64,000 bases of DNA from an uncultured Bacteroidales bacterium (GTDB lineage Bacteria; Bacteroidota; Bacteroidia; Bacteroidales; UBA932): NCBI GenBank assembly GCA_944323505.1, contig CALUST010000015.1:119407-183406 (forward strand). The letters run 5' to 3'. Position 1 is the first letter of the stretch, and every line of letters starts with the position of its first letter. This document shows positions 1 to 64,000 of this stretch, piece after piece. A program made the position numbers and the translations under genes. The notes beneath the pieces were generated by a model. That model saw only the letters and a list, made by a program, of their open reading frames with translations. It had not been told where the DNA came from and ran no database searches.

Positions 1-510
1 GCGCTTACAGGCCTGACATGGTCATTCCAATGGTACAGGACCGGATTCTATAAGGTGTTCGGAGCGGAAGCGTCTTCCGGCAGACCGGGACATGCGGCAC
101 CTCGAGAGGCATCAGGTAGTGCTGACACAATGGACATTGGCATCTGGCAGCAAGTCTATGAAAGTCTTGCGGACGGCAATCCTGACTATGCCCGTATTTC
201 TGTCGCAGACGGGACTGCCTCGGTCTCGTTCGACAGGCTTGGCAACCGCCGGGCATCGGACAGGTATACATTTGACAGGACTGACGGGGACATCACGGGA
301 GTACAGTTGTATGCGGATGCCTCCCGCGCGTCCAAGATACGGGGCTGGATATATTCTGTCCACGTCGGGAGCTGGGGCGGCATCGTGACAAGGATTGCCG
401 CCTTCCTGGCGGCCCTCATCGGAGCATCCCTGCCTCTTACGGGATATTGGCTGTGGTTCAGGCGGTTGTATCTTAAGAATCAGACCTGGCGCAGGACGGT
501 ACGGCAATGA
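1..510 (+). CDS. PepSY-associated transmembrane protein, 3' part only
   Basis: The reading frame is open from the first base of the window and ends at TGA 508-510, so only the last 169 residues are seen. The fragment begins in a membrane segment (ALTGLTWSFQWYR), runs through a soluble stretch of about 95 residues, and ends with a long hydrophobic helix (about residues 122-152, LIGASLPLTGYWLWF) and a short basic tail. This layout fits the PepSY-associated TM helix family, inner-membrane proteins often linked to iron-siderophore uptake or membrane reductase activity in Bacteroidetes. That link is family knowledge; nothing visible here fixes the substrate. An in-frame internal ATG is not the true start because the homologous frame extends upstream. 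Confidence 0.75.
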   Translation, partial: ALTGLTWSFQWYRTGFYKVFGAEASSGRPGHAAPREASGSADTMDIGIWQQVYESLADGNPDYARISVADGTASVSFDRLGNRRASDRYTFDRTDGDITGVQLYADASRASKIRGWIYSVHVGSWGGIVTRIAAFLAALIGASLPLTGYWLWFRRLYLKNQTWRRTVRQ

Positions 511-808
511 ATCATTATCATTGACGATGTGCCGCAGTGGATTTTCCCTATTTTTGGGGATTGCCGCACATGTGTTGCCGCCGTATCTTTGCATACGAAG
601 ATTGAGATTTTAGGCCATATAGTTAAAAAGTTTAGATCCTTTTAATTGTTGTAGAAAGATACTTTGAAAATCTCAGGATTTTGAGGATTCTTTCGTCACC
701 GGTGCTGATGTGAATCACCATTGGAATGAATAGTTTTTGGAAAGGGTGCGTCCGGAAAATCTTTTGGGACTGCACCTTTTTTTTATTTAACTTTGAACTT
801 TATCGGGA
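511..808. other. Intergenic stretch, no gene seen
   Basis: About 300 bases separate the PepSY gene from the hemerythrin gene. I see no convincing reading frame. The only structure I can support is the imperfect hairpin followed by a T run near its right end, listed separately. AT-rich segments at 620-680 could hold a promoter but no box matches the full TAnnTTTG pattern. Confidence 0.5.
741..785 (+). terminator. Imperfect hairpin with T run, probable terminator
   Basis: The segment AAAGGGTGCGTCC and the segment GGGACTGCACCTTT can pair with one or two mismatches around a loop of about 12 bases, and are followed by a run of eight or more T. This fits an intrinsic terminator upstream of the hemerythrin gene. 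The stem is imperfect, so confidence is moderate. Confidence 0.45.
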
Positions 809-1558
809 ATGGGACTTTTTCGCGAAAACACAAGACAGATGAACAGGAAAGACAAGGACGCATCCAGGATAGTGCTCTCGCCGTCGATGAAGCTGGCGGA
901 TCTGATAGAGTTGAATTACTCTCTTCTCATAGTGCTCTCCCGCCTCGGGATAGATCTCGGCTTCGGCGAGAATACAGTGGAGGAAGTGTGCCGGGACCGC
1001 AATATTGACATCAATTCATTCCTGCTGATATGCGGGATATACACGTATGATGACTATATAGCCCCGAACGAACTGCTTCGGGACGGCAATCCTCTGGACG
1101 TAGTCAGGTATCTGCACAGTTCCCATGCTTTCTACCTGGAAGATGAACTGAAGAAGCTCGAGACCTCCCTCGAAGACCTGGTGACTCCGTGTGACGTGTC
1201 TCAGAAGAAAGTGATATTCAAGTTCTTCTCTGAATACAAGAAAGAGGTGGAGAACCATTTCGCATACGAGGAGGAGACTGTGTTCCCGTATGTCGCCGCC
1301 ATGATGCAAGGAACGGTCCGCGACGGCTATTCCATAGAGCAGTTCGAGGAGAACCACAGCAACATTGACGAGAAACTCAATGACCTGAAGAACATAGTGA
1401 TGAAATACCTTCCGTCAGTATGTGACACTGTTCTCAGAAACAGCGTGCTGTATCATATCTTCTTCCTTGAGGAGGATCTTGACAAGCACACTCTCATCGA
1501 AAACAATGTTCTTGTGCCGATGGTAAACAGACTGGAAGAAAATGAAAGAAGGAAATAG
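809..1558 (+). CDS. Hemerythrin-domain protein, RIC/YtfE-like
   Basis: 249 residues. An N-terminal DUF542-like segment (about 25-75, LADLIELNYSLLIVLSRLG) precedes a hemerythrin four-helix domain (about 95-245). The histidine and acid ligands of a di-iron site are in the expected order: YLHSSH, ENHFAYEEE, FEENHSNID, YHIFFLEEDLDKHTLIENN. RIC/YtfE proteins repair iron-sulfur clusters after nitric oxide or oxidative damage. Unlike enterobacterial YtfE, the N-terminal segment lacks the Cys-Cys pair (NYSLLIVLSRLG instead), so repair activity cannot be assumed; oxygen or NO sensing is equally possible. It overlaps the following LuxR-type regulator by 17 bases, implying coupled translation and a joint role. 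In-frame ATG codons at 809 and 839 are both possible starts. Confidence 0.85.
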   Translation: MGLFRENTRQMNRKDKDASRIVLSPSMKLADLIELNYSLLIVLSRLGIDLGFGENTVEEVCRDRNIDINSFLLICGIYTYDDYIAPNELLRDGNPLDVVRYLHSSHAFYLEDELKKLETSLEDLVTPCDVSQKKVIFKFFSEYKKEVENHFAYEEETVFPYVAAMMQGTVRDGYSIEQFEENHSNIDEKLNDLKNIVMKYLPSVCDTVLRNSVLYHIFFLEEDLDKHTLIENNVLVPMVNRLEENERRK

Positions 1559-2147
1559 CAAGAAAGTGCTTCTTATTATCCCTTCAAGAATAATGGTCAG
1601 AGGGATTGAGGGTGTCTTCAACGACCTTGGGGAGTTCAGGGTCGAGGGCATCCTTTCCGACATATCCAGGACGAGCGAGACGAGACTGAAAAACATGGAC
1701 GCGGATATCATCATCATTGATCCGATAGTCTTCGATTATGCCACGAGGCCGGTCGGGAGGAGCGTCATCGCCGAATATTCCGATGCGGCCGTGGTTGCCC
1801 TGCAGACCGCAGTCATGGAGGATGACCTGTGGAAACAGTATGACGAGGTGATAAATGTCTATGACTCACCCGCCACAATCATAAAGAAGATGAGGTCAGC
1901 CTTGACTTCAAGACTCGATGTCCCCAAATCCGACAGTCATGAACTTTCCACAAGGGAGAAAGAGATTCTTATATGCGTGGCCAAGGGTATGCTCAACAAG
2001 GAGATAGCGGACCTGTACAATATCTCCATCTACACGGTCATCACGCACAGGAAGAACATCACTCGCAAGACAGGGATAAAGACTGTCGCCGGACTGACTG
2101 TCTATGCCTTGCTGAACAATCTGATAGACTCCAGTGCCGTGGAGTGA
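1542..2147 (+). CDS. LuxR-type DNA-binding regulator with receiver-like N terminus
   Basis: 201 residues. The C terminus (about 133-195) is a clear LuxR/NarL helix-turn-helix: ELSTREKEILICVAKGMLNK, then EIADLYNISIYTVITHRKNI. The N terminus resembles a response-regulator receiver domain (KKVLLIIPSRIMVRGI, then ADIIIIDP with an Asp at the usual phosphorylation position), but no sensor kinase gene is nearby and the rest of the domain is divergent. The start lies inside the hemerythrin gene (17-base overlap), so the two proteins are made together. I infer that the hemerythrin protein senses or relieves redox stress and the regulator adjusts transcription; this is inference from position only. Confidence 0.85.
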   Translation: MKEGNSKKVLLIIPSRIMVRGIEGVFNDLGEFRVEGILSDISRTSETRLKNMDADIIIIDPIVFDYATRPVGRSVIAEYSDAAVVALQTAVMEDDLWKQYDEVINVYDSPATIIKKMRSALTSRLDVPKSDSHELSTREKEILICVAKGMLNKEIADLYNISIYTVITHRKNITRKTGIKTVAGLTVYALLNNLIDSSAVE

Positions 2148-2531
2148 ATGCCAATAAAGCCGGACAATATGGAAATAGAAATCGGAAATACTCTAATCAA
2201 TCTGAGCGGTATAGTCGTCGGACTCGCTACATTCCTCATAATCGGATGCTGCCATCCTATCGTCATCAAGGCGGAATATTATTTCGGGAAAGGGTGCTGG
2301 TGGGCATTCCTCATAGCCGGTGTCCTGTTTACGGTATGGTCTTTTTTCATAGAGAATCTTGTCGGGGCCACGATTACCGGTGTCACGGCTTTCTCATGCT
2401 TCTGGTCCATCCTTGAACTGTTCGAGCAGGAGAAACGTGTGGAGAGGGGCTGGTTCCCGTCAAATCCGAAGAAGTCAGGCAGAAAACGTCAGGCGGCAGA
2501 CACGAAAGACAATGAAGAAAAAGGAAATTGA
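2148..2531 (+). CDS. DUF4491 small membrane protein
   Basis: 127 residues starting at the base after the upstream stop (TGAATG), so translation is probably coupled. Three hydrophobic segments are visible (about 17-40, 48-65, 70-88). The order HPIVIKAEYYFGKGCWWAF, then FSCFWSI(L)ELFEQEKRVERGWFP is the signature of DUF4491, a Bacteroidetes inner-membrane family of unknown function. The C-terminal 20 residues are charged and overlap the queH start in another frame. A second in-frame ATG at 2169 is an alternative start. Confidence 0.85.
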   Translation: MPIKPDNMEIEIGNTLINLSGIVVGLATFLIIGCCHPIVIKAEYYFGKGCWWAFLIAGVLFTVWSFFIENLVGATITGVTAFSCFWSILELFEQEKRVERGWFPSNPKKSGRKRQAADTKDNEEKGN

Positions 2532-3117
2532 ACTTGATGTCCCGGGAGGGGAGAAGACGGTGCTTCTGCACACCTGCTGCGCGCCCTGTTCGTCAGCCAT
2601 CATAGAGTGCCTGATGAACAACGGGGTGAGGCCCGTGATTTTCTATTGCAACCCCAATATCTGGCCTCATGACGAATATCTCATACGCAAGAACGAATGC
2701 AGCCGCTATGCGTCATCCCTCGGGCTGGAGATAGTCGATGCGGACTACGACCATGACTCCTGGCTTGCCTCGGTCAAGGGGCTTGAAGGGGAGCCGGAGA
2801 GAGGCGGACGCTGTCTCCAGTGTTTCCGTCTGCGTCTGCAGAGGACGGCGCAGTATGCCCAAGAGCACGGATTCAGGGTCATCACCACCACGCTTGCCTC
2901 TTCCCGGTGGAAAAGCCTCGACCAGATAAATGAGGCCGGCCGTTATGCGGCCAGCCTCTATCCTGATGTGACCTGGTGGGACCGCAACTGGAGGAAAGGC
3001 GGGCTTCAGGAGCGCAGGCTGCAGATTATCAAGGAATACGGTTTCTACAACCAGCAGTATTGCGGCTGCGAATTCAGCCTCCGCCCTTCTTCCGATGCGG
3101 ATGCCTCAGTCCGCTGA
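2512..3117 (+). CDS. queH: Epoxyqueuosine reductase QueH
   Basis: 201 residues from ATG 2512, which overlaps the DUF4491 gene by 20 bases; a longer frame exists upstream but reads through that gene out of frame and is not homologous. QueH catalyses the last step of queuosine formation in tRNA, reducing epoxyqueuosine, and is unrelated to the cobalamin-dependent QueG. The N terminus carries HTCCAPCSS (Cys22, Cys23, Cys26), a central RCLQCFRLR pair, and a C-terminal YCGCEFS, which together give the cysteines expected for its iron centres. It is the last gene of this rightward run and converges with the beta-galactosidase gene, overlapping its end by 12 bases. Confidence 0.92.
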   Translation: MKKKEIELDVPGGEKTVLLHTCCAPCSSAIIECLMNNGVRPVIFYCNPNIWPHDEYLIRKNECSRYASSLGLEIVDADYDHDSWLASVKGLEGEPERGGRCLQCFRLRLQRTAQYAQEHGFRVITTTLASSRWKSLDQINEAGRYAASLYPDVTWWDRNWRKGGLQERRLQIIKEYGFYNQQYCGCEFSLRPSSDADASVR

Positions 3118-5712
3118 ATCCACGGCTTTTACAGTAAGAGCCAGAGTGCATTTCTTCAGACCCTTTGCTGAAGCCTCCACTATGATTTCACCGGGGTTGC
3201 CGTTGTTCTGCACGATTGCGGTCAACTGTCCTCCGAACAGGTGCATCTGAGGGATGTGGAACGGCTCAAGACAGGTAGGGTCGCCGTTGGCCAAGGCCTT
3301 GAACTTCCCGGCTCCTCTCACAGAGATTCGTACAAGCCTGTCGTCAATCGGGACAGGATTGCCCTCCTTGTCTGTCACGCTCACATTGATGTATGCGAGG
3401 GTCTCCCCGTCGGCAGGCAGGCACATCTTCCCGGATTCCGCTTCATTGATGGTGAGTTTCAATGCGTATGGCTTCCCGGCGGTACGTACAGTCTTCTCAT
3501 CTGCGGCATTGCCGTTCTCGTCGTAGGCGATGACCTTGATTTCCCCCGGTTCATATTCCACATCTTCCCACATCAGCCTGAATCTTCCGGCCAGTTCCAT
3601 CCCTATCTTGTCTTTCTCGTTCCATCCGTATCCCTGTCCGTCATTTCTCGCTTCGGCAAGCAGGTCGGGCATGTATGCGTCTTCCGCGCTTTTCTTTTCT
3701 TTCCGTCCTTGGCTGATGCCGTTCACGAAAAGTTCGGCTGCAGGCCATGATGTGTAGACATAGACCGGGGTCTTCTCTCCCTCGCGTCCGTTCCAGTTCC
3801 AGTGCGGCAGGATGTGCAGAGTAGGTTCTTTGCTGTTCCATACGCTCCGATAGAGCCAGTAGCGGTCTTTCGGGATTGAAGCAAGGTCTATGATTCCGAA
3901 GAGAGACGAATGGTTCGGCCATGCGTCCGTGTCATACGGGCTAGGCTCTCCCAGATAGTCAAATCCGGTCCATACGAATTGCCCGATGCACCATTCGAAA
4001 TCCTCGTCAGCAGCAAGGTCAAGGTCCGGCATGTTGGACCATGAGCAGTATTCCGTGTCGTATGAGGAGGACTGATGGTCATCATGAAGCCTGTCATATC
4101 CGGCAACGGCAGGGAAATGATACACTCCACGCGAACTGACAGTGGAGGCTGTCTCACTCCCGAGTATCAGATTCTGCGGCAGTTTGGAGTAGGCCTCAGG
4201 ATAGCGGGACGGCTTGTAGTTGAACCCTGCCACATCCAGCAGCCCTGCAAAACCGTTGTTCACGACTGCATCGAACTGGTCCATCCCGCACGTGACAGGA
4301 CGTGTCGGGTCTTCCCTGCGGCAGATTTCCAGCAGCCAGGCGGCTGTCCTGTAGCCGTCGTCAGTCCATTGGGTAGGTATCTCATTCCCGATGCTCCACA
4401 TCACTACGGACGGGTTGTTGCGGAAATGCCGCAGCATATTGACCATGTCTTTTTCAGCCCATTCATTGAAGAATCTGTGGTATCCGTTTTCGCATTTCGG
4501 CTCATTCCACTCGTCGAACGGTTCAACCATCACCATGAGCCCCATCTCGTCACAGAGTTCCACAAGTTCTTCTGCAGGCATATTGTGTGAAGTCCGTATG
4601 GCATCACATCCCATGTCCTTCAGCATCTCCAGCTGGTGCCGTATCGCGGATTTGTTGACAGCGGCGCCAAGAGGTCCAAGGTCATGATGCAGACAGACCC
4701 CCTTGAACTTGCGGAGGGTCCCGTTGAGGAAAAAGCCCCGCTCTGCCCTGAGTTCAACGCTCCTGATGCCGAATCTTGTCACATAAGTGTCTGAAGACTG
4801 CATCTCTGACAGGACCTTGCGGACTGTATTGACGTCAGTATTGCCTTGTACGGACGCATCATAATATATTGATGTCTCGGCAGTGTACAGATACGGAGTC
4901 TCCGGTGACCAAAGATGCGGGTTTTCGACAGTGAGATGCTGTTCGGCGGAGATGCCGTGGCTGAGTCTTCTGATGTCGTCCTTGACGGCTCTCTCATTCC
5001 CGTCGGCATCGCGGATGACTGTACGTATCCTGATGATTGCATCATCCGGCACACCGTCAATTTCTGTCAGAAGCCGTATGGAAGCATAATCCTCTCCCAC
5101 ATAAGGGGTGGTGATGTATGTCCCCCAGACAGGAATATGGACGGCAGGGACGGTGAGCAGCCGTACTTTCCTGTAGAGCCCGGCTCCGGGATACCATCTG
5201 GAGGATTGCGGTCTGTTCTCCAGGAGCACTGCAAGAGAGTTCCGTCCCTCATGGAGCACGTCTGTTATGTCGCACCAGAATGAATTGTAGCCGTAAGGCC
5301 AGAAGCAGACCGTGCTGTCATTGACTACTACCCGGGCCTCACTCATTGCCCCGTCAAACAGCAGGATGTTCCGCTGTCCGTCAGAAATCATATCCATCGG
5401 GATGTCCAGAGACCTGCGATAGCATCCTTTGCCCATATAGGGCAAGCCTCCGGAGCGGCCGGTCTTGACAGTCGCCCTGGTTTCCCCGTTCTGGTATATG
5501 GCCACTTCCTGCAGGTCGTTCTCCCTGTCGAACGGACCGTAGATGGCCCAGTCATGAGGAATTGCCACCTGGTTCCATCCGGCTTCGGACTTGTAGTCAT
5601 GTCCTGAACGGAATTCCCAGTCTGTCAGCAATATGCTGCCCCGCTCCTGTGCGTTTCCGGTTGCTGCGGGCAGGGCAGCCATACATATCATCAATGCGTA
5701 TAATAGTCGCAT
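3106..5712 (-). CDS. GH2 beta-galactosidase, DUF4982 type
   Basis: 868 residues from the ATG whose first base is 5712, one base past the GH53 stop; the longer frame upstream would overlap the GH53 gene. An N-terminal signal peptide (MRLLYALMICMAALPAATGNA) sends it to the periplasm. It has a sugar-binding jelly roll, an Ig-like domain, a TIM barrel with the acid/base motif WSIGNE (Glu about 444) and nucleophile motif ILGSETAS (Glu about 520), then a DUF4982 module (about 640-720) and a C-terminal Big-like domain. Next to an endo-galactanase its likely role is removal of galactose from beta-1,4-galacto-oligosaccharides. Other GH2 specificities cannot be excluded from sequence alone. Confidence 0.9.
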   Translation of the reverse strand: MRLLYALMICMAALPAATGNAQERGSILLTDWEFRSGHDYKSEAGWNQVAIPHDWAIYGPFDRENDLQEVAIYQNGETRATVKTGRSGGLPYMGKGCYRRSLDIPMDMISDGQRNILLFDGAMSEARVVVNDSTVCFWPYGYNSFWCDITDVLHEGRNSLAVLLENRPQSSRWYPGAGLYRKVRLLTVPAVHIPVWGTYITTPYVGEDYASIRLLTEIDGVPDDAIIRIRTVIRDADGNERAVKDDIRRLSHGISAEQHLTVENPHLWSPETPYLYTAETSIYYDASVQGNTDVNTVRKVLSEMQSSDTYVTRFGIRSVELRAERGFFLNGTLRKFKGVCLHHDLGPLGAAVNKSAIRHQLEMLKDMGCDAIRTSHNMPAEELVELCDEMGLMVMVEPFDEWNEPKCENGYHRFFNEWAEKDMVNMLRHFRNNPSVVMWSIGNEIPTQWTDDGYRTAAWLLEICRREDPTRPVTCGMDQFDAVVNNGFAGLLDVAGFNYKPSRYPEAYSKLPQNLILGSETASTVSSRGVYHFPAVAGYDRLHDDHQSSSYDTEYCSWSNMPDLDLAADEDFEWCIGQFVWTGFDYLGEPSPYDTDAWPNHSSLFGIIDLASIPKDRYWLYRSVWNSKEPTLHILPHWNWNGREGEKTPVYVYTSWPAAELFVNGISQGRKEKKSAEDAYMPDLLAEARNDGQGYGWNEKDKIGMELAGRFRLMWEDVEYEPGEIKVIAYDENGNAADEKTVRTAGKPYALKLTINEAESGKMCLPADGETLAYINVSVTDKEGNPVPIDDRLVRISVRGAGKFKALANGDPTCLEPFHIPQMHLFGGQLTAIVQNNGNPGEIIVEASAKGLKKCTLALTVKAVDSAD

Positions 5713-5713
5713 A

Positions 5714-6826
5714 TTATCTGTCATTTGCAGCCGCCTCAGTGAAAGCGTCCATTGCATGGGTCGGCCTGCTGTTGTCAAATGCCCCGAGGGTATAGCCGCT
5801 GCCTGCAGGAGATTCCGGCTCCCAATAGAATACTCCCAGACAATGCCCTGTGCCCTTTGAGCCTGAAATCAGGGCGCTCAGCATTTCATACGAGGCATCA
5901 GCCATATTGTATGGCATGCCTGTCTCGACTATCATCACTTCATGGCCGTATTTCTTGTGGAGAGTGCTGATGTTGCTGATGCAGGCATCCACCTCCGGTT
6001 TCCATGCCGGGTCCTCTGTCGAATACGGGTAGAGGGACAGTCCGATGATGTCATATCCGGCCTTATACTGTTCAAGTACATCGAAGACATTCTCGGCGAC
6101 ATAGAGCAAGTGTCCCCTGTCTACATGGACAATCACTTCCGCCTCCGGATATACGGATTTGACGGCATCATATCCCGAATTTATGAATTTTGCGAAATTC
6201 TCCGGGTGAGATGAGAGTTTCCCTCCATGTCCATAGTCTCCTGTCCCCTTATTGTTCTCGTCCACTCCTGTGTGGAACAGCATTCCAGGGGTGACTTCAT
6301 TGCCTACCTGTACCCATTCCACATCCACGTCATTGTCCTTCAGCAGAGTCAGGACCTCAGTCGTGTGGTCTGCGACGGCTTTGGCAAGACCTTCGGCATC
6401 ATACTCGCGCCATGCCTCAGGAATCAGCTGTCTCCCCGGGTCGGCCCATGTGTCGCTGTAGTGGAAATCTATCATTATCCTCATCCCCAGTCTTTTCGCG
6501 CGTAGAGCCTTTACGAGGACATCGCTTTTGTTGCACCATCCGTCTTCCGGATTCACCCAGACTCTCAGACGGATTGAGTTCATCCCTATCTCTTTCATCA
6601 GTGCGGTGCACTCCCGGGCATTCCCGTCAGTATTGTAGAATGTCTCTCCGCCGTTTTCGTATTCAGTCACGCTGCTGATGTCCGCCCCCAGGGCGAATCC
6701 TGCAACCGGCTTTCCGGTGTCGTCTTGATTGGCTGCCGGAGTGTATTCCGGATTCACTTCGCTGCATCCTGCTCCGAGGGCTGCTGCGACAAACATTGAT
6801 ATTATCATAATTGGATTTCTTTTCAT
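5714..6826 (-). CDS. GH53 endo-beta-1,4-galactanase lipoprotein
   Basis: 370 residues. The signal peptide ends in a lipobox (AALGAGC, Cys21), so it is probably anchored in the outer membrane and may face outward. The GH53 fold is clear: GADISSVTEYENGG near the start, then the acid/base motif WVQVGNEVTPG (Glu177) and the nucleophile motif IVETGMPY (Glu301), with VFYWEPES near the end. GH53 enzymes cut internal beta-1,4-galactosyl bonds in arabinogalactan I and pectic galactan. Cutting at the cell surface would feed oligosaccharides to the SusCD pair encoded upstream; the GH2 enzyme next to it would finish the job. This is the gene that names the substrate of the locus. Confidence 0.93.
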   Translation of the reverse strand: MKRNPIMIISMFVAAALGAGCSEVNPEYTPAANQDDTGKPVAGFALGADISSVTEYENGGETFYNTDGNARECTALMKEIGMNSIRLRVWVNPEDGWCNKSDVLVKALRAKRLGMRIMIDFHYSDTWADPGRQLIPEAWREYDAEGLAKAVADHTTEVLTLLKDNDVDVEWVQVGNEVTPGMLFHTGVDENNKGTGDYGHGGKLSSHPENFAKFINSGYDAVKSVYPEAEVIVHVDRGHLLYVAENVFDVLEQYKAGYDIIGLSLYPYSTEDPAWKPEVDACISNISTLHKKYGHEVMIVETGMPYNMADASYEMLSALISGSKGTGHCLGVFYWEPESPAGSGYTLGAFDNSRPTHAMDAFTEAAANDR

Positions 6827-6867
6827 AATACTCGATTTAATATGTCACCATTTCTTGGCTGCTGTAT

Positions 6868-9303
6868 TCAGTCCTGTTTCTGCAGGTTGTATTTCAATGA
6901 GGAGTAGTCCCGCAGGTCGACAGTGACAAGATATTGTCCGGACTCTGTCACGGAGATGGCATTGCTGTCGGTTGCCGTAGCAAGGATGCCGTCCGAGCCT
7001 CCGTATACATGGTTGCCGTTCTGGTCAATCCGGAATGTGAGGCTGTTGCCTGCCGACAGTTCCATTGTCGCCTCCCACATGAGGGTGGTGGTATTGAATG
7101 TCATTGTCGTCTCGTTGCCGTCAGTGACTGCGTGGATGTTGGAGTCAAGCCACTCTCTTGTGAATGTCATAGTGGCAAGGTCGACCTTGAAGAGGTGGAG
7201 TCCCAGGCTTGAGAGCCAGCAGGCTCCGATGCCGTCATTCTTGTCTGCGGCAGACTTTACCAGCAGTATCCCGTCCTCATTATTGCCGTACCTTGTCTCT
7301 GCACCTATCTCTCCTACATTTATCGAGGACCTGCTGTAGTCGCAGAATATATAATTGGTCATGGTCCCCCATGCGTCTCCGGACATGAAGTAGCCGGTAT
7401 ATGTGCCTGACGTCTCTCCCGGAGCCAGTATTGCGGCGTCATGAGTGATGTCCAGAGGCCATCCTGAATCCCATGAGTAGATGACATACAATCTGTCGGG
7501 ATAGACCGGCCCCTCCTCTTCTGTAATATCTTCCACAATGTATGTCATGTCTGTGAGATTCAGTGTGATGCGGTATCTGTGCCCGTTTTCGGTCGTCATT
7601 GACGGAGTGAAATATCCTTCCCCGGCTGCAAGTGTCCCGTCCGACTCACTGTCTGTGTAGCAGAGGGTTTCCCCGTTGACGAGGAATCGTATGCCTCCGT
7701 TCCAGGAGTCAAGTTCTGTTTCCGCGGTCCATGTCCGGGTGCTCCCGTTGAATGTCATACCAATATCTTCTCCTTCTCTGAAGTCCAAGGTGACACCGGT
7801 CACGGCAATGCTGCTCCAACTGCGGTTGTTGAAGTCCACTGTGACGTATGAATATCCGGTGCTGCCGAGGTGTGCTATAGGATACATGTCATCTCCGCTA
7901 TGGAGCCTGTAGTTGGCCTCTTCGCTGTTGTCCACAGGGGCTGAACCGTACAGATGTGTCGCAGACGACGGATTTTCGGCATCTCCTATCTTGAATGAGT
8001 AGTCTTCAACCAGATTGACGAATCCGCAGTACATCCCGTCTGCTGTCTTTCTGAGTGTGGCTGCGGCCTCGGACGGCACTCCCTCCACCAGGTCGTAGAT
8101 GAAGACAGCTTCTGTTGCAGGTATGGCATATCCTTCATCTGCCGGCCATTCCATGGCAATGTCCTGGTCTCCTTCGAGAAGTTCCCATTTCATGTCTGCA
8201 AGATAGAGTATCAGGGTGTATGTCCCTGCCTCTCCGGTTGTGAGACCGGATGCCTCACCTGCCGCACCAACGGTCAGTGTGCCGTCCTGTCCGGCCAGGA
8301 GACTGAATTCTGTCTCTTCAGGATTGGCTTCCCCGGTCTGCCTGTTGTAAAGCGTCCCCCATTCGTCCAGACCGATCTGCACATTGTCTTGTGCCGTGGT
8401 GAATACGGCACGCCATGCTGTGCGTCCCGAGTTGTATTCGAATTCTGCATTATCGTCGTCACCTTCCCCGTACTGGAGCCACATTGAGCGGATTCTCATT
8501 GCGGACCACTCCATGTCTGACCTGCTCATGGTCACGTACCAGCAGGCGTATGATGCAGGGTCTGTGTCGCTCTGTCCCTCAGGGAACCAGCAGTTCCAGT
8601 TGTTGATGTCTGTCGTGGTCTCAAGGGCAAAGACTGTGGCCGCATCGCCGTCATTGAGGCATCCGTATATGGTATTGTCCCCTTCCATGAAGTAGAAGTT
8701 GTACCATGAGTTCGGCACATTCACGAATCCGGCATATTCCCCGTCGGCGGCAGCAGGCAAGGCTGCAACCGGGTTTTCTGAGTCTCCCTTAGGAATGATG
8801 CGTACAGATGACCAGTCCACGAAATACGAAGTCACGGTCAATTCGAGAGTATCTCCATAGATGGAGCCGGTATTCTCTCCCAGGGCCGTCCTTATGCGGA
8901 TATACAGAGGAGAAGGCACGTCAGGTTCATAACCAAGCCTGGAAAGAATGCTGTTGAGCTGGGCGCAGGTCAGCTGCAGGGAATACTGCCCGCTGCTGAT
9001 GCTGATTTCCTGGACTTCCGAGAAGTCCTTGTCTGCAGAGAACTGCACGGCATTGATGACCATGTCGTCTCCGACCTGTGCATCAGGATTGTTGAGAACT
9101 ATGTTGCCTGTCTCGTCCCAGTAGAGTGTCAGGGCAAGGGCTGACGCCTTGTCAAGACTCAGCACGAGATCCCCGTCCGGAGTCATGATTTCAGACCCTT
9201 TTTCCTGGTCAAGAGTCGCGATAAGGGTCTCCCCGTCCTTCATGCAGGAGAATGCGGAGAGAGCCGCGACTGCGAGTATCATATATTTAATTCTGTTCAT
9301 CAT
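6868..9303 (-). CDS. SusE/SusF-like surface glycan-binding lipoprotein
   Basis: 811 residues, with a lipoprotein signal (LSAFSCM, Cys20). The first 160 residues match the SusE N-terminal domain (LVLSLDKASALALTLYWDET). The rest is built from repeated beta-sandwich modules, each ending in a similar strand: TYTLILYLADMKWELLEG, YVTVDFNNRSW, RYRITLNLTDMTYIVED, LHLFKVDLATMTFTREW and QYLVTVDLRDYSSLKYNL. Such modules bind glycan at the cell surface in SusE and SusF. Five copies make it long for the family. Its position directly after susD-like and before GH53 is the usual slot for a surface glycan-binding protein. No enzyme motif is seen. Confidence 0.85.
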   Translation of the reverse strand: MMNRIKYMILAVAALSAFSCMKDGETLIATLDQEKGSEIMTPDGDLVLSLDKASALALTLYWDETGNIVLNNPDAQVGDDMVINAVQFSADKDFSEVQEISISSGQYSLQLTCAQLNSILSRLGYEPDVPSPLYIRIRTALGENTGSIYGDTLELTVTSYFVDWSSVRIIPKGDSENPVAALPAAADGEYAGFVNVPNSWYNFYFMEGDNTIYGCLNDGDAATVFALETTTDINNWNCWFPEGQSDTDPASYACWYVTMSRSDMEWSAMRIRSMWLQYGEGDDDNAEFEYNSGRTAWRAVFTTAQDNVQIGLDEWGTLYNRQTGEANPEETEFSLLAGQDGTLTVGAAGEASGLTTGEAGTYTLILYLADMKWELLEGDQDIAMEWPADEGYAIPATEAVFIYDLVEGVPSEAAATLRKTADGMYCGFVNLVEDYSFKIGDAENPSSATHLYGSAPVDNSEEANYRLHSGDDMYPIAHLGSTGYSYVTVDFNNRSWSSIAVTGVTLDFREGEDIGMTFNGSTRTWTAETELDSWNGGIRFLVNGETLCYTDSESDGTLAAGEGYFTPSMTTENGHRYRITLNLTDMTYIVEDITEEEGPVYPDRLYVIYSWDSGWPLDITHDAAILAPGETSGTYTGYFMSGDAWGTMTNYIFCDYSRSSINVGEIGAETRYGNNEDGILLVKSAADKNDGIGACWLSSLGLHLFKVDLATMTFTREWLDSNIHAVTDGNETTMTFNTTTLMWEATMELSAGNSLTFRIDQNGNHVYGGSDGILATATDSNAISVTESGQYLVTVDLRDYSSLKYNLQKQD

Positions 9304-9329
9304 CTTGTCATTTTTCTGTTGCTTGAATA

Positions 9330-10952
9330 TCAGAACCCTATCTCATTGTTGATTGTCTGCATCTCCGGATTTACCGAATATTCCGCCTCAGGGATAGGCA
9401 GGAATCTGTATTTTGCGTCCACGTCAGTCCCTTCTTCAACATTCCCTTTCCATTGCCAGTTGTATGTGGACGTATATTTGCCGAATCTGATCAGGTCTGT
9501 GCGCCGGATGCATTCCATATACATTTCGCGGAGCCTCTCGTCACAGATGAAGTCCTCGTCAAGTTCCGCATCGCTTATGGTGCCGGTATCTGCTGCTCCG
9601 AATGCTCTTTCCCGTATGTCATTGATGTATCCGAGAGCCTCAGACCGTGTAGCCCCTGAGCCTCCGCGGACAACAGCCTCGGCAAACATCAGATATACGT
9701 CGGCCAACCTGAATACCGGGAAATCCGTATTGGCTCCGCCTCCTTCTCCGCAGAAACTTGCAGGCTCCCCTGCATCGTTGAGGTTTGTCCATTTGTATAT
9801 CCTGTATCCTGTGGATGCGTCATCATGAGCCGTGATGTCCTTGCTGCGCGGGGTCTTGTTGTAAAGCGTCTCCCCTGACTCTCCTGTGCCCGCTGCTGTG
9901 CGGTCATAGTCAATGAACATCGCACGGGAGTCCCCGGCATCGAATATGTCCACCAGTTCCGGTCTTGCCCTGAGATTGTTCCATGCGCTTGAGCCTTCTG
10001 TCCCCCAGACATCTTCGTAGTCTTCGAAATTGGCGAGGACTTCGCCGCAGGTGATGAACGTGGTGGCATCCCATGTGGTGGTATTGGTCCCGTCACAGGC
10101 AAGGGCGAAAATGATCTCATTGGAACGGAGATGGTTGTCTCCGTTGAAGAGTTTTGCATAGTCCTGCTCCAGACTGTATCCGTCTTCCATCACTTTCTTG
10201 CACGCCGAGATGCATTCGTCATAGTACTCTGTCCCGGTCCATGTCTCGCCGTTCAGATAGAGCCGCGCGAGCAGGGCGTATGCCGCACCCCTGTTGGCGT
10301 GTCCATAGTTTGTCTTGTCAAGCAGCGGTGCGATTTCTTCGAGTTCCCCTGTCACGAATCCGAACATCTGAGTCCTGTCATAAGTCCGGGGAATATAGGT
10401 CCCGACTCCGTCAGCCTCTGTCACGAACGGCATCTTGTTGTAGAAGTCCAGAGCCTGGGTATAGGCGTATGCCCGGAGAAATCTGGCTTCGTTCCTGTAC
10501 TTCCCGATCTGAGCCCTCTGTTCTTCATTGAACCTGGACAGCCTGGTTTCGTCAGAGGCGTTCCGGATAAATTCGTTGGACATCGCAACGATGTTGTAGA
10601 TGTGATAGTACATGGCAGAGCACCAGGGGTCTCCGGCATTCCATGAAAGCCCGTTCACGTCCGTGAGACTTTCACCGGCAAGCCAGATGGCATCGCAGGC
10701 ATCAGTGGAGCAGTCCTGGAACATCATCAGGGTCCTGATGTAGTTCTGGCTTCTGGCTTCGGTGGATACGCTGCTGATTCGTTGTATCATTGCCGCATAT
10801 ATTCCTCCCAGGGTCATCTGATAACCCTCGACGGAGGTATAGACATCGTTCGATGTGGTGCTTGTATGCGGATACTGGTCAAGTGAGCCGACACAGGACG
10901 ATGTCCCGGCCAGCATGGCTGCAGCCATTATCGTATATATGATTCTTTTCAT
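9330..10952 (-). CDS. SusD/RagB-like glycan-binding lipoprotein
   Basis: 540 residues with a lipobox signal (AGTSSCVG, Cys20). The N-terminal SusD-like segment (YPHTSTTSNDVYTSVEGYQM) is followed by TPR-like helices (RNEARFLRAYAY) and the C-terminal RagB/SusD signature (FPVFRLADVYLMFAEAVVRG, then NDIRERAFG and ERLREMYME-like ERLREMYMECIRRTDL). SusD proteins form the lid on the SusC channel and hold the glycan for import. It lies 11 bases after the SusC-like gene, so the pair is co-transcribed. Confidence 0.95.
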   Translation of the reverse strand: MKRIIYTIMAAAMLAGTSSCVGSLDQYPHTSTTSNDVYTSVEGYQMTLGGIYAAMIQRISSVSTEARSQNYIRTLMMFQDCSTDACDAIWLAGESLTDVNGLSWNAGDPWCSAMYYHIYNIVAMSNEFIRNASDETRLSRFNEEQRAQIGKYRNEARFLRAYAYTQALDFYNKMPFVTEADGVGTYIPRTYDRTQMFGFVTGELEEIAPLLDKTNYGHANRGAAYALLARLYLNGETWTGTEYYDECISACKKVMEDGYSLEQDYAKLFNGDNHLRSNEIIFALACDGTNTTTWDATTFITCGEVLANFEDYEDVWGTEGSSAWNNLRARPELVDIFDAGDSRAMFIDYDRTAAGTGESGETLYNKTPRSKDITAHDDASTGYRIYKWTNLNDAGEPASFCGEGGGANTDFPVFRLADVYLMFAEAVVRGGSGATRSEALGYINDIRERAFGAADTGTISDAELDEDFICDERLREMYMECIRRTDLIRFGKYTSTYNWQWKGNVEEGTDVDAKYRFLPIPEAEYSVNPEMQTINNEIGF

Positions 10953-10963
10953 CTTATCGGATT

Positions 10964-13942
10964 TTAGAAGGTTAGACCGATTCCGAGAGACCAGATCCGA
11001 GGTCTCGGATAGAAATTCTGGTCGACTCCGAGATAGATTTCAGGATCGACACCTGAATATTTTGTGATGGTGAAGACATTCTGGACCATGAATGAGACAT
11101 TCAGTCCGACAACGTCCTTGATCCGTCCGAAATCGTAGTTGAGGATGATATTGTCCATTTTGAGGAAAGAGGCGTTCTCGACATAATGGTCAGAATAGAT
11201 CTGTCTTGTCCTGAAGCCTGTCTGAAGATAGCTTGTGGACAGGTTGTACAGGGCGTCATCTGCGTATTTCAAAGTCTCAAGTGCACCATTGTTGGCGGCA
11301 GTGGCGTTATAGGCATAGTTGCCTATATTCGCACGGAGGGCGGTGCTGAGTGTAAGATTTCTCCACCTTATGGACGTGCTGAGCCCCAGCATATAGTCAG
11401 GTGACGGGGAATGATAGAAATATCTGTCGTCAATGGTGATCTGTCCGTCGCCGTTTAGGTCTGCGTAAAGACCTTCAACCGGTCTGCCGCTCTCGTCATA
11501 GACCTGCTTGTACACATAGAAGGCATACGGGGTCTCGCCTACTGCAAACGCCTGTACTTGGCGGGCATCAATCGATGCACCTACAAGGGTAGGCGGGACG
11601 TCTGCATTTTCCAGGAGCGAGAGATTTGTGATCTTGACTTTCTGCCACGTCATATTGGCGGAGATGCTCCATGTCCAGTCCTTGGTGTCAATAGGGACGG
11701 CACTGATGTTCACCTCCACACCCTCACTGTCCACATTGCCCACATTGGTCGTTATGGTGCGGGAGAAGTTGGTCCCGGCTGCGGCAGGGACAGTCGCGAG
11801 CAGGTCGCTTGTCTTTCTCGTGTAGTAGTCGATGCTTCCCGAGATCCTGTCGTTGAGGAACCCGAAGTCGAGCCCGAAGTTCCATGATGTGGTTGTTTCC
11901 CATGTCAGGTCGTCCACGTATGCCCCGGGCTGGTAGTAGAGGCTGTAGTTGCCGTAGCCGTTTGTGATATATTGGGAGTTGCTGCCGGAAATATAATATA
12001 TAGGAAGGTATCCGTAGTTGCCGATGCCGTCCTGCTGGCCGGTGACGCCGAATGAGGCGCGGAGTTTAAGATTGTTGAGCACCCCGTTGTCTTTCAGGAA
12101 TTTTTCTTGGGCGATGTTCCAAGCCAGGGCTACGGACGGGAAGGTGCCCCATCTGCTGTCCTTGGCGAAACGGGATGAACCGTCACGACGGATGGTGGCT
12201 GTCAGCAGGTAACGTCCGTCAAATGACCAGTTGAGACGTGCATAGTATGACAGGAGGACGTGCCTTTGGTCGTTTGCGATCCAGGCGGCATTCAGGCTTG
12301 TCACTCTGTCAGCCGCATAACTGTCTCCTGCTGAGACGTATGATTTCCAGTACTGCCAGTCATATCCTGCTGTGACATCAATTCTGGACTTGATGGCCGC
12401 TATCTCCTTGTTGTAGTTGAGATAGGCTGTGAAAAGCCTGTTCTCGGCAGTATTCGGCCCGGATGGAGTATAAAGTCCGCCCTGTCTCCAGTATTGTGCG
12501 GCAGTCTCCGGTACGAATACCTCGCTTTTTGCTGACGCATAGTCGTATCCTCCGGTGATATGGAGCCTGAGTTCCGGCAGGAAGTGCATCTTGTAGTCGA
12601 TGTCGAGATTGGCTATCACCCTTTGCATATTCTCCCGGCTGTCATACTGCTCAAGTACTCCGAGAGGGTTGAGTGCCGACCCTGTTGAGACCGGCTCCCC
12701 GTTCATGAGTATCTCGCTGTATCCTCCGAAAGAACTGTTGCCGGACCAGACAGGTCTTGTCGGGTCTCCCACAGTGGCATTATATATGGCCGATCCGGAT
12801 TGAGCATACCTGTTCTTGTTGATGGCACCTTTCGCGCTCAATGTTATCTTGAGGTGGTCATCGAAAAATGACGGGCTCAGGTTGATGTTGCCGGTGTATC
12901 TGGTGGCATTGTCCGTCTTGACTATACCGTCCTGGTTGTAGTATCCCACAGACACTCTGAACGGGAAGTTCCTTGTAAACTTTCCTGCTACGCTCAGATT
13001 GTTGTCCGTGCCGAATGCCGTGTGGTATATCTGGTCTTCCCAGTCTGTGAACCCGTTTGTCTGCCAGTCTCCGAGCAGATTTGCATATCCGGCATCGGTG
13101 GCCACCTGGACAAACTGGTCCGGAGAAAGCATGTCAGCGGTCCTTGTCTTGTTCTGCAGGGAGAGCGTGGTGTTGAATGTGATGTCAAGTTTGTCGCTCC
13201 TGCCCTTCTTTGTGGTGATGATGACGACTCCGTTTGATGCACGTGAGCCGTAGATGGCTGTGGATGATGCGTCTTTCAGGACTGTCATCGATTCTATGTC
13301 GGCAGGGTTGATGAGTGCGAGGAAGTTCGTTCCCATGCCGCTCACTCCGCCGCTTTCAAGCGGTACGCCGTCCAATACTATAAGAGGGTCGTTGGATGCG
13401 TTCAGAGATGCTCCTCCGCGGATTCTGATAGTGCTGCCGCTTGTAGGGGAGCCTCCTGACGATGTGATCTGTACCCCGGAGACCTTACCGTTGATCAACT
13501 GTTCCGGAGAAGAGATGAGTCCCGTGTTGAAGTCATCGCTGTTGACGGCGGAGATGGAGCCCGTCATATCCCTTTTGGTGGTTGTGCCGTATCCGATTAC
13601 CACCGCATCCGTCAGAAGTTCGGTGTCCGGGAGAAGCTGCAGGTCGATTTGCGCCCGTCCTTGTACCGGGATATTCTGTGTCTTGTATCCGAGATAGGAG
13701 AAGACGAGAGTCCCGTCCTCAGGCACTTCGATGGAATATTTCCCGTCAAGGTCTGTTGTCACTCCGGTTGTCGTACCCTGTATGACCACCGTCAATGCAG
13801 GCAGGGGCAGTCCGGATTCATCAGTAACGGTTCCTGACACTGTCATGGTGCCTTGCGTCTGGGCTGAAAGACCGTCCGCAAACAGGACAGACATTGCCAA
13901 CCCGGACAGCAGAACCGCGATTCTTAGAAAAATTCTGCTCAT
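10964..13942 (-). CDS. SusC/RagA TonB-dependent glycan transporter
   Basis: 992 residues. A signal peptide (to about residue 27, GLSAQTQG) is followed by a carboxypeptidase-like regulatory domain (GTVTDESGLPLPALTV, about 33-110), a TonB-box/plug start (DAVVIGYGTTTKRDMTGS, about 113-130), the plug (PEQLINGKVSGVQI, PLIVLDGVPLES, ASSTAIYGSRASNGV) and a 22-strand barrel ending in RIWSLGIGLTF. It imports oligosaccharides across the outer membrane with energy from TonB. Gene order SusC, SusD, SusE-like, GH53, GH2 resembles the pectic galactan locus described in Bacteroides thetaiotaomicron. Confidence 0.96.
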   Translation of the reverse strand: MSRIFLRIAVLLSGLAMSVLFADGLSAQTQGTMTVSGTVTDESGLPLPALTVVIQGTTTGVTTDLDGKYSIEVPEDGTLVFSYLGYKTQNIPVQGRAQIDLQLLPDTELLTDAVVIGYGTTTKRDMTGSISAVNSDDFNTGLISSPEQLINGKVSGVQITSSGGSPTSGSTIRIRGGASLNASNDPLIVLDGVPLESGGVSGMGTNFLALINPADIESMTVLKDASSTAIYGSRASNGVVIITTKKGRSDKLDITFNTTLSLQNKTRTADMLSPDQFVQVATDAGYANLLGDWQTNGFTDWEDQIYHTAFGTDNNLSVAGKFTRNFPFRVSVGYYNQDGIVKTDNATRYTGNINLSPSFFDDHLKITLSAKGAINKNRYAQSGSAIYNATVGDPTRPVWSGNSSFGGYSEILMNGEPVSTGSALNPLGVLEQYDSRENMQRVIANLDIDYKMHFLPELRLHITGGYDYASAKSEVFVPETAAQYWRQGGLYTPSGPNTAENRLFTAYLNYNKEIAAIKSRIDVTAGYDWQYWKSYVSAGDSYAADRVTSLNAAWIANDQRHVLLSYYARLNWSFDGRYLLTATIRRDGSSRFAKDSRWGTFPSVALAWNIAQEKFLKDNGVLNNLKLRASFGVTGQQDGIGNYGYLPIYYISGSNSQYITNGYGNYSLYYQPGAYVDDLTWETTTSWNFGLDFGFLNDRISGSIDYYTRKTSDLLATVPAAAGTNFSRTITTNVGNVDSEGVEVNISAVPIDTKDWTWSISANMTWQKVKITNLSLLENADVPPTLVGASIDARQVQAFAVGETPYAFYVYKQVYDESGRPVEGLYADLNGDGQITIDDRYFYHSPSPDYMLGLSTSIRWRNLTLSTALRANIGNYAYNATAANNGALETLKYADDALYNLSTSYLQTGFRTRQIYSDHYVENASFLKMDNIILNYDFGRIKDVVGLNVSFMVQNVFTITKYSGVDPEIYLGVDQNFYPRPRIWSLGIGLTF

Positions 13943-13992
13943 AGATTGTGGTATTAGTTTTAATGTTCTGAAGTCTTGTCTTTTTGCAAGGA

Positions 13993-14000
13993 CAAAAATA
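13993..14000 (-). promoter_or_regulatory. -7 box for the galactan operon
   Basis: On the minus strand this reads TATTTTTG, matching TAnnTTTG, about 50 bases before the susC-like start. It faces away from the regulator gene. An upstream TTG lies 23 bases away, a little far for the -33 element. Confidence 0.5.
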
Positions 14001-14065
14001 CCTTATAATAAAATTGCCCGGTACAACAATTCGGACATCTTATGCCCCGAAATGGACAAATTCGC

Positions 14066-14073
14066 TATCTTTG
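14066..14073 (+). promoter_or_regulatory. -7 box for the hybrid regulator gene
   Basis: TATCTTTG matches TAnnTTTG exactly. Transcription would begin near 14079, about 15 bases before ATG 14094. This helps reject the upstream in-frame ATG at 14052, which would lie before the transcript start. Confidence 0.55.
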
Positions 14074-14093
14074 TATGGATAGCCTACAATGAC

Positions 14094-17000
14094 ATGAGAC
14101 TAAGACTGATACTGACAATCCTGCTGATGCCGTCATTGGTGTCAGCCGCACAGGACCGGCTTCCTTACGGCTTTCGCCGACTTCAGGGGACTGACGGGAT
14201 TTTCTCTGCCTATGCGATGGTACAGGACAGCAGCCGTTATCTCTGGATAGGGAGCGATGCAGGTCTTGTAAAATATGACGGATACAGATGTGAGTATTAC
14301 AGATATTCTGCAGGAGATTCCACGTCTCTGTGCCAGGACCATGTCAACACCCTCCTGTATTGTCCCTGGTACGGAAAGATGGTGGCCGGGACAGACGCCG
14401 GAGCGTCAGTCTATGATTTCAGCAGCGATTCGTTCTTTCAGTTGAAGAGTCTGGGATACCGTCATGTGAAATCCCTGCTTGCAGACGGGAATGTCATCTG
14501 GGTCGGGACAGTTGACGGACTTCTTAGGGCAGATGTTTCCGCAGGCCTTTATCCGGGACTGCCCATGGAGGAGACCGGTGGCCTGCCGTCCTCTCATATT
14601 GCCTGTGTGAGAAAAATCGGTCGGGACATATATTTCGGAGCGTATGACCATGTCTACAGGATGACTCCACAAGGCAGCATGAAGATAATCGGACTGCCTA
14701 CAGAGGGGAAACTGGTATTGGACATCACCGCTGACCCGGACAATGCAGACGCCTTGTGGATTGGTTCGGAACAGGGACTTATACATTATGATATGACAGA
14801 CGGCTCCTGTCGCATCCGTCTGGAGAATATCCCGGTGAAATATTTTTTCCGCAATGATGAATCCCTGTGGATCGGGACAGATAACGGGTTGTATATAATG
14901 GGTTCAGACGGTCATCTCACCCACTTCTATCACAGTTCAGAAAGCAGCCGGTCTCTGCCAAATAATGTCGTATGGTGCATATTCAAGGATTGTTCCGGGA
15001 ATATGCTGTTGGGAATGGACCATACTGCCGCTATTGCAGGAATGGATGACGACAGCCGTTTCACCGGTATATGGGAGATGACCGGACGCAAGGACGGGCT
15101 TGAGATAAGCGTGATGGCAGTCTCGTCTGATGGAGGTTTATGGGTAGGTGGCATGAACGGGCTTGTCAGGATGGGCGGCAACGGTGATTTCCTGCATTGG
15201 TACAAGTCGGATTCCGGGCCGTACAGGATGCGGCTTGCCCATAACAAGGTCAGGGATGTGTCCGATGACGGGACAGGCATGTGGGTGGTCTCTGACGGGG
15301 GGCTTGACCGGATTTCCTATGCTGACGGAAGTGTCAGACATTTCAGTTTCATACGACAGGACGGCGGCCGGTTCTCGAACTGGATGTATTCCGTGAGGAT
15401 GGAAGCTTCCGGAAGACTGTGGCTCGGGTCGTATGACGGTCTGCTTCTCATTGATGATGTCCCCGGTCTTATGGCATCAGAAGCCCCGTATACTGTGGAC
15501 ATGTGCCTTTCCGGCATTACAGAGCCGTCGTTGTCCGGCACGCAGATTATGGACATCGCCATTCTGGGTGACAAGGTTTTCGCCCTTTCCAACGGGCATG
15601 TTGATATTGTTGATGCATCGGACTCCGGTGTCCGCTATGTAACAGGGCTGGAGGGACGGGCAGTCTCATGTATAGAAGAAGGGGACGGATGCATCTGGGC
15701 CGGCACTTATGAGGGTGTCTGCCGCATTACAGAGGACGGCAAGGTGACATGGCTCCAGGGTTTCCCTCTTCCTGTATCCTCGTTGACTGTCTCCGGGAAC
15801 AGGATTTTTGTGATGAGCGGCAATACTGTCTCTGTATATGATATGGTCTCGGGACAATGGGACCATAGCCCGTTGGGAGAGGATCCGATTTTCTGCAGTA
15901 TGGAAGACAGGGACGGGAATGTGCTCATGGGTACAGTCGACGGGTATTTTACTATGCCGTCTGACAGGAATGTGTCGGATGCTGCCAGTCCGGCCGTATC
16001 GGTGACCGGACTTGTCCTTGACAACAGTCCCGTGAGGGTGGGAGAGGAGTATGACGGTAATGTGATTCTTCCGGAGAACATCAGCATGACAGACAAAGTC
16101 ACGTTTGGCCCCGGACAGAATTCATTTGCCGTTGAATTTTCGACATTCGATTTCTCCGAGCCTGACCCGCGTTTCTTCTACAGGCTCACAGGGCTGGATG
16201 ACAGGTTCCAGATGGCTTCCGGCAACAGGGCTGTATTCATCAATGTCCCTGCCGGTGAATATGTATTTGAGGTATATTCCGCATCTTCCGGCATGACAGA
16301 TGCAGGGACTGCGAGACTTGGCATCAGGGTAAGGCCTTTCTGGTATGCTACTACCGCCGCATTCATCATTTATTTCCTGCTTGTCTCTGGAGCGGTTTTC
16401 TGGGTGATATATTTCATGCGTATGAGACATCAGCTGCAGATTGAGCATATCGAAAGGGAGGATGCATTGAATATGGCAAAGATGAAGACCGATTTTTTTG
16501 CGAACATCTCCCATGAATTCAAAAGCCCGTTGAGCATCATCCTCGGTCTGGTCGGCAGGATGGTCTCTACAGAGTCGGATTCCATCAAGTCCAGGGAATT
16601 GGGGGCAGTCAGGAAAAATGCCGAGAAAATGCACATCCTGCTCAATCAGATGCTTGAGTTCAATGAGAACGGAGGCGTGGACATGTTCATCCCGTCAGCA
16701 TCATCGCTCCAGCAACTCGCAAAAGAGGTCTTCGATGCTTTTGTCCCTTCTTTTGAGGAGAAGAATATCAATTTCAGGTTCGTCTCGGATGAGATAGGCT
16801 ATGTGTTCATGCTGGACAGGGTCAAGATGGAGTCGGTATTCCGGAACCTGCTGTCAAATGCCTTGAAATTCACACCTTCCGGAGGTACAGTCCTCATGTC
16901 TGTGACAATAGGGGAGGAGACGCAGGATCTGCTTTATGCCGATGTCAAGGTGGAGGATACCGGCTGTGGTATCATGGAGGATGAACTCCCGTTCCTGTTC

Positions 17001-17987
17001 ACTGAATATTACAAGGCCCCGTCCAACCAGAAAGAGAATGTGAACGGCTCTGGAATCGGTCTATACCTGACGAAGAAGATAGTGGAAATGCACAAGGGCA
17101 GGATTTCCGTGGTCTCATCTCCCGGCAAGGGCACCTGTTTCACAATAAGGCTGTCGACGATGAAAGCCGACTCCTTTGTACTGAAGTCCGGCCCGGGAGA
17201 AGACTATACTCTGCACAATCTGTCAAAAGTATGGCAGCATGAGCGTAAGCCGATAGTGCTGCTTGTAGAGGATAATCCTGATATCAGGGATTTCATCGAG
17301 GCGTCATTGGGCAAGGACTATAAATTCTGTGTGGCATCTGACGGCAGACAGGGGTTGGAGATTCTGGAAAAGGAGAAGATAGACCTGGTGATAACGGACA
17401 TAACCATGCCGGGTATGGACGGTCTGGAGATGAGCCGTACCATCAGAAACAATGTAAGGACCGCCTTCCTTCCTATAATAGTGCTCACGGGAAAGAATGA
17501 CATGCAGACACGCCTCCATTCTTTCGAGTACGCAGATGCGTTTATTGCCAAGCCGTTTGATCTCAATTACCTCAACAGTCTCATAATCCGGCTGCTCATA
17601 AAGCATGAACAGTATCTTGAGACCATCAGGAAGCAGAAGATGCTTGAACCTGAAGTTGACAATGTCGTGTCTCCCGACGAAAAGTTCCTGCAGGAGATAA
17701 CGGATATCGTCAACAGGCATATAGCCGACCCGGAATTTTCGGCATCCGTCCTCTGCAATGAAAGCCATTACGGCAGCAAGCAGGTCTACAGGAAGATAAA
17801 GCAGCTTACAGGCATGGGCGTGGTGGAGTTTATCAGAGATACCAGATTGCAGAAGGCGGCAATGTATCTTTCGCAAAAGAAACTCACCGTCACGGAAATC
17901 ATGTATATGGTTGGTTTCACCACCCCGTCCTGGTTTGCGAAGTGTTTCAAGTCCAAATACGGGGTCTCCCCGTCAGAATACCAATAG
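14094..17987 (+). CDS. Hybrid two-component system sensor/regulator (HTCS)
   Basis: 1297 residues from ATG 14094, which gives a good signal peptide (MRLRLILTILLMPSLVSAA); longer in-frame starts precede the promoter box. The periplasmic part carries two-bladed propeller repeats (for example YLWIGSDAGLVKYDG, LWIGTDNGLYIMG) and a Y_Y_Y domain. A membrane helix at about 749-775 leads to a HisKA domain with HEFKSPL (His807), an ATPase domain (GSGIGLYLTKKIVEMHKG), a receiver domain (VITDITMPGMDG, Asp about 1102) and a C-terminal AraC-type DNA-binding domain (MYMVGFTTPSWFAKCFKSKY). Such proteins bind oligosaccharide in the periplasm and turn on the neighbouring locus. It is divergent from the galactan operon, so a beta-galacto-oligosaccharide is the likely signal. 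Confidence 0.95.
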   Translation: MRLRLILTILLMPSLVSAAQDRLPYGFRRLQGTDGIFSAYAMVQDSSRYLWIGSDAGLVKYDGYRCEYYRYSAGDSTSLCQDHVNTLLYCPWYGKMVAGTDAGASVYDFSSDSFFQLKSLGYRHVKSLLADGNVIWVGTVDGLLRADVSAGLYPGLPMEETGGLPSSHIACVRKIGRDIYFGAYDHVYRMTPQGSMKIIGLPTEGKLVLDITADPDNADALWIGSEQGLIHYDMTDGSCRIRLENIPVKYFFRNDESLWIGTDNGLYIMGSDGHLTHFYHSSESSRSLPNNVVWCIFKDCSGNMLLGMDHTAAIAGMDDDSRFTGIWEMTGRKDGLEISVMAVSSDGGLWVGGMNGLVRMGGNGDFLHWYKSDSGPYRMRLAHNKVRDVSDDGTGMWVVSDGGLDRISYADGSVRHFSFIRQDGGRFSNWMYSVRMEASGRLWLGSYDGLLLIDDVPGLMASEAPYTVDMCLSGITEPSLSGTQIMDIAILGDKVFALSNGHVDIVDASDSGVRYVTGLEGRAVSCIEEGDGCIWAGTYEGVCRITEDGKVTWLQGFPLPVSSLTVSGNRIFVMSGNTVSVYDMVSGQWDHSPLGEDPIFCSMEDRDGNVLMGTVDGYFTMPSDRNVSDAASPAVSVTGLVLDNSPVRVGEEYDGNVILPENISMTDKVTFGPGQNSFAVEFSTFDFSEPDPRFFYRLTGLDDRFQMASGNRAVFINVPAGEYVFEVYSASSGMTDAGTARLGIRVRPFWYATTAAFIIYFLLVSGAVFWVIYFMRMRHQLQIEHIEREDALNMAKMKTDFFANISHEFKSPLSIILGLVGRMVSTESDSIKSRELGAVRKNAEKMHILLNQMLEFNENGGVDMFIPSASSLQQLAKEVFDAFVPSFEEKNINFRFVSDEIGYVFMLDRVKMESVFRNLLSNALKFTPSGGTVLMSVTIGEETQDLLYADVKVEDTGCGIMEDELPFLFTEYYKAPSNQKENVNGSGIGLYLTKKIVEMHKGRISVVSSPGKGTCFTIRLSTMKADSFVLKSGPGEDYTLHNLSKVWQHERKPIVLLVEDNPDIRDFIEASLGKDYKFCVASDGRQGLEILEKEKIDLVITDITMPGMDGLEMSRTIRNNVRTAFLPIIVLTGKNDMQTRLHSFEYADAFIAKPFDLNYLNSLIIRLLIKHEQYLETIRKQKMLEPEVDNVVSPDEKFLQEITDIVNRHIADPEFSASVLCNESHYGSKQVYRKIKQLTGMGVVEFIRDTRLQKAAMYLSQKKLTVTEIMYMVGFTTPSWFAKCFKSKYGVSPSEYQ

Positions 17988-18012
17988 GAAGGGAGCCTCT
18001 GGATGAAAAGAT

Positions 18013-18044
18013 GACAGCCCCGCGATTCACATCGCAGGGCTGTC
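18013..18044. terminator. Long hairpin after the HTCS gene
   Basis: GACAGCCC (18013-18020) pairs perfectly with GGGCTGTC (18037-18044), and inside it GCGA (18022-18025) pairs with TCGC (18032-18035) around a six-base loop, with one C/A mismatch. No strong T run follows, so it may act as a transcript end protected by the hairpin or may belong to the small downstream reading frame. Confidence 0.5.
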
Positions 18045-18069
18045 GCAATTCTAACCTAAAACTTAACCT

Positions 18070-18138
18070 ATGAAAAAACTATTCGCACGAAATTATTGCA
18101 ATCTCTGTGCCAAAACGTGCCTCAAAGCAGAAAATTGA
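18070..18138 (+). CDS. Possible 22-residue cysteine-rich small protein
   Basis: An ATG preceded by an AC-rich stretch (CTAACCTAAAACTTAACCT) opens a 22-codon frame, MKKLFARNYCNLCAKTCLKAEN, with cysteines at 10, 13 and 17. It overlaps the 3' end of the HAD gene on the other strand by 17 bases. It is too short to judge by sequence; the start context and the hairpin just upstream are the only reasons to list it. Confidence 0.25.
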   Translation: MKKLFARNYCNLCAKTCLKAEN

Positions 18139-18817
18139 GGATTTCTTTGATGTTTTTTACCTCGATTACCCTGTCTGAGGCCGGAATCTCCATCATTTCA
18201 TGGCTCCATGTGACTTCATGCGGCACATGAATGGCTGTCCCTCCGATGCTGATGACCGGGGCGATGTCTGATTTGACTGAGTTGCCGACCATGAGTATCT
18301 CTTCCGGGGCGATGTCGAGTTTTGCAGCCATTGCCAGATAGTCTTCCGCGCTTTTTCTTTCCATCACCTCAATATGATGGAAATAACCGTACAGTCCGGA
18401 CTCCCGGTATTTGGTCATCTGCTCCAGAAGGTCGCCCTTTGTCGCCACGGCCAGCCGGTATTTGCCGTGAAGAGCCTTCAGGACTTCCTCAATCCCGGGC
18501 ATGAGATGGAACTCGTGATATGCGAGTTCATGTATGATCTGTTTCGTCTTGAAATATATCTCCGGCCCGAAACTGTCCCCGCAGATTCCGGCTGCAGCAT
18601 CGAGCATGCCAAGCAGGTAGGTCTTTGACCCGTATCCGAACACGGGGATATTCTCTTCCTGCTTCTCCGCAAGGCATGCGGCTATCTTCTCTGCGGGTGC
18701 GTAAGCGGAGAGAAGCCGGGCAAACCTGTGCTCTGCTTCTCTGAAATAACTCTCGTTTTCCCACAATGTGTCATCCGCATCGAAGAAAACGTATCTGAAT
18801 CTTCCTTTGAGTGTCAT
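18122..18817 (-). CDS. HAD-superfamily hydrolase
   Basis: 231 residues. Motif I is FFDADDTLW (nucleophile and acid/base Asp at about 13 and 15), motif II is AVATKGDL, the motif III lysine is in MERKSAEDYL, and motif IV is MVGNSVKSDI. The helical cap between residues 20 and 100 makes it a C1-type HAD phosphatase. The substrate is not readable; these enzymes usually remove phosphate from small metabolites. It is 19 bases downstream of the cyclophilin gene on the same strand and is probably co-transcribed with it. Confidence 0.85.
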   Translation of the reverse strand: MTLKGRFRYVFFDADDTLWENESYFREAEHRFARLLSAYAPAEKIAACLAEKQEENIPVFGYGSKTYLLGMLDAAAGICGDSFGPEIYFKTKQIIHELAYHEFHLMPGIEEVLKALHGKYRLAVATKGDLLEQMTKYRESGLYGYFHHIEVMERKSAEDYLAMAAKLDIAPEEILMVGNSVKSDIAPVISIGGTAIHVPHEVTWSHEMMEIPASDRVIEVKNIKEILNFLL

Positions 18818-18836
18818 CTTCTATTCTGATGCCAGC

Positions 18837-19553
18837 CTATTCTGCTGCAGGGGCTGCGTCTGTTGCTGCAGAGTCTGCAGGCGCAATGTCCGCTGTGTCC
18901 GTGGCTTCCGCCTTGGTCTCCTCAGGAAGGTCAGGGCGTACAGATATTATGCGGATGTCCTTTACCGGCCTGTCCTTGGCCCCTGTCTGCACGGCAGCAA
19001 TCTTGTCGATGACATCGAATCCGTCAACCGTCTCTCCGAATACGGTATACTGTCCGTCAAGTTGTGCACATGTGCCCTCGTCCTGCACAATGTAGAACTG
19101 GGAGCCGGAAGACTCCCGTTTCGGGTTGGCCGCGTCTCCTCTGCGTGCGGCGGCAAGCGCCCCTTTCTTGTGCCTCAGTTCCGGCAGGATTTCAGCAGGT
19201 ATGGTGTATCCCGGTCCGCCTGTGCCGTACATGTCGGCCATTGAGGAGTCCTTTGTGAGAGGGTCTCCTGTCTGGATCATGAATCCGTTGATTACGCGGT
19301 GGAAAAGCACTCCGTCATAGAAGCCTTCCGAAGCGAGTTTTACGAAATTGTCCCTGTGCAGAGGGGTCTGGCTGTAGAGTCTCACCTTGATTGTCCCCAT
19401 ATCAGTGACGATGTCGAATACCGGTTCATCAGACAGGACCGTCGGGTCGAATGTCATCCCGTCCTGTCCGTCTTTCTGTCCCGAGCAGTTGCATGATACT
19501 GCTGCAGAGCCTATTCCGAATAGAATCATAAGATTGATTAAAATACGTTTCAT
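18837..19553 (-). CDS. Cyclophilin-type peptidyl-prolyl isomerase lipoprotein
   Basis: 238 residues from the ATG at 19553; the longer frame upstream crosses the promoter box and lacks a signal peptide. A lipobox (GSAAVSC) precedes the cyclophilin domain: GTIKVRLYSQTPLHRDNF, FYDGVLFHRVINGFMIQTGDP, then SSGSQFYIVQDE and QYTVFGETVDGFDVIDKI. The FHRV...FMIQ motif holds the catalytic Arg. It should speed proline isomerisation in envelope proteins. The last 30 residues are a low-complexity Ala/Asp/Glu tail with no known role. Confidence 0.9.
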   Translation of the reverse strand: MKRILINLMILFGIGSAAVSCNCSGQKDGQDGMTFDPTVLSDEPVFDIVTDMGTIKVRLYSQTPLHRDNFVKLASEGFYDGVLFHRVINGFMIQTGDPLTKDSSMADMYGTGGPGYTIPAEILPELRHKKGALAAARRGDAANPKRESSGSQFYIVQDEGTCAQLDGQYTVFGETVDGFDVIDKIAAVQTGAKDRPVKDIRIISVRPDLPEETKAEATDTADIAPADSAATDAAPAAE

Positions 19554-19575
19554 GTCAGTTTCTTGATGGTTTGTG

Positions 19576-19583
19576 CAAAAATA
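19576..19583 (-). promoter_or_regulatory. -7 box for the cyclophilin gene
   Basis: Reads TATTTTTG on the minus strand, 23 bases before the cyclophilin start. It matches TAnnTTTG exactly. Confidence 0.5.
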
Positions 19584-19611
19584 ATAAAGTGTTCCGTAAT
19601 TCTGCATATCT

Positions 19612-19643
19612 TTTGACATCCTGTCCCGATTTTTCTAATTTTG
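19612..19643 (+). promoter_or_regulatory. Promoter of the flippase gene
   Basis: TTTG (19612-19615), a 20-base spacer and TAATTTTG (19636-19643) match the Bacteroidetes -33/-7 pattern. Transcription would start near 19649, before ATG 19675. Confidence 0.6.
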
Positions 19644-19674
19644 CATCCTGTTTTCCTTGATATTCAAGACAGAT

Positions 19675-21234
19675 ATGGCAAATCCTTTAAGACAGCTTGC
19701 AGGCGAGACCGCTATATACGGGCTAAGTACGATACTTGCCCGCGTCATCAATTTCCTTTTCGTCCCTTTCTATACAAGGATGCTGACAACCGCCAGTTAT
19801 GGCGTTGTCACGGAGTTCATGGCATATATCGCTGTCCTGCAGGTCGTCCTCACTCTCGGGCTTGAGACCGGGTGCTTCCGGTTCGCGAACAAGGAGGGCG
19901 TCAATCCGAGGGCGGTCTATACAGGGGCGTTGTCCGCCGTCTTCGGACTCAATGCCGCTTTCCTGGCTCTTGTGGTCTGCTTTGCGGGGCCTATAGCCTC
20001 CTGGCTCGGATATGGGGGCTATGAGAACTGTGTCATGTATGTGGGAGGCATACTTTTCCTGGATTGTGTCACAGCCATTTTCTTTGCCAGATACCGTCAG
20101 GAGCACAAGGCGCTCAGGTTCGCCATATTCAAGACCGTGAAGATATTGACGGAGACGGCAGGCAACCTGCTCCTCTTCTTCTGGTTCGCTCCGTGGTGTG
20201 CGCACCGGGCGGCTGAGGCAGGTGTCGAAGTGTCTGCCCTGACGTCTTCAGACATCTGGCTGCTGCATTTCGTCTCCTCCAGCCCGGACTTCTCCTATGT
20301 CATTTTCGCCATCCTCGTGAGCAGCGTGGTGTGCGCCCTGCTCTTCGTCCCCGACCTGTTCAGGATGAGGTTTGTGTTTGACAGGGCTTTGCTCCGGAAG
20401 ATGCTTCTCTATTCCCTTCCTCTGATGGTGGCGGCCCTGCCTGGCATCATCAACGACTTCCTTGACAGGATACTGTTCAGATATTTTGATACGGGATCCG
20501 AGGTGTGGCAGTCGAGCCTGGGCATTTTCCAGGCCGGGGTGAAACTCTCTGTCATCATGTCCCTTTTCATACAGATGTTCCGTTTCGCCGCAGAGCCGTT
20601 CTTCTTCCAGAGGGCGGGGGACAAGGATTCCAAGGTGCTATATGCCGATGTGATGGAATATTTCACCGCTTTCTGCGGTCTGGTGTTTCTCGGGGTCATC
20701 CTGTATATTGATGTCATATCTCTCATTCTCGGACGCGATTTCAGGGAGGGGGTGAGCATAGTACCGATAATGCTCCTGTCCTATATGCTTCTCGGGATGC
20801 AGTTCAATGTCTCGATGTGGTATAAGCTTTCTGGCAGGACGTCTGTGGCGATATGGATCACATTGGCTGGACTCCTTGTGACTGCTCTGGTGAATGTCAT
20901 CTTCATGCCGCGTTTCTCCTACCATGCGGCGGCCTGGGGACATCTCGCGAGTTATGTGGTGATGCTGGTGATCAATGTGATGCTCGGCAGAAGATACTAT
21001 CCTATCCCGTACCGCTGGGGGAGGATTGCCGTGGTGTTCGCTGTCATGGGGGTCGTGTATCTGCTGTCCACGCTTTCCGGGAGGCTGCTTTTCCCGGATG
21101 CGGACTTCGTCTCTGACGGGGCTGGAATGGCGGGAAAGCTGCTGGTGAATACAGCCCTTATCGTGTCCTATCTTGCCGCAGTCTGGCTGATGTTCCGCAA
21201 AGACAGACTCAGAAATAGCGTTTCTCGTTCCTGA
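19675..21234 (+). CDS. MATE/Wzx-type polysaccharide flippase
   Basis: 519 residues from ATG 19675 (MANPLRQLAGETAIYGLS). About 12 to 14 hydrophobic helices fill the protein, with the N-terminal pattern TILARVINFLFVPFYTRMLT seen in oligosaccharide flippases, and a polysaccharide biosynthesis C-terminal part. Such proteins flip lipid-linked sugars across the inner membrane. No glycosyltransferase genes are adjacent, so this is not a capsule locus; its next neighbours are peptidoglycan elongation genes. A lipid II or O-antigen unit are both possible cargoes. Its last 26 bases overlap the end of rodA on the other strand. Confidence 0.85.
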   Translation: MANPLRQLAGETAIYGLSTILARVINFLFVPFYTRMLTTASYGVVTEFMAYIAVLQVVLTLGLETGCFRFANKEGVNPRAVYTGALSAVFGLNAAFLALVVCFAGPIASWLGYGGYENCVMYVGGILFLDCVTAIFFARYRQEHKALRFAIFKTVKILTETAGNLLLFFWFAPWCAHRAAEAGVEVSALTSSDIWLLHFVSSSPDFSYVIFAILVSSVVCALLFVPDLFRMRFVFDRALLRKMLLYSLPLMVAALPGIINDFLDRILFRYFDTGSEVWQSSLGIFQAGVKLSVIMSLFIQMFRFAAEPFFFQRAGDKDSKVLYADVMEYFTAFCGLVFLGVILYIDVISLILGRDFREGVSIVPIMLLSYMLLGMQFNVSMWYKLSGRTSVAIWITLAGLLVTALVNVIFMPRFSYHAAAWGHLASYVVMLVINVMLGRRYYPIPYRWGRIAVVFAVMGVVYLLSTLSGRLLFPDADFVSDGAGMAGKLLVNTALIVSYLAAVWLMFRKDRLRNSVSRS

Positions 21235-22669
21235 CCAGGGCTATGAAAATGAACAGCATGACGGAGAATGTCAGGAGCGATGACCCTCCGTAGCTCAGGA
21301 ACGGAAGCGGGATGCCGATGACCGGCATGATGCCGATAGTCATGCCTATGTTGATGAACAGGTGCATGAATATGCACCCTGCCACGCAGTATCCGTAGAT
21401 TCGGGTGAATGCCTCCCTGCTGTGCTCGGCATCGGTTATGATGCGCCAGATCAGCATCACATAAAGGATAATGACGAGTGCCGCCCCCAGGAAGCCCCAC
21501 TCTTCTCCAATGGTGCAGAATATGAAGTCGGTGCTCTGCTCCGGCACGAATCCGTAGGTGGTCTGCGTGCCTTTCAGGAATCCCTTGCCGACAAGACCTC
21601 CCGAACCGATGGCTATCATGGACTGGTTGACGTTGTATCCGACTCCCGAAGGGTCATCCTTCAGCCCGAGCAGGACTTCGATGCGTTTTCTCTGATGGTC
21701 CTGCAGGACATCATGGAAGAGGAAGTCCACGGAGAATGTGAAGACAATCCCTATCAGGAACGCCGCTATTGAAAGCCATCTGAACGGACTGGCTGCCCTG
21801 TATGCCCTGTATGCAAAGTACGGCAGGGAGACGGCTACGGCCACGCAGATTATGTACTCAGGCCTGAACTTGGATATGAACGCCCCCGGATTGTCTGTCA
21901 TTCCTGCAAGCCAGTCGAGCAGGAAAGGGATGCCGGCGAGTACGGCGAAAATCGGGAGATATACCTTGAACCATTGCTTTATCCTGTCTGAATAAAGGGC
22001 GTTGCAGAGGGTGATGATGACGGCAAGCATCAGTATTGATGCATACGATGATATGGTCAGGGTGACAATGAATACCGCTATCGCAATCCCTATCATGAAC
22101 AGAAGCCATCCCGACAGACCCTCCCTGTAGAGCATGAATACGAAGCCGACGTACACCAGCGCGGAGCCTGTCTCGCTTTGCGCTACTATTATGGCCATCG
22201 GGACAAGTATTATGGCTGCCGTCAGCAAGAAGTTGCGGAGATTGCCCAGCCTGTAGCCAGACTGGCTCATGACGGCTGCCAGCATGAGGGATGTGGCGAT
22301 TTTTGATATCTCAGCAGGCTGGAAACTCACCGGCCCGAACGAGAACCACGACCTGGAGCCTTTCACTTCCGTCCCGAGGAAGATCACGCCTATGAGCAGC
22401 AGCAAGGTGACGATGTATATCGGCAGCGACAGGCTTTCATAGATTCTCGGGTTGAGGACGAACAGTATCAGGGCGGCGAAGCCTATTGATATGGCCATCC
22501 AGATGAACTGTTTCCCGCTCCTGCAGGAGGGATCGAAGATGGAGGACGGCTCGGATGAGTGGATTGATGCATATATGTTGACCCAGCCGATGATTATCAG
22601 CAGGATGTAATAAGTCACCAGTTTCCAGTCAATCGTCTCTATCAGTCCTCTTCCGCTGAATCTGTTCAT
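21209..22669 (-). CDS. rodA: Rod-shape peptidoglycan glycosyltransferase RodA
   Basis: 486 residues with ten or so membrane helices and the FtsW/RodA/SpoVE signature: EVKGSRSWFSFGPVSFQPAE, LVYVGFVFMLYREG, and GFVPEQSTDFIFCTIGEEWG, then GIPLPFLSYGGSSLL near the end. RodA polymerises glycan strands during side-wall growth with PBP2. A long extra segment at about 240-330 separates the two conserved halves, as in other Bacteroidetes RodA proteins. It starts one base after the PBP2 gene ends, the last gene of the mre operon. Confidence 0.95.
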   Translation of the reverse strand: MNRFSGRGLIETIDWKLVTYYILLIIIGWVNIYASIHSSEPSSIFDPSCRSGKQFIWMAISIGFAALILFVLNPRIYESLSLPIYIVTLLLLIGVIFLGTEVKGSRSWFSFGPVSFQPAEISKIATSLMLAAVMSQSGYRLGNLRNFLLTAAIILVPMAIIVAQSETGSALVYVGFVFMLYREGLSGWLLFMIGIAIAVFIVTLTISSYASILMLAVIITLCNALYSDRIKQWFKVYLPIFAVLAGIPFLLDWLAGMTDNPGAFISKFRPEYIICVAVAVSLPYFAYRAYRAASPFRWLSIAAFLIGIVFTFSVDFLFHDVLQDHQRKRIEVLLGLKDDPSGVGYNVNQSMIAIGSGGLVGKGFLKGTQTTYGFVPEQSTDFIFCTIGEEWGFLGAALVIILYVMLIWRIITDAEHSREAFTRIYGYCVAGCIFMHLFINIGMTIGIMPVIGIPLPFLSYGGSSLLTFSVMLFIFIALVRNEKRYF

Positions 22670-22670
22670 G

Positions 22671-24512
22671 TCATTCCGGTTTTACCTTGTCCATCAGATT
22701 GCCCTCCAGCACGCGGGTCTCAAGTGCCTTCCTGTTTTCCCCGATTTCGTCGTTGAGGTATTTCTCCACCAGCAGGGAGGCTATCGGGGCCGCCCATCTC
22801 GCCCCGAAAGAGCCGTGTTCGATATATGCAGCCACGGCAATCCGGGGATTGTCCTTCGGTGCAAAGCAGATGAATACGGAGTTGTCGTCTCCGCGCGGGT
22901 TCTGCGCCGTGCCCGTCTTGCCGCAGATGTCCAGCCCCTCGACTGCCGCCACGGTTCCCGTTCCTCCAGAGCCGTAGCCGCTGTTCACGGCCCGGTACAT
23001 CCCCTCGACCAATGCCGGGAAATAGGACGTGTCGACCATAGTGTATTGACGTTCGTAATACTTGCTGTCTATTGAGACGCTGCCCGTGCCCTTTATCAGG
23101 TGCGGAATGTAGTAGTAGCCTCTGTTCGCCATTATTGCGCACAGGTTTGCGAGGTGGAGAGGAGTGCATCCGATTTCCCCCTGCCCGATTGACAGCGAGA
23201 TGACGTTTGTGGCTTTCCACCGTCCCTCCCCGTAGACTGAGTCGTAGTATCCCGCATCAGGGATTGTCCCTCCGAGTTCGGACGGAAAGTCGCTCCCGAG
23301 CCTCTCCCCGAATCCGAAGCTTCTGACATATCTGTTCCATACATCCATCCCTTCAGAGACTGAGCCGTACTTGGGATTCTCCAGTATGTCCCGGAATACA
23401 TAGCAGAAATAGGCGTTGCATGACATCATCACCGCCTCCTCCAGATTGAGAGGGGACCTGTGGTCATGGCATCCCAGCTTGTTCCTCCCGAAATGATAGC
23501 CCATGCGGCACGGATACTCTGTCCCGGGGGTGTAGACCCCTTCCTGGAGCCCGATGAGCCCGTTTACGAGTTTGAACACCGAGCCGGGAGGATAGGCGGA
23601 CTGCACTGCCCTGTTGAACATGGGTTTGTACGGGTTCTCCGCAATCTCCCTGTAATGGCTGCCTATGTCGGCAAGTATGTCCACGTCTATTCCGGGGCTT
23701 GACACGAGGGTCAGAATCTCTCCCGTGGAAGGCTCTATCGCCACGAGGCTGCCGACCTTGTTCTTCATGAGTTCCTGCCCGTAGTGCTGGAGTTCCGCAT
23801 CTATTGTGGCCACTATGTCCTTTCCCGGTATCGCCTCCTTGTCCATCTCCCCGTCCTTGTATCTCGACTCTATCCTGTTGTGGGAGTTGCGCAGAAAGAT
23901 GTTGTAGCCCTTTTCCCCTCTGAGGTATTCTTCGCAGGTGGCTTCGATGCCTGTCTTGCCGATATAGTCCCCGGCCTTGTAGACCTCGGGATTGTTCTCA
24001 ATGTCTTTTGCGCTCACCTCCGAGATATAGCCGAGCAGGTTTCCACCTGCGTTGTACGGATAGTCCCGTATGTTCCTGGCCTGTCCCCTGAAGCCCGGGA
24101 ATCTGTATGCGACTTCGGCGAATCTCATGTATATCTCAGGCGGCAGGTGGGTGAGCATCACTACAGAGCGGTAGCCTATCTTCCTCCTGTCCCGGTAGTA
24201 GCCGTCCATCTTCTCTTTCAGGAATTCCGGGGATATCTCCAGTATGTCGCACAGTTCCAGGGTGTCGAACACCCCCACTTCCTTTGGCGTGACGAGCATG
24301 TCGTAGGCGACCTTGTTGCCGACCAGGATCTTGCCGTTGCGGTCATAGATTATCCCTCTGGTCGGATAGATGACGGCATGGACCATCGAATTGTTGGATG
24401 CGTCGGTCTTGTACGAGTCGTCTATTATCTGGATGTAGAACAGTTTGCCGATGAGTATCGCTGCCGCTACGGCCAGACCAGTCAGAAATTTATTTGTCCT
24501 GTCCAGTTTCAT
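22671..24512 (-). CDS. mrdA: Penicillin-binding protein 2
   Basis: 613 residues. A single N-terminal membrane helix (about 10-30) precedes the PBP dimerisation domain (RGIIYDRNGKILVGN) and the transpeptidase domain with all three active-site motifs: SVFK (Ser311), SCN (364-366) and KTG (532-534). It crosslinks peptidoglycan in the elongation complex with RodA. It sits 11 bases after mreD and 1 base before rodA. Family length is normal. Confidence 0.96.
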   Translation of the reverse strand: MKLDRTNKFLTGLAVAAAILIGKLFYIQIIDDSYKTDASNNSMVHAVIYPTRGIIYDRNGKILVGNKVAYDMLVTPKEVGVFDTLELCDILEISPEFLKEKMDGYYRDRRKIGYRSVVMLTHLPPEIYMRFAEVAYRFPGFRGQARNIRDYPYNAGGNLLGYISEVSAKDIENNPEVYKAGDYIGKTGIEATCEEYLRGEKGYNIFLRNSHNRIESRYKDGEMDKEAIPGKDIVATIDAELQHYGQELMKNKVGSLVAIEPSTGEILTLVSSPGIDVDILADIGSHYREIAENPYKPMFNRAVQSAYPPGSVFKLVNGLIGLQEGVYTPGTEYPCRMGYHFGRNKLGCHDHRSPLNLEEAVMMSCNAYFCYVFRDILENPKYGSVSEGMDVWNRYVRSFGFGERLGSDFPSELGGTIPDAGYYDSVYGEGRWKATNVISLSIGQGEIGCTPLHLANLCAIMANRGYYYIPHLIKGTGSVSIDSKYYERQYTMVDTSYFPALVEGMYRAVNSGYGSGGTGTVAAVEGLDICGKTGTAQNPRGDDNSVFICFAPKDNPRIAVAAYIEHGSFGARWAAPIASLLVEKYLNDEIGENRKALETRVLEGNLMDKVKPE

Positions 24513-24523
24513 CGGTCCCGCGC

Positions 24524-25039
24524 TTATTTCTTTTCATCAGGAAGCATGACAGCCGCAGCGGCCATCGAAAGCAGGTAGCCGGCGCCGAGTGACGCAGCGA
24601 AGCGTGCCAGATTGAACCACATAGGCCTTGTGCCTGCCCCGTCCGCAAGGATGTAGACGCCCAGGAAGACAGCCTGGCAGATAAGCACGGCTGCAGAGAT
24701 GCGTACCGCCCCGTATTTCCTGAAGGATATGCTTTCGCCTCTTTCTATGACATCCTCATCGAACAGGAGCATGGTCAGCGGCCTCCTTATCAGCGCAACC
24801 GGGACAGCTGCGAGTGCATTAAGCCCTATAAGCCCCTCCGCCAATGCATCGACAGCCAGCCCTGTGACGAAGGCGATGAGCATGGAAAGTATGGTCCCGA
24901 TGCTTGTCGGGAGACAGAATATCATCACCGGGAGCAGAGACAGTGTCACGTATGCGCTCAGATGGAAGCAGTTGCAGATGATGATCTGAACCACTGTCAT
25001 CGCCACATAGAGCAGTCCGAAATGTTGTGCCGTCTTCAT
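24524..25039 (-). CDS. mreD: Rod-shape protein MreD
   Basis: 171 residues, almost all membrane helices, with the MreD-like pattern LSLLPVMIFCLPTSIGTILS and GLAVDALAEGLIGLNALA. It joins MreC to the elongation machine in the inner membrane. The start overlaps the mreC stop by four bases (ATGA), so translation is coupled. Confidence 0.88.
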   Translation of the reverse strand: MKTAQHFGLLYVAMTVVQIIICNCFHLSAYVTLSLLPVMIFCLPTSIGTILSMLIAFVTGLAVDALAEGLIGLNALAAVPVALIRRPLTMLLFDEDVIERGESISFRKYGAVRISAAVLICQAVFLGVYILADGAGTRPMWFNLARFAASLGAGYLLSMAAAAVMLPDEKK

Positions 25040-25854
25040 TCTTTCTCCAGTTCTTCCAGTTCCTCTTTTCCTATGTTGTTGACTATCGTCACATATCTCA
25101 ATGTGCTGAAGTCCTCGAACAGGCTGACCTGTATCTCGTATGTCGCCCCGTTCACCACGCGGGCCTCCCCGATGGTGCCCAGAGGGATGTCAGGAGGGAA
25201 TATCGATGAATATCCGCTGGTATAGACAGTGTCGCCTGGGGTGAGCCTGATGTGGTGCGGGATTTCCCCGAGTATCGCCCCGCTGCTTGTCCTTCCGTCC
25301 CAGTCAAGCGGCCCGACCGGACCTGTCCTGCCGATTCTCGCGCTGATGCTTATGCCTGAGTTGCGGAATGACAGGGCGTATGAATAGTGTCTGCCGACGG
25401 CATCGACAATGCCTATCGCCCCTTCGCTTGTGATGAGGCCCGACCTCTCTTCCACGCCGTCCTCATAGCCTTTCCCTACTATCATGTAATTGTGCTGGCT
25501 GTTGTTGCCGAGTTTCACGATGGTCGCGGGGATGTACCTGTATTCTCCTACGGTATCCACGGCCGTGTTGATGTCGGTCGCATAGTCCATGCCTGTGACC
25601 ATCTGGTAATATCTGACCTTTTGCGCCAGCCTGAAATTCTCATCGGCAAGCTCGTCGTTCTTTTTCTTCAGGGAGAAATAGTATCTCACAGATTCAGTGC
25701 CGCCCCAGACATTGGCAAGGATGACATGGACGCCTTTGGATATCCAGAGATTCTGCATTGTGCCCGAATGCCGCAGCATACTCAATGCAGCTACCTCCAA
25801 GACGATGAAGATAGCTGCACAGGTTATGATTGATATGCCTTTCCTCCGCTGCAT
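25036..25854 (-). CDS. mreC: Rod-shape protein MreC
   Basis: 272 residues. One N-terminal membrane helix (about 8-26) is followed by a coiled coil (about 65-90, SLKKKNDELADENFRLAQKV) and the two beta-barrel domain with GLITSEGAIGIVDAVGRHYS and GDTVYTSGYSSIFPPDIPLG. MreC links cytoskeletal MreB to PBP2 in the periplasm. It starts one base after the mreB stop. The C terminus is Glu-rich. Confidence 0.94.
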   Translation of the reverse strand: MQRRKGISIITCAAIFIVLEVAALSMLRHSGTMQNLWISKGVHVILANVWGGTESVRYYFSLKKKNDELADENFRLAQKVRYYQMVTGMDYATDINTAVDTVGEYRYIPATIVKLGNNSQHNYMIVGKGYEDGVEERSGLITSEGAIGIVDAVGRHYSYALSFRNSGISISARIGRTGPVGPLDWDGRTSSGAILGEIPHHIRLTPGDTVYTSGYSSIFPPDIPLGTIGEARVVNGATYEIQVSLFEDFSTLRYVTIVNNIGKEELEELEKE

Positions 25855-25855
25855 C

Positions 25856-26878
25856 CTATCTCATGAGGAACTGGTAGTTTGCAGTGTTCTTGAGTGCGAG
25901 GCAGGTCCCTCTGGCCACGGCCCTCAGCGGGTCTTCTGCCACGTGGAACGGGATGTTCACTTTCTCGGAAAGTCTCTTGTCAAGGCCTCTCAGCAGTGCT
26001 CCTCCGCCTGACAGGTAGATGCCGTCCTCCACAATGTCGGAATAGAGCTCCGGCGGAGTCTGCTCAAGCACATGAAGTATGGCCGACTCGATGTTCGATA
26101 CTGACTTGTCAAGGCAGTGGGCAATCTCCTGATAGGTGATGGTCGCCTCGACCGGATGGGCGGTCATGAGGTTCGGACCTCTTACCACGAACGGCTCCGG
26201 CTCCACATCGAGATCCGGAATCACGGCTCCTACGGCAATCTTGATCCTTTCGGCGGTGATTTCTCCCACCTTTATGTTGTGCTGCTGCTTGAGGTAGTAC
26301 TGGATGTCGCTCGTGAATACGTCTCCAGCCACCTTGATGCTGTTCTGCTTCACTATGCCTCCGAGGGAGATGACGGCTATCTCGGTAGTGCCTCCTCCGA
26401 TGTCCACCACCATGCAGCCCTTAGGCGCCTCCACGTCAAGCCCGATACCGAGTGCGGCGGCCATAGGTTCAAAAATGAGATACACATCACGGCCTCCGGC
26501 GTGCTCGGAAGAGTCCCTTACAGCCCTGATTTCCACCTCGGTACTTCCTGACGGGATGCCTACCACTATCTTGAGGTTCGGCGTGAAGAGCGACCTGCGC
26601 CTGCTGTTCACTTCCTTTATGAATCCCCGGATCATCATTTCCGCGGCATTGAAGTCAGCGATGACCCCGTCTCTGAGAGGACGGATGGTCTTGATGCCGG
26701 GATTCTCCCTTTCTTTCATTTTCTTCGCTTTCTGACCCAAGGCTATCATTTTACCTGTGCTGGTCTCTATCGCCACGATGCTCGGCTCGTCGAGCACGAT
26801 CTGGTCATTCTGGAATATGACGGTATTGGCGGTGCCGAGATCTATGGCAAGTTCCTGCGTCAAGAATGAAAATCCCAT
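25856..26878 (-). CDS. mreB: Actin-like rod-shape protein MreB
   Basis: 340 residues, normal for MreB. Actin-type nucleotide motifs are visible: DLGTANTVIF near residue 13, VVDIGGGTTEIAVIS at about 157, and YLSGGGALLRGLD near 290. It forms membrane filaments that guide side-wall synthesis. It is the first gene of the five-gene operon mreB-mreC-mreD-mrdA-rodA, and is divergent from ispD. Confidence 0.97.
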   Translation of the reverse strand: MGFSFLTQELAIDLGTANTVIFQNDQIVLDEPSIVAIETSTGKMIALGQKAKKMKERENPGIKTIRPLRDGVIADFNAAEMMIRGFIKEVNSRRRSLFTPNLKIVVGIPSGSTEVEIRAVRDSSEHAGGRDVYLIFEPMAAALGIGLDVEAPKGCMVVDIGGGTTEIAVISLGGIVKQNSIKVAGDVFTSDIQYYLKQQHNIKVGEITAERIKIAVGAVIPDLDVEPEPFVVRGPNLMTAHPVEATITYQEIAHCLDKSVSNIESAILHVLEQTPPELYSDIVEDGIYLSGGGALLRGLDKRLSEKVNIPFHVAEDPLRAVARGTCLALKNTANYQFLMR

Positions 26879-26966
26879 TTTCGTCTAATTTATCTTCAGT
26901 TCAACGTCTGCGGCGATATTTGAGTGCCGGTAAGCCCTGCTTTTCGCCATTGTAAAAATATCCTGA

Positions 26967-26974
26967 CAAAAATA
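26967..26974 (-). promoter_or_regulatory. -7 box for the mre operon
   Basis: TATTTTTG on the minus strand, about 90 bases before mreB. The divergent ispD box lies only 22 bases away, so the two promoters overlap and could interfere with each other. Confidence 0.5.
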
Positions 26975-26995
26975 CTAAAAAGTTACAATATATCG

Positions 26996-27003
26996 TATAT
27001 TTG
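26996..27003 (+). promoter_or_regulatory. -7 box for ispD, close to the start codon
   Basis: TATATTTG matches TAnnTTTG. Only seven bases separate it from ATG 27011, so the transcript would begin at or next to the start codon and be leaderless or nearly so. Confidence 0.5.
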
Positions 27004-27010
27004 TCTTGAT

Positions 27011-27739
27011 ATGGAACGAAAAAAATATCTGTTGCTTATGGCCGGAGGCAGCGGGACAAGGATGGGGGCGTCCGTGCCCAAGCAATTCCTTGATCTTGAC
27101 GGCAAGGCCATCCTGCATTTCACCATGGACCGCCTGTGCGCGGCGATACCGGGACTTAAAGTCGTGACAGTCCTGCCTGACAGCCATGTCGCGACATGGA
27201 GACGTTACTGCGCCGGACACAATGTGACGGTTCCCCAGACGATTGTCCGAGGTGGCATATCCCGTTTCCATTCTGTCAGGAACGGGCTTGAGAAAGTGCC
27301 TGACGGGGCAGTGGTGGCTGTGCATGACGGAGTCCGGCCGCTTGTGCGGGGCGAGGTCCTGAGGAGGATATTCTCCGCAGCTGAGACTTCTCCTGCAGTC
27401 ATTCCGGTCATCCCGAGTGTCGACACCCTCCGGGCCGTCAGGAGACGGGAACTGCCTGACGGACAGGTGGTGTTTGAGCCTGTCCCCGGTGTCTCGCCCG
27501 ACAGGAACATGCTGTTCAGAGTCCAGACCCCCCAGGTCTTCCATTCCGAACTGCTCAAGGCGGCGTATTCGCGCCCGTATGAGACTTCGTTTACCGATGA
27601 TGCCACAGTGGCCGAGGCAGCCGGCATCCCTCTTTCATTTGTCGAGGGCGACCCGCTCAACATAAAAATAACCACCCCCGACGATCTTGTGTTCGCGAAG
27701 GCGGTGCTTTCTGTGTGGGGAGATTCTGTTGTACGCTGA
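27011..27739 (+). CDS. ispD: 2-C-methyl-D-erythritol 4-phosphate cytidylyltransferase
   Basis: 242 residues from ATG 27011; the longer frame upstream crosses the promoter box. The nucleotidyltransferase loop is LMAGGSGTRMGASVPKQF, followed by VRGGISRFHSVRNGL, VAVHDGVRPLV and FTDDATVAEAAG, all typical of IspD. It makes CDP-methylerythritol in the non-mevalonate isoprenoid pathway, which supplies undecaprenyl carrier for the wall genes around it. No ispF is adjacent. It converges with the Lrp regulator with a four-base gap. Confidence 0.95.
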   Translation: MERKKYLLLMAGGSGTRMGASVPKQFLDLDGKAILHFTMDRLCAAIPGLKVVTVLPDSHVATWRRYCAGHNVTVPQTIVRGGISRFHSVRNGLEKVPDGAVVAVHDGVRPLVRGEVLRRIFSAAETSPAVIPVIPSVDTLRAVRRRELPDGQVVFEPVPGVSPDRNMLFRVQTPQVFHSELLKAAYSRPYETSFTDDATVAEAAGIPLSFVEGDPLNIKITTPDDLVFAKAVLSVWGDSVVR

Positions 27740-27743
27740 AAGC

Positions 27744-28259
27744 CTATTCCAGACCTCTTTCTCTCTTCGTGCTCGCAGAAAAGCTCGTGTTCTGGTATTC
27801 CTTGACCCATACCTGGCGTTCGATGGACTGATCCAGGGATATCTGGGTCTCTGTCGCCTGCACGTATGGTATCTTCTGGATGGTGTTCACGAGGATTTCC
27901 ATCAGGTGGTCATGGTTGAAACAATAGATTTTCAGGAGAAGCGGATATTTTCCGGTGACGAAATGACATTCCACGACTTCGGAAATCTTTTTCAATGCAT
28001 CGATTACGTCCGGGTATTTGTTTGCCTCAGACAGGGATACGCTCACGAAAGCGCATACGTCAAGTCCCAGTGCCTGCGGTTTGACGAGGAGACGGGAGCC
28101 GGTAATGACCCCGTTTGCCTCAAGTCTCTTGACCCTCTGGTGGATAGCCGCACCTGATACTCCGCATTCTCTGGCGATTTCGAGGAACGGCATACGGGCA
28201 TTCTTTACAAGAAATGACAGGATTTTCTGGTCAATCTGATCAATGTGATAGGTGGACAT
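27744..28259 (-). CDS. Lrp/AsnC-family transcription regulator
   Basis: 171 residues from the ATG at 28259 (a start two codons earlier is possible). The N-terminal winged helix (IDQKILSFLVKNARMPFLEI, then CGVSGAAIHQRVKRLEANGVI) and the C-terminal RAM ligand domain (VSVSLSEANKYPDVIDALKK, VTGKYPLLLKIYCFNHDHLM) are plain. Lrp-type proteins form octamers and respond to amino acids. The gene is alone on its strand; its target is not evident here. Confidence 0.93.
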   Translation of the reverse strand: MSTYHIDQIDQKILSFLVKNARMPFLEIARECGVSGAAIHQRVKRLEANGVITGSRLLVKPQALGLDVCAFVSVSLSEANKYPDVIDALKKISEVVECHFVTGKYPLLLKIYCFNHDHLMEILVNTIQKIPYVQATETQISLDQSIERQVWVKEYQNTSFSASTKRERGLE

Positions 28260-28295
28260 AGGCAATGATATTTATCATGTTTGTTTTTCAAAACG

Positions 28296-28325
28296 CGAAT
28301 TTAGTTACAATTTTTAAGAAAACAA
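28296..28325 (-). promoter_or_regulatory. Possible promoter of the Lrp gene
   Basis: On the minus strand TTG (28323-28325), a 19-base spacer and TAAATTCG (28296-28303) fit the -33/-7 pattern with one mismatch in the -7 box. The Lrp gene starts 37 bases downstream. Confidence 0.4.
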
Positions 28326-28380
28326 TAAATTTTGTCCAAAAATTGTAATATGCAATATGTCCGGCTCGGAAACGGGCCTG

Positions 28381-30687
28381 TCATTTTCTTCTTCTCTTCC
28401 TTCCCGTAGGCTCGCTGCCGGATATTATGTTCTTGCAGTCCTCCTCCGTAAGGTTCGCAGCATCAGTGCCTTTCGGTATCCTGTAATTGTTCCCCGCATG
28501 TTTGATATAAGGCCCGTAATTACCGTTTATTACCTGGATGCCGCTGTCCTTGAATTCGGCCATTATCCTGTTGGCCTCCTTGTCGGCAGCCTGGTTGATA
28601 AGGTCTATACAGGTCTGGAGATCAATGCTCAGCGGGTCTTTGCCCTTAGGGATGGACACGTTCCTGTCCCCGTATTTGATATATGGGCCGAACTTCCCTT
28701 TCGTGCAGATGACCGGAATCCCGTCGTGTTCCCCGACAGTCCTCGGCAGTTCAAACAGTTTCAGGGCATCCTCCAGAGTGAGACTTTCGATGAGCTGCCC
28801 GGGCGCAAGGCTGGCGAAAGTGCGATTCTCCCCTTCGCCTTTCTGCACATAGGCTCCGTAATGTCCGTATTTTGCCACCAACGGCTGCCCGTCTTTCGGG
28901 TCTGTGCCCAGTTCGCGGCTCACATGGCTGTAGACATTGTTGTGTATGGTCTCTTCCACTTTCTCATGGAACGGTGTGTAGAATTCGGAGATGACATTCT
29001 CCCACTCCAGCCCGCCCGATGCTATGCGGTCGAATTCCTTTTCCACATTGGCGGTGAACCCGTAGTCGAGGATTGTCCTGAAGTTGTCCACGAGATAGTC
29101 GGTGACAATCATTCCTATCTCCTGCGGCAGGAGACGGTTTTTCTCTGCTCCGGTCACCTCTGTCCTCTGCACCGTCCTGACAGCCCCGTTTTCAAGGATG
29201 ATGTCGGTGACAGGGATTTTTTCTCCTGGCTTGTCCCCGTTTATGATATAGCCGCGTGATTTTTTCAACGTGGTGATTGTCGGTGCGTATGTGGACGGGC
29301 GTCCGATGCCCAGTTCCTCCAGTTTCTTCACGAGCGATGCCTCGGTATAGCGGGCAGGCGGGGTGGTGAACTTGCACTCGGAGCTCATCCTGATTGTCTC
29401 CAGGGCATCTCCGAGATGCATCTCCGGCAGGATTGTCTCGTCCTCCTCCTGTGCGGCGTCATCCGTACTTTCGATGTACAGTTTCAGGAAGCCGTCAAAC
29501 AGGATTTCGGTTGCCTGGATTGTGAATGATTCCTCTATGCCTTCTGCCCCTGCCTTTATGGATGTCCTCATTACCTGGGCATCGGCCATCTGCGAAGCCA
29601 CGGTTCTTTTCCAGATGAGTTCATACAGCCGTTTTTCCTGGGCCGTGCCCGGGATTTCCGTATTTTCTATATAGGTAGGGCGGATGGCCTCGTGTGCCTC
29701 CTGTGCTCCTTTTGCCTTGGTTTTGTATTGGCGAGGCTTTGAGTAGTTCTCCCCGAAATTCTCACAGATGAATTTCTTCGCGGTCCCGAGCGCGAGTGAT
29801 GACAGATTCGTTGAGTCGGTTCTCATATAGGTTATGTAACCTTCCTCATACAGTTTCTGCGCGATGCTCATGGTCTGGCTGACGGACAGCCTCAGTTTCC
29901 TGGCTGCCTCCTGCTGCAGGGATGATGTGGTGAAAGGCGGGGCCGGAAAACGGTTCCCCTCTTTCTTGTCGATGCCTGTGATGCGGAATTCCGCTCCGAT
30001 GCATTTATTGAGGAATTCCTCGGCGGCTTCCTGATTCGGGAACTTCCTGTCAAGCGATGCCTTCACAGTCACATTGCTTCCGGTCCCTTCCGGGTGGAAG
30101 ATGGCGTCTGTCCTGTAGTATTGCTCCTTCTTGAAATCGAGTATCTCCCGCTCCCTGTCCACAATCAGCCTCAGGGCAACAGACTGTACTCTTCCTGCCG
30201 ACAGCTTCGGCTGTATCTTCCTCCACAGTATCGGGGAGAGTTCGAAGCCTACAAGCCTGTCGAGGACTCTTCTGGCCTGCTGGGCGTCCACGAGGTTCAT
30301 GTCGATGTCCCTCGGATTCTGTATGGCGTTGAGGATTGCGTCCTTGGTGATTTCGTGGAACACAATCCGTTTCGTGTTCTCCTTCCTGAGTCCCAAGGTC
30401 TCGTACAGATGCCAGGATATGGCCTCTCCCTCACGGTCCTCATCGGATGCCAGCCACACTGTCTCAGCCTTTTCCGCTGCCTTTTTCAGTTCCGACACCA
30501 CTTTCTTCTTGTCATCCGGGACCACGTATTCAGGTTTGAACCTGTCTTTGACGTCTATGCTGAGTGAATTGTCCTTCAGGTCACGGATGTGTCCGAAACT
30601 GGATTTGACGGTGTAGTCCTTTCCCAGGAATTTCTGGATTGTCCCCGCTTTGGCCGGGGACTCTACAATAACAAGATTTCCCTCCAT
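28381..30687 (-). CDS. topA: DNA topoisomerase I
   Basis: 768 residues. The Toprim domain opens with NLVIVESPAKAGTIQKFLG and has SDEDREGEAI (acidic metal site near 82-84); the type IA core has LSAGRVQSVALRLIVDRE and the catalytic Tyr in YITYMRTDST (Tyr287). The C terminus has Toprim-associated repeats (FGPYIKYGDRNVSIPKG, YGPYIKHAGNNYRIPKG) and a basic end, with no four-cysteine zinc ribbon, as usual in Bacteroidetes. It relaxes negative supercoils. It is divergent from the PBP1A gene. Confidence 0.97.
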   Translation of the reverse strand: MEGNLVIVESPAKAGTIQKFLGKDYTVKSSFGHIRDLKDNSLSIDVKDRFKPEYVVPDDKKKVVSELKKAAEKAETVWLASDEDREGEAISWHLYETLGLRKENTKRIVFHEITKDAILNAIQNPRDIDMNLVDAQQARRVLDRLVGFELSPILWRKIQPKLSAGRVQSVALRLIVDREREILDFKKEQYYRTDAIFHPEGTGSNVTVKASLDRKFPNQEAAEEFLNKCIGAEFRITGIDKKEGNRFPAPPFTTSSLQQEAARKLRLSVSQTMSIAQKLYEEGYITYMRTDSTNLSSLALGTAKKFICENFGENYSKPRQYKTKAKGAQEAHEAIRPTYIENTEIPGTAQEKRLYELIWKRTVASQMADAQVMRTSIKAGAEGIEESFTIQATEILFDGFLKLYIESTDDAAQEEDETILPEMHLGDALETIRMSSECKFTTPPARYTEASLVKKLEELGIGRPSTYAPTITTLKKSRGYIINGDKPGEKIPVTDIILENGAVRTVQRTEVTGAEKNRLLPQEIGMIVTDYLVDNFRTILDYGFTANVEKEFDRIASGGLEWENVISEFYTPFHEKVEETIHNNVYSHVSRELGTDPKDGQPLVAKYGHYGAYVQKGEGENRTFASLAPGQLIESLTLEDALKLFELPRTVGEHDGIPVICTKGKFGPYIKYGDRNVSIPKGKDPLSIDLQTCIDLINQAADKEANRIMAEFKDSGIQVINGNYGPYIKHAGNNYRIPKGTDAANLTEEDCKNIISGSEPTGRKRRRK

Positions 30688-30812
30688 ATTCTGACATTGT
30701 TCTTATTGCAGCCCGGCTGCTGGCGGGATGTTTCAAGTCCCTTTGGATGAGCCGCTCGCATTTCGGACTGCAAAGTAAGGAACAAACAAGGCAAATTTCC
30801 AAATTTTGTTGC

Positions 30813-30820
30813 TATTTTTG
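30813..30820 (+). promoter_or_regulatory. -7 box for the PBP1A-ddl-prmC operon
   Basis: TATTTTTG matches TAnnTTTG, 24 bases before ATG 30845. It supports that ATG over the upstream in-frame one at 30806, which precedes the box. Confidence 0.5.
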
Positions 30821-30844
30821 TGGGCTGAAATAAAATGTAATGAA

Positions 30845-33199
30845 ATGAAAGACAAGACCAGAAAGCGTGTCACAAGGTGGTTCTGGATTATCATCACTTT
30901 TCCTATAGTGTTGATAGTCTTGTTGTTGTCCCTTGTGTGGGCTTTCGCTGACATACCTTCTTTCGAGGAACTTGAGAACCCTGAGAGCAAACTTGCCACC
31001 CAGGTCCTGGCCGAGGACGGGGAGATTCTGACCACTTTCCATATCGAGAACAGGTCGTATGTGGGATATAAGGACCTGTCCCCGTATCTTGTTGAGGCAG
31101 CGGTGGCTACGGAGGATGTGAGGTTCTACGAGCATTCCGGCATAGACTTCATAAGCCTCGGCAGGGTGCTCGTGAAGACGATGCTCCTGAGCGATTCCAG
31201 CCAGGGAGGAGGCAGCACCATCACCCAGCAGCTGGCCAAGACCCTTTATCCGAGGGCTGACGTGAGCAGCAGGATTCCGGGCTTCTCAAAAGTCAAGATG
31301 GTGTGGATAAAACTCAAGGAGTGGATAACGGCGGTCAAGCTGGAGAGGAACTACACCAAGGACGAGATCATGAACATGTATATGAATGCCGTGTTCTTCG
31401 GGAGCAATGCCTATGGCATCAAGTCGGCATCCATGACATTCTTCGGCAAGAATCCGTCCGATCTCACGGTGGAAGAGAGTGCGACTCTTGTCGGCATGGT
31501 CAACAAGCCTACGAGATATAATCCCGTACTCAATCCTGACAAGGCTCTTGTGCGGAGGAATTTTGTGATTGGGCAGATGGCGAAGGCCGGATACATCACA
31601 GAGGCGGAGCGGGATTCGATATGCAACATCCCGATAGTCCTGTCCTATCAGATGCTTGACCATAATGCCGGGCTTGCCCCGTATTTCAGGGACATGCTCA
31701 GGAGGACGATGAATGCCTCCGAGCCTGACCGCTCAAGATACAGTATATATGAGGACTATGTGACGGATTCCCTTCTGTGGGCGGATGACGCATTCTACGG
31801 ATGGCTGAACAAGAATCTCAAGCCTGACGGTTCCAAATACAATCTGGACAAGGACGGGCTTCGCATCTATACTACCATCAACTACAAGATGCAGCAATAT
31901 GCGGAGGAGGCCGTTGCGGAGCATCTGGGACTTGATCTCCAGGACAAGTTCTGGATTGACCAGCGCAACATTGTCCACAAGCCGTTCTCCAACGAGACGG
32001 ACAAGGCCACGATAGACAGGCTGATGTCCCAGGCCCGCAGATGGAGCGACCGTTACCGTGTCATGAAGTCCAGGGGGGCATCGGAGTCCGAGATTGCAAA
32101 GAGTTTCGGCAAGCCTGTGGAGATGAGGGTGTTCTCATGGAAAGGGAAGGGCTATGTGGATACGGTCATGACCCCGGATGACTCCATCAGATATTATAAG
32201 GCACACCTGAGGGCGGCATTCATGGTCATGGAGCCGCATACCGGGCATATCAAGGCCTATGTGGGAGGTCCCAACTACAGATATTTCAAGTATGACAATG
32301 TCCGGCAGGGCAAGCGGCAGGTCGGCTCCACCATCAAGCCGTTCCTCTATACTCTTGCCATGCAGGAAGGCATGAGCCCTTGTGACCAGGTGGTCAATGT
32401 CCCTCAGACTTTCATTGTCGGGGAGGACACATGGACGCCGCAGAGTACCGACAGGGATGAGTGGATAGGTCAGACTGTGACCCTCAAATGGGGGTTGACC
32501 AAGAGCAGCAACAACATCTCGGCATATCTCATGAAGCAGTTCGGCCCGCATGCGATGGCGGAGATGATGCGTAAGATGGGCATAGGCAGCCATATTGATG
32601 AAGTGCCGTCGCTCTGCGTCGGGCCGGCCGACCTGACACTCTATGAGATGGTGGCCGCGTACAACACCTATCCGTCCCAGGGCGTGTATATCGAACCTCT
32701 GTTCGTGACGAGGATAGAAGACAATTCCGGCAATGTGCTTGCGGAGTTCAACACCCGTAAACGCGAGGCGATAAGCGAGAGGACCGCATATCTTATGGCC
32801 AATCTCATGCAGGGGGTGGTCAACAGCGGTACGGCCATCAGACTCAGGTACAAATACGGGCTGAAAGGGGAGATCGCCGGTAAGACCGGCACCAACAATG
32901 ACCAGGCTGACGGATGGTTCATCGGATATACTCCTACTGTGACAGGAGGCGTATGGGTCGGCGCGGAGGACCGTCAGGTTCACTTCCAGTCGATGACATA
33001 CGGCCAAGGCTCCAATATGGCTCTTCCTATCTGGGGCATCTGGATGAAGAAGGTCATCGCGGACGGGACTCTCGGGGTGACGGAAGATGACAAGTTTGTC
33101 GCTCCGCCCGGGATGCATCTCAATCTTGACTGTGACGGAAGTGACAATGATGCGGTACGTACAGCCGCAGAGGAGACTGAAGAATATTTCTTTGAATAG
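30845..33199 (+). CDS. mrcA: Class A penicillin-binding protein 1A
   Basis: 784 residues. After a membrane helix (about 12-36) comes a GT51 glycosyltransferase with AATEDVRFYEHSG (catalytic Glu about 90) and GGSTITQQLAKTLYPR, then a transpeptidase with STIKPF (Ser about 495), KSSNNIS and KTGTNND (Lys about 680). It polymerises and crosslinks peptidoglycan. Compared with proteobacterial PBP1A it carries extra sequence between the two domains. It is followed after two bases by ddl, so wall synthesis genes share a transcript. Confidence 0.96.
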   Translation: MKDKTRKRVTRWFWIIITFPIVLIVLLLSLVWAFADIPSFEELENPESKLATQVLAEDGEILTTFHIENRSYVGYKDLSPYLVEAAVATEDVRFYEHSGIDFISLGRVLVKTMLLSDSSQGGGSTITQQLAKTLYPRADVSSRIPGFSKVKMVWIKLKEWITAVKLERNYTKDEIMNMYMNAVFFGSNAYGIKSASMTFFGKNPSDLTVEESATLVGMVNKPTRYNPVLNPDKALVRRNFVIGQMAKAGYITEAERDSICNIPIVLSYQMLDHNAGLAPYFRDMLRRTMNASEPDRSRYSIYEDYVTDSLLWADDAFYGWLNKNLKPDGSKYNLDKDGLRIYTTINYKMQQYAEEAVAEHLGLDLQDKFWIDQRNIVHKPFSNETDKATIDRLMSQARRWSDRYRVMKSRGASESEIAKSFGKPVEMRVFSWKGKGYVDTVMTPDDSIRYYKAHLRAAFMVMEPHTGHIKAYVGGPNYRYFKYDNVRQGKRQVGSTIKPFLYTLAMQEGMSPCDQVVNVPQTFIVGEDTWTPQSTDRDEWIGQTVTLKWGLTKSSNNISAYLMKQFGPHAMAEMMRKMGIGSHIDEVPSLCVGPADLTLYEMVAAYNTYPSQGVYIEPLFVTRIEDNSGNVLAEFNTRKREAISERTAYLMANLMQGVVNSGTAIRLRYKYGLKGEIAGKTGTNNDQADGWFIGYTPTVTGGVWVGAEDRQVHFQSMTYGQGSNMALPIWGIWMKKVIADGTLGVTEDDKFVAPPGMHLNLDCDGSDNDAVRTAAEETEEYFFE

Positions 33200-33201
33200 A
33201 T

Positions 33202-34227
33202 ATGGGAAAATACAATAACATCGCTGTGATATATGGCAGCGATTCTTCCGAATGGGAAGTGTCATGCAGAAGCGGGGAATTCGTGGCTTCGCGGATTGAC
33301 GGGGCGGAATACAATGTCTATGAGATATTTGCCCGTTTCGGAGACTGGTCGCTTGTGGCCTACAGAAAGAAGAATGCGATGAGGAATATCCTGCCTGAAG
33401 ACGCGAGGATCCGGATTGACAAGACAGATTTCTCCGTCGTGCTGAACGGGGAGAAAGTCCGCTTTGACTTCGCGTATATCATGCAGCACGGGACTCCAGG
33501 AGAGAACGGCCTGATGCAGGGGTATTTCGAGATGCTGGGCATCCCTTTCAGCAGTTGCTCTTCCTTCGTGTCTGCAATGACATTCGACAAGTTCTCATGC
33601 AAGAATTATCTCAGGGACATGGACTGCGTCAAATGCGCAGATGACATATTCATAAGGAAAGGGGAAGAGAAGTCTGCGGATCTGGCGTCGGAGGCTGTCG
33701 CACGGCTCGGTCTCCCGTTTTTTGTGAAGCCTACGGACGGCGGGTCGAGTTTCGGGGTCACCAAGGTAAAGAGGACTGAGGATTTCGGCCCTGCGTTGAA
33801 ACTGGCCTTTTCAGAAGGCAAGACGGTGCTGGCAGAGAAAGCCGTTTCCGGCAGGGAGATAACGGATGCCGTTTATTTTGACGGCGAGAAACTTGTCGCC
33901 CTGCCTGTGATAGAGATTGTCACTGACCGGGAATTCTTCGACTACGATGCCAAATACAACGGGTTCAGCAGCGAGATATGTCCTGCTGACCTTCCGGCAG
34001 AGACTGCATCGGAAGTGAAGGAAGTCTCCAAGAGGATATATGAGCGTCTCGGGTGCTCAGGAGTCGTGAGGATGGATTACATTCTTGCTGAAGACGGGCT
34101 GTATTTCTTGGAGGTCAATACAATACCCGGAATGACGGCCGCATCTCTCGTGCCGAAGATGGTTCGTACCGCAGGCATAGAGATGACAGGGTTTCTGACG
34201 TCGATAATAGAAAATTCAGGGAAATAA
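33202..34227 (+). CDS. ddl: D-alanine--D-alanine ligase
   Basis: 341 residues with an ATP-grasp fold: FAYIMQHGTPGENG, LPFFVKPTDGGSSFGVTKVK, VLAEKAVSGREITDAV, and the C-terminal metal-binding motif FLEVNTIPGMTAASLVP. It joins two D-Ala for the peptidoglycan stem, whose product is the substrate line of the PBPs coded around it. The N-terminal glycine-rich motif IAVIYGSDSSEW replaces the more usual GGxSxE form. Alternative ligases of the same fold (D-Ala-D-Lac) cannot be excluded but have no supporting neighbours. Confidence 0.93.
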   Translation: MGKYNNIAVIYGSDSSEWEVSCRSGEFVASRIDGAEYNVYEIFARFGDWSLVAYRKKNAMRNILPEDARIRIDKTDFSVVLNGEKVRFDFAYIMQHGTPGENGLMQGYFEMLGIPFSSCSSFVSAMTFDKFSCKNYLRDMDCVKCADDIFIRKGEEKSADLASEAVARLGLPFFVKPTDGGSSFGVTKVKRTEDFGPALKLAFSEGKTVLAEKAVSGREITDAVYFDGEKLVALPVIEIVTDREFFDYDAKYNGFSSEICPADLPAETASEVKEVSKRIYERLGCSGVVRMDYILAEDGLYFLEVNTIPGMTAASLVPKMVRTAGIEMTGFLTSIIENSGK

Positions 34228-34257
34228 GGCCTGTCTTCCCGGTACCGATAATTATCA

Positions 34258-35166
34258 ATGGAAATGTTGCTGAAAGAATTCATTTCCAAGGCTGTGGATG
34301 CCTTGGAGAAACATTATGCGCGTAACGAGGCGAGGGCAATGGTGTTCAGGTTGTGCGAGGACATACTCGGGACCAGGAGCTATACCCATATAGTGGAGCC
34401 GGATTTTGTTATAGATGAGGCGCGGCTTCCGTCTCTTGAGTCGGGACTTGCCAGACTTGAGGCGGGGGAGCCTGTACAATATGTCACGGGGCATACCTCC
34501 TTTTTCGGATTTGACTTCAAGGTCACGCCGGATGTCCTGATTCCCAGGCAGGAGACGGAACTCCTTTGCAGGCATGCAGTAGACTTCGCGTCCAGGATTG
34601 TCAGGATGCGCCGCTCTTCAGGAAAATTTGCCGTCCCGGTGCGGATTCTTGACCTGTGTACCGGGTCAGGGTGCATCGCATGGACATTGGCATTGTCCGT
34701 CCCGGGAGTGGAGGTCCAGGCGGTGGACATCTCGGAAAAGGCTCTTGCAGTGGCACGTAACCAGGATTTCAAGGAGCAGCTGAAGAACCGTAACATCAGA
34801 GTTCCCAAGTTTGTCCTCCAGGATATTCTTGAGCCGGAAGCGGATTTCTGCACGGGTACTTTCAGCCTTGTCACATCTAATCCTCCATACGTCATGGAAT
34901 CTGAGAAAAAGGAGATGAACAAAAATGTTCTGGACTATGAGCCAGCCACGGCATTGTTCGTCCCCGATGACGACCCGTTGCTGTATTACAGGGCAATAGC
35001 CTCATTGTCCGAGAAGTTCCTCGCTCCTGACGGTATCGGGCTTGCCGAGATCAATGAGGCTCTCGGACCGCAGGTGTCGGCAGTCTTTGCCGAAGCCGGA
35101 TTTGCCCATACGGAGATTATCCGCGACATGAACAACAGGAACAGGATTGTCAGATATTTCAGATAA
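34258..35166 (+). CDS. prmC: Release factor glutamine methyltransferase PrmC
   Basis: 302 residues. The N-terminal helical domain includes GEPVQYVTGHTSFFGFDFKV and PRQETELL; the SAM-binding domain has ILDLCTGSGCIAWTLAL, and the catalytic NPPY motif is in TSNPPYVMESEKKEM. It methylates the GGQ glutamine of release factors RF1 and RF2. It lies 30 bases after ddl and is followed by a strong terminator hairpin. Confidence 0.95.
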   Translation: MEMLLKEFISKAVDALEKHYARNEARAMVFRLCEDILGTRSYTHIVEPDFVIDEARLPSLESGLARLEAGEPVQYVTGHTSFFGFDFKVTPDVLIPRQETELLCRHAVDFASRIVRMRRSSGKFAVPVRILDLCTGSGCIAWTLALSVPGVEVQAVDISEKALAVARNQDFKEQLKNRNIRVPKFVLQDILEPEADFCTGTFSLVTSNPPYVMESEKKEMNKNVLDYEPATALFVPDDDPLLYYRAIASLSEKFLAPDGIGLAEINEALGPQVSAVFAEAGFAHTEIIRDMNNRNRIVRYFR

Positions 35167-35185
35167 TTTCGCTGTTTCCGGAAGA

Positions 35186-35221
35186 AAAATCCTCATTTCA
35201 GCACTGTGAAATGGGGATTTT
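35186..35221 (+). terminator. Terminator after prmC
   Basis: AAAATCCTCATTTCA (35186-35200) pairs with TGAAATGGGGATTTT (35207-35221) over 15 positions with one G-U wobble, around a six-base loop GCACTG. The descending arm ends in TTTT. It lies 20 bases after the prmC stop. Confidence 0.7.
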
Positions 35222-35224
35222 GTA

Positions 35225-35259
35225 AATTATCCGTGTACATTTTGTGTACACGGATAATT
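35225..35259. repeat. Perfect 15-bp inverted repeat
   Basis: AATTATCCGTGTACA (35225-35239) and TGTACACGGATAATT (35245-35259) are exact reverse complements around TTTTG. It follows the prmC terminator and precedes the unknown lipoprotein. A sequence TCACTTTG, one mismatch from the -7 pattern, begins six bases after it, so the palindrome would cover the -33 region and may be an operator. Confidence 0.75.
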
Positions 35260-35297
35260 GTTTGTCACTTTGCACCATGACAAACAAGATTATAGCC

Positions 35298-36581
35298 ATG
35301 AGAAAGAAACTTATTTTGTTATGTGCCGTTGCATCGTCTGCAATCGTGATTTCTTCCTGTGAGGAACTGGACAATGATATAGAGAAGCACGGAGGCGGAG
35401 ACGGAGACAAGGATACGGTCGAAACCGTATCTCTGGAGGCGGTAGCGCAGATGCTGTCGGAGATTCCCATAGGGGAGGAGCAGTTGGATGAAGTGTTTTC
35501 AGCTGTCTCTTCATCATCGGAGAACGGATATGACGAAGAATACACCATGAGGGACCTCTTCAGGCTTCCCGGCTCCGGGGTCGGTGATGACAGGCTGCCC
35601 GAGGGAAGCAAGTCCCGTGCGGAGTACAGGACGCCTATGCGGGATCTGATAACGGAATACCTGCATTCCCGGCATGATACCAAGTCCGGGGCCGGCCAGG
35701 TCATTACGCCCGAGCAGTTCATAGATGCTCTTGAATCGTCGGATGTCCAGATTTATTGGCCGTTCTCGGAAAACTGGGACGGGAAAGAGTTTCCGATAAT
35801 CACATTCGACCCGCTTGACGGGGCAGAGACCAATATCGGATACCGTATGGCAGTTGATGAGAACGGGGAGAGGGTCATCGAGGAGGTCATAGTTGACGAG
35901 CAGATGGCGTCCGAACAGACCGTCTGGGTCGTGAACAGGAATGATGACAGCGGGTATGATTCTCTTGAGATGCTGAGAAGGGAGGATCCGGACTGGGGCA
36001 GCGGAGGCGGCTCCATAATAGTCAGACCTCAATATTGCAGGTCATTGCCTTTGTACGGCTCCAAGGCAGGGGGAGAAGGCGGGGCGGATGCGGACAGCCC
36101 GAAAGTGAGGACGCTGGTGCTCAGGGAGTTCACGATGCTCCGCAACTATGACTCGTGGTTCGCAGGTGCCTCTGAATTCTTTGTGAAGATGGGATCTGTC
36201 GAGAATTTCACAGCGAGCACTGAGGCTGAACTGAGATTGTATTCCCCGACAGTCACGGACTTTATGATAGTGGTGAAGCGGAAGCACAAAGGTGTCCCTC
36301 AACCGTTCAATGCCGTGCTTGTGTCCGACTGGACAGACCAGTTGACCCAATGCGCGCTTATGATTACGGAGGATGACGGCGGCACACGTACTTCCTGGAA
36401 ATGCACTGCTCTTGTGCGGGTGGAATCGAAAAGTTACGGGGTGGAGATTAATATCCCTATCAACAGCAGGGACGATATTGTGTGGAGAGGACAGTTGAGC
36501 AGCAGGTATATTTTTGCGAACAATAATGTTACAGGGCATTTCGGGGACGTTGACCTGAAGTTCGAGATACTGGAGTACTGA
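35298..36581 (+). CDS. Lipoprotein of unknown function
   Basis: 427 residues from ATG 35298, chosen because it opens a lipoprotein signal (MRKKLILLCAVASSAIVISSC, Cys21); an upstream in-frame ATG at 35277 is possible. I do not recognise a family. The mature part starts with an acidic linker (EELDNDIEKHGGGDGDKD), has a short helical region, then mostly beta-type sequence. The middle contains WPFSENWDGKEFPIITFDPL, and later GGGSIIVRPQYCRSLPLYGS, which may be a turn-rich segment. Export to the outer membrane is likely. It is a single gene between a terminator and the convergent U32 gene, behind the perfect palindrome. Confidence 0.8.
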   Translation: MRKKLILLCAVASSAIVISSCEELDNDIEKHGGGDGDKDTVETVSLEAVAQMLSEIPIGEEQLDEVFSAVSSSSENGYDEEYTMRDLFRLPGSGVGDDRLPEGSKSRAEYRTPMRDLITEYLHSRHDTKSGAGQVITPEQFIDALESSDVQIYWPFSENWDGKEFPIITFDPLDGAETNIGYRMAVDENGERVIEEVIVDEQMASEQTVWVVNRNDDSGYDSLEMLRREDPDWGSGGGSIIVRPQYCRSLPLYGSKAGGEGGADADSPKVRTLVLREFTMLRNYDSWFAGASEFFVKMGSVENFTASTEAELRLYSPTVTDFMIVVKRKHKGVPQPFNAVLVSDWTDQLTQCALMITEDDGGTRTSWKCTALVRVESKSYGVEINIPINSRDDIVWRGQLSSRYIFANNNVTGHFGDVDLKFEILEY

Positions 36582-38498
36582 TTATTTCCCGGATGCTGCC
36601 GTCACAGTCATCTCGCAGTGGCGGCAGTCGAATCCAAGGGTCAGGCTTCTTCCGTTGTTGACAATCCTGAGCGGCTCAGCGGTGCGGACGCTTCCTTGAC
36701 GCGGGCAGATACCGAGTTCATATCTGACACAATATCTGGTGCGCATGAGTTCCGCATCCGGCTGATGCTCTATCTCGTATGCCATCCCGGCAATCCTGGT
36801 CCCCATGTCTTCGTATATGGCGGCTGCGGTCTGATTCGCCACATTGTCCTTGTAGGTGGTTTCTTTCCCCGAGTGCGCCACCTTCCTGTCTCCGGCCTCA
36901 GACAGCCTCGTCGAAAGCGCTCTCACGAGCATCGGTCTCCTGTTGCACGGATATTTGTCGAGCCTTTCCGCCAGTTCACGCCTGATGCCGTTCAGAAAAG
37001 ATGCCGGCATGAACGGGATGTCCGCTCTGCCCTCGCCTGTATCTGCTGCAAATCTTATGTCCGATACACTGAATCTGTATATCCCGGTGCTTTTTCCGAG
37101 TTGCGCATACATCATCTGAAGCATCCTTTCAGGGTTTTCCGCTGTCGTGGCACCTGCATCTGTACGGAGGAGAATCTCCCTCCCGTCTTCGCTGACAGCG
37201 GCAATGTCGAGGCTGTAACCGGAGAGTTCAGATATATGGCCGGAGATTGTGACGGTGATGCCGACTCCGATCTCGCGGACAGGCATAGCCTTTTCCAGTT
37301 CCCGTTCGAAGGCATTGTCAAAGTTGCGGTACAGGATGGCTCCGACATACAGTTCCGGAATCCTCTTGCATCTTATCTCCGTCCCGTTGCAGATGTCGCC
37401 CCGGAAGCCTATGACCTCGCTTCCCGATACGAAGGTGAAGCCGTCCCCGTTATTGAGGATGAGCGGCCTGCCGGTTTTTTCAGGTGAGATCCTGAGCATG
37501 TCTTTCTGTCTGCTGAGGAAAGTGACTGTGCCGATTCTCTCCCCCATTGACTTTGCGGAGTCGAGAGATGCCCATTTCCCCCGTCTTCCGTCGATGTACA
37601 GGTCTGTGTATCCTCTGTTGAAAGTCTTGGCGGTATCAGGCGTGAATCCTCCCGAGACTTTGCCGAACGAGGCTCTGCAATATCTTCCGCCGCCGTTCCC
37701 TGTGATTCTGTCCAAGGCTGACGAATAGTCCCTTACGGTGTTCTTGACGTATGAGATGTTCTTCAGGCGTCCCTCTATCTTGAATGACGTCACTCCTGCC
37801 TCAGCCAGGTCCTCCATCCTGTCCCTGAGGTTGAGGTCCTTGAGAGAGAGCAGGGTCTTGTCTTTTGCAATCATGTGCCCGTCCGTGTCATACAGGTCGT
37901 ATCTTGATCTGCATGCCTGTATGCAGGCTCCTCTGTTGGCACTTCTTCCTGCCAGATATTCGGACAGATAGCATTGGCCGCTGTAGCATACGCACAATGC
38001 CCCGTGCACGAAGCATTCAAGCTCGCATGATACGGCCTCTCTGATTTGGCGTATCTGGTCGAGGGACAGCTCCCTCTCAAGGACAAGGCGGGAGAATCCG
38101 AGCGATTCGTAGAACCTGGCCTGCTCCGGTGTCCGTATCGCACATTGAGTGGATGCATGCAGAGGTATTCCGATGCTTTCCCGTCTCGCCATCTCCACAA
38201 TGGCAAGATCCTGGACAATCACTGCATCTGTCCCCGCATCCCGGCAGGCGTGCAGCAGCCTTGCCGCCTCTGCAAGTTCATTCTCGTATAATATTGTATT
38301 GAGAGTGGCGAAGACCCTGGCTCCGAATCTGTGCGCATACTCACACAGTCTCCCGATGTCTTCTATGCTGTTGCTTGCAGCCTGCCTCGCCCCGAATGCC
38401 GGACCGGCAATATAGACAGCATCGGCACCGCAGTCTATTGCTGCAATGCCGATGTCGTAATTTCTGGCAGGAGCCAGCAGTTCAAGTTGCCTTGTCAT
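36582..38498 (-). CDS. U32-family protein (RlhA/TrhP type)
   Basis: 638 residues. The N-terminal U32 barrel shows LELLAPARNYDIGIAAIDCG, GADAVYIAGPAFGAR, and the cysteine cluster FVHGALCVCYSGQCYLSEYL then SANRGACIQACRSRYDLYD, with SFKIEGRLKNISYV later. Family members labelled peptidases are now linked to hydroxylation of rRNA or tRNA (RlhA, TrhP), with an iron-sulfur cluster bound by these cysteines. The C-terminal half (about 390-638) is a less conserved extension. Which RNA it acts on cannot be read from sequence. It abuts the lipoprotein gene tail to tail. Confidence 0.88.
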   Translation of the reverse strand: MTRQLELLAPARNYDIGIAAIDCGADAVYIAGPAFGARQAASNSIEDIGRLCEYAHRFGARVFATLNTILYENELAEAARLLHACRDAGTDAVIVQDLAIVEMARRESIGIPLHASTQCAIRTPEQARFYESLGFSRLVLERELSLDQIRQIREAVSCELECFVHGALCVCYSGQCYLSEYLAGRSANRGACIQACRSRYDLYDTDGHMIAKDKTLLSLKDLNLRDRMEDLAEAGVTSFKIEGRLKNISYVKNTVRDYSSALDRITGNGGGRYCRASFGKVSGGFTPDTAKTFNRGYTDLYIDGRRGKWASLDSAKSMGERIGTVTFLSRQKDMLRISPEKTGRPLILNNGDGFTFVSGSEVIGFRGDICNGTEIRCKRIPELYVGAILYRNFDNAFERELEKAMPVREIGVGITVTISGHISELSGYSLDIAAVSEDGREILLRTDAGATTAENPERMLQMMYAQLGKSTGIYRFSVSDIRFAADTGEGRADIPFMPASFLNGIRRELAERLDKYPCNRRPMLVRALSTRLSEAGDRKVAHSGKETTYKDNVANQTAAAIYEDMGTRIAGMAYEIEHQPDAELMRTRYCVRYELGICPRQGSVRTAEPLRIVNNGRSLTLGFDCRHCEMTVTAASGK

Positions 38499-38501
38499 GC
38501 A

Positions 38502-39440
38502 TCAGTTGCACTTCAGGGCTGCAATCTGCTGTTTTGCAGTCGGCCCGAACTTAGGGTCACCTGTGATTTTCTGATAATAGCCGCATGCTTTTGCATTGTC
38601 TCCGAGCATCTGTGAAAGGGCGGCAATCGTGTAGTACATCTGATTGGCGTCTTTTGCGTTTGGAGAAAGTGCAAGATATGCCTCAAGATACTTCACTGCA
38701 TCCGCATTGTTCTTGAGCTGGGATGCTGCAGTACCGGCCACTTTCATTGCAGTGGCATTCTCGTTGTACTCGTTTGACTTGAGGGCTGCATCAATGGCTT
38801 CCTGATATTTCTTGAGTTTCAGATAACTTGCGGAGAGTTTGACATAGAGGTTGGAAAGCTGTTTTGAGGCCTGGCTTTCCATGCCATGCTGGATGGCGGA
38901 AGCGTATGCCTTCTCTGCGTCAGCAATCTTGCCGGAGGCACCGTATGCCATACCGAGTCTGAGGTATGCGTTCCCGTTATCCGGGTCTACGGCAACTGTC
39001 TTCTGATATGCGGCGATGGCCCCCTCGTAGTCTTTTGCGTTCAGGAGAGTGTTCCCTTGCTGCATATATACCTGAGGGATAAGTCCTGTAGCCTCATCTG
39101 CGACTTCCGGCTTTGCGTATGTCTCGGCAACCTCTGCCGCCTTCTGGAGCTGTGGCACAGCCTCGTCATATTTCTCGGCCTGGATGAGGTCCTTGGCGAT
39201 AGCCAGTGTCACCTGAGGTATGATGTCCTTGCAGTTGTTGACCAGTTCCGTGCCTTCTTCTCCGCATGCTTCGCCCATGGTCAGAGCCTGCTCAAAATAT
39301 GCAAGAGCGGAGGTGTTGTCCCCCATCTGGAGAGACATGGCCCCGTTATTGTATGTCTCGGTAGCCTGCGCCATATCCTGGGCTGCCATACTGCCGGCAG
39401 CGAGAGCGACTGCCGCTAAAGAAAGAAAGAATTTTTTCAT
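38502..39440 (-). CDS. Exported TPR-repeat protein
   Basis: 312 residues. A signal peptide (MKKFFLSLAAVALAAGSMAA) is followed by four or more tetratricopeptide repeats, for example NNGAMSLQMGDNTSALAYFE, GNTLLNAKDYEGAIAAYQKT, and NAYLRLGMAYGASGKIADAE. It is probably a periplasmic scaffold for protein contacts. It is three bases upstream of the U32 gene on the same strand, so the two are co-transcribed, although no joint function is obvious. Confidence 0.88.
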   Translation of the reverse strand: MKKFFLSLAAVALAAGSMAAQDMAQATETYNNGAMSLQMGDNTSALAYFEQALTMGEACGEEGTELVNNCKDIIPQVTLAIAKDLIQAEKYDEAVPQLQKAAEVAETYAKPEVADEATGLIPQVYMQQGNTLLNAKDYEGAIAAYQKTVAVDPDNGNAYLRLGMAYGASGKIADAEKAYASAIQHGMESQASKQLSNLYVKLSASYLKLKKYQEAIDAALKSNEYNENATAMKVAGTAASQLKNNADAVKYLEAYLALSPNAKDANQMYYTIAALSQMLGDNAKACGYYQKITGDPKFGPTAKQQIAALKCN

Positions 39441-39504
39441 ATCTGTTCTGTTTTATTAATGTTCCCAAACAACCGTATCAACGCAAATTTAGTAAATTTT
39501 GTTT

Positions 39505-39512
39505 TAATTTTG
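39505..39512 (+). promoter_or_regulatory. -7 box for the M16-like gene
   Basis: TAATTTTG matches TAnnTTTG, 18 bases before ATG 39531. It supports that start over the in-frame ATG at 39459. Confidence 0.5.
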
Positions 39513-39530
39513 CAGCATATTACCATAAAT

Positions 39531-42152
39531 ATGATGAAAAGGACGTTTTTCCTGTCGTTTATCCTCGTCTTCCTGTCTGCCGGCCTGTCTTTGCGCGGGC
39601 AGGAGATTCCGTCATTGCCGGACGATCCGGCTCTGACGCGAGGCGTTCTTCCCGACGGGATAGGCTACTACATAGTCTCCAATCCGACATCCGGAGCCAG
39701 GGCCGATTTTGCTCTTGTCAGGAAAGGGCGGGATGCCGGGATGTTCAGGATGATGCTCGATTCCCTGCCGAGGTTCACTTCAGGCAGTCCTGCGGAGTTC
39801 CTTGCACGCAACGGCATTTCCCCGGGGAGGAGAGGCTATATCCGGGATATGGACGGGGATGCTGTCCTCAGGATTGAGGATGTGAGACTGTCTGCAGGCG
39901 AAGCCGTGACGGATTCTCTGCTTCTCATGTTCTTTGACATGATTTATACCGATCCTGTCTCCGAGGGGGATGCTGTCATTGTCTCAGGTGATGTCTCCGC
40001 AGATGAGATATTGCAGAAGATGAGGATACTCTCCCTGATGGTGCCGTCAGGCGGTTCTTTGCCGCGTACAGGATCTCCCGAATGGGAGAGCCGGGATTCG
40101 GCGGTGTCTACGGTATCGGTATGGGGCAACCACGCCCTGGCATCCCTGTCGATAGGATATTCATTACCCAGGACACCTGAGAAATATATGTCCACCGCCA
40201 TTCCGGCCGTCTCGAAACGGCTTAGCGATGAGTTCAGGACTGTCCTTCTGCGAAGACTCGGCCAGCGGCTTGGGCAGGATTCGATACCTGTAGCCGACAT
40301 CAGGTACACTTATGTGCGGAGCCGGGAGCAGAGAGGTCCTGAACGTATTGGCGTGACAATGCTTCTCCGCCCCGGGGATGTGGCTGCTGCCGCAGAGGCT
40401 GCCGGGAATGTCATGTCTTCGCTGGAGTCGCGCGGAGCCTCCCTTGCCGAATATTCGGGTGCAAGAGACAAGGAACTGTATTCCATATTCAAAAATGCCC
40501 GCAGGGCAAGAATCCCGGATTCCGAATATGTCGACAAGTGCATTTCCTCATTTCTCTACGGGGCGTCTGTGTCTTCCGCAGAGGCTCAGGAACGGTTCTA
40601 TACTAAGGGCAATATGCCGGATACGACAGGGCACAGGATATTCAACCGGTATATTTACGAACTGCTGGACCGCTCGGCCAATCTGACTCTTACATGCAGG
40701 ACCGGCGGGGATGACAGGCCGGAGCCGGGAGACCTCCTTGACGCTTTCCACAAGGGCTGGGATGCGGCGGCGGATGATACCGTATCTGTCTCGTGCCATG
40801 TCAGGCAGTCTGACACACTTATGCTTCCCGTACCTGACTCCAGGTGCAGGGTGATGAGGACAAGAAAACTTTCTTCCGTCCCAGGCAGCGAGATGTGGGT
40901 ATTCTCCAATGGCATGAAAGTGATTTACCGTCAGATGCCTACGGACGGCGTCCTGTATTATTCGCTTTCTCTCCGCAGGGGCTATGCCTCCATGAAAAAT
41001 ATGAGGGACGGGGAAGGCGCGTTCATGTCCGACATGCCGGGGCTATATTCCGTATGCGGGATTGGAGGCGACGATTTCAGGGAGATATTGGAGACGAACG
41101 GCATATCAATGACGGCTGACGTGTCGATGACTTCCACGGCATTTTCAGGCTCCCTGCCGCGCGAACGTGCATCCCTGCTCATGAAGACCCTGCTCGGGCT
41201 TTCGGGAGGGATGGGATTTGACCCTCAGGCTGCTGAAGGCTATTTTGAAGAAGAGACCATGAGACTCGCTTCGAGGAGGGGCGAATTTCAGGCAAAGATG
41301 TTCGTCATCGACAGCATCATGTGCGGGACGGACCGGTATTCAAAATTCAAGTCGGCGGCCAACCTGAGGGAGGACCTTCCGGCAAGGGCATTGCCGTTCT
41401 TCCGCAATATCTTCGAGAGGGCTGATGATGGTGTCCTCGTTTTTGTCGGGGATGTCCCGGACTATGAATTCAAGAGATTCCTCCAGGATTATATGGGCGG
41501 GTTCAAGACTGCAAGACGGAGAATCATCAAGCCGGTGATCTCATACAGGACAGTGTCCGGTGAGTCAACATATTTTGTTGAGGGCCGGTATCCGGGTCTG
41601 GATGTCCTGCTGTCGGCAGAGTTGAGTGCCAATCCTGACAACTTCATGGCCACGAGGGTGGTGTTGCCCGCACTTGAAGACGCCTTGGCTGAAGCACTTG
41701 CCGGCAGCGCAGTGTCATTCTCTGTCAGAGACAGTTTCCTTGTCTATCCGCAGGAGAAGTTCGCGGCGGCGGTTTCTGTCTTTCCTGTCTCCCCGGAATC
41801 TCTGCCGGCTTCCGTGTCCCGGGCGGATTTCATCAATGCATTGATGCAGATACGGTCAGAATTGTCCTCGCTTGCGGACACCCCTCTGTCAGATGACCGT
41901 GTGTCCATGTACAAGGAGACCGTCAAGGCGGTCTGGGATGTCCTCCAGGACGACCCGGGATATTGGCTTAAGGTGATTTCCGGACGCTTTACAGGAGGTA
42001 AGGATATGGTGTCGGATTATGCGGAAAGGCTGTCTGCCGTGGATGCGGCAAGGATCAATAGGATATTCAGGATGCTGGAGGACGGCAGTTGTATGGAATA
42101 TGTCATAAAAACTGAAGAAGATGGAGCACGGAGCGATAATACAGATAGATGA
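39531..42152 (+). CDS. Exported M16-like protein lacking the zinc motif
   Basis: 873 residues from ATG 39531, which gives a signal peptide (MMKRTFFLSFILVFLSAGLS). The overall layout follows two-lobed M16 (pitrilysin) proteins: RGVLPDGIGYYIVSNPTSGA at the start, FSNGMKVIYRQMPTDGVLYY near residue 460, and GDVPDYEFKRFLQDYMGG near 640. Neither lobe has the HxxEH zinc-binding motif (GEGAFMSDM sits where it would fall in the second lobe), so I expect no peptidase activity; such subunits often assist an active partner. No active M16 partner gene is next to it. It overlaps the DUF3109 gene by 32 bases. Confidence 0.78.
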   Translation: MMKRTFFLSFILVFLSAGLSLRGQEIPSLPDDPALTRGVLPDGIGYYIVSNPTSGARADFALVRKGRDAGMFRMMLDSLPRFTSGSPAEFLARNGISPGRRGYIRDMDGDAVLRIEDVRLSAGEAVTDSLLLMFFDMIYTDPVSEGDAVIVSGDVSADEILQKMRILSLMVPSGGSLPRTGSPEWESRDSAVSTVSVWGNHALASLSIGYSLPRTPEKYMSTAIPAVSKRLSDEFRTVLLRRLGQRLGQDSIPVADIRYTYVRSREQRGPERIGVTMLLRPGDVAAAAEAAGNVMSSLESRGASLAEYSGARDKELYSIFKNARRARIPDSEYVDKCISSFLYGASVSSAEAQERFYTKGNMPDTTGHRIFNRYIYELLDRSANLTLTCRTGGDDRPEPGDLLDAFHKGWDAAADDTVSVSCHVRQSDTLMLPVPDSRCRVMRTRKLSSVPGSEMWVFSNGMKVIYRQMPTDGVLYYSLSLRRGYASMKNMRDGEGAFMSDMPGLYSVCGIGGDDFREILETNGISMTADVSMTSTAFSGSLPRERASLLMKTLLGLSGGMGFDPQAAEGYFEEETMRLASRRGEFQAKMFVIDSIMCGTDRYSKFKSAANLREDLPARALPFFRNIFERADDGVLVFVGDVPDYEFKRFLQDYMGGFKTARRRIIKPVISYRTVSGESTYFVEGRYPGLDVLLSAELSANPDNFMATRVVLPALEDALAEALAGSAVSFSVRDSFLVYPQEKFAAAVSVFPVSPESLPASVSRADFINALMQIRSELSSLADTPLSDDRVSMYKETVKAVWDVLQDDPGYWLKVISGRFTGGKDMVSDYAERLSAVDAARINRIFRMLEDGSCMEYVIKTEEDGARSDNTDR

Positions 42153-42711
42153 TTGTCTTGTGTCGGAAGAGATTCTGACAGAATATTTTTCTTGTGACTA
42201 TGAGAAATGCCGGGGTTGCTGCTGTATCATAGGGGACAGCGGCGCACCACTGCTGGAATGCGAGATAGAGGCCATAGAGAAGAACTATCCCGTATTCTCC
42301 GGCATCATGCGTCCCCAGGGAAGGGCTGCCGTCGATGAGAAGGGCTTCTTTGAAGTCGATGTGGACGGGGATATCGTCACGCCTCTTGTCCCGGGCAGCG
42401 AGGAGTGCGCATATACCTGCTTTGACGATAAGGGGAACTGCTTCTGTTCCATAGAGAAATGCTGGTCCGATGGCAAGGGGGATTTCCGCAAGCCAATCTC
42501 CTGCTGGCTCTATCCCATCAGGGTGTCCGAACTCAGCAACGGGATGCGCGCCTTGAATCTGCACAGATGGTCCATCTGCAAGGATGCCTTTGAGAAAGGC
42601 AGAAAAGAAAAGGTCCGCGTATATCAGTTCTTACGCGGGCCTATAGAACGGTTTTTCGGCGAGGATTTCTATTCGGCGCTTTGCGAGGCTGCCAGGATTC
42701 TGACCGCCTGA
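42121..42711 (+). CDS. DUF3109 cysteine-rich protein
   Basis: 196 residues. Eleven cysteines form clusters typical of DUF3109: CDYEKCRGCCCI (24-35), ECAYTCFDDKGNCFCSIEKC and CWLYPIRV, with HRWSICKDAF near the end. The pattern suggests metal or iron-sulfur binding, as in YkgJ-like proteins. The function is unknown. The start lies inside the M16-like gene, so translation is probably coupled; its 3' end overlaps the convergent DUF2007 gene by 43 bases. Confidence 0.88.
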   Translation: MEHGAIIQIDDCLVSEEILTEYFSCDYEKCRGCCCIIGDSGAPLLECEIEAIEKNYPVFSGIMRPQGRAAVDEKGFFEVDVDGDIVTPLVPGSEECAYTCFDDKGNCFCSIEKCWSDGKGDFRKPISCWLYPIRVSELSNGMRALNLHRWSICKDAFEKGRKEKVRVYQFLRGPIERFFGEDFYSALCEAARILTA

Positions 42712-42890
42712 TCATAATCTGCAGCGTTTACCTTCAGTTCGATGTTGTCCTCGACTGCGTTAATCGCCGGATAGGATGATGTCTCTCCGAAGATGGCAGA
42801 CTCGATGCCGCTGTCTTTGAGTTTGGTCTGGGCGATGCTTGCCCTCATCGGGTCGTCGAACTTCGCAACTGTCTTTAAACTCTCGTCCAT
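42669..42890 (-). CDS. DUF2007 small protein
   Basis: 73 residues. The pattern TVAKFDDPMRASIAQTKLKD, then GIESAIFGE, then IELKVNAADYDQAVRIL is that of DUF2007, a ferredoxin-like fold often called a putative signal-transducing protein. No biochemical role is known. It is 11 bases downstream of the small membrane protein gene on the same strand. Confidence 0.82.
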   Translation of the reverse strand: MDESLKTVAKFDDPMRASIAQTKLKDSGIESAIFGETSSYPAINAVEDNIELKVNAADYDQAVRILAASQSAE

Positions 42891-42901
42891 TTTCGTCGGT
42901 T

Positions 42902-43372
42902 TTATTGGTTGGACATATTGTTGAGCCTGTGCTCAAGGCCTGAGGCTATTCGTGTCACGTCTTTGCGCAACCCTTCAACGGTTGTCCCATCCGCAGTGTC
43001 CGTGAAAGTGATCCGGTCTTCATACATTCTTGAGAACTTGCTTGCCGTGCTCTTGTGGCGGAATGTCTGCACTCCTGGCCCGGTCTTCTCGGGAATGTAG
43101 CCCAAGGCCTCCATATATCCCGATATTACAGTCTTGTCGGCAGGGATGCCGTCAGGAGTGGGGATGAGCCTTTTCATGAATCCGAAATTCGGATATACTG
43201 CAGCGACAGCCGCGAATATGGCGGCAATCTTCCAGAATGCGCTGTATCCTCCGATGAACATGGTCTCGACATCGCCTCCGGCTGTCCCCGTGAACATGAG
43301 CGCGAGGATGATGAGCGAGAAGAGAATGACGAACCAGATAAAGTATTTGATGCTGCGTATCAGATATTTCAT
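42902..43372 (-). CDS. Small two-helix membrane protein, unknown
   Basis: 156 residues from the ATG at 43372; the longer frame overlaps the promoter region and the opposite gene. Two membrane helices (about 9-31 and 42-64) are followed by a cytoplasmic part with GIPADKTVISGYMEALGYIP and RMYEDRITFTD. I do not recognise the family, though proteins of this shape occur in Bacteroidales next to DUF2007. The soluble part probably faces the cytoplasm. Confidence 0.75.
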   Translation of the reverse strand: MKYLIRSIKYFIWFVILFSLIILALMFTGTAGGDVETMFIGGYSAFWKIAAIFAAVAAVYPNFGFMKRLIPTPDGIPADKTVISGYMEALGYIPEKTGPGVQTFRHKSTASKFSRMYEDRITFTDTADGTTVEGLRKDVTRIASGLEHRLNNMSNQ

Positions 43373-43395
43373 GCCGAATTGTGATTGCTCGTGTA

Positions 43396-43403
43396 CAAAT
43401 ATA
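43396..43403 (-). promoter_or_regulatory. -7 box for the small membrane protein gene
   Basis: TATATTTG on the minus strand, 23 bases before the start at 43372. It matches TAnnTTTG exactly. Confidence 0.5.
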
Positions 43404-43426
43404 ATAAAAATCCGACATTTTTTCCG

Positions 43427-43434
43427 TATGTTTG
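43427..43434 (+). promoter_or_regulatory. -7 box for the coiled-coil gene
   Basis: TATGTTTG matches TAnnTTTG, 28 bases before ATG 43463. It is divergent from the box at 43396. Confidence 0.5.
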
Positions 43435-43462
43435 TAACCGGAACAATTAAACTTGATGAATT

Positions 43463-44362
43463 ATGGAAGAGAACAAATCCGTAAAAGGGGCTCATGATAA
43501 CAATGAGGGAGGTCTGAAAAAGACCATGTATGCGCTGATTGCAGTAGCCGCAGTCCTTGCAGTGGCTCTTGCGTTCGTATGGTTTGAGCGGTCTTCGCTG
43601 GTGAATGAACTCAATCTCGAGAAGGAGGATCTTACCGCGCAGATGATTGCTCTCCAGAATGACTATGCGACCCTGTCTTCTGACTATGACAGCATCAATA
43701 CCCAACTTGATTCCTCCAGGGAGGAGGTCTCCCAGCTCATTGAGAGGATCAAGAAGACAGATGCCACCAACAGGGCCAAGATAAGGCAGTATGAAAAGGA
43801 GCTCGGCACTCTCAGAAGCATCATGAGGAACTATATCGTGCAGATAGACTCTCTCAATACCCTCAACAAGAAACTGACAGCCGATGCAGCGGCCGCCCGT
43901 AAGGAGGCAGCCGAGAGCCGCCGCCAGTCCGAGGAACTGAGCAAGACTGTCCAGGACCTTTCCGGCCAGGTGGCTGTCGGATCAGTTGTCAAAGGCCGCG
44001 ACATCAGGCTTGACGCATACAATGCATCCAACAAGGTCACTGACAGGAGCAGCAGGGTAGTGCGTCTCATGACTACTTTGAGCCTCGTTGAGAACGACCT
44101 TGCGCCTAAAGGCCCTATGAGAGTATATATCAGGGTGAAGGGCCCGGACGGCATTCTCCTCACGAGCGGAGAGCAGAAGACTTTTGAACTTGACGGAGAA
44201 CAGCTGATATGCTCGGCTTCAAGGGAGGTCGACTATCAGGGAGAGGAAGTGGAGATGAGTATCTATCTCAACGGCATCTCAGACTATGTCAAGGGCATAT
44301 ATACAGTGGATGTGTACACGGAGAAAGCCCTTCTCGGCTCGGCAGAACTCATGCTCCGCTAA
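43463..44362 (+). CDS. Membrane-anchored coiled-coil protein, unknown
   Basis: 299 residues. One membrane helix (about 21-43) anchors a long coiled coil (about 48-175, heptads such as EKDLTAQ-type leucine spacing in LNLEKEDLTAQMIALQNDYA), followed by a beta-rich domain (about 180-299) with PMRVYIRVKGPDGILLTSGE and VDVYTEKALLGSAELML. Related proteins occur across Bacteroidales and have no assigned role. The coiled coil probably spans the periplasm. It is 12 bases upstream of hemW and probably shares its transcript. Confidence 0.8.
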   Translation: MEENKSVKGAHDNNEGGLKKTMYALIAVAAVLAVALAFVWFERSSLVNELNLEKEDLTAQMIALQNDYATLSSDYDSINTQLDSSREEVSQLIERIKKTDATNRAKIRQYEKELGTLRSIMRNYIVQIDSLNTLNKKLTADAAAARKEAAESRRQSEELSKTVQDLSGQVAVGSVVKGRDIRLDAYNASNKVTDRSSRVVRLMTTLSLVENDLAPKGPMRVYIRVKGPDGILLTSGEQKTFELDGEQLICSASREVDYQGEEVEMSIYLNGISDYVKGIYTVDVYTEKALLGSAELMLR

Positions 44363-44374
44363 CATTGTCCTGCT

Positions 44375-45580
44375 GTGATATACATCCATGTCCCGTACTG
44401 CAGAAGTTTCTGCACATATTGCGGATTCTATTCCGAGACGGAGTCCGCAGCGCATTGCGGAAAGGATGAATTCGTCAGGGCGGCAGTCCTGGAGATGAGG
44501 TCCAGACGGCAGGATCTGTCGGCAGTATCGGAGCGGGAGACATTATATATAGGAGGCGGTACCCCATCGGTGCTGCCTCTTTATGCATTGGAGCGTTTGA
44601 CAGGGGCTTTGGCTGAACTGCGTGACGGCCGAGGCTACGAAGAGTTCACCATGGAAGTCAATCCGGACGACGTGCTTGAAAAAGGGTCGGAATATCTTTG
44701 CGGATTGAGGAAGGCAGGAGTGGACAGGGTGAGCATGGGTGTCCAGTCTCTTGACGACGGGATTCTGAAATGGATGAACCGGCGGCATGACGCCGATGAG
44801 GCAAGGCAGGCATACAGGATGTTACGGGATGCGGGATTTGAAAATATAAGCATAGACCTCATCTCTGGAATCTCGCTGCTGTCTGACACTGTATGGAGAG
44901 CGACTTTGGACGAGGTCGTTTCCGGCATGGGTGCAGGACGCGCTCCGGAGCATGTCTCAGCATATCAGTTGTCTGTCGAGCCGGACAGTGCGCTGTCGGC
45001 AATGGTGGAGGACGGGCGTTATCACGAAGCCGCGGACTCCCGATGTGAAGAGCAATACGGCATATTGTGCGACAGGCTGCATGAGGCGGGATACAGGCAT
45101 TATGAGATTTCCAATTTCTCCCTGCCAGGCCATGAGGCTCTTCATAACAGCGGCTACTGGAGGCATATCCCATATATAGGCATAGGGCCTGCAGCGCATT
45201 CATTGGCTGTAACACGGCTCCCCGGACAGGAGCCGGTATTCCGGAGGACATGGAACACGGCATCGTTGGCCGATTATGTCAAGGGGGCGGCCGCAGATGA
45301 TTTCTCTGTATGCAGAGGCGGCGAGACACTTACCGTCCAGCAGGTGGACATGGAGTCTGTCATGCTCGGGTTGAGGACTGATGAGGGCGTGGAAGAGAAC
45401 TTTCTTCGCGAGACCTGCGGAGACGATGCCGTAGATGCCGCCCTGTCTGCCGGGACACTGCTCCGCATGGAAGCCGTCAGCAGCCTGCAAGGGTTGCAGG
45501 ACGGGGGACAGCGGCTCCGCATCCCTGAAAATCATTTTTTCGTTTCCGACAGCATCATTTCCGGGCTGGTCTGCCCGTAG
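44375..45580 (+). CDS. hemW: HemW-like radical SAM protein
   Basis: 401 residues starting with GTG at 44375. The radical SAM cluster motif CxxxCxxC is at residues 9, 13 and 16 (PYCRSFCTYCGF), followed by LYIGGGTPSVLP, EVNPDDV, GVDRVSMGVQSLDD and SIDLISGI, and a C-terminal HemN domain (HNSGYWRHIPYIGIGPAAHS). HemW is a heme chaperone; it is often misnamed coproporphyrinogen oxidase. The cysteine that oxygen-independent HemN needs after the first motif is absent, which favours HemW. Confidence 0.9.
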   Translation: MIYIHVPYCRSFCTYCGFYSETESAAHCGKDEFVRAAVLEMRSRRQDLSAVSERETLYIGGGTPSVLPLYALERLTGALAELRDGRGYEEFTMEVNPDDVLEKGSEYLCGLRKAGVDRVSMGVQSLDDGILKWMNRRHDADEARQAYRMLRDAGFENISIDLISGISLLSDTVWRATLDEVVSGMGAGRAPEHVSAYQLSVEPDSALSAMVEDGRYHEAADSRCEEQYGILCDRLHEAGYRHYEISNFSLPGHEALHNSGYWRHIPYIGIGPAAHSLAVTRLPGQEPVFRRTWNTASLADYVKGAAADDFSVCRGGETLTVQQVDMESVMLGLRTDEGVEENFLRETCGDDAVDAALSAGTLLRMEAVSSLQGLQDGGQRLRIPENHFFVSDSIISGLVCP

Positions 45581-45889
45581 TCATTTTTTTCTGGAGAATC
45601 TTTTGAGGTTCTCTTCTGTGAGGGGAAGCCCCCGCAGTTCGCATTTCTCTGTCGCAGTACGTGCCGCCGGGGCAATGATGAAGAGTACGAGATATACCCA
45701 GAATCCGGCAGTCCCCAGCAGGACAGCGGCGATGAAGATGATTCTCACCAGCACCACATCAATCCTGAAATACAGCGCCAGCCCGGAGCATACGCCGGTG
45801 AGTACGTTCCCGTCAAGGTCTCTGTAGAATTTCCTTACAGGCTTCGGGACAGTCACATTGCTGTCTCCCTGCCGATATTCGCTTTCCAT
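45581..45889 (-). CDS. PspC-domain membrane protein
   Basis: 102 residues from the ATG at 45889. The PspC domain is clear: FYRDLDGNVLTGVCSGLALY, then FRIDVVLVRIIFIAAVLLGT, then a second helix. PspC proteins take part in envelope stress responses in other phyla. It lacks neighbours of a phage-shock locus. The last 20 residues are charged. It is divergent from the M24 peptidase gene and shares a symmetrical intergenic palindrome with it. Confidence 0.85.
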   Translation of the reverse strand: MESEYRQGDSNVTVPKPVRKFYRDLDGNVLTGVCSGLALYFRIDVVLVRIIFIAAVLLGTAGFWVYLVLFIIAPAARTATEKCELRGLPLTEENLKRFSRKK

Positions 45890-45913
45890 GATATGGGATT
45901 TGTAGATTTCATC

Positions 45914-45935
45914 TGTAAAAATAACTATTTTTACA
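45914..45935. promoter_or_regulatory. 10-bp palindrome between divergent genes
   Basis: TGTAAAAATA and TATTTTTACA are exact reverse complements separated by AC. On each strand the arm reads TATTTTTA, one base from the -7 pattern TAnnTTTG, so a symmetrical divergent promoter or operator for pspC and the M24 gene is plausible. Confidence 0.4.
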
Positions 45936-45960
45936 TTCATAATACCAAAATCAGTTCAAG

Positions 45961-47772
45961 ATGTCAGATGTTCATTTCGGAAGAATCGGGGCATTGCGTT
46001 CAATGATGGCTGCAAAGGGCTGGGATGCAGTGGTGATCCCGGATTCTGATCCGCACGGGAGCGAGTATCCTGCCCCCCGCTGGAGACAGGTGGAGTGGTT
46101 GTCCGGCTTTACCGGAGAGTCGGGGCAGATGGTGGTCACAATGGATCATGCCGGCCTGTGGACGGACTCAAGATACTTCATACAGGCCGTAAAAGAACTT
46201 GAGGGAAGCGGGGTGACCCTGCACAAGACAGGTGTCCCCGGCTCAGAGACGATGCTCGAATGGCTGTCCGGTCATGCCGCTACTGTCGCGACAGACGGCA
46301 GTTGCATGCCGCGGCTGTCGGCTGAACGCATACGTTCATCCGTCAAGGTCCTCTACGATGTCCCGGATCTCCTGGATGCGATATGGGATGGGCGGCCCGG
46401 GATACCGCAGACGACAGTGATTACCCTTGATGATGAGACGACAGGTGAATCCCGTCTCCAGAAGATAGCCTGGCTGCGCAAGTTCCTCATGGAGAAGGAA
46501 TGCGACTGCATCCTCATATCCGCCCTTGACGAGATAGCATGGCTGCTCAATGTCAGGGGGCAGGATATAGAGTACAATCCGTATGTCATATCCTATCTGC
46601 TTGTGACCATGGATGATGTGCTGTGGTATATGGATAAGGGGGACGGGACGTATGATGACCCTGATACGGAGGACAGTCTCGCCGAGATACAGGCGGACGG
46701 CATACGTATCTGCAGATATGACGGGGTCTTAGATGGACCGGACTCGCTTATTGCGGTCTCGCAGGATGCCCCGAGGATATATTGCGATCCGGCTTCCCTG
46801 AATTATGACATATACAGGCTCATCGCTTCGGTATTCCATGAAGAGGACATATTCACAGGCCAGTCTCCTGTGGTATTGCGTAAGGCCGTTAAGAACGGAG
46901 CGGAGATTTCCGGCATGAAAGAGGCTTTCCTGGCTGACGGGGTGGCGATGGAAAAGTTCCTGTACTGGCTGGAGCACGCCGGCCGTTCTGGCAGGACTGT
47001 CACGGAGTGGGACGCATCTGTCAGGCTGACTTCCCTCCGGGCCGGGATTCCGGGCTACAAGAGCGACAGTTTCAAGAACATATCCGCATACGGGTCCAAT
47101 GCCGCCCTTCCGCATTACAGCACTCCCGAGGAAGGTTCTGCAGTGATAAAGCCGTATGGACTGTATCTTACGGATTCTGGCGGACAATACATTTTCGGCA
47201 CCACAGACATCACCAGGACAGTGCCGATGGGGGAGTGCTCCGAACTGGAGAAAGAGGACTATACTCTTGTGCTGAGAGGTATGATAGACCTTGCTATGGC
47301 CGTATTCCCGAAAGGGACACCGGGATGCAGGCTGGATGTCCTTGCGAGGAATCCGCTTTGGCAGAGCCGCAGGAATTTCGGGCACGGGACAGGGCATGGG
47401 GTCGGTTTCTATCTCGGGGTGCATGAAGGTCCGCAGGATATCAGGCAGAATCTCAACAGCCAGCCTCTGCTGCCGGGGATGGTGACTTCCGACGAGCCGG
47501 GCATATACCGCGAGGGACAGCATGGTGTCAGGCATGAGAATATCCTGCTGTGCGTCGAGTCCGGAGACAATACCTTCGGAGACTGGCTGGGATTCGAGAC
47601 ATTGACGCTGTGCCATATAGACACTTCGGCTCTGATACTTTCTCTGATGACGGAACAGGAAAAGGCATGGCTGGACGGCTACAACCGTCATGTGTATGAG
47701 ACTCTTTCACCTGAACTCGATTCTGAGACTGCCGGATGGCTCAGACTCAAGACACTCCCGGTCGGAAGATGA
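45961..47772 (+). CDS. pepP: M24B aminopeptidase P family protein
   Basis: 603 residues. Two creatinase-like N-terminal domains (MVVTMDHAGLWTDSRYFIQA; LNVRGQDIEYNPYVISYLLV) precede the pita-bread domain with the metal ligands in YLTDSGGQYIFGTTDITRT (two Asp), HGTGHGVGFYLGVHEGP (His), and SDEPGIYREGQHGVRHENIL (two Glu). It removes N-terminal residues before proline. Length fits the longer cytosolic three-domain type. It ends at a strong hairpin shared with the convergent sdhC. Confidence 0.93.
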   Translation: MSDVHFGRIGALRSMMAAKGWDAVVIPDSDPHGSEYPAPRWRQVEWLSGFTGESGQMVVTMDHAGLWTDSRYFIQAVKELEGSGVTLHKTGVPGSETMLEWLSGHAATVATDGSCMPRLSAERIRSSVKVLYDVPDLLDAIWDGRPGIPQTTVITLDDETTGESRLQKIAWLRKFLMEKECDCILISALDEIAWLLNVRGQDIEYNPYVISYLLVTMDDVLWYMDKGDGTYDDPDTEDSLAEIQADGIRICRYDGVLDGPDSLIAVSQDAPRIYCDPASLNYDIYRLIASVFHEEDIFTGQSPVVLRKAVKNGAEISGMKEAFLADGVAMEKFLYWLEHAGRSGRTVTEWDASVRLTSLRAGIPGYKSDSFKNISAYGSNAALPHYSTPEEGSAVIKPYGLYLTDSGGQYIFGTTDITRTVPMGECSELEKEDYTLVLRGMIDLAMAVFPKGTPGCRLDVLARNPLWQSRRNFGHGTGHGVGFYLGVHEGPQDIRQNLNSQPLLPGMVTSDEPGIYREGQHGVRHENILLCVESGDNTFGDWLGFETLTLCHIDTSALILSLMTEQEKAWLDGYNRHVYETLSPELDSETAGWLRLKTLPVGR

Positions 47773-47782
47773 CATAAAGAAA

Positions 47783-47814
47783 GCGAGGAGACTCTGAATT
47801 TTGGGTCTCCTCGC
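47783..47814. terminator. Bidirectional terminator
   Basis: GCGAGGAGAC (47783-47792) and GTCTCCTCGC (47805-47814) are exact complements around a 12-base loop. It lies between the convergent pepP and sdhC genes and can serve both. Confidence 0.7.
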
Positions 47815-47860
47815 CATATCTTTCTTCGAAGGACTTGTACCTTCGCTATCTTCCGGTTGG

Positions 47861-48553
47861 CTATGCAGCAGGACAGGCCATCAGGCAGGCATTAACTGCC
47901 ACTACGGCGAAGCCGAGGAATATGATGGTGGCCACGATGTATGAAATCACCTGCAGTCTCTTGATCCATACAGTGTTGTCCCAACCGATGGTCTGGAATG
48001 CACTCCAGAACCCGTGGGTGAGATGGAACCAGAGAGCCCCGAACCAGATGATGTATATGACAACATTGTACCAGTGCCCGAATGTTGTGGTCAGAAGGTC
48101 GTAAGGATTGACCGCCTCGCCTCCTGTCCATTCCTTGAGCTGCATGTCAGCCCAGAAATGTGTGAGGTGGAATGCAAGTATGCCGAGGACGATTATACCG
48201 AGGACGAGCATATTCTTGGATGCCCATGATTCGGTCCTGGCCTTGCTTGCCACAGCATATCTGTTGTATCCTCCGCGTGACTTGAGGTTGCTGAGAGTCA
48301 GGATGAATGCGTAGAGGATGTGGATTACGAACCCGAAGGCAAGTACAGGGACCATCACTGATACTATAGGAAGAGACATGAACTCGCATCCCATAGCGAA
48401 AAGACCGTCTTCTTTACCGAAATATCCTGTACATGAATCTATTACAGAGAAGAAGTTTATGGTAAGGTGAAGAAGAAGGAAAATGATCAGAAAAAGACCG
48501 CTTATGCTCATTATGAGCTTCTTGCCGATTGAAGATGTGAAAATGTTTGCCAT
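47861..48553 (-). CDS. sdhC: Succinate dehydrogenase/fumarate reductase cytochrome b subunit
   Basis: 230 residues from the ATG at 48553. Five membrane helices carry the histidines expected for two b hemes: FLLLHLTINF, FGFVIHILYAFI, AFHLTHFWADM and LWFHLTHGFW. The N-terminal SSIGKKLIMSISGLFLIIFLL is characteristic of the single-subunit b558-type anchor, which passes electrons between menaquinone and the SdhAB or FrdAB pair. Unlike the usual Bacteroidetes arrangement, no flavoprotein or iron-sulfur subunit gene follows: the next gene, after a terminator, is pepP on the other strand. Confidence 0.92.
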   Translation of the reverse strand: MANIFTSSIGKKLIMSISGLFLIIFLLLHLTINFFSVIDSCTGYFGKEDGLFAMGCEFMSLPIVSVMVPVLAFGFVIHILYAFILTLSNLKSRGGYNRYAVASKARTESWASKNMLVLGIIVLGILAFHLTHFWADMQLKEWTGGEAVNPYDLLTTTFGHWYNVVIYIIWFGALWFHLTHGFWSAFQTIGWDNTVWIKRLQVISYIVATIIFLGFAVVAVNACLMACPAA

Positions 48554-48596
48554 ATCTGTTATCAATAGTTTATATTCATCTTGGTCAACAGGTATG

Positions 48597-48604
48597 CAAA
48601 GATA
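48597..48604 (-). promoter_or_regulatory. -7 box for sdhC
   Basis: TATCTTTG on the minus strand, 43 bases before the sdhC start; exact match to TAnnTTTG. Confidence 0.5.
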
Positions 48605-48636
48605 TGTTCTTTCTTGCAAGTTTCATAATAATTCGA

Positions 48637-48644
48637 TACTTTTG
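48637..48644 (+). promoter_or_regulatory. -7 box for pyrH
   Basis: TACTTTTG matches TAnnTTTG. Transcription would start about 90 bases before the pyrH ATG at 48739, divergent from sdhC. Confidence 0.45.
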
Positions 48645-48738
48645 TTTCGATAAAAAACAAATTCTTATTCTTTTTCCTGTCCGGAAGCGACGAATGCAAA
48701 CCGATGCAGGATAAGAAAATAGACATATCAGGTTCAGA

Positions 48739-49446
48739 ATGGGATACAAGAGAGTGTTGCTCAAGTTGAGCGGAGAGAGTCTGGGCGGCCCTACGGGCAA
48801 AGGTATCAACGAGGAAGTGCTGGCAGCCTATGCCAGGGAGATTGCGGCAGCCGTAAGAGGCGGGCTTCAGGTGGCTATTGTCATCGGTGGCGGCAATATT
48901 TTCAGAGGGCTTTCCGGGGTCGGGAAAGGCTTTGACCGGGTGCAGGGAGACAAGATGGGGATGCTTGCAACAGTGATCAATTCTCTCGGGCTCTCCATGG
49001 CCATCAGGTCGGAAGGGGTCGATGCCGAGGTGTTCACGGCCACTCCTATGATGCCTGTAGCCAGATATTACATGAGGGATGATGCCGTGGCTTTCATGGA
49101 GAAGGGTGGTGTCGCTCTCATAGCCGGAGGGACCGGTAACCCGTTCTTTACCACGGATTCTGGTGCCGCCCTGCGCGCACTTGAGATCGGGGCGGACGCG
49201 CTCCTCAAAGGAACAAGGGTGGACGGGGTGTACACTGCGGACCCGGAGAAGGACCCTTCTGCCGTCAAATATGACGAACTTACATTTGACAAGGCCATGG
49301 AAGACCATCTCAAGGTGATGGACCAGACGGCTTTCACCTTGTGCAGGGAAGGCAATATGCCGATCATCGTCTTTGACATGAATGAGGAAGGCAATCTGTC
49401 CGGCCTCATAAAAGGGGAGAAGATAGGGACGCTTGTCCATGTCTGA
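48739..49446 (+). CDS. pyrH: UMP kinase PyrH
   Basis: 235 residues, normal length. Amino-acid-kinase motifs are plain: RVLLKLSGESLGG at the N terminus, AIVIGGGNIFRGL, VINSLGLSMAIRSEGVDAEV, ALIAGGTGNPFFTTDSGAAL, and GVYTADPEKDPSAVKYDELT. It phosphorylates UMP in pyrimidine synthesis and is the essential hexameric bacterial type. It is followed by frr after 65 bases, a very common pairing. Confidence 0.96.
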   Translation: MGYKRVLLKLSGESLGGPTGKGINEEVLAAYAREIAAAVRGGLQVAIVIGGGNIFRGLSGVGKGFDRVQGDKMGMLATVINSLGLSMAIRSEGVDAEVFTATPMMPVARYYMRDDAVAFMEKGGVALIAGGTGNPFFTTDSGAALRALEIGADALLKGTRVDGVYTADPEKDPSAVKYDELTFDKAMEDHLKVMDQTAFTLCREGNMPIIVFDMNEEGNLSGLIKGEKIGTLVHV

Positions 49447-49511
49447 CACGCGTCTCCGGATGCGGAGCCGTACCTCTCAATACTACGAAACGAATCATTT
49501 ATAGAAATATC

Positions 49512-50075
49512 ATGTTAGACAGAGCAAAAGAAATCCTTGCATCGGCCAAGACAAAGATGGGCGATGCCGTGAAGTTCCTCGAAGAGGACATGAAGACATA
49601 TCGTGCCGGCAAGGCCAATCCTTTGGTATTCAACAATGTCATGGTGGATTATTACGGAAGTGAGACCCCTGTTCCCCAGGTGGCTTCCGTCACTGTTCCG
49701 GATGCGAAGACCATATTGATACAGCCGTGGGAGAAAAAGATGATTCCTGTCATCGAAAAGGCCATAATGGACGCCAACATCGGACTTACTCCGCAGAACA
49801 ACGGGGAGAGCATCAGATGTGCTGTGCCGCCTCTTACCGAAGAGAGAAGGAAGGAACTCATCAAGAAGGTCAAGACGGCAGCCGAAAATGCCAAGATAGT
49901 GATCAGAAATTCTCGTCGTGACGCCATCGAGGCCTTGAAAAAGGCTCAGAAGGACGGTATGCCGGAAGATGTCCAGAAGGAATACGAGCAGAATGTCCAG
50001 AAGGAGACAGACGCATTCGTGAAGAAAGTGGACGAACTCGCTTCCGCCAAGGAGAAAGAGATAATGACTGTCTGA
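49512..50075 (+). CDS. frr: Ribosome recycling factor
   Basis: 187 residues, normal for RRF. The three-helix bundle shows MGDAVKFLEEDMKTYRAGKA, the hinge domain has MVDYYGSETPVPQVASVTVP and the last helices have VRNSRRDA-like VIRNSRRDAIEALKKAQKDG. It splits post-termination ribosomes with EF-G. Its stop lies just before the promoter of the aromatic amino acid operon. Confidence 0.96.
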   Translation: MLDRAKEILASAKTKMGDAVKFLEEDMKTYRAGKANPLVFNNVMVDYYGSETPVPQVASVTVPDAKTILIQPWEKKMIPVIEKAIMDANIGLTPQNNGESIRCAVPPLTEERRKELIKKVKTAAENAKIVIRNSRRDAIEALKKAQKDGMPEDVQKEYEQNVQKETDAFVKKVDELASAKEKEIMTV

Positions 50076-50082
50076 CATAAGT

Positions 50083-50112
50083 TTTGCAATTAGAAAAAAT
50101 TTAGTATTTTTG
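50083..50112 (+). promoter_or_regulatory. Promoter of the pheA operon
   Basis: TTTG (50083-50086), an 18-base spacer and TATTTTTG (50105-50112) match the Bacteroidetes promoter pattern. The first start codon of the leader peptide follows eight bases after the box, so the leader mRNA is nearly leaderless. Confidence 0.7.
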
Positions 50113-50120
50113 TTCCCGTT

Positions 50121-50180
50121 ATGATGGATTTTCGATTTAGCGCATTCGGTTTTTTTCATTTCTATTACCATGAGCGGTGA
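50121..50180 (+). CDS. Phe/Tyr-rich leader peptide of the pheA operon
   Basis: A 19-codon frame, MMDFRFSAFGFFHFYYHER, with six Phe and two Tyr codons, stops at TGA 50178-50180. It lies between a strong promoter and a strong intrinsic terminator, directly upstream of prephenate dehydratase. This is the layout of a transcription attenuator: scarce charged tRNA-Phe or tRNA-Tyr would stall the ribosome in the run of F and Y codons and favour read-through. Hairpins visible after it are GACC/GGTC (50183-50193) and ACAG/CTGT (50198-50209). ATG 50121 or 50124 may be used. Confidence 0.75.
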   Translation: MMDFRFSAFGFFHFYYHER

Positions 50181-50230
50181 TGGACCGGAGGTCGCGTACA
50201 GAATCCTGTCTTGTTGATAAAGGGAAATAT

Positions 50231-50261
50231 AAGGCTGTCCGGAATCACGGACAGCCTTTTT
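50231..50261 (+). terminator. Attenuator terminator before pheA
   Basis: AAGGCTGTCCG (50231-50241) pairs perfectly with CGGACAGCCTT (50248-50258) around GAATCA and runs into five T. The 5' arm can also pair weakly upstream (AGGCTGT 50232-50238 with ACAG and CCT at 50198-50207), a possible antiterminator. Confidence 0.8.
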
Positions 50262-50301
50262 ATTGCGTCCGCGGCTCCGAAGCACAAAAATTGAGATCAA
50301 G

Positions 50302-51147
50302 ATGAAAAGAACGGCTATCCAAGGTTATTCGGGATCATTTCATGAGCAGGCTGCCAGACTGTTCTACAGCAGTATGGGCGATGCCGGGATTATGAATGCG
50401 GATCTGCAGATTGTCGAATGCGACACATTTGACGGACTTTATGACGCCCTGCGGGACAATCGTGCGGATGCGGCGGTGATGGCAATAGAGAACACTGTCT
50501 CCGGAGGGCTTCTTCCGAACTTTGAACTTCTCAGGAGGCATGACGTGAAGATAAAAGGGGAGGTCTTCCTGCGCATTCAGCAGAATCTCATGGCTCTCCC
50601 GGGCCAGAGGATAGAAGATATAAAGGAAGTCAGGACGCACTATATGGCCATCAACCAGACCCGCCCGTTCTTCGCTTCCTATCCACACATAAGGCTTGTC
50701 GAGTCGGAAGATACGGCGAAAAGCGCGGCGGACATCGCCGCTGGCAGGCTTCTGGGCGTCGGGGCGGTGGCATCGGTCCTTGCAGCAGAACTGTACGGAT
50801 TGGAGATTCTGCAGGCGAGCATCGAGACCTACAAGCAGAATTTCACGAGATTCCTCATCATGGACGACAGCCTTTCCGTGCCCCGGGACAGGATCACCAA
50901 GGCTTCGTTGTGCTTCACCCTCCCGCACAAGACCGGCTCATTGGCGCAGATACTCACCATCTTGTCGTTCTATGACATGAACCTCACAAGGATACAGTCT
51001 CTGCCTATACCGGGGCGCGAATGGCAGTATTTCTTCTATGTCGATGTCAAGTTCGGCTCTTATCAGCGGTATTGCCAGGCGATAGCGGCAGTAAGACCTC
51101 TGATGGAAGACCTGGATGTTCTCGGCGAATATGCCGCTGCCATCTGA
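50302..51147 (+). CDS. pheA: Prephenate dehydratase
   Basis: 281 residues from ATG 50302; upstream in-frame alternatives fall in the terminator. The catalytic domain shows IQGYSGSFHEQAARLF, CDTFDGLYDALRDNRADAAV, AIENTVSGGLLPNFELL and NFTRFLIM; the C-terminal ACT domain has ASLCFTLPHKTGSLAQILTI with YDMNLTRIQSLPI, which normally binds Phe for feedback control. It converts prephenate to phenylpyruvate. No chorismate mutase domain is attached; that activity is in the third gene of the operon. First structural gene after the leader attenuator. Confidence 0.95.
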   Translation: MKRTAIQGYSGSFHEQAARLFYSSMGDAGIMNADLQIVECDTFDGLYDALRDNRADAAVMAIENTVSGGLLPNFELLRRHDVKIKGEVFLRIQQNLMALPGQRIEDIKEVRTHYMAINQTRPFFASYPHIRLVESEDTAKSAADIAAGRLLGVGAVASVLAAELYGLEILQASIETYKQNFTRFLIMDDSLSVPRDRITKASLCFTLPHKTGSLAQILTILSFYDMNLTRIQSLPIPGREWQYFFYVDVKFGSYQRYCQAIAAVRPLMEDLDVLGEYAAAI

Positions 51148-51183
51148 TACAGTAAAAAGTTTTTGATATTTGTATTTTGACCT

Positions 51184-52428
51184 ATGATAATCAGGCCGTC
51201 ACACAGAACGGAAAGCGTTCAGGAATATTATTTCTCGCGGAAACTCAAGGAAATTGACCGGCTTGACTCTGAGCGGACAGCCTCCGGAGCCGACAGGATC
51301 ATCAACCTCGGGATCGGTGCTCCCGACGGTATGCCTCCTGAGGCTGCCATAAAGGCTCTTGTCGACTCGGCTGCCATGAAAGGTAATCATGCGTATCAGA
51401 GTTATACCGGACTGAAAGAACTGCGGGAGGCTTTTGCCGGGTGGTATGAGAGATTCTACCATGTCACACTTGACCCTGGCTGCGAGATCCAGCCTCTTGT
51501 CGGCTCAAAGGAGGGGATTCTTCTCATTTCACTGGCATTCCTGGACAAGGGGGACAAGGTCCTCGTCCCGGATCCGGGCTATCCGACCTATTCTTCTGCC
51601 ACAAGACTTGCCGAGGCAGAGATTGTCACCTATGACCTGTGCGAGGAGAACGGATGGCTTCCTGATTTCGATGCCCTGGAGCGGGCGGACCTGTCCGGAG
51701 TGAAACTGATGTGGACAAACTATCCGAATATGCCGACAGGCGCGGCTGCATCTGCCGGGCTGTATGCCAGGCTTGCAGATTTCGGCAGGCGGCACGGAAT
51801 CCTGATATGTAACGACAATCCTTACAGTCTCATCCTCAACGACAATCCGCTTTCCATACTTGCTGCGCCCGGGGCCATGGAGTGTTGCCTGGAGCTCAAT
51901 TCGCTGAGCAAGGCCCATAACATGTCGGGATGGAGGATAGGTATGGTGGCAGGGGACAGGGAGTATATATCCCAGATACTGAAAGTGAAGAGTCAGATGG
52001 ATTCCGGGATGTTCAAGCCGCTCCAGCTGGCAGCGGTCGAGGCCCTTTCGCAAGGCAGGGAATGGTTTGCCGCCCTTAACGGAGAGTACCGTGAAAGGCG
52101 CAGGCTGGCGGGAAGGATATTTGATATCATCGGCGCCGGCTACGACAGGGACAGCACCGGGCTTTTCCTTTGGGGCAGAATCGGGGAGGACAACCCTCTT
52201 CTGGCGAAGGCGGATGCCGCAGTCTCGGACACGGCGGGGCAGAGCCTCGGAGAACAGGTGTCAGACCGCATCCTGTACGGGGCAGGGGTGTTCATTACTC
52301 CGGGCTTCATTTTCGGGAAGAACGGAAGAAACTATGTCAGAATCTCCCTGTGTGCAGACAGAGAGACTCTTGGGCTGGCATCAGACAAGATAAGGACGCT
52401 TATGACAAATCAGACAAATAAAATATGA
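51184..52428 (+). CDS. Class I/II PLP aminotransferase
   Basis: 414 residues. Fold type I motifs: NLGIGAPDGMPPEAAIKAL, HAYQSYTGLKELREAFAGWY, PDPGYPTYSSATRLAEAEIV, WTNYPNMPTG, CNDNPYSLILND and the PLP lysine in ELNSLSKAHNMSGWRIGMV. Between prephenate dehydratase and DAHP synthase its likely role is transamination of phenylpyruvate or prephenate in Phe/Tyr synthesis; the family also includes LL-diaminopimelate and aspartate aminotransferases. Its stop overlaps the next start by four bases (ATGA). Confidence 0.9.
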   Translation: MIIRPSHRTESVQEYYFSRKLKEIDRLDSERTASGADRIINLGIGAPDGMPPEAAIKALVDSAAMKGNHAYQSYTGLKELREAFAGWYERFYHVTLDPGCEIQPLVGSKEGILLISLAFLDKGDKVLVPDPGYPTYSSATRLAEAEIVTYDLCEENGWLPDFDALERADLSGVKLMWTNYPNMPTGAAASAGLYARLADFGRRHGILICNDNPYSLILNDNPLSILAAPGAMECCLELNSLSKAHNMSGWRIGMVAGDREYISQILKVKSQMDSGMFKPLQLAAVEALSQGREWFAALNGEYRERRRLAGRIFDIIGAGYDRDSTGLFLWGRIGEDNPLLAKADAAVSDTAGQSLGEQVSDRILYGAGVFITPGFIFGKNGRNYVRISLCADRETLGLASDKIRTLMTNQTNKI

Positions 52429-53525
52429 AGACTATGGAAAAGAATCTGGAAATCATGCCTGTCGGAAGATGGGGATTGTTCCCTGACGGACTTCCGCTTA
52501 TGATAGCCGGCCCTTGCAGTGCCGAATCAGAGGTGCAGATAATGGAGACGGCCAGAAGATTGAAGGCGCTTGGCATCAATGTGTTCCGTGCCGGTATATG
52601 GAAGCCGAGGACACATCCGAACACCTTTGAGGGAGTGGGGACGAAGGGACTGAAATGGCTGCAGCGCGTAAAGAATGAACTCGGGATGAAAATCTGTACT
52701 GAAGTGGCATCAGAAAGGCATGTCTTCGACTGTCTGAAATTCGGAGTCGATATGGTGTGGATAGGGGCACGGACGACTGCCAATCCGTTCCTGGTGCAGG
52801 AGATTGCTGATGCCTTGAAGGATACTGGGATACCTGTCCTGGTCAAGAATCCTGTCAATCCTGACCTTGACCTGTGGATAGGTGCGCTGGAAAGACTCAA
52901 CCAGGCCGGAATAATGAAGTTGGGAGTGATTCATAGAGGGTTCTCCACCTTTGAGAAAATCAGGTACCGCAACAGCCCCGAATGGCAGATTGCGATAGAG
53001 TTGAGAAGCCGTTATCCCGAGATGCCGTTCTTCTGTGACCCGAGTCACATGGCCGGTGACAGGAAGTATATCCGTGAACTTTCCCAGAGATCGCTTGACC
53101 TGGGGCTTGAAGGTCTGATGATAGAGTCGCATTGCGACCCTACCTGTGCATTGAGCGATGCCGGTCAGCAGCTCCTCCCCGAACAGCTCGGAGAGATGAT
53201 GAAGAGCCTTGTCGTGCGTGCCCATGATACGGACAGTCCCGAATACAAGGAGAACATCGACCAGTTGAGGGCGCAGATAGACGTCATCGACGAGAGCCTG
53301 CTGTCTCTTCTCGGTTCGAGGATGGGTATCAGCCGCCAGATAGGTGAGTATAAGAAAGTCAACAACATCGCTATCCTGCAGACATCCCGCTGGGATTCCA
53401 TCCTGGAAAGGATGATTGCGAAAGGGGCGGAGTACGGTCTGCCTGAACACTTTGTGACAGTGGTGTTCAACGCCATCCACGATGCGTCAGTCCAGGTGCA
53501 GAACGATATCCTTTCAGATGAATGA
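52425..53525 (+). CDS. Bifunctional DAHP synthase / chorismate mutase
   Basis: 366 residues. Residues about 1-265 are a DAHP synthase of the KDO8P-synthase-like type (MIAGPCSAESEVQIMETARR, FRAGIWKPRTHPNTFEGVG, KPVNPDL-like KNPVNPDLDLWIGALERL, CDPSHMAGDRKYI). Residues about 275-366 are an AroQ-type chorismate mutase (NIDQLRAQIDVIDESLLSLL, SRMGISRQIGEYKK). The first makes DAHP, the entry of the shikimate pathway; the second makes prephenate for PheA. Fusion of the two is known in Bacteroidetes. No prephenate dehydrogenase (tyrA) follows; the next gene is lpxK on the other strand with a 12-base overlap. Confidence 0.95.
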   Translation: MKTMEKNLEIMPVGRWGLFPDGLPLMIAGPCSAESEVQIMETARRLKALGINVFRAGIWKPRTHPNTFEGVGTKGLKWLQRVKNELGMKICTEVASERHVFDCLKFGVDMVWIGARTTANPFLVQEIADALKDTGIPVLVKNPVNPDLDLWIGALERLNQAGIMKLGVIHRGFSTFEKIRYRNSPEWQIAIELRSRYPEMPFFCDPSHMAGDRKYIRELSQRSLDLGLEGLMIESHCDPTCALSDAGQQLLPEQLGEMMKSLVVRAHDTDSPEYKENIDQLRAQIDVIDESLLSLLGSRMGISRQIGEYKKVNNIAILQTSRWDSILERMIAKGAEYGLPEHFVTVVFNAIHDASVQVQNDILSDE

Positions 53526-54659
53526 CTCAAGGGCCTGCATGAAGCAGGTCTTTTCTTTTTCCGACAGGAAATCAGCCTTTATCGGAGCGAAGAACATCCG
53601 TTCTTTCAGCATGGCGGGCATATACCGGAAGTCTGCAAGTCTCTGGCTGTCCTTTTCGGTGGTGACTGTCACGGATGTGGGATAGTCTTCCGCAGCCTTG
53701 CGGATTGAACTCATGTCTCCGGTGGTGAATTCGTGATGATCCCCGAATGTCAGATGCCTGACCACCTTGTATGTGTCGCTGAGGTATCTCAGCAGCGGGG
53801 AGTCATCCGCTATCCCGGAAAACAGCACAGCCTGTTTCGAATAGACGTACCTCGGGTCTCCCTCGGGGAAGACTGCACTGAGCGCGTCATATCTCACAGT
53901 CGTGAAAAACAGGTACTGCCGTCTCCCTGATGCATCGGTGCCGGAGCATGTTTCCAGGTTGTAGTTTTTTATGCCGAGATTCTTCGCCCATTCTCTCCGC
54001 TCCTCGTCTTCCATGTAATAAGGACACTTGGTGACAATGAGGATGTCCGCCTTTGAAAGCCGGCCTGGCAGATCCCTCAGCCTGCCTGCAGGCAGCAGAT
54101 GGTCTGAATGTACCGGCCTGTCGTGGCTGACGAGCACGATGGAGACCGACGGCTTGAGCGACCTGTATTGGAATGCGTCGTCAAGTACCACGATGTCTGC
54201 CGCAGGAAAATCCTTGTGCAGGCATTTCCTGCCTTTCTTTGACGTCTTCACCTTGTCAGGGCATGCAAGAAAGTCGCAGCCTTCAATCCTGTTCTTGTCC
54301 ACGGCGACCGTCACGTCCGGAAACTTTCTCTTTATCTGGACCGGCTCGTCCCCGTAGGCTGCCGCCGGAGAATGCCTTCCTTGCTCTTTCCCGGTATCCA
54401 CCTGCTGGAATCCCCGGCTTTTCCTCCTGTAGCCCCTTGACAGGACGGCAAGATGCCTGCCTCCCCAGACCGGGTGCTCTTTAAGAAGCCTGAGAATCAT
54501 CTCAGTGTGCGGTGTCTTTCCTGTTCCGCCTACCGTGACATTGCCTACGGAGACAGTCGGTATCTCCGGCGTCCGGACTTTCCTGATGCCTGAGTCATAG
54601 AGTGCGTGCCTTATTTTCAGGGCGAGATAGTAGGGTGCAAGAATGATATGGTCCAGCAT
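53514..54659 (-). CDS. lpxK: Tetraacyldisaccharide 4'-kinase LpxK
   Basis: 381 residues. The P-loop motif VSVGNVTVGGTGKTPHTEMI is near residue 38, followed by LAVLSRGYRRKSRGF, YGDEPVQIKRKFPDVTVAVD and VVLDDAFQYRSLKPSVSIVL. It phosphorylates lipid IVA precursor in lipid A synthesis at the inner membrane. It is a single-gene transcript whose end overlaps the DAHP synthase gene tail to tail. Confidence 0.94.
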   Translation of the reverse strand: MLDHIILAPYYLALKIRHALYDSGIRKVRTPEIPTVSVGNVTVGGTGKTPHTEMILRLLKEHPVWGGRHLAVLSRGYRRKSRGFQQVDTGKEQGRHSPAAAYGDEPVQIKRKFPDVTVAVDKNRIEGCDFLACPDKVKTSKKGRKCLHKDFPAADIVVLDDAFQYRSLKPSVSIVLVSHDRPVHSDHLLPAGRLRDLPGRLSKADILIVTKCPYYMEDEERREWAKNLGIKNYNLETCSGTDASGRRQYLFFTTVRYDALSAVFPEGDPRYVYSKQAVLFSGIADDSPLLRYLSDTYKVVRHLTFGDHHEFTTGDMSSIRKAAEDYPTSVTVTTEKDSQRLADFRYMPAMLKERMFFAPIKADFLSEKEKTCFMQALESFI

Positions 54660-54732
54660 TTTCGTCGTTTTCTTGGGTTATTGCGGCTTTCGCCGTTTGT
54701 GTGTTTTAATAAAATAAAATAAATGCCGAAGG

Positions 54733-54740
54733 CAAATATA
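54733..54740 (-). promoter_or_regulatory. -7 box for lpxK
   Basis: TATATTTG on the minus strand, 73 bases before the lpxK start; exact match to TAnnTTTG. Confidence 0.45.
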
Positions 54741-54747
54741 GCGATTT

Positions 54748-55794
54748 TCAGAGAGATTCCGGGACATCATATATTGAAGTCGCTGCTGGGGCTTCCGTTG
54801 TTCCCCATCGCTCCGCCACCATGTCCAATGTCGCAAAAAGTTCCTCGGGATCGGTGAGAGTCACAAGCCTGAGCCGGGTCTCCTTGAAGTCCGGAAGCCC
54901 TTTGAAATAGCACGAGAGGTGCCTTCTCATCTCGAGGATACCGACTTTCTCCCCTTTGAATTCAATCGATTTGGCCAGATGACGTTTCGCGAGCGATACT
55001 CTTTCCGTGACACTCATCTGAGGCAGGAGTTCCCCGGTGTCAAGATAATGCCGGATCTCCCTGAATATCCACGGATGCCCGTAGGTCGCCCGGCCAATCA
55101 TTATCCCGTCCACTCCGTACCGGTCGAATGCTTCCTTTGCCTTCTGCGGCGAATTGATGTCCCCGTTGCCTATTATCGGGATGCGGATTCTCGGATTCTC
55201 CTTCACTTTGCCGATCAGGGTCCAGTCCGCCACTCCCGTGTACATCTGGCAGCGTGTCCTGCCGTGTATCGTAAGTGCGCTGATGCCGACGTCCTGCAGC
55301 CGTTCAGCGAGTTCCACGATGATTTTAGAGTCCTCGTCCCATCCGAGCCTTGTCTTGACTGTGACAGGCAGCCTCACTGCATCCGTAATCATCTTTGTGA
55401 TCTGCACCATTTTGTCCGGCTCTTTCATCATCCCCGACCCTGCCCCGCGTCTGGCAATCTTGTTGACGGGGCAGCCGAAATTGATGTCGATGACGTCCGC
55501 CCCGTGCCCTCCTGCAATCTCCGCAGCGTTTTCTGCCATTTCCGCCGCTTCAACCATCGCTTCTGGGATGCTTCCGTATATTTGGATACCTATCGGGGCC
55601 TCGTAGTCATAGGTCCTGAGTTTGGCGATTGCCTTTGCCGCATCGCGTACAAGCCCGTCCGATGACACGAATTCGGTATACATCATGTCTGCCCCGAATT
55701 CCTTGCACACAGCACGGAAGGATGCGTCAGTGACATCCTCCATCGGGGCGAGGAAAAGAGGCTTCTCCCCGAGATCTATGTTTCCGATTTTCAT
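54748..55794 (-). CDS. dusB: tRNA-dihydrouridine synthase DusB
   Basis: 348 residues. FMN-barrel motifs: PLFLAPMEDVTDASFRAVCK, DVIDINFGCPVNKIARRGAG with the catalytic Cys, VTVKTRLGWDEDS, ALTIHGRTRCQMYTG, and PIIGNGDINSPQKAKE with MIGRATYGHPWIF. It reduces uridines in tRNA. The C-terminal helical tRNA-binding domain is present (MRRHLSCYFKGLPDF). Confidence 0.94.
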   Translation of the reverse strand: MKIGNIDLGEKPLFLAPMEDVTDASFRAVCKEFGADMMYTEFVSSDGLVRDAAKAIAKLRTYDYEAPIGIQIYGSIPEAMVEAAEMAENAAEIAGGHGADVIDINFGCPVNKIARRGAGSGMMKEPDKMVQITKMITDAVRLPVTVKTRLGWDEDSKIIVELAERLQDVGISALTIHGRTRCQMYTGVADWTLIGKVKENPRIRIPIIGNGDINSPQKAKEAFDRYGVDGIMIGRATYGHPWIFREIRHYLDTGELLPQMSVTERVSLAKRHLAKSIEFKGEKVGILEMRRHLSCYFKGLPDFKETRLRLVTLTDPEELFATLDMVAERWGTTEAPAATSIYDVPESL

Positions 55795-55798
55795 GCCG

Positions 55799-55806
55799 CA
55801 AAAATA
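55799..55806 (-). promoter_or_regulatory. -7 box for dusB, next to its start codon
   Basis: TATTTTTG on the minus strand ends five bases before the dusB ATG (55794). If used, the transcript begins at or about the start codon, giving a leaderless mRNA. Confidence 0.45.
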
Positions 55807-55865
55807 CTCAAAAATCCAGATTCTCCACCATGACGTCGGGATTGGTTTAAATATTGCAGAAAAAT

Positions 55866-55898
55866 TTGCCCGTATTGCAAATCAATTTGTAAATTTGT
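55866..55898 (+). promoter_or_regulatory. Promoter of pfkA
   Basis: TTTG (55866-55869), a 21-base spacer and TAAATTTG (55891-55898) fit the promoter pattern; the start codon of pfkA is 21 bases further on. Confidence 0.5.
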
Positions 55899-55919
55899 AG
55901 GATTTGAAAATAGAATTAT

Positions 55920-56897
55920 ATGGCAAAAAGGATTTCAACAATCGGAGTGCTTACTTCCGGAGGTGATGCCCCAGGCATGAATGCTGCAATCAGGGCCGTG
56001 ACACGTGCCGCCATCTACAACGGATGGAAGGTTATGGGTATCTACAGAGGTTATGAAGGTCTGATAAACAATGATATAGAAGAACTGACCTCACAGAGTG
56101 TCAGCAGTACGATCCAGAGGGGCGGCACCATCCTGAAGACAGCGCGCTCCCAGGAGTTCATGACAGTGGAAGGCCGCCAGAAGGCTTATGAGAACATGAT
56201 GGCGCACGGGATAGACGCTCTCATAGTCATCGGCGGAAACGGCTCCCTTGCCGGAGCCCAGGTTTTCGCGCAGGAGTTCGACATCCCGTGTATCGGGCTT
56301 CCGGGCACAATCGACAATGACCTTTACGGGACGGACTCCACGATAGGCTATGACACTGCCCTCAATACCATAGTGGAGTGCGTCGACAAGATACGTGACA
56401 CGGCGACATCCCACAACAGGATATTCTTCATAGAAGTGATGGGGCGCGATGCCGGATTCCTCGCCCAGAACAGCGCGATTGCCGCCGGGGCGGAGGCAGC
56501 CATCATCCCGGAGGACAGCACGGACATTGACCAGCTGGAGCAGTTCATCAGCAGGGGATTCCGCAAGAGCAAGAACAGCAGTATCGTCATTGTGGCTGAA
56601 AAAGACGGCGGGGCGATGCATTATGCAGAGCGTGTCCGCAAGGAATATCCACAGTATGATGTCCGTGTCTCGATTCTCGGGCATCTCCAGAGGGGAGGCT
56701 CGCCGAGCGCATTCGACCGTATCCTTGCGAGCCGTCTGGGTACCGCCAGCATCGAGGCTCTGAAAGAGGGGCAGCGCAATGTCATGGTCGGCATATCGAA
56801 TGACGAGATCGTATATGTCCCGTTCAGCCGGGCCATCAAGCAGGACAAGCCTATCAACAAGGAACTGATCAATGTCCTGAATGTCCTGTCTATCTGA
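55920..56897 (+). CDS. pfkA: ATP-dependent 6-phosphofructokinase
   Basis: 325 residues. [20 protein letters not shown] opens the ATP site, with [16 protein letters not shown], the substrate loop [20 protein letters not shown] (catalytic Asp in TIDND) and [20 protein letters not shown]. The Gly in GGNGS (Gly then Asn) points to ATP rather than pyrophosphate as donor. It commits fructose 6-phosphate to glycolysis. Confidence 0.95.
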
Positions 56898-56938
56898 CGG
56901 TGAAGGCATTCTGCCAAAGATGTTTGGAACGAGAAAAT

Positions 56939-56969
56939 TTTGTTCTGAATGAATTTATTGCTATCTTTG
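56939..56969 (+). promoter_or_regulatory. Promoter of rplM-rpsI
   Basis: TTTG (56939-56942), 19 bases, TATCTTTG (56962-56969): an exact match in sequence and spacing to the Bacteroidetes consensus. Confidence 0.75.
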
Positions 56970-57000
56970 CGCCCCCTATGTAGTGTAGGGGTCGCAATTT
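56969..57000 (+). promoter_or_regulatory. Leader hairpin of rplM, probable L13 autoregulation
   Basis: CCCCTA (56973-56978) pairs with TAGGGG (56986-56991) and the flanks GCG (56969-56971) pair with CGC (56993-56995) around one mismatch, with a seven-base loop TGTAGTG and a T-rich tail. It starts at the predicted transcript start and precedes rplM. L13 leaders are known in several phyla; that this hairpin binds L13 is inference. Confidence 0.5.
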
Positions 57001-57030
57001 TTTAGTATTAACCATTTAAAGATCAAGACA

Positions 57031-57483
57031 GTGGACACACAGAGTTACAAGACAGTATCGCTGAAAGCCGGCGATATCAAGAAAGAGTGGGTCGTGATTG
57101 ATGCTACCGACTTGGTGCTCGGCCGTCTTGCTTCCAGGGTTGCCCTTATCCTCCGTGGTAAGAACAAGCCAAGTTTCACTCCGCACATGGACTGCGGTGA
57201 CAATGTCATCGTCCTCAATGCGGACAAGGTGAAACTGACAGGAAGAAAGATGTCTGACAGGGTGTATGTCCGCCATACCGGCTATCCGGGTGGTCAGAGA
57301 TTCACCACACCGAAGGAGATCCTTCGCAAGAAACCTACTGAATTGGTAAGGATGGCTGTCAAAGGCATGCTTCCAAAGAACCGTCTCGGTGCCAAGCTCC
57401 TGAACAACCTTTATCTCTATGAAGGCAATGAGCATCCGCATCAGGCACAGCAACCGAAAACAATCAAGTTAAACGAAATTTAA
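57031..57483 (+). CDS. rplM: 50S ribosomal protein L13
   Basis: 150 residues, starting with GTG at 57031. L13 signatures: [60 protein letters not shown] and [20 protein letters not shown]. First gene of the conserved L13-S9 operon. Confidence 0.98.
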
Positions 57484-57490
57484 GCAGAGC

Positions 57491-57880
57491 ATGAAACAAG
57501 TAAACGCCCTTGGAAGACGTAAATCAGCAGTCGCACGCGTTTATCTCGTGCCTGGCAAAGGCAACATCACAATCAACGGACGCGACATCAACGATTATTT
57601 CGTGGACGCATCTCTCCGTTACATCGTGAACCAGCCTTTTGAGGTCACAGGTACGGTCGCTCAGTTTGACGTCAAGGCCAATCTCGACGGCGGCGGAATC
57701 AAAGGTCAGGCAGAAGCGATGAGGCTCGGAATCGCACGCGCACTTTGCGAGGTGGATAAAGAGGCTTACCGCTCAACACTCAAGGCCAACGGATTCCTCA
57801 CACGTGATGCACGTGAAGTCGAGAGAAAGAAGCCTGGTCAGCCTGGTGCACGTAAACGCTTCCAGTTCAGCAAACGTTAA
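57491..57880 (+). CDS. rpsI: 30S ribosomal protein S9
   Basis: 129 residues. NALGRRKSAVARVYLVPGKG at the start, GQAEAMRLGIARALCEV in the middle and the basic C-terminal tail ending in GARKRFQFSKR, which reaches the P-site tRNA. It lies seven bases after rplM. Confidence 0.98.
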   Translation: MKQVNALGRRKSAVARVYLVPGKGNITINGRDINDYFVDASLRYIVNQPFEVTGTVAQFDVKANLDGGGIKGQAEAMRLGIARALCEVDKEAYRSTLKANGFLTRDAREVERKKPGQPGARKRFQFSKR

Positions 57881-57894
57881 TCGTATCTATCTGT

Positions 57895-58078
57895 TGATTT
57901 ACAGAAAAGCACAGTCCGGGACAAAACCGCAGGACCCTGGGGACGGATGTGAATCCTCGCAGGCTGCCTGAGTTTGCCGTGACTGCGGAAAATCGGAGAG
58001 ACCGGCAAGGCCGCTACTCCCGATTGATGAAAAGAGCCTGACAGGTTACCGGCAAAGACCTGGAGGGAAATTAATGAA
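57895..58078 (+). ncRNA. Structured leader between rpsI and rpsB
   Basis: No reading frame fits this region, but many short stems can be drawn: GTCC/GGAC around 57917-57943, GGAT-GTGA-ATCC near 57945 (a GNRA-type loop), CAGG/CCTG near 57961, AATCGG/CCGATT enclosing CGGC/GCCG (about 57990-58026), and CAGGT/ACCTG just before the rpsB start. Such density suggests a folded mRNA leader, perhaps a ribosomal protein S2 autoregulatory site. I cannot match it to a known family with confidence. Confidence 0.5.
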
Positions 58079-58098
58079 CAAGTTAAATCTACAATACA

Positions 58099-58980
58099 AT
58101 GCCAAGAACAAATTTCCAGGAATTGCTTGATGCAGGTGTCCACTTCGGACACTTGGCGAGAAAATGGAATCCGAAAATGGCCCCATATATCTTTGACCAG
58201 AAAAACGGGATCCATATCATCGACCTGCATAAAAGTATAGTTAAGATCGACGAGGCTTCAAATGTATTGAAACAGCTTGCGCGTTCTGGCCGCAAGATTC
58301 TCTTCGTCGCAACAAAGAAACAGGCAAAGGACATCGTGGCCGAGAAAGCGGCTTCAGTCAATATGCCGTTCGTGACAGAAAGATGGCCGGGCGGAATGCT
58401 TACCAACTTCCCGACTATCCGTAAGGCTGTCAAGAAGATGAACACCATCGACAAGATGATTGAAGATGGTACATTCGATACTCTCGCAAAGCGTGAACGT
58501 CTTCAGATTACCCGTCAGAGGGCTAAACTTGAGAAGAACCTCGGTTCAATCAAGGATCTGAGCCGTCTCCCTTCAGCACTTTTCGTAGTGGACGTACAGA
58601 AAGAGATGAATGCCGTCAAAGAGGCAAACCGTCTCAACATACCGGTTATCGCCATGGTTGATACTTGTTGCGACCCTACTCCGATTGATTATGTGATTCC
58701 GGCTAATGACGATGCGGCAAAGTCCATTGCTCTCATTATGGACGTAGTTTGCGGTGCCATCGCAGAGGGATTGAGCGAAAGGAAACTGGAGAAAGAGAAA
58801 GAGGCTCCTGAGCAGTCTGAGGACAAGGCTCCTGCAGGAAAGAAACTTCGTGCACGCAAAAATGCAGTGAAGGTTGAGGATGCTGCCGTTGAGGCTGCTC
58901 CGGCTGCAGAGGAAGAGGCTCCTGTTGCCGAGGCGGCGCCGGTAGAGGCTGCCCCTGCTGCAGAGGAGAAAGCAGAATAA
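58099..58980 (+). CDS. rpsB: 30S ribosomal protein S2 with acidic tail
   Basis: 293 residues. S2 motifs: FQELLDAGVHFGHLARKWNP, MAPYIFDQKNGIHIIDLHKS, FVTERWPGGMLTNFPTIRKA and VDTCCDPTPIDYVIPANDDA. The last 60 or so residues beyond the usual S2 end form a low-complexity tail rich in Ala, Glu, Pro and Val (for example AAPAAEEEAPVAEAAPVEAA). Such tails occur in other Bacteroidetes S2 proteins. It is followed by tsf after 36 bases. Confidence 0.97.
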   Translation: MPRTNFQELLDAGVHFGHLARKWNPKMAPYIFDQKNGIHIIDLHKSIVKIDEASNVLKQLARSGRKILFVATKKQAKDIVAEKAASVNMPFVTERWPGGMLTNFPTIRKAVKKMNTIDKMIEDGTFDTLAKRERLQITRQRAKLEKNLGSIKDLSRLPSALFVVDVQKEMNAVKEANRLNIPVIAMVDTCCDPTPIDYVIPANDDAAKSIALIMDVVCGAIAEGLSERKLEKEKEAPEQSEDKAPAGKKLRARKNAVKVEDAAVEAAPAAEEEAPVAEAAPVEAAPAAEEKAE

Positions 58981-59016
58981 CGTTTTGGAGGTATTAACAA
59001 TCTAATTTCTGAACAA

Positions 59017-60012
59017 ATGGAAATCAAAGCATCTGACGTGATGAAACTGCGTCAAATGACCGGTGCCGGCATGATGGACTGCAAGAAGGCTCTTGTCGAG
59101 GCAAACGGAGACTATGCCAGGGCTCAGGAGATCATCCGCGAGAAAGGCAAGCTCGTTGCAGCAAAGAGGGCTGACCGCGAGACTACAGAGGGTGCTGTCC
59201 TTGCCGAAGTGAACGGCAACAAGGCAATCCTCGTATCTCTTGGCTGTGAGACGGACTTCGTGTCAAAGAACGCGGAATTCCAGTCTGCCGCCAAGGCCAT
59301 AGCCGATGCGGCAATGGCATCTTTCCCTGCTGATGCAGAGGCTCTCAAAGCCTGCACTCTCGCAGACGGACAGACTGTCGAGGCTCTCATCACACAGCAG
59401 ACAGGAAAGACAGGAGAGAAGCACTCCCTCGCCTACTATGGCAGACTTGAGGCTCCTTACATCGCGTCTTATATCCACAAGATAAACGGCAAGCTCGGCG
59501 CAATCGTGGCTTTCAACAAGGAAGTCCCGGCCGAGGTCGGCAAGGGTATCGCCATGCAGGTGGCATCAATGAACCCTGTTGCGGTCAACAAGAGCGCAGT
59601 TCCTCAGGAAGTAATCGACAAGGAACTCACAGTGGCTGTCGAGAAGACCAAGGAAGAGCTCGTGAAGAAAGCCGTCAACTCGGCTCTTGAGAAAGCGGGT
59701 ATCAACCCTGCCCATGTTGACAGCGAGGATCATATTGAGTCAAACACTGCGAAAGGGTGGCTTACTCCGGAGCAGGCTGACAAGGCTCGTGAGATCATCA
59801 AGACCGTGTCTGCCGAGAAGTCGGCCAATCTTCCTGAGGCGATGATCAACAACATTGCCAACGGACGTCTGAACAAGTTCTTCAAGGAGAACACTCTTGA
59901 GGAGCAGGAATATCAGATGGGAGATGGCAAGACTACCGTCAAGGATTTCCTTGCCGGTATCGACAAAGAGGCCAAGGTTCTTGAGTTCAAGAGATTCTCT
60001 CTCAACGACTAA
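59017..60012 (+). CDS. tsf: Elongation factor Ts
   Basis: 331 residues, slightly long for EF-Ts. MKLRQMTGAGMMDCKKALVE opens the UBA-like domain, followed by the exchange-factor core (TEGAVLAEVNGNKAILVSLG, CETDFVSKNAEF) and a second core repeat (HKINGKLGAIVAFNKEVPAE, MQVASMNPVAVNKSAVPQEV). It exchanges GDP for GTP on EF-Tu. The operon ends at the hairpin that follows. Confidence 0.97.
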   Translation: MEIKASDVMKLRQMTGAGMMDCKKALVEANGDYARAQEIIREKGKLVAAKRADRETTEGAVLAEVNGNKAILVSLGCETDFVSKNAEFQSAAKAIADAAMASFPADAEALKACTLADGQTVEALITQQTGKTGEKHSLAYYGRLEAPYIASYIHKINGKLGAIVAFNKEVPAEVGKGIAMQVASMNPVAVNKSAVPQEVIDKELTVAVEKTKEELVKKAVNSALEKAGINPAHVDSEDHIESNTAKGWLTPEQADKAREIIKTVSAEKSANLPEAMINNIANGRLNKFFKENTLEEQEYQMGDGKTTVKDFLAGIDKEAKVLEFKRFSLND

Positions 60013-60033
60013 TCAGTTATTCTTCATAATTCC

Positions 60034-60070
60034 GGGGCTGGCTTCGATATGTAAGTCAGTCCCTTTTCTT
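60034..60070. terminator. Terminator after tsf
   Basis: GGGGCTGGCTT (60034-60044) pairs with AAGTCAGTCCC (60053-60063) over 11 positions with two G-U wobbles, followed by TTTTCTTT. It lies between tsf and the convergent transporter. Confidence 0.65.
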
Positions 60071-60107
60071 TGTCCTTCCCGGTCATGGTGAGGAGGTTCT
60101 CTCAGAT

Positions 60108-61775
60108 TCAGAATATCAGGAAGATGAGTTGCGCGATGATGACCCTCACAAATATTGACAGAGGATACACGGTGGCATAAGATACGGACGGTTCATCTCC
60201 GGCAACAGTGGTGTTGGCGTAGTTCAGAGCCATCGGATTGGCCATGCTGCCGCAGAGCATACCTACATTGTGGGCATAGTCTATCTTGAAGAAACGTCCT
60301 GAGATCCACCCTGTGATGAGTACGGGGATGATGGCGAGGGCAAGACCGATGGCGACCCAGATGAGTCCTTCTGGTCTGAAGACCGTCTCGAAGAAATGTT
60401 CTCCGGAATCAAGACCCAGGCCGGCAAGATATGTGACGAGACCGAATTCCCGCATCATGAGGTTTGCGCTCTCTGTGGTGTATGTGGTGAGATGGATGCG
60501 AGGACCGAATGCCCCCATCAGTATCCCGACGATGATCGGCCCACCTGCGATGCCCAATTTTACCGGTGTGCTCATCCCGGGTAAGGAGAGCGGGATGGCT
60601 CCGATGAATACTCCTATAGCCAGGCCGATGAATATTGCCAGCAGATTCGGCTTGTTCAGTCTCTTGGCCTCGTCACCGAGCAGTTTCCCGACATTATTGA
60701 CGGAGTTGGCCTCTCCTACGATGGTCAGTTTGTCTCCGACCTGCAGGTGCAGATCCGGGGATGCAAGCAGGTCGATACCGGCGCGGTTGACACGTGTGAT
60801 GTTGATTCCGTACAGGTTGCGCAGTCTCAGGGAGCCAAGTTTCACCCCGTTTATCCTGTTTCTTGTCACGAGTATCCGGCGCGAGATGAGCTGGCTGTCA
60901 ATGGCATTCCAGTCTATTCCTTCCTTGTTCCAGTCCTCGTTTTCCTGCTCTCCGAACAGGGCGGTGGCCTTTTCCACGTCAGCCTTGACAGATACCACCA
61001 GCAGCTGGTCCCCTTTCTGAAGAAGGGTGTCCGATGTCGGGATGCACACTTTCCCGTCCCGCCATACGCGAGAGATGACGAAGTGCCTGTCTGTCATGTG
61101 CATGGTTTCCTTTATGCTTTTCCCGAATATGGCCGGGTTGCTGACCAGGAATTCTGCCACATAGGTCTTGGTCGCATTCTCCTCTGGTGATGCCTTGCCG
61201 GATTTCACTTTGAATACGGATCTCAGGACGATTATGGCCAGTATCACACCCACGACACCGAGGGGATATGTCACCGCACAGGCAAGCGCCATGTCTGTCA
61301 CACCTCGTGCATTGTCCGGCTCCACCTGTGACAGCGCCTGCTGGGCGGCACCGAGCATCGGTGTATTGGTGACGGCGCCGGACAGGAGCCCCATCATGTC
61401 GGAAAGGGGGATATGTGTGGTCCAGCATAGTATGAGAGCCATCAAAGTGCCGAGGAAGACGTTGCCAAGAGAAAGCATATTGAGTTTTATGCCTCCTTTC
61501 TTGAATGACGAGAAAAATCCGGGGCCTACCTGCAGGCCAAGGGTGTAGATGAAGATGATGAGCCCGAAATTCTGGGCAAATGCAAGCATGTCCTTGTTGA
61601 CCCTGATGCCGAAATGGCTTGCCACAATCCCCGCGAAGAAGACGAATGTGACGCCAAGGGATATGCCGAATATCTTTAGCCGTCCCAGATATACCCCGAC
61701 AGCGGACACCACTGCCAGTACAATCACAGTCTGTATGACAGACGGCTGGAACAATATTTCCTGTATCCAATTCAT
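60108..61775 (-). CDS. AspT/YidE-type membrane antiporter
   Basis: 555 residues from the ATG at 61775 (MNWIQEILFQP); the longer frame crosses the promoter. Two blocks of membrane helices (about 10-190 and 390-555) flank two TrkA-C/RCK-C regulatory domains (about 210-290 and 300-370, e.g. ITRVNRAGIDLLASPDLHLQ, VGDKLTIVGE). Each membrane block has the repeated motif of this family, GLLSGAVTNTPMLGAAQQAL in the first. AspT relatives exchange aspartate for alanine; substrates of most members, including this one, are unknown. Confidence 0.85.
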   Translation of the reverse strand: MNWIQEILFQPSVIQTVIVLAVVSAVGVYLGRLKIFGISLGVTFVFFAGIVASHFGIRVNKDMLAFAQNFGLIIFIYTLGLQVGPGFFSSFKKGGIKLNMLSLGNVFLGTLMALILCWTTHIPLSDMMGLLSGAVTNTPMLGAAQQALSQVEPDNARGVTDMALACAVTYPLGVVGVILAIIVLRSVFKVKSGKASPEENATKTYVAEFLVSNPAIFGKSIKETMHMTDRHFVISRVWRDGKVCIPTSDTLLQKGDQLLVVSVKADVEKATALFGEQENEDWNKEGIDWNAIDSQLISRRILVTRNRINGVKLGSLRLRNLYGINITRVNRAGIDLLASPDLHLQVGDKLTIVGEANSVNNVGKLLGDEAKRLNKPNLLAIFIGLAIGVFIGAIPLSLPGMSTPVKLGIAGGPIIVGILMGAFGPRIHLTTYTTESANLMMREFGLVTYLAGLGLDSGEHFFETVFRPEGLIWVAIGLALAIIPVLITGWISGRFFKIDYAHNVGMLCGSMANPMALNYANTTVAGDEPSVSYATVYPLSIFVRVIIAQLIFLIF

Positions 61776-61816
61776 GTTTTTGCTTTGCTGGAGCCGCATG
61801 GCGGCGGAAATGGCTG

Positions 61817-61846
61817 CAAAGATAGAAAGAACTCGCGAAATGTCAA
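61817..61846 (-). promoter_or_regulatory. Promoter of the AspT-type gene
   Basis: On the minus strand TTG (61844-61846), a 19-base spacer and TATCTTTG (61817-61824). The -33 element lies in the end of the chromate transporter gene. Confidence 0.6.
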
Positions 61847-62391
61847 TAAAGTATGAGTCCCAAAAACCCTCCGGCAAGGATTGTTGCAATCGGATTGGCC
61901 TTTCCCCACCAAGAGGCGGCAAATGCGGCAGCGAAGAGTACCCAGCTTTTCCAGTCAGGGAAGTTCTCCTTTGTCATCAGTACTATCGCCGCTGCCCCGA
62001 TGAGCCCGACGACAGCCGGTTTGATGCCGTTCATCATGCCCTCGAATGCGCGATTGTTCTTGAAGCGGGAGTACATGCGGCAGATGGAAAGGACGATTAT
62101 GAATGACGGGAGCACCACGGCAACAGTCGTGCTGAATGAGCCGAGGATGCACATGAACTCGGAGGCTCCGGACTCCTGCAGCACTGTATAGCCTATGTAT
62201 GTGGCGCTGTTTATGCCCACGGGGCCGGGTGTCATCTGGGAGATTGCGACAATGTCGGTGAATGTGTCCTCGTCAATCCAGTTGTGTATGGTCACTACCT
62301 GGGCCTGTATGAGCGACAGCATGGCATATCCGCCTCCTATTGTGAAAAGGCCGATGACGAAAAAGGTGGTGAACAGTTCGATATATATCAT
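61843..62391 (-). CDS. Chromate transporter half-protein, second of the pair
   Basis: 182 residues, the size of a single CHR domain. ELFTTFFVIGLFTIGGGYAM is the domain signature, followed by ISQMTPGPVGINSATYIGYT, and several further helices. Single-domain CHR proteins work as a pair in the inner membrane to export chromate; other anions are possible. It overlaps the first half by four bases, so both are made together. Confidence 0.9.
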   Translation of the reverse strand: MIYIELFTTFFVIGLFTIGGGYAMLSLIQAQVVTIHNWIDEDTFTDIVAISQMTPGPVGINSATYIGYTVLQESGASEFMCILGSFSTTVAVVLPSFIIVLSICRMYSRFKNNRAFEGMMNGIKPAVVGLIGAAAIVLMTKENFPDWKSWVLFAAAFAASWWGKANPIATILAGGFLGLILY

Positions 62392-62942
62392 CTCCCCTCC
62401 TTTTTACGCAATGATTCCCGGTATTTGGCAATAGTGTAGGCCACGACAGCCACGATTACCAGTATATATATAGGTGACACCTCCAGAAAGGCGACAAGGA
62501 CTATCGTGATGATACTGACGCCCCATGAAATCCAGTTCCTGTTGGTCTTTCTCGCCATCTGCAGCATTGGGACGGCAATCAGGGCCACCACGACGGGGCG
62601 GATGCCCTTGAATATCCTCTGGACAATCGGGTCATCCTGGAATCCGGAGAATACCATCGCTATGAGGAGAATGATGAGAAAAGACGGGAAGATGCTGCCG
62701 AGAGTCGCGACTATGCTGCCTTTTATGCCGCGCAGCCTGTAGCCGATGAAGATGGAGATGTTCACTGCAAGCAGCCCCGGGGCTGACTGCGCAAGAGCGA
62801 TGATGTCAGGGAAGTCCTTTTCGTCCAGCCAGCCCCTTTTGATGATTTCGCTCTGGATGATGGGAATCATGGCATAGCCTCCACCGATTGTGAAGGCTCC
62901 GATTTTTGCGAAAACAAGCAAGAGTTGCCAGTAAGATGCCAT
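62388..62942 (-). CDS. Chromate transporter half-protein, first of the pair
   Basis: 184 residues. LLVFAKIGAFTIGGGYAMIP, then LAQSAPGLLAVNISIFIGYR, give the CHR domain signature; about six helices follow. It and the next gene encode the two halves of a CHR transporter. The basic C-terminal end (KYRESLRKKEGR) faces the cytoplasm by the positive-inside rule. Confidence 0.9.
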   Translation of the reverse strand: MASYWQLLLVFAKIGAFTIGGGYAMIPIIQSEIIKRGWLDEKDFPDIIALAQSAPGLLAVNISIFIGYRLRGIKGSIVATLGSIFPSFLIILLIAMVFSGFQDDPIVQRIFKGIRPVVVALIAVPMLQMARKTNRNWISWGVSIITIVLVAFLEVSPIYILVIVAVVAYTIAKYRESLRKKEGR

Positions 62943-62992
62943 CGTATCTGAATTTATGGGCAGTTGCCGCTATTGGTTTCCCGTCCGGACTG

Positions 62993-63029
62993 CAAAGTTA
63001 GACATAAAGTTCGATTATCTGCAAAGATA
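62993..63029 (-). promoter_or_regulatory. Two tandem -7 boxes for the chromate pair
   Basis: On the minus strand TATCTTTG (63022-63029) and TAACTTTG (62993-63000) both match TAnnTTTG, 80 and 51 bases before the first chromate gene. Confidence 0.5.
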
Positions 63030-63122
63030 CTTGCCGGAGGGGGATTTAAATTTTGGCTATTCGCAAAATGCCCTTTGCCTATGCAGACCGTAAATGTCCG
63101 GGATGGTCGGTATGGGACGGGC

Positions 63123-63510
63123 GGCAACTTTGCTGCTCCCACCTGTCACAGTTTCGCGGCATTTCTGAGCCCGGTGGCATTTTTTCGGCCTCCACCTGCC
63201 ACACTTTCGCAGCATTCCTGAGCCAGGTGGCGTGTTTTCGCCTCCACTTGTCACACTTTCGCGGCCTTCCTGTGCCAGGTGGCGACTTTGCTGCTCCCAC
63301 CTGTCACAGTTTCGCGGCATTTCCGTGCCAGGTGGCATGTCTGCTGCTCCCACCTGCCACAGTTTCGCGGACTTCCTGTGCCAGGTGGCGACTTTGCTGC
63401 TCCCACCTGTCACAGTTTCGTGGCCTTCCTGTTCCGGGTGGCGACTTTGCTGCTCCCACCTGTCACAGTTTCGCGGCATTTCCGTGCCAGGTGGCAATGT
63501 CGGCTGCTAC
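63123..63510. repeat. Seven 53-bp tandem repeats, each a hairpin
   Basis: Copies begin with CCACCTG (or a one-base variant) at 63139, 63192, 63244, 63297, 63350, 63403 and 63456; spacing is 53 in all but one interval (52). Each copy is a 39-base inverted unit (CCACCTG ... CAGGTGG with CAC/GTG inside) followed by a 14-base linker CGACTTTGCTGCTC, also present before the first copy. A period of 53 shifts the reading frame, so it is not coding. The array lies between the chromate and rRNA promoters. Confidence 0.9.
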
Positions 63511-63558
63511 GCATTATGCGGGAGAGATTAAATTTTGTGAAAAAAATATACGAAAAAA

Positions 63559-63589
63559 TTTGGAGAGAAAAAAAAAGTCAGTATCTTTG
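63559..63589 (+). promoter_or_regulatory. rRNA operon promoter
   Basis: TTTG (63559-63562), 19 bases, TATCTTTG (63582-63589): a perfect match in sequence and spacing, inside an A-rich tract. It lies 300 bases before the 16S gene and is the only strong promoter in the leader. Confidence 0.8.
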
Positions 63590-63889
63590 CAGCCCGTTTC
63601 GGAAATAACCGATGAAACCATCGGCGAAGAGACGGAGATTCGAAGTTTGTTTTTTCTTGAGGGCAAAGAGGGTGAGGATGACATTCCGGAGTTACCTGCC
63701 GGTAATGAGGAAATGACAGACGAGGCCCGATGAAACCGTCGGCAAAAAGAAACGAGAAAAAGAGTTGTTTGAAAATATTGAAAGACTTATTAAGTACAAG
63801 CAAAGCAAGTACCTATAAACAATAAGAGAGAGCGTTGATTCTTTTATGAATCAGAGTCAATGGATCAGGCTAAGAGAAATAGAAGATAT
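63590..63889 (+). other. rRNA leader transcript
   Basis: About 300 bases from the promoter to 16S. It holds two similar hairpins, CCGAT-GAAACC-ATCGG (63609-63624) and CCGAT-GAAACC-GTCGG (63727-63742), a boxA-like stretch TTGTTTGAAAATATTG near 63765, and a TGATTC/GAATCA stem near 63835. These probably serve antitermination and processing. No gene is seen. Confidence 0.6.
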
Positions 63890-64000
63890 ACAAAGAAGAG
63901 TTTGATCCTGGCTCAGGATGAACGCTAGCGGCAGGCCTAACACATGCAAGTCGAGGGGCAGCGCGACGGTAGCAATACTGTTGGCGGCGACCGGCGCAAG
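63890..64000 (+). rRNA. 16S ribosomal RNA, 5' end
   Basis: The universal 5' sequence AGAGTTTGATCCTGGCTCAG starts at 63897 and continues with GATGAACGCTAGCGGCAGGC and CACATGCAAGTCGAGGGGCA, a Bacteroidales-type start. Position 1 is set at 63890 by matching the E. coli numbering of the AGAGTTTG motif. The gene runs out of the window after 111 bases. Confidence 0.97.

Follow-up and report, generated by a model that had tools for sequence, protein, structure and literature searches.

In Escherichia coli, the leader peptide before pheA carries Phe codons and answers to charged tRNA-Phe, as stated in the accessible portions of two papers (PMC11802643, PMC8262941); this is the enterobacterial precedent that had been invoked in a first-pass annotation of the DNA described here. 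In Corynebacterium glutamicum, the aroR leader precedes aroF (Neshat et al. 2014, as described in PMC11802643). According to the accessible part of that description, it is a Phe-Tyr-Phe leader before a DAHP synthase gene, and ribosome stalling on it raises transcription. The Sinorhizobium meliloti trpL leader ORF lies at the 5' end of its transcript (PMC7298713, in part). From the same phylum as the window is Flavobacterium psychrophilum, in which pheA and hisG are preceded by structured 5' elements; the accessible text reports the pheA element in other Flavobacteriaceae genera as well, finds no Rfam hits for it, and speaks of strong clues for leader-peptide attenuation before amino-acid operons (PMC9723704). 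A 2010 paper, as far as its accessible portion goes, states that demonstrations of leader-peptide systems had previously been limited to Proteobacteria and Actinobacteria, aside from the ermC leader, which it treats as atypical, and its own case is from Firmicutes (PMC2965389).

The literature that we found mentions leader-peptide control of amino-acid synthesis in Bacteroidota but describes little of it. A comparative study by Lopatovskaya et al. from 2010 may already predict attenuation in this phylum. Attenuation as a kind of control is known, and for pheA in Flavobacteriaceae it has already been hinted at in print (PMC9723704, accessible part).

Here, one probable attenuator of Bacteroidota is described with all of its parts, from the genus to the phylum, together with the conservation and covariation of the parts and the in silico energetics of each state. 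It lies in a stretch of 64,000 nucleotides from an uncultured Bacteroidales bacterium, which we call the window. The element is very probably a ribosome-mediated attenuator that controls an operon of pheA, an aminotransferase gene, and a gene for DAHP synthase fused to chorismate mutase in response to charged tRNA-Phe and, probably, charged tRNA-Tyr. A Phe-type attenuator had been proposed at this site, and the putative element is supported by its relatives, by covariation, by segment 2:3 complementarity, and by ribosome modeling.

The window locus shares with enterobacterial pheA/pheL a Phe-codon leader peptide before pheA, a likeness drawn from leader, codons, and gene. It differs in that no Rfam leader family matches the window leader, Phe and Tyr codons are mixed, the predicted start is near-leaderless in most leaders, and the operon adds the aminotransferase and DAHP synthase/chorismate mutase genes (and tyrA in relatives). 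The F. psychrophilum element belongs to the same phylum and the same gene, but in the accessible text it is described without an analysis of leader peptide, codons, or antiterminator (PMC9723704). Unlike the element in the window, aroR comes from another phylum, has a single Phe-Tyr-Phe run, and is reported, in the part of the source at hand, not to respond to Tyr availability (PMC11802643). The trpL leader concerns Trp and is alphaproteobacterial, and its RNA starts with the ATG, whereas a 3-nt 5' UTR is predicted here (PMC7298713, in part). Natural variants of the element (tandem copies, lost leaders, and a tyrA-less operon) make codon-level predictions directly testable.

Results and discussion

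Locus, operon, and promoter

The window belongs to a 1.93-Mb assembly with a completeness of 90%, and its closest pheA relatives (the best 80 of 353 pheA matches) are labeled Candidatus Cryptobacteroides or uncultured Bacteroidales. The features of the locus are collected in Table 1. The operon that had been proposed is borne out by the Pfam domains of its three genes, and the start of the DAHP synthase gene overlaps the stop of the aminotransferase gene (52425-52428). A 16S rRNA gene begins at the window end (63890-64000, by Rfam).

Table 1. Features of the pheA leader and its neighborhood in the window
Feature	Position	Strand	Basis or remark
frr, ribosome recycling factor	49512..50075	+	PF01765; 5' neighbor, outside the attenuator
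TTTG, presumed -33-type promoter element	50083..50086	+	from sequence
-7 box TATTTTTG, TAnnTTTG type	50105..50112	+	from sequence
Predicted transcription start, purine 6 nt past TTTG, 3-nt 5' UTR	50118	+	inferred from conserved spacing and sequences
Leader peptide ORF, MMDFRFSAFGFFHFYYHER and stop	50121..50180	+	translation; homologues at 59/80 loci
Segment 1, GCGCATTCGG, inside leader ORF, pairs with segment 2 (protector)	50140..50149	+	MFE fold
Hairpin across last aromatic codons and stop codon, protector, possible pause hairpin	50161..50184	+	covariation
Segment 2, CCGGAGGTC, antiterminator 5' strand	50185..50193	+	CCGG nearly invariant
YGYG just 3' of hairpin, candidate RNA polymerase pause site	50193..50196	+	conservation
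Segment 3, AAGGCTGTCCGG, common to antiterminator and terminator	50231..50242	+	core GCTGTCCGG
Intrinsic terminator, segments 3:4, with T run	50231..50261	+	fold and covariation
pheA, prephenate dehydratase, ATG at 50302	50302..51147	+	PF00800
Class I/II aminotransferase	51184..52428	+	PF00155
DAHP synthase fused to chorismate mutase	52425..53525	+	PF00793 + PF01817

The promoter that had been read upstream of the leader stands: a TTTG, which we take to be a -33-type element, is followed by the -7 box and then, after 8 nt, by the leader ATG at 50121. A TAnnTTTG box is found 5' of 59 of the 60 leaders, the remaining locus being incomplete; the consensus is that of PMC9723704 (accessible part). 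A sigma-70 scan gave a 9/12 match, which we dismissed because the scan had no model of Bacteroidota promoters.

Conservation of the leader frame

The 19-codon frame, with its six Phe and two Tyr codons, is present as first described. A homologous Phe/Tyr leader, defined by at least five Phe plus Tyr within the last 17 residues of the mini-ORF, precedes pheA at 59 of the 80 related loci, and a segment 3 motif of the GCTGTCCGG type follows the leader in all 59 and in the window. Within the genus, 307 of the 341 cells of the aligned six-codon run are Phe or Tyr (Tyr 163, Phe 144); the other 34 are S (22), C (7), H (2), G (1), D (1), and I (1).

Beyond the genus, a similar leader lies before pheA in 46 of 48 Bacteroidales regions, the window included, when a stretch of twelve residues with six or more aromatic ones and a terminator by relaxed criteria are called for; by this measure L150 and L152 have no leader. 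The order set comes from 129 Bacteroidales drawn, 52 of them with pheA. We used 49 of the 51 non-window genomes (G047 and G072 were left out), and two loci without usable upstream sequence (L125, L153) brought the set to 48 regions including the window; one locus, L112, is from the same genus as the window. In a phylum-wide draw, pheA was found in 172 of 198 genomes. Inspection covered the 29 non-window loci with the best scores, 25 from the window's class and 4 from other classes; all but L186 (28/29) reach the ORF threshold. The comparison of relatives proposed in the first-pass annotation therefore finds Phe/Tyr codons conserved at genus, order, and phylum level.

Chance was gauged on the 350 nt 5' of pheA by taking ATG-started frames of 8 to 45 aa and scoring each region by the highest Phe plus Tyr count in any 12 residues of a frame. 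Scores of at least 8 occur in 34/81 Cryptobacteroides-type regions (window included), 33/47 order-level regions, and 22/29 phylum-level regions, compared to 0/1620, 0/940, and 0/580 dinucleotide shuffles and 0/81, 0/47, and 0/29 reverse complements. At a score of at least 6, the real regions give 57/81, 43/47, and 28/29, the shuffles 7/1620, 31/940, and 24/580, and the reverse complements 0/81, 3/47, and 1/29, in the same order.

A gene-blind search was also made, with a leader-RNA model holding no part of pheA, in 393 Bacteroidales genomes, at least 112 of which match at E <= 0.01. Thirty loci were examined; 7 of the 27 examined from other genera lie directly 5' of pheA, each with a Phe/Tyr leader. 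Many weak matches are confined to the 3' portion of the model and resemble plain terminators, and weak matches were not scored as leaders.

Terminator and its relation to frr

The leader RNA with its terminator (50115-50272) folds 3.1 sd better than its own shuffles. The 11-bp stem and T run reported ahead of pheA are there: the stem (50231-50258) has 11 pairs, 7 of them G-C, around a 6-nt loop, and the run is of five T (50257-50261). In an alignment of 57 of the 60 leaders (the near-identical L005, L066, and L073 were left out), the terminator covaries, with two-sided change in five pairs and in 51 cells, a level that 0/500 shuffles reach; the count of further pair types is ordinary (149/500 shuffles). 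The 3' arm is more variable than the 5' arm, mostly through changes to G-U, and in the segment 3 core GCTGTCCGG only 4/513 cells deviate from the consensus. The simplest reason for so invariant a segment opposite a varying arm is that segment 3 has a second partner.

The hairpin might instead be a mere terminator of the frr operon, with pheA served by another promoter and the mini-ORF incidental, and by eye four relatives (L039, L059, L071, L077) do keep a similar terminator right behind frr with the leader gone. In the window, however, the TAnnTTTG promoter and the leader stand between frr and the terminator, and the box recurs before nearly all leaders, as given above. Nine relatives have the leader but no frr in the flank, and outside the genus leader and terminator precede pheA without frr, which is near pheA at 0/28 order loci and 0/29 phylum loci. 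Conservation extends, moreover, to the aromatic codons and to the complementarity between segments 2 and 3. We regard an frr terminator as a very improbable account of the element.

Antiterminator, protector, and candidate pause site

Along with the aromatic-codon-rich short ORF and the intrinsic terminator before the first structural gene, the leader has an alternative antiterminator that uses the 5' arm of the terminator, and a protector hairpin that hides the antiterminator strand in ribosome-free RNA, the segment 1:2 pairing itself being without covariation. The segment 2 box, CCGG[A/G], begins 0 to 6 nt past the leader stop codon in 60/60 leaders, and the last aromatic codon is followed by 3 to 5 residues before the leader ends; these spacings are the right geometry for attenuation.

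In the genus alignment, 93.9% of 342 cells of segments 2:3 pair, with at most weak covariation in the core (score matched by 33/500 shuffles), which is barely visible because the CCGG core is too invariant. Across Bacteroidales, segments 2 and 3 change together, for example GCTTTCGGGATT/AATCCCGAAAGC in L116 and AAGGTGAGGC/GCCTCACCTT in L146. For the 46 order-level leaders, the mean is -13.16 kcal/mol for cognate segment 2:3 duplexes and -8.82 for non-cognate ones, and re-pairing the arms gave so low a mean in 0/10,000 permutations. In 12/46 the cognate arm is the top-ranked one (median rank 4), and the cognate duplex is weaker than -6 kcal/mol in 7/46 (L115, L122, L124, L139, L143, L144, L159). 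The covarying terminator and antiterminator stems that were to be looked for are thus both seen, the terminator within the genus and the antiterminator order-wide in the cognate comparison, but not inside the genus, where its core is near-invariant.

Of the small hairpins noted earlier, one covaries. This hairpin, at the stop codon, is paired in 94.0% of 498 cells and has 43 two-sided cells, where shuffles give 13.9 (0/500 shuffles have as many), but the number of pairs with two-sided change is not above chance (474/500). Segments 1:2 are paired in 92.1% of 242 cells with no covariation among the aligned genus leaders; one of the five pairs fails in 17 sequences, and 6 to 11 leaders are gapped there.

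Nine to 12 nt past the stop-codon hairpin is the YGYG motif, with Y in 57/57 leaders at both Y columns and G in 52/57 and 49/57. From this conservation and its distance to the hairpin, YGYG may be a polymerase pause site coupling ribosome and polymerase; the published pause consensus is Y-1 G+1 (PMC9291695, accessible part).

A terminator/antiterminator layout of this kind is common to tRNA-binding T-boxes and metabolite riboswitches, either of which might replace a translated leader. At the gathering threshold, no Rfam family matches in the leader, and over the whole window Rfam finds only 16S rRNA, with the T-box core not recognized; with the threshold relaxed to E up to 10 over 50050-50310, five unrelated weak matches appear, none of them a leader, T-box, or riboswitch. 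Conservation at the order and phylum levels lies, instead, in the reading frame itself with its Phe/Tyr codons, so that a T-box or riboswitch seems to us exceedingly improbable. One may also suppose that the product of the mini-ORF is active, either in trans or as an arrest peptide, and that the codons matter through this product; within the genus, conservation often takes in the residues that flank the run, R-F-S/N and Q-K-R, too. These flanks coincide with segment 1 and the hairpin arms, an overlap that can account for their conservation, and outside the genus the flanks differ while the aromatic richness remains; we give an active peptide very little credence.

Ribosome modeling and the proposed switch

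In a simplified model, all RNA from the ATG to the leading edge of the ribosome was held unpaired. For transcripts ending at segment 3, the antiterminator is the best fold in 56/60 leaders with the ribosome stalled at the fourth-last aromatic codon and in 55/60 with it stalled at the last, compared to only 9/60 without a ribosome. Once the ribosome has reached the stop codon, it is the best fold in 0/60, a result fixed by the model, in which segment 2 is then blocked. In full-length folds, the terminator wins in 55 to 60 of the 60 leaders in every ribosome state, and in the window it wins in all five states. Full-length transcripts thus prefer the terminator whatever the ribosome does, and the switch must therefore be kinetic.

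We propose the following sequence of events. RNA polymerase would initiate a few bases 5' of the leader ATG, and a ribosome would load at the near-leaderless start. With ample Phe (and Tyr), the ribosome would reach the stop codon and mask segment 2, segments 3:4 would pair, and transcription would end at about 50261. A shortage of charged tRNA would stall the ribosome in the Phe/Tyr run, where it would cover segment 1 together with the hairpin's 5' arm but leave segment 2 free to pair with segment 3 once that is made; no terminator would then form, and pheA would be transcribed. Without a ribosome, segment 1 and the stop-codon hairpin would sequester segment 2, and the terminator would form.

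Predicted near-leaderless start

The distance from the TAnnTTTG box to the leader ATG, taken as the farthest in-frame ATG up to 12 codons upstream, is exactly 8 nt in 37 of the 60 leaders, 9 nt in 2, and 11 to 52 nt in 20, with one unreadable. In the 8-nt class, a purine six bases past the box suggests a 3-nt 5' UTR. The leaderless start suggested earlier agrees with the 8-nt spacing of the window and of these 37 leaders, but it is not universal: with this spacing in only 37/60, a near-leaderless start is predicted to be common and not required. In Bacteroides thetaiotaomicron, 5' UTRs under 10 nt are rare, at about 3.7% (PMC7366714, accessible part). The sensing ORF is thus predicted almost at the 5' end of its transcript in a phylum with few short 5' UTRs.

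Tyrosine codons and the missing tyrA

That the adjacent Tyr codons read tyrosine supply, as had been suggested, is sensible in the relatives and weaker here. The 30 best-scoring of 49 relatives were inspected, and all 30 have tyrA placed between the aminotransferase gene and the DAHP synthase gene; for 22 of these 30, the pheA end is inside the examined flank. The gene is present in 49 of the 50 relatives' genomes considered (50 of the 80 loci), and the one without it, L006, is a 5.3-kb contig piece ending just past pheA. In the window's 90%-complete assembly, neither tyrA (by its PDH_N domain) nor phenylalanine hydroxylase, which turns Phe into Tyr, was found. Since the operon is contiguous across the tyrA site, a true deletion is likelier than missing sequence, and the absence looks like a real deletion. 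Without tyrA, the bacterium is a predicted tyrosine auxotroph.

With no tyrA found in the assembly, the two Tyr codons of the window leader may be a relic. Five of the 60 leaders, the window's included, have just two Tyr codons in all, and in the six-codon run the window has 2, compared to 3 in L002, 3 in L003, and 4 in L004; the lower count in the window is one case and proves nothing.

The leader may sense Phe alone, the Tyr codons being tolerated as single-base neighbors of Phe codons. At order level, 2/46 leaders have no Tyr and 0/46 have no Phe; tyrA was not found in the window's assembly; and in C. glutamicum the availability of Tyr has no effect on the aroR leader in spite of its Phe-Tyr-Phe run, according to the accessible part of PMC11802643. 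Yet in the six-codon run Tyr is as common as Phe (163 and 144 of 341) and other residues are rarer, and tyrA is within the operon in every one of the relatives inspected. Sensing of Phe alone is a real, though doubtful, possibility.

The combined picture that we put forward, tentatively and with considerable reserve, is that of an old, vertically inherited family of aromatic attenuators in Bacteroidota, in which interchangeable Phe and Tyr codons would truly read both amino acids and the ribosome would load near-leaderless. In the window, deletion of tyrA would have left a Phe-only operon, with Phe synthesis tied to an outside Tyr supply and the Tyr codons decaying.

Lost, duplicated, and variant leaders

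The leader is absent in 21 of the 80 relatives, 14 without frr in the flank and 7 behind frr. In the four loci noted above that keep a terminator behind frr, the terminator arms are of the ACTGTCCGG or GCTGTCCGG type, and they are possibly decayed attenuators. Two tandem Phe/Tyr leader-terminator units precede pheA in 8/78 regions (L113, L122, L124, L143, L144, L151, L158, L101). L084 (955-1638) has promoter and leader twice; the copy that comes first lacks the segment 2 box and the terminator and precedes a small gene that looks lipoprotein-like by eye.

In three loci, a Trp codon adjoins the aromatic run (FYFYFWTIL in L154, YFYFFWTIL in L155, and FFYFFWTIL in L160), and judging by these codons the leaders perhaps read all three aromatic amino acids.

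A search for sister attenuators in the window's 90%-complete assembly did not find the his, ilv, and trp operon markers PF01634, PF00920, and PF00425; homoserine dehydrogenase is present, and the available locus sequence starts inside its reading frame. Leu/Ile/Val-rich leaders, MRNSLLHIVALILILVQST and the GTG-started MKNIYLHIISIILLVLIIQGL, occur in two relatives, L089 (1501-1634, minus strand) and L100 (1501-1648 plus the repeat that follows). Both have a similar stop-codon box and terminator and stand before a dihydroxy-acid dehydratase gene (PF00920), and in L100 the entire Leu/Ile/Val leader unit is tandemly repeated.
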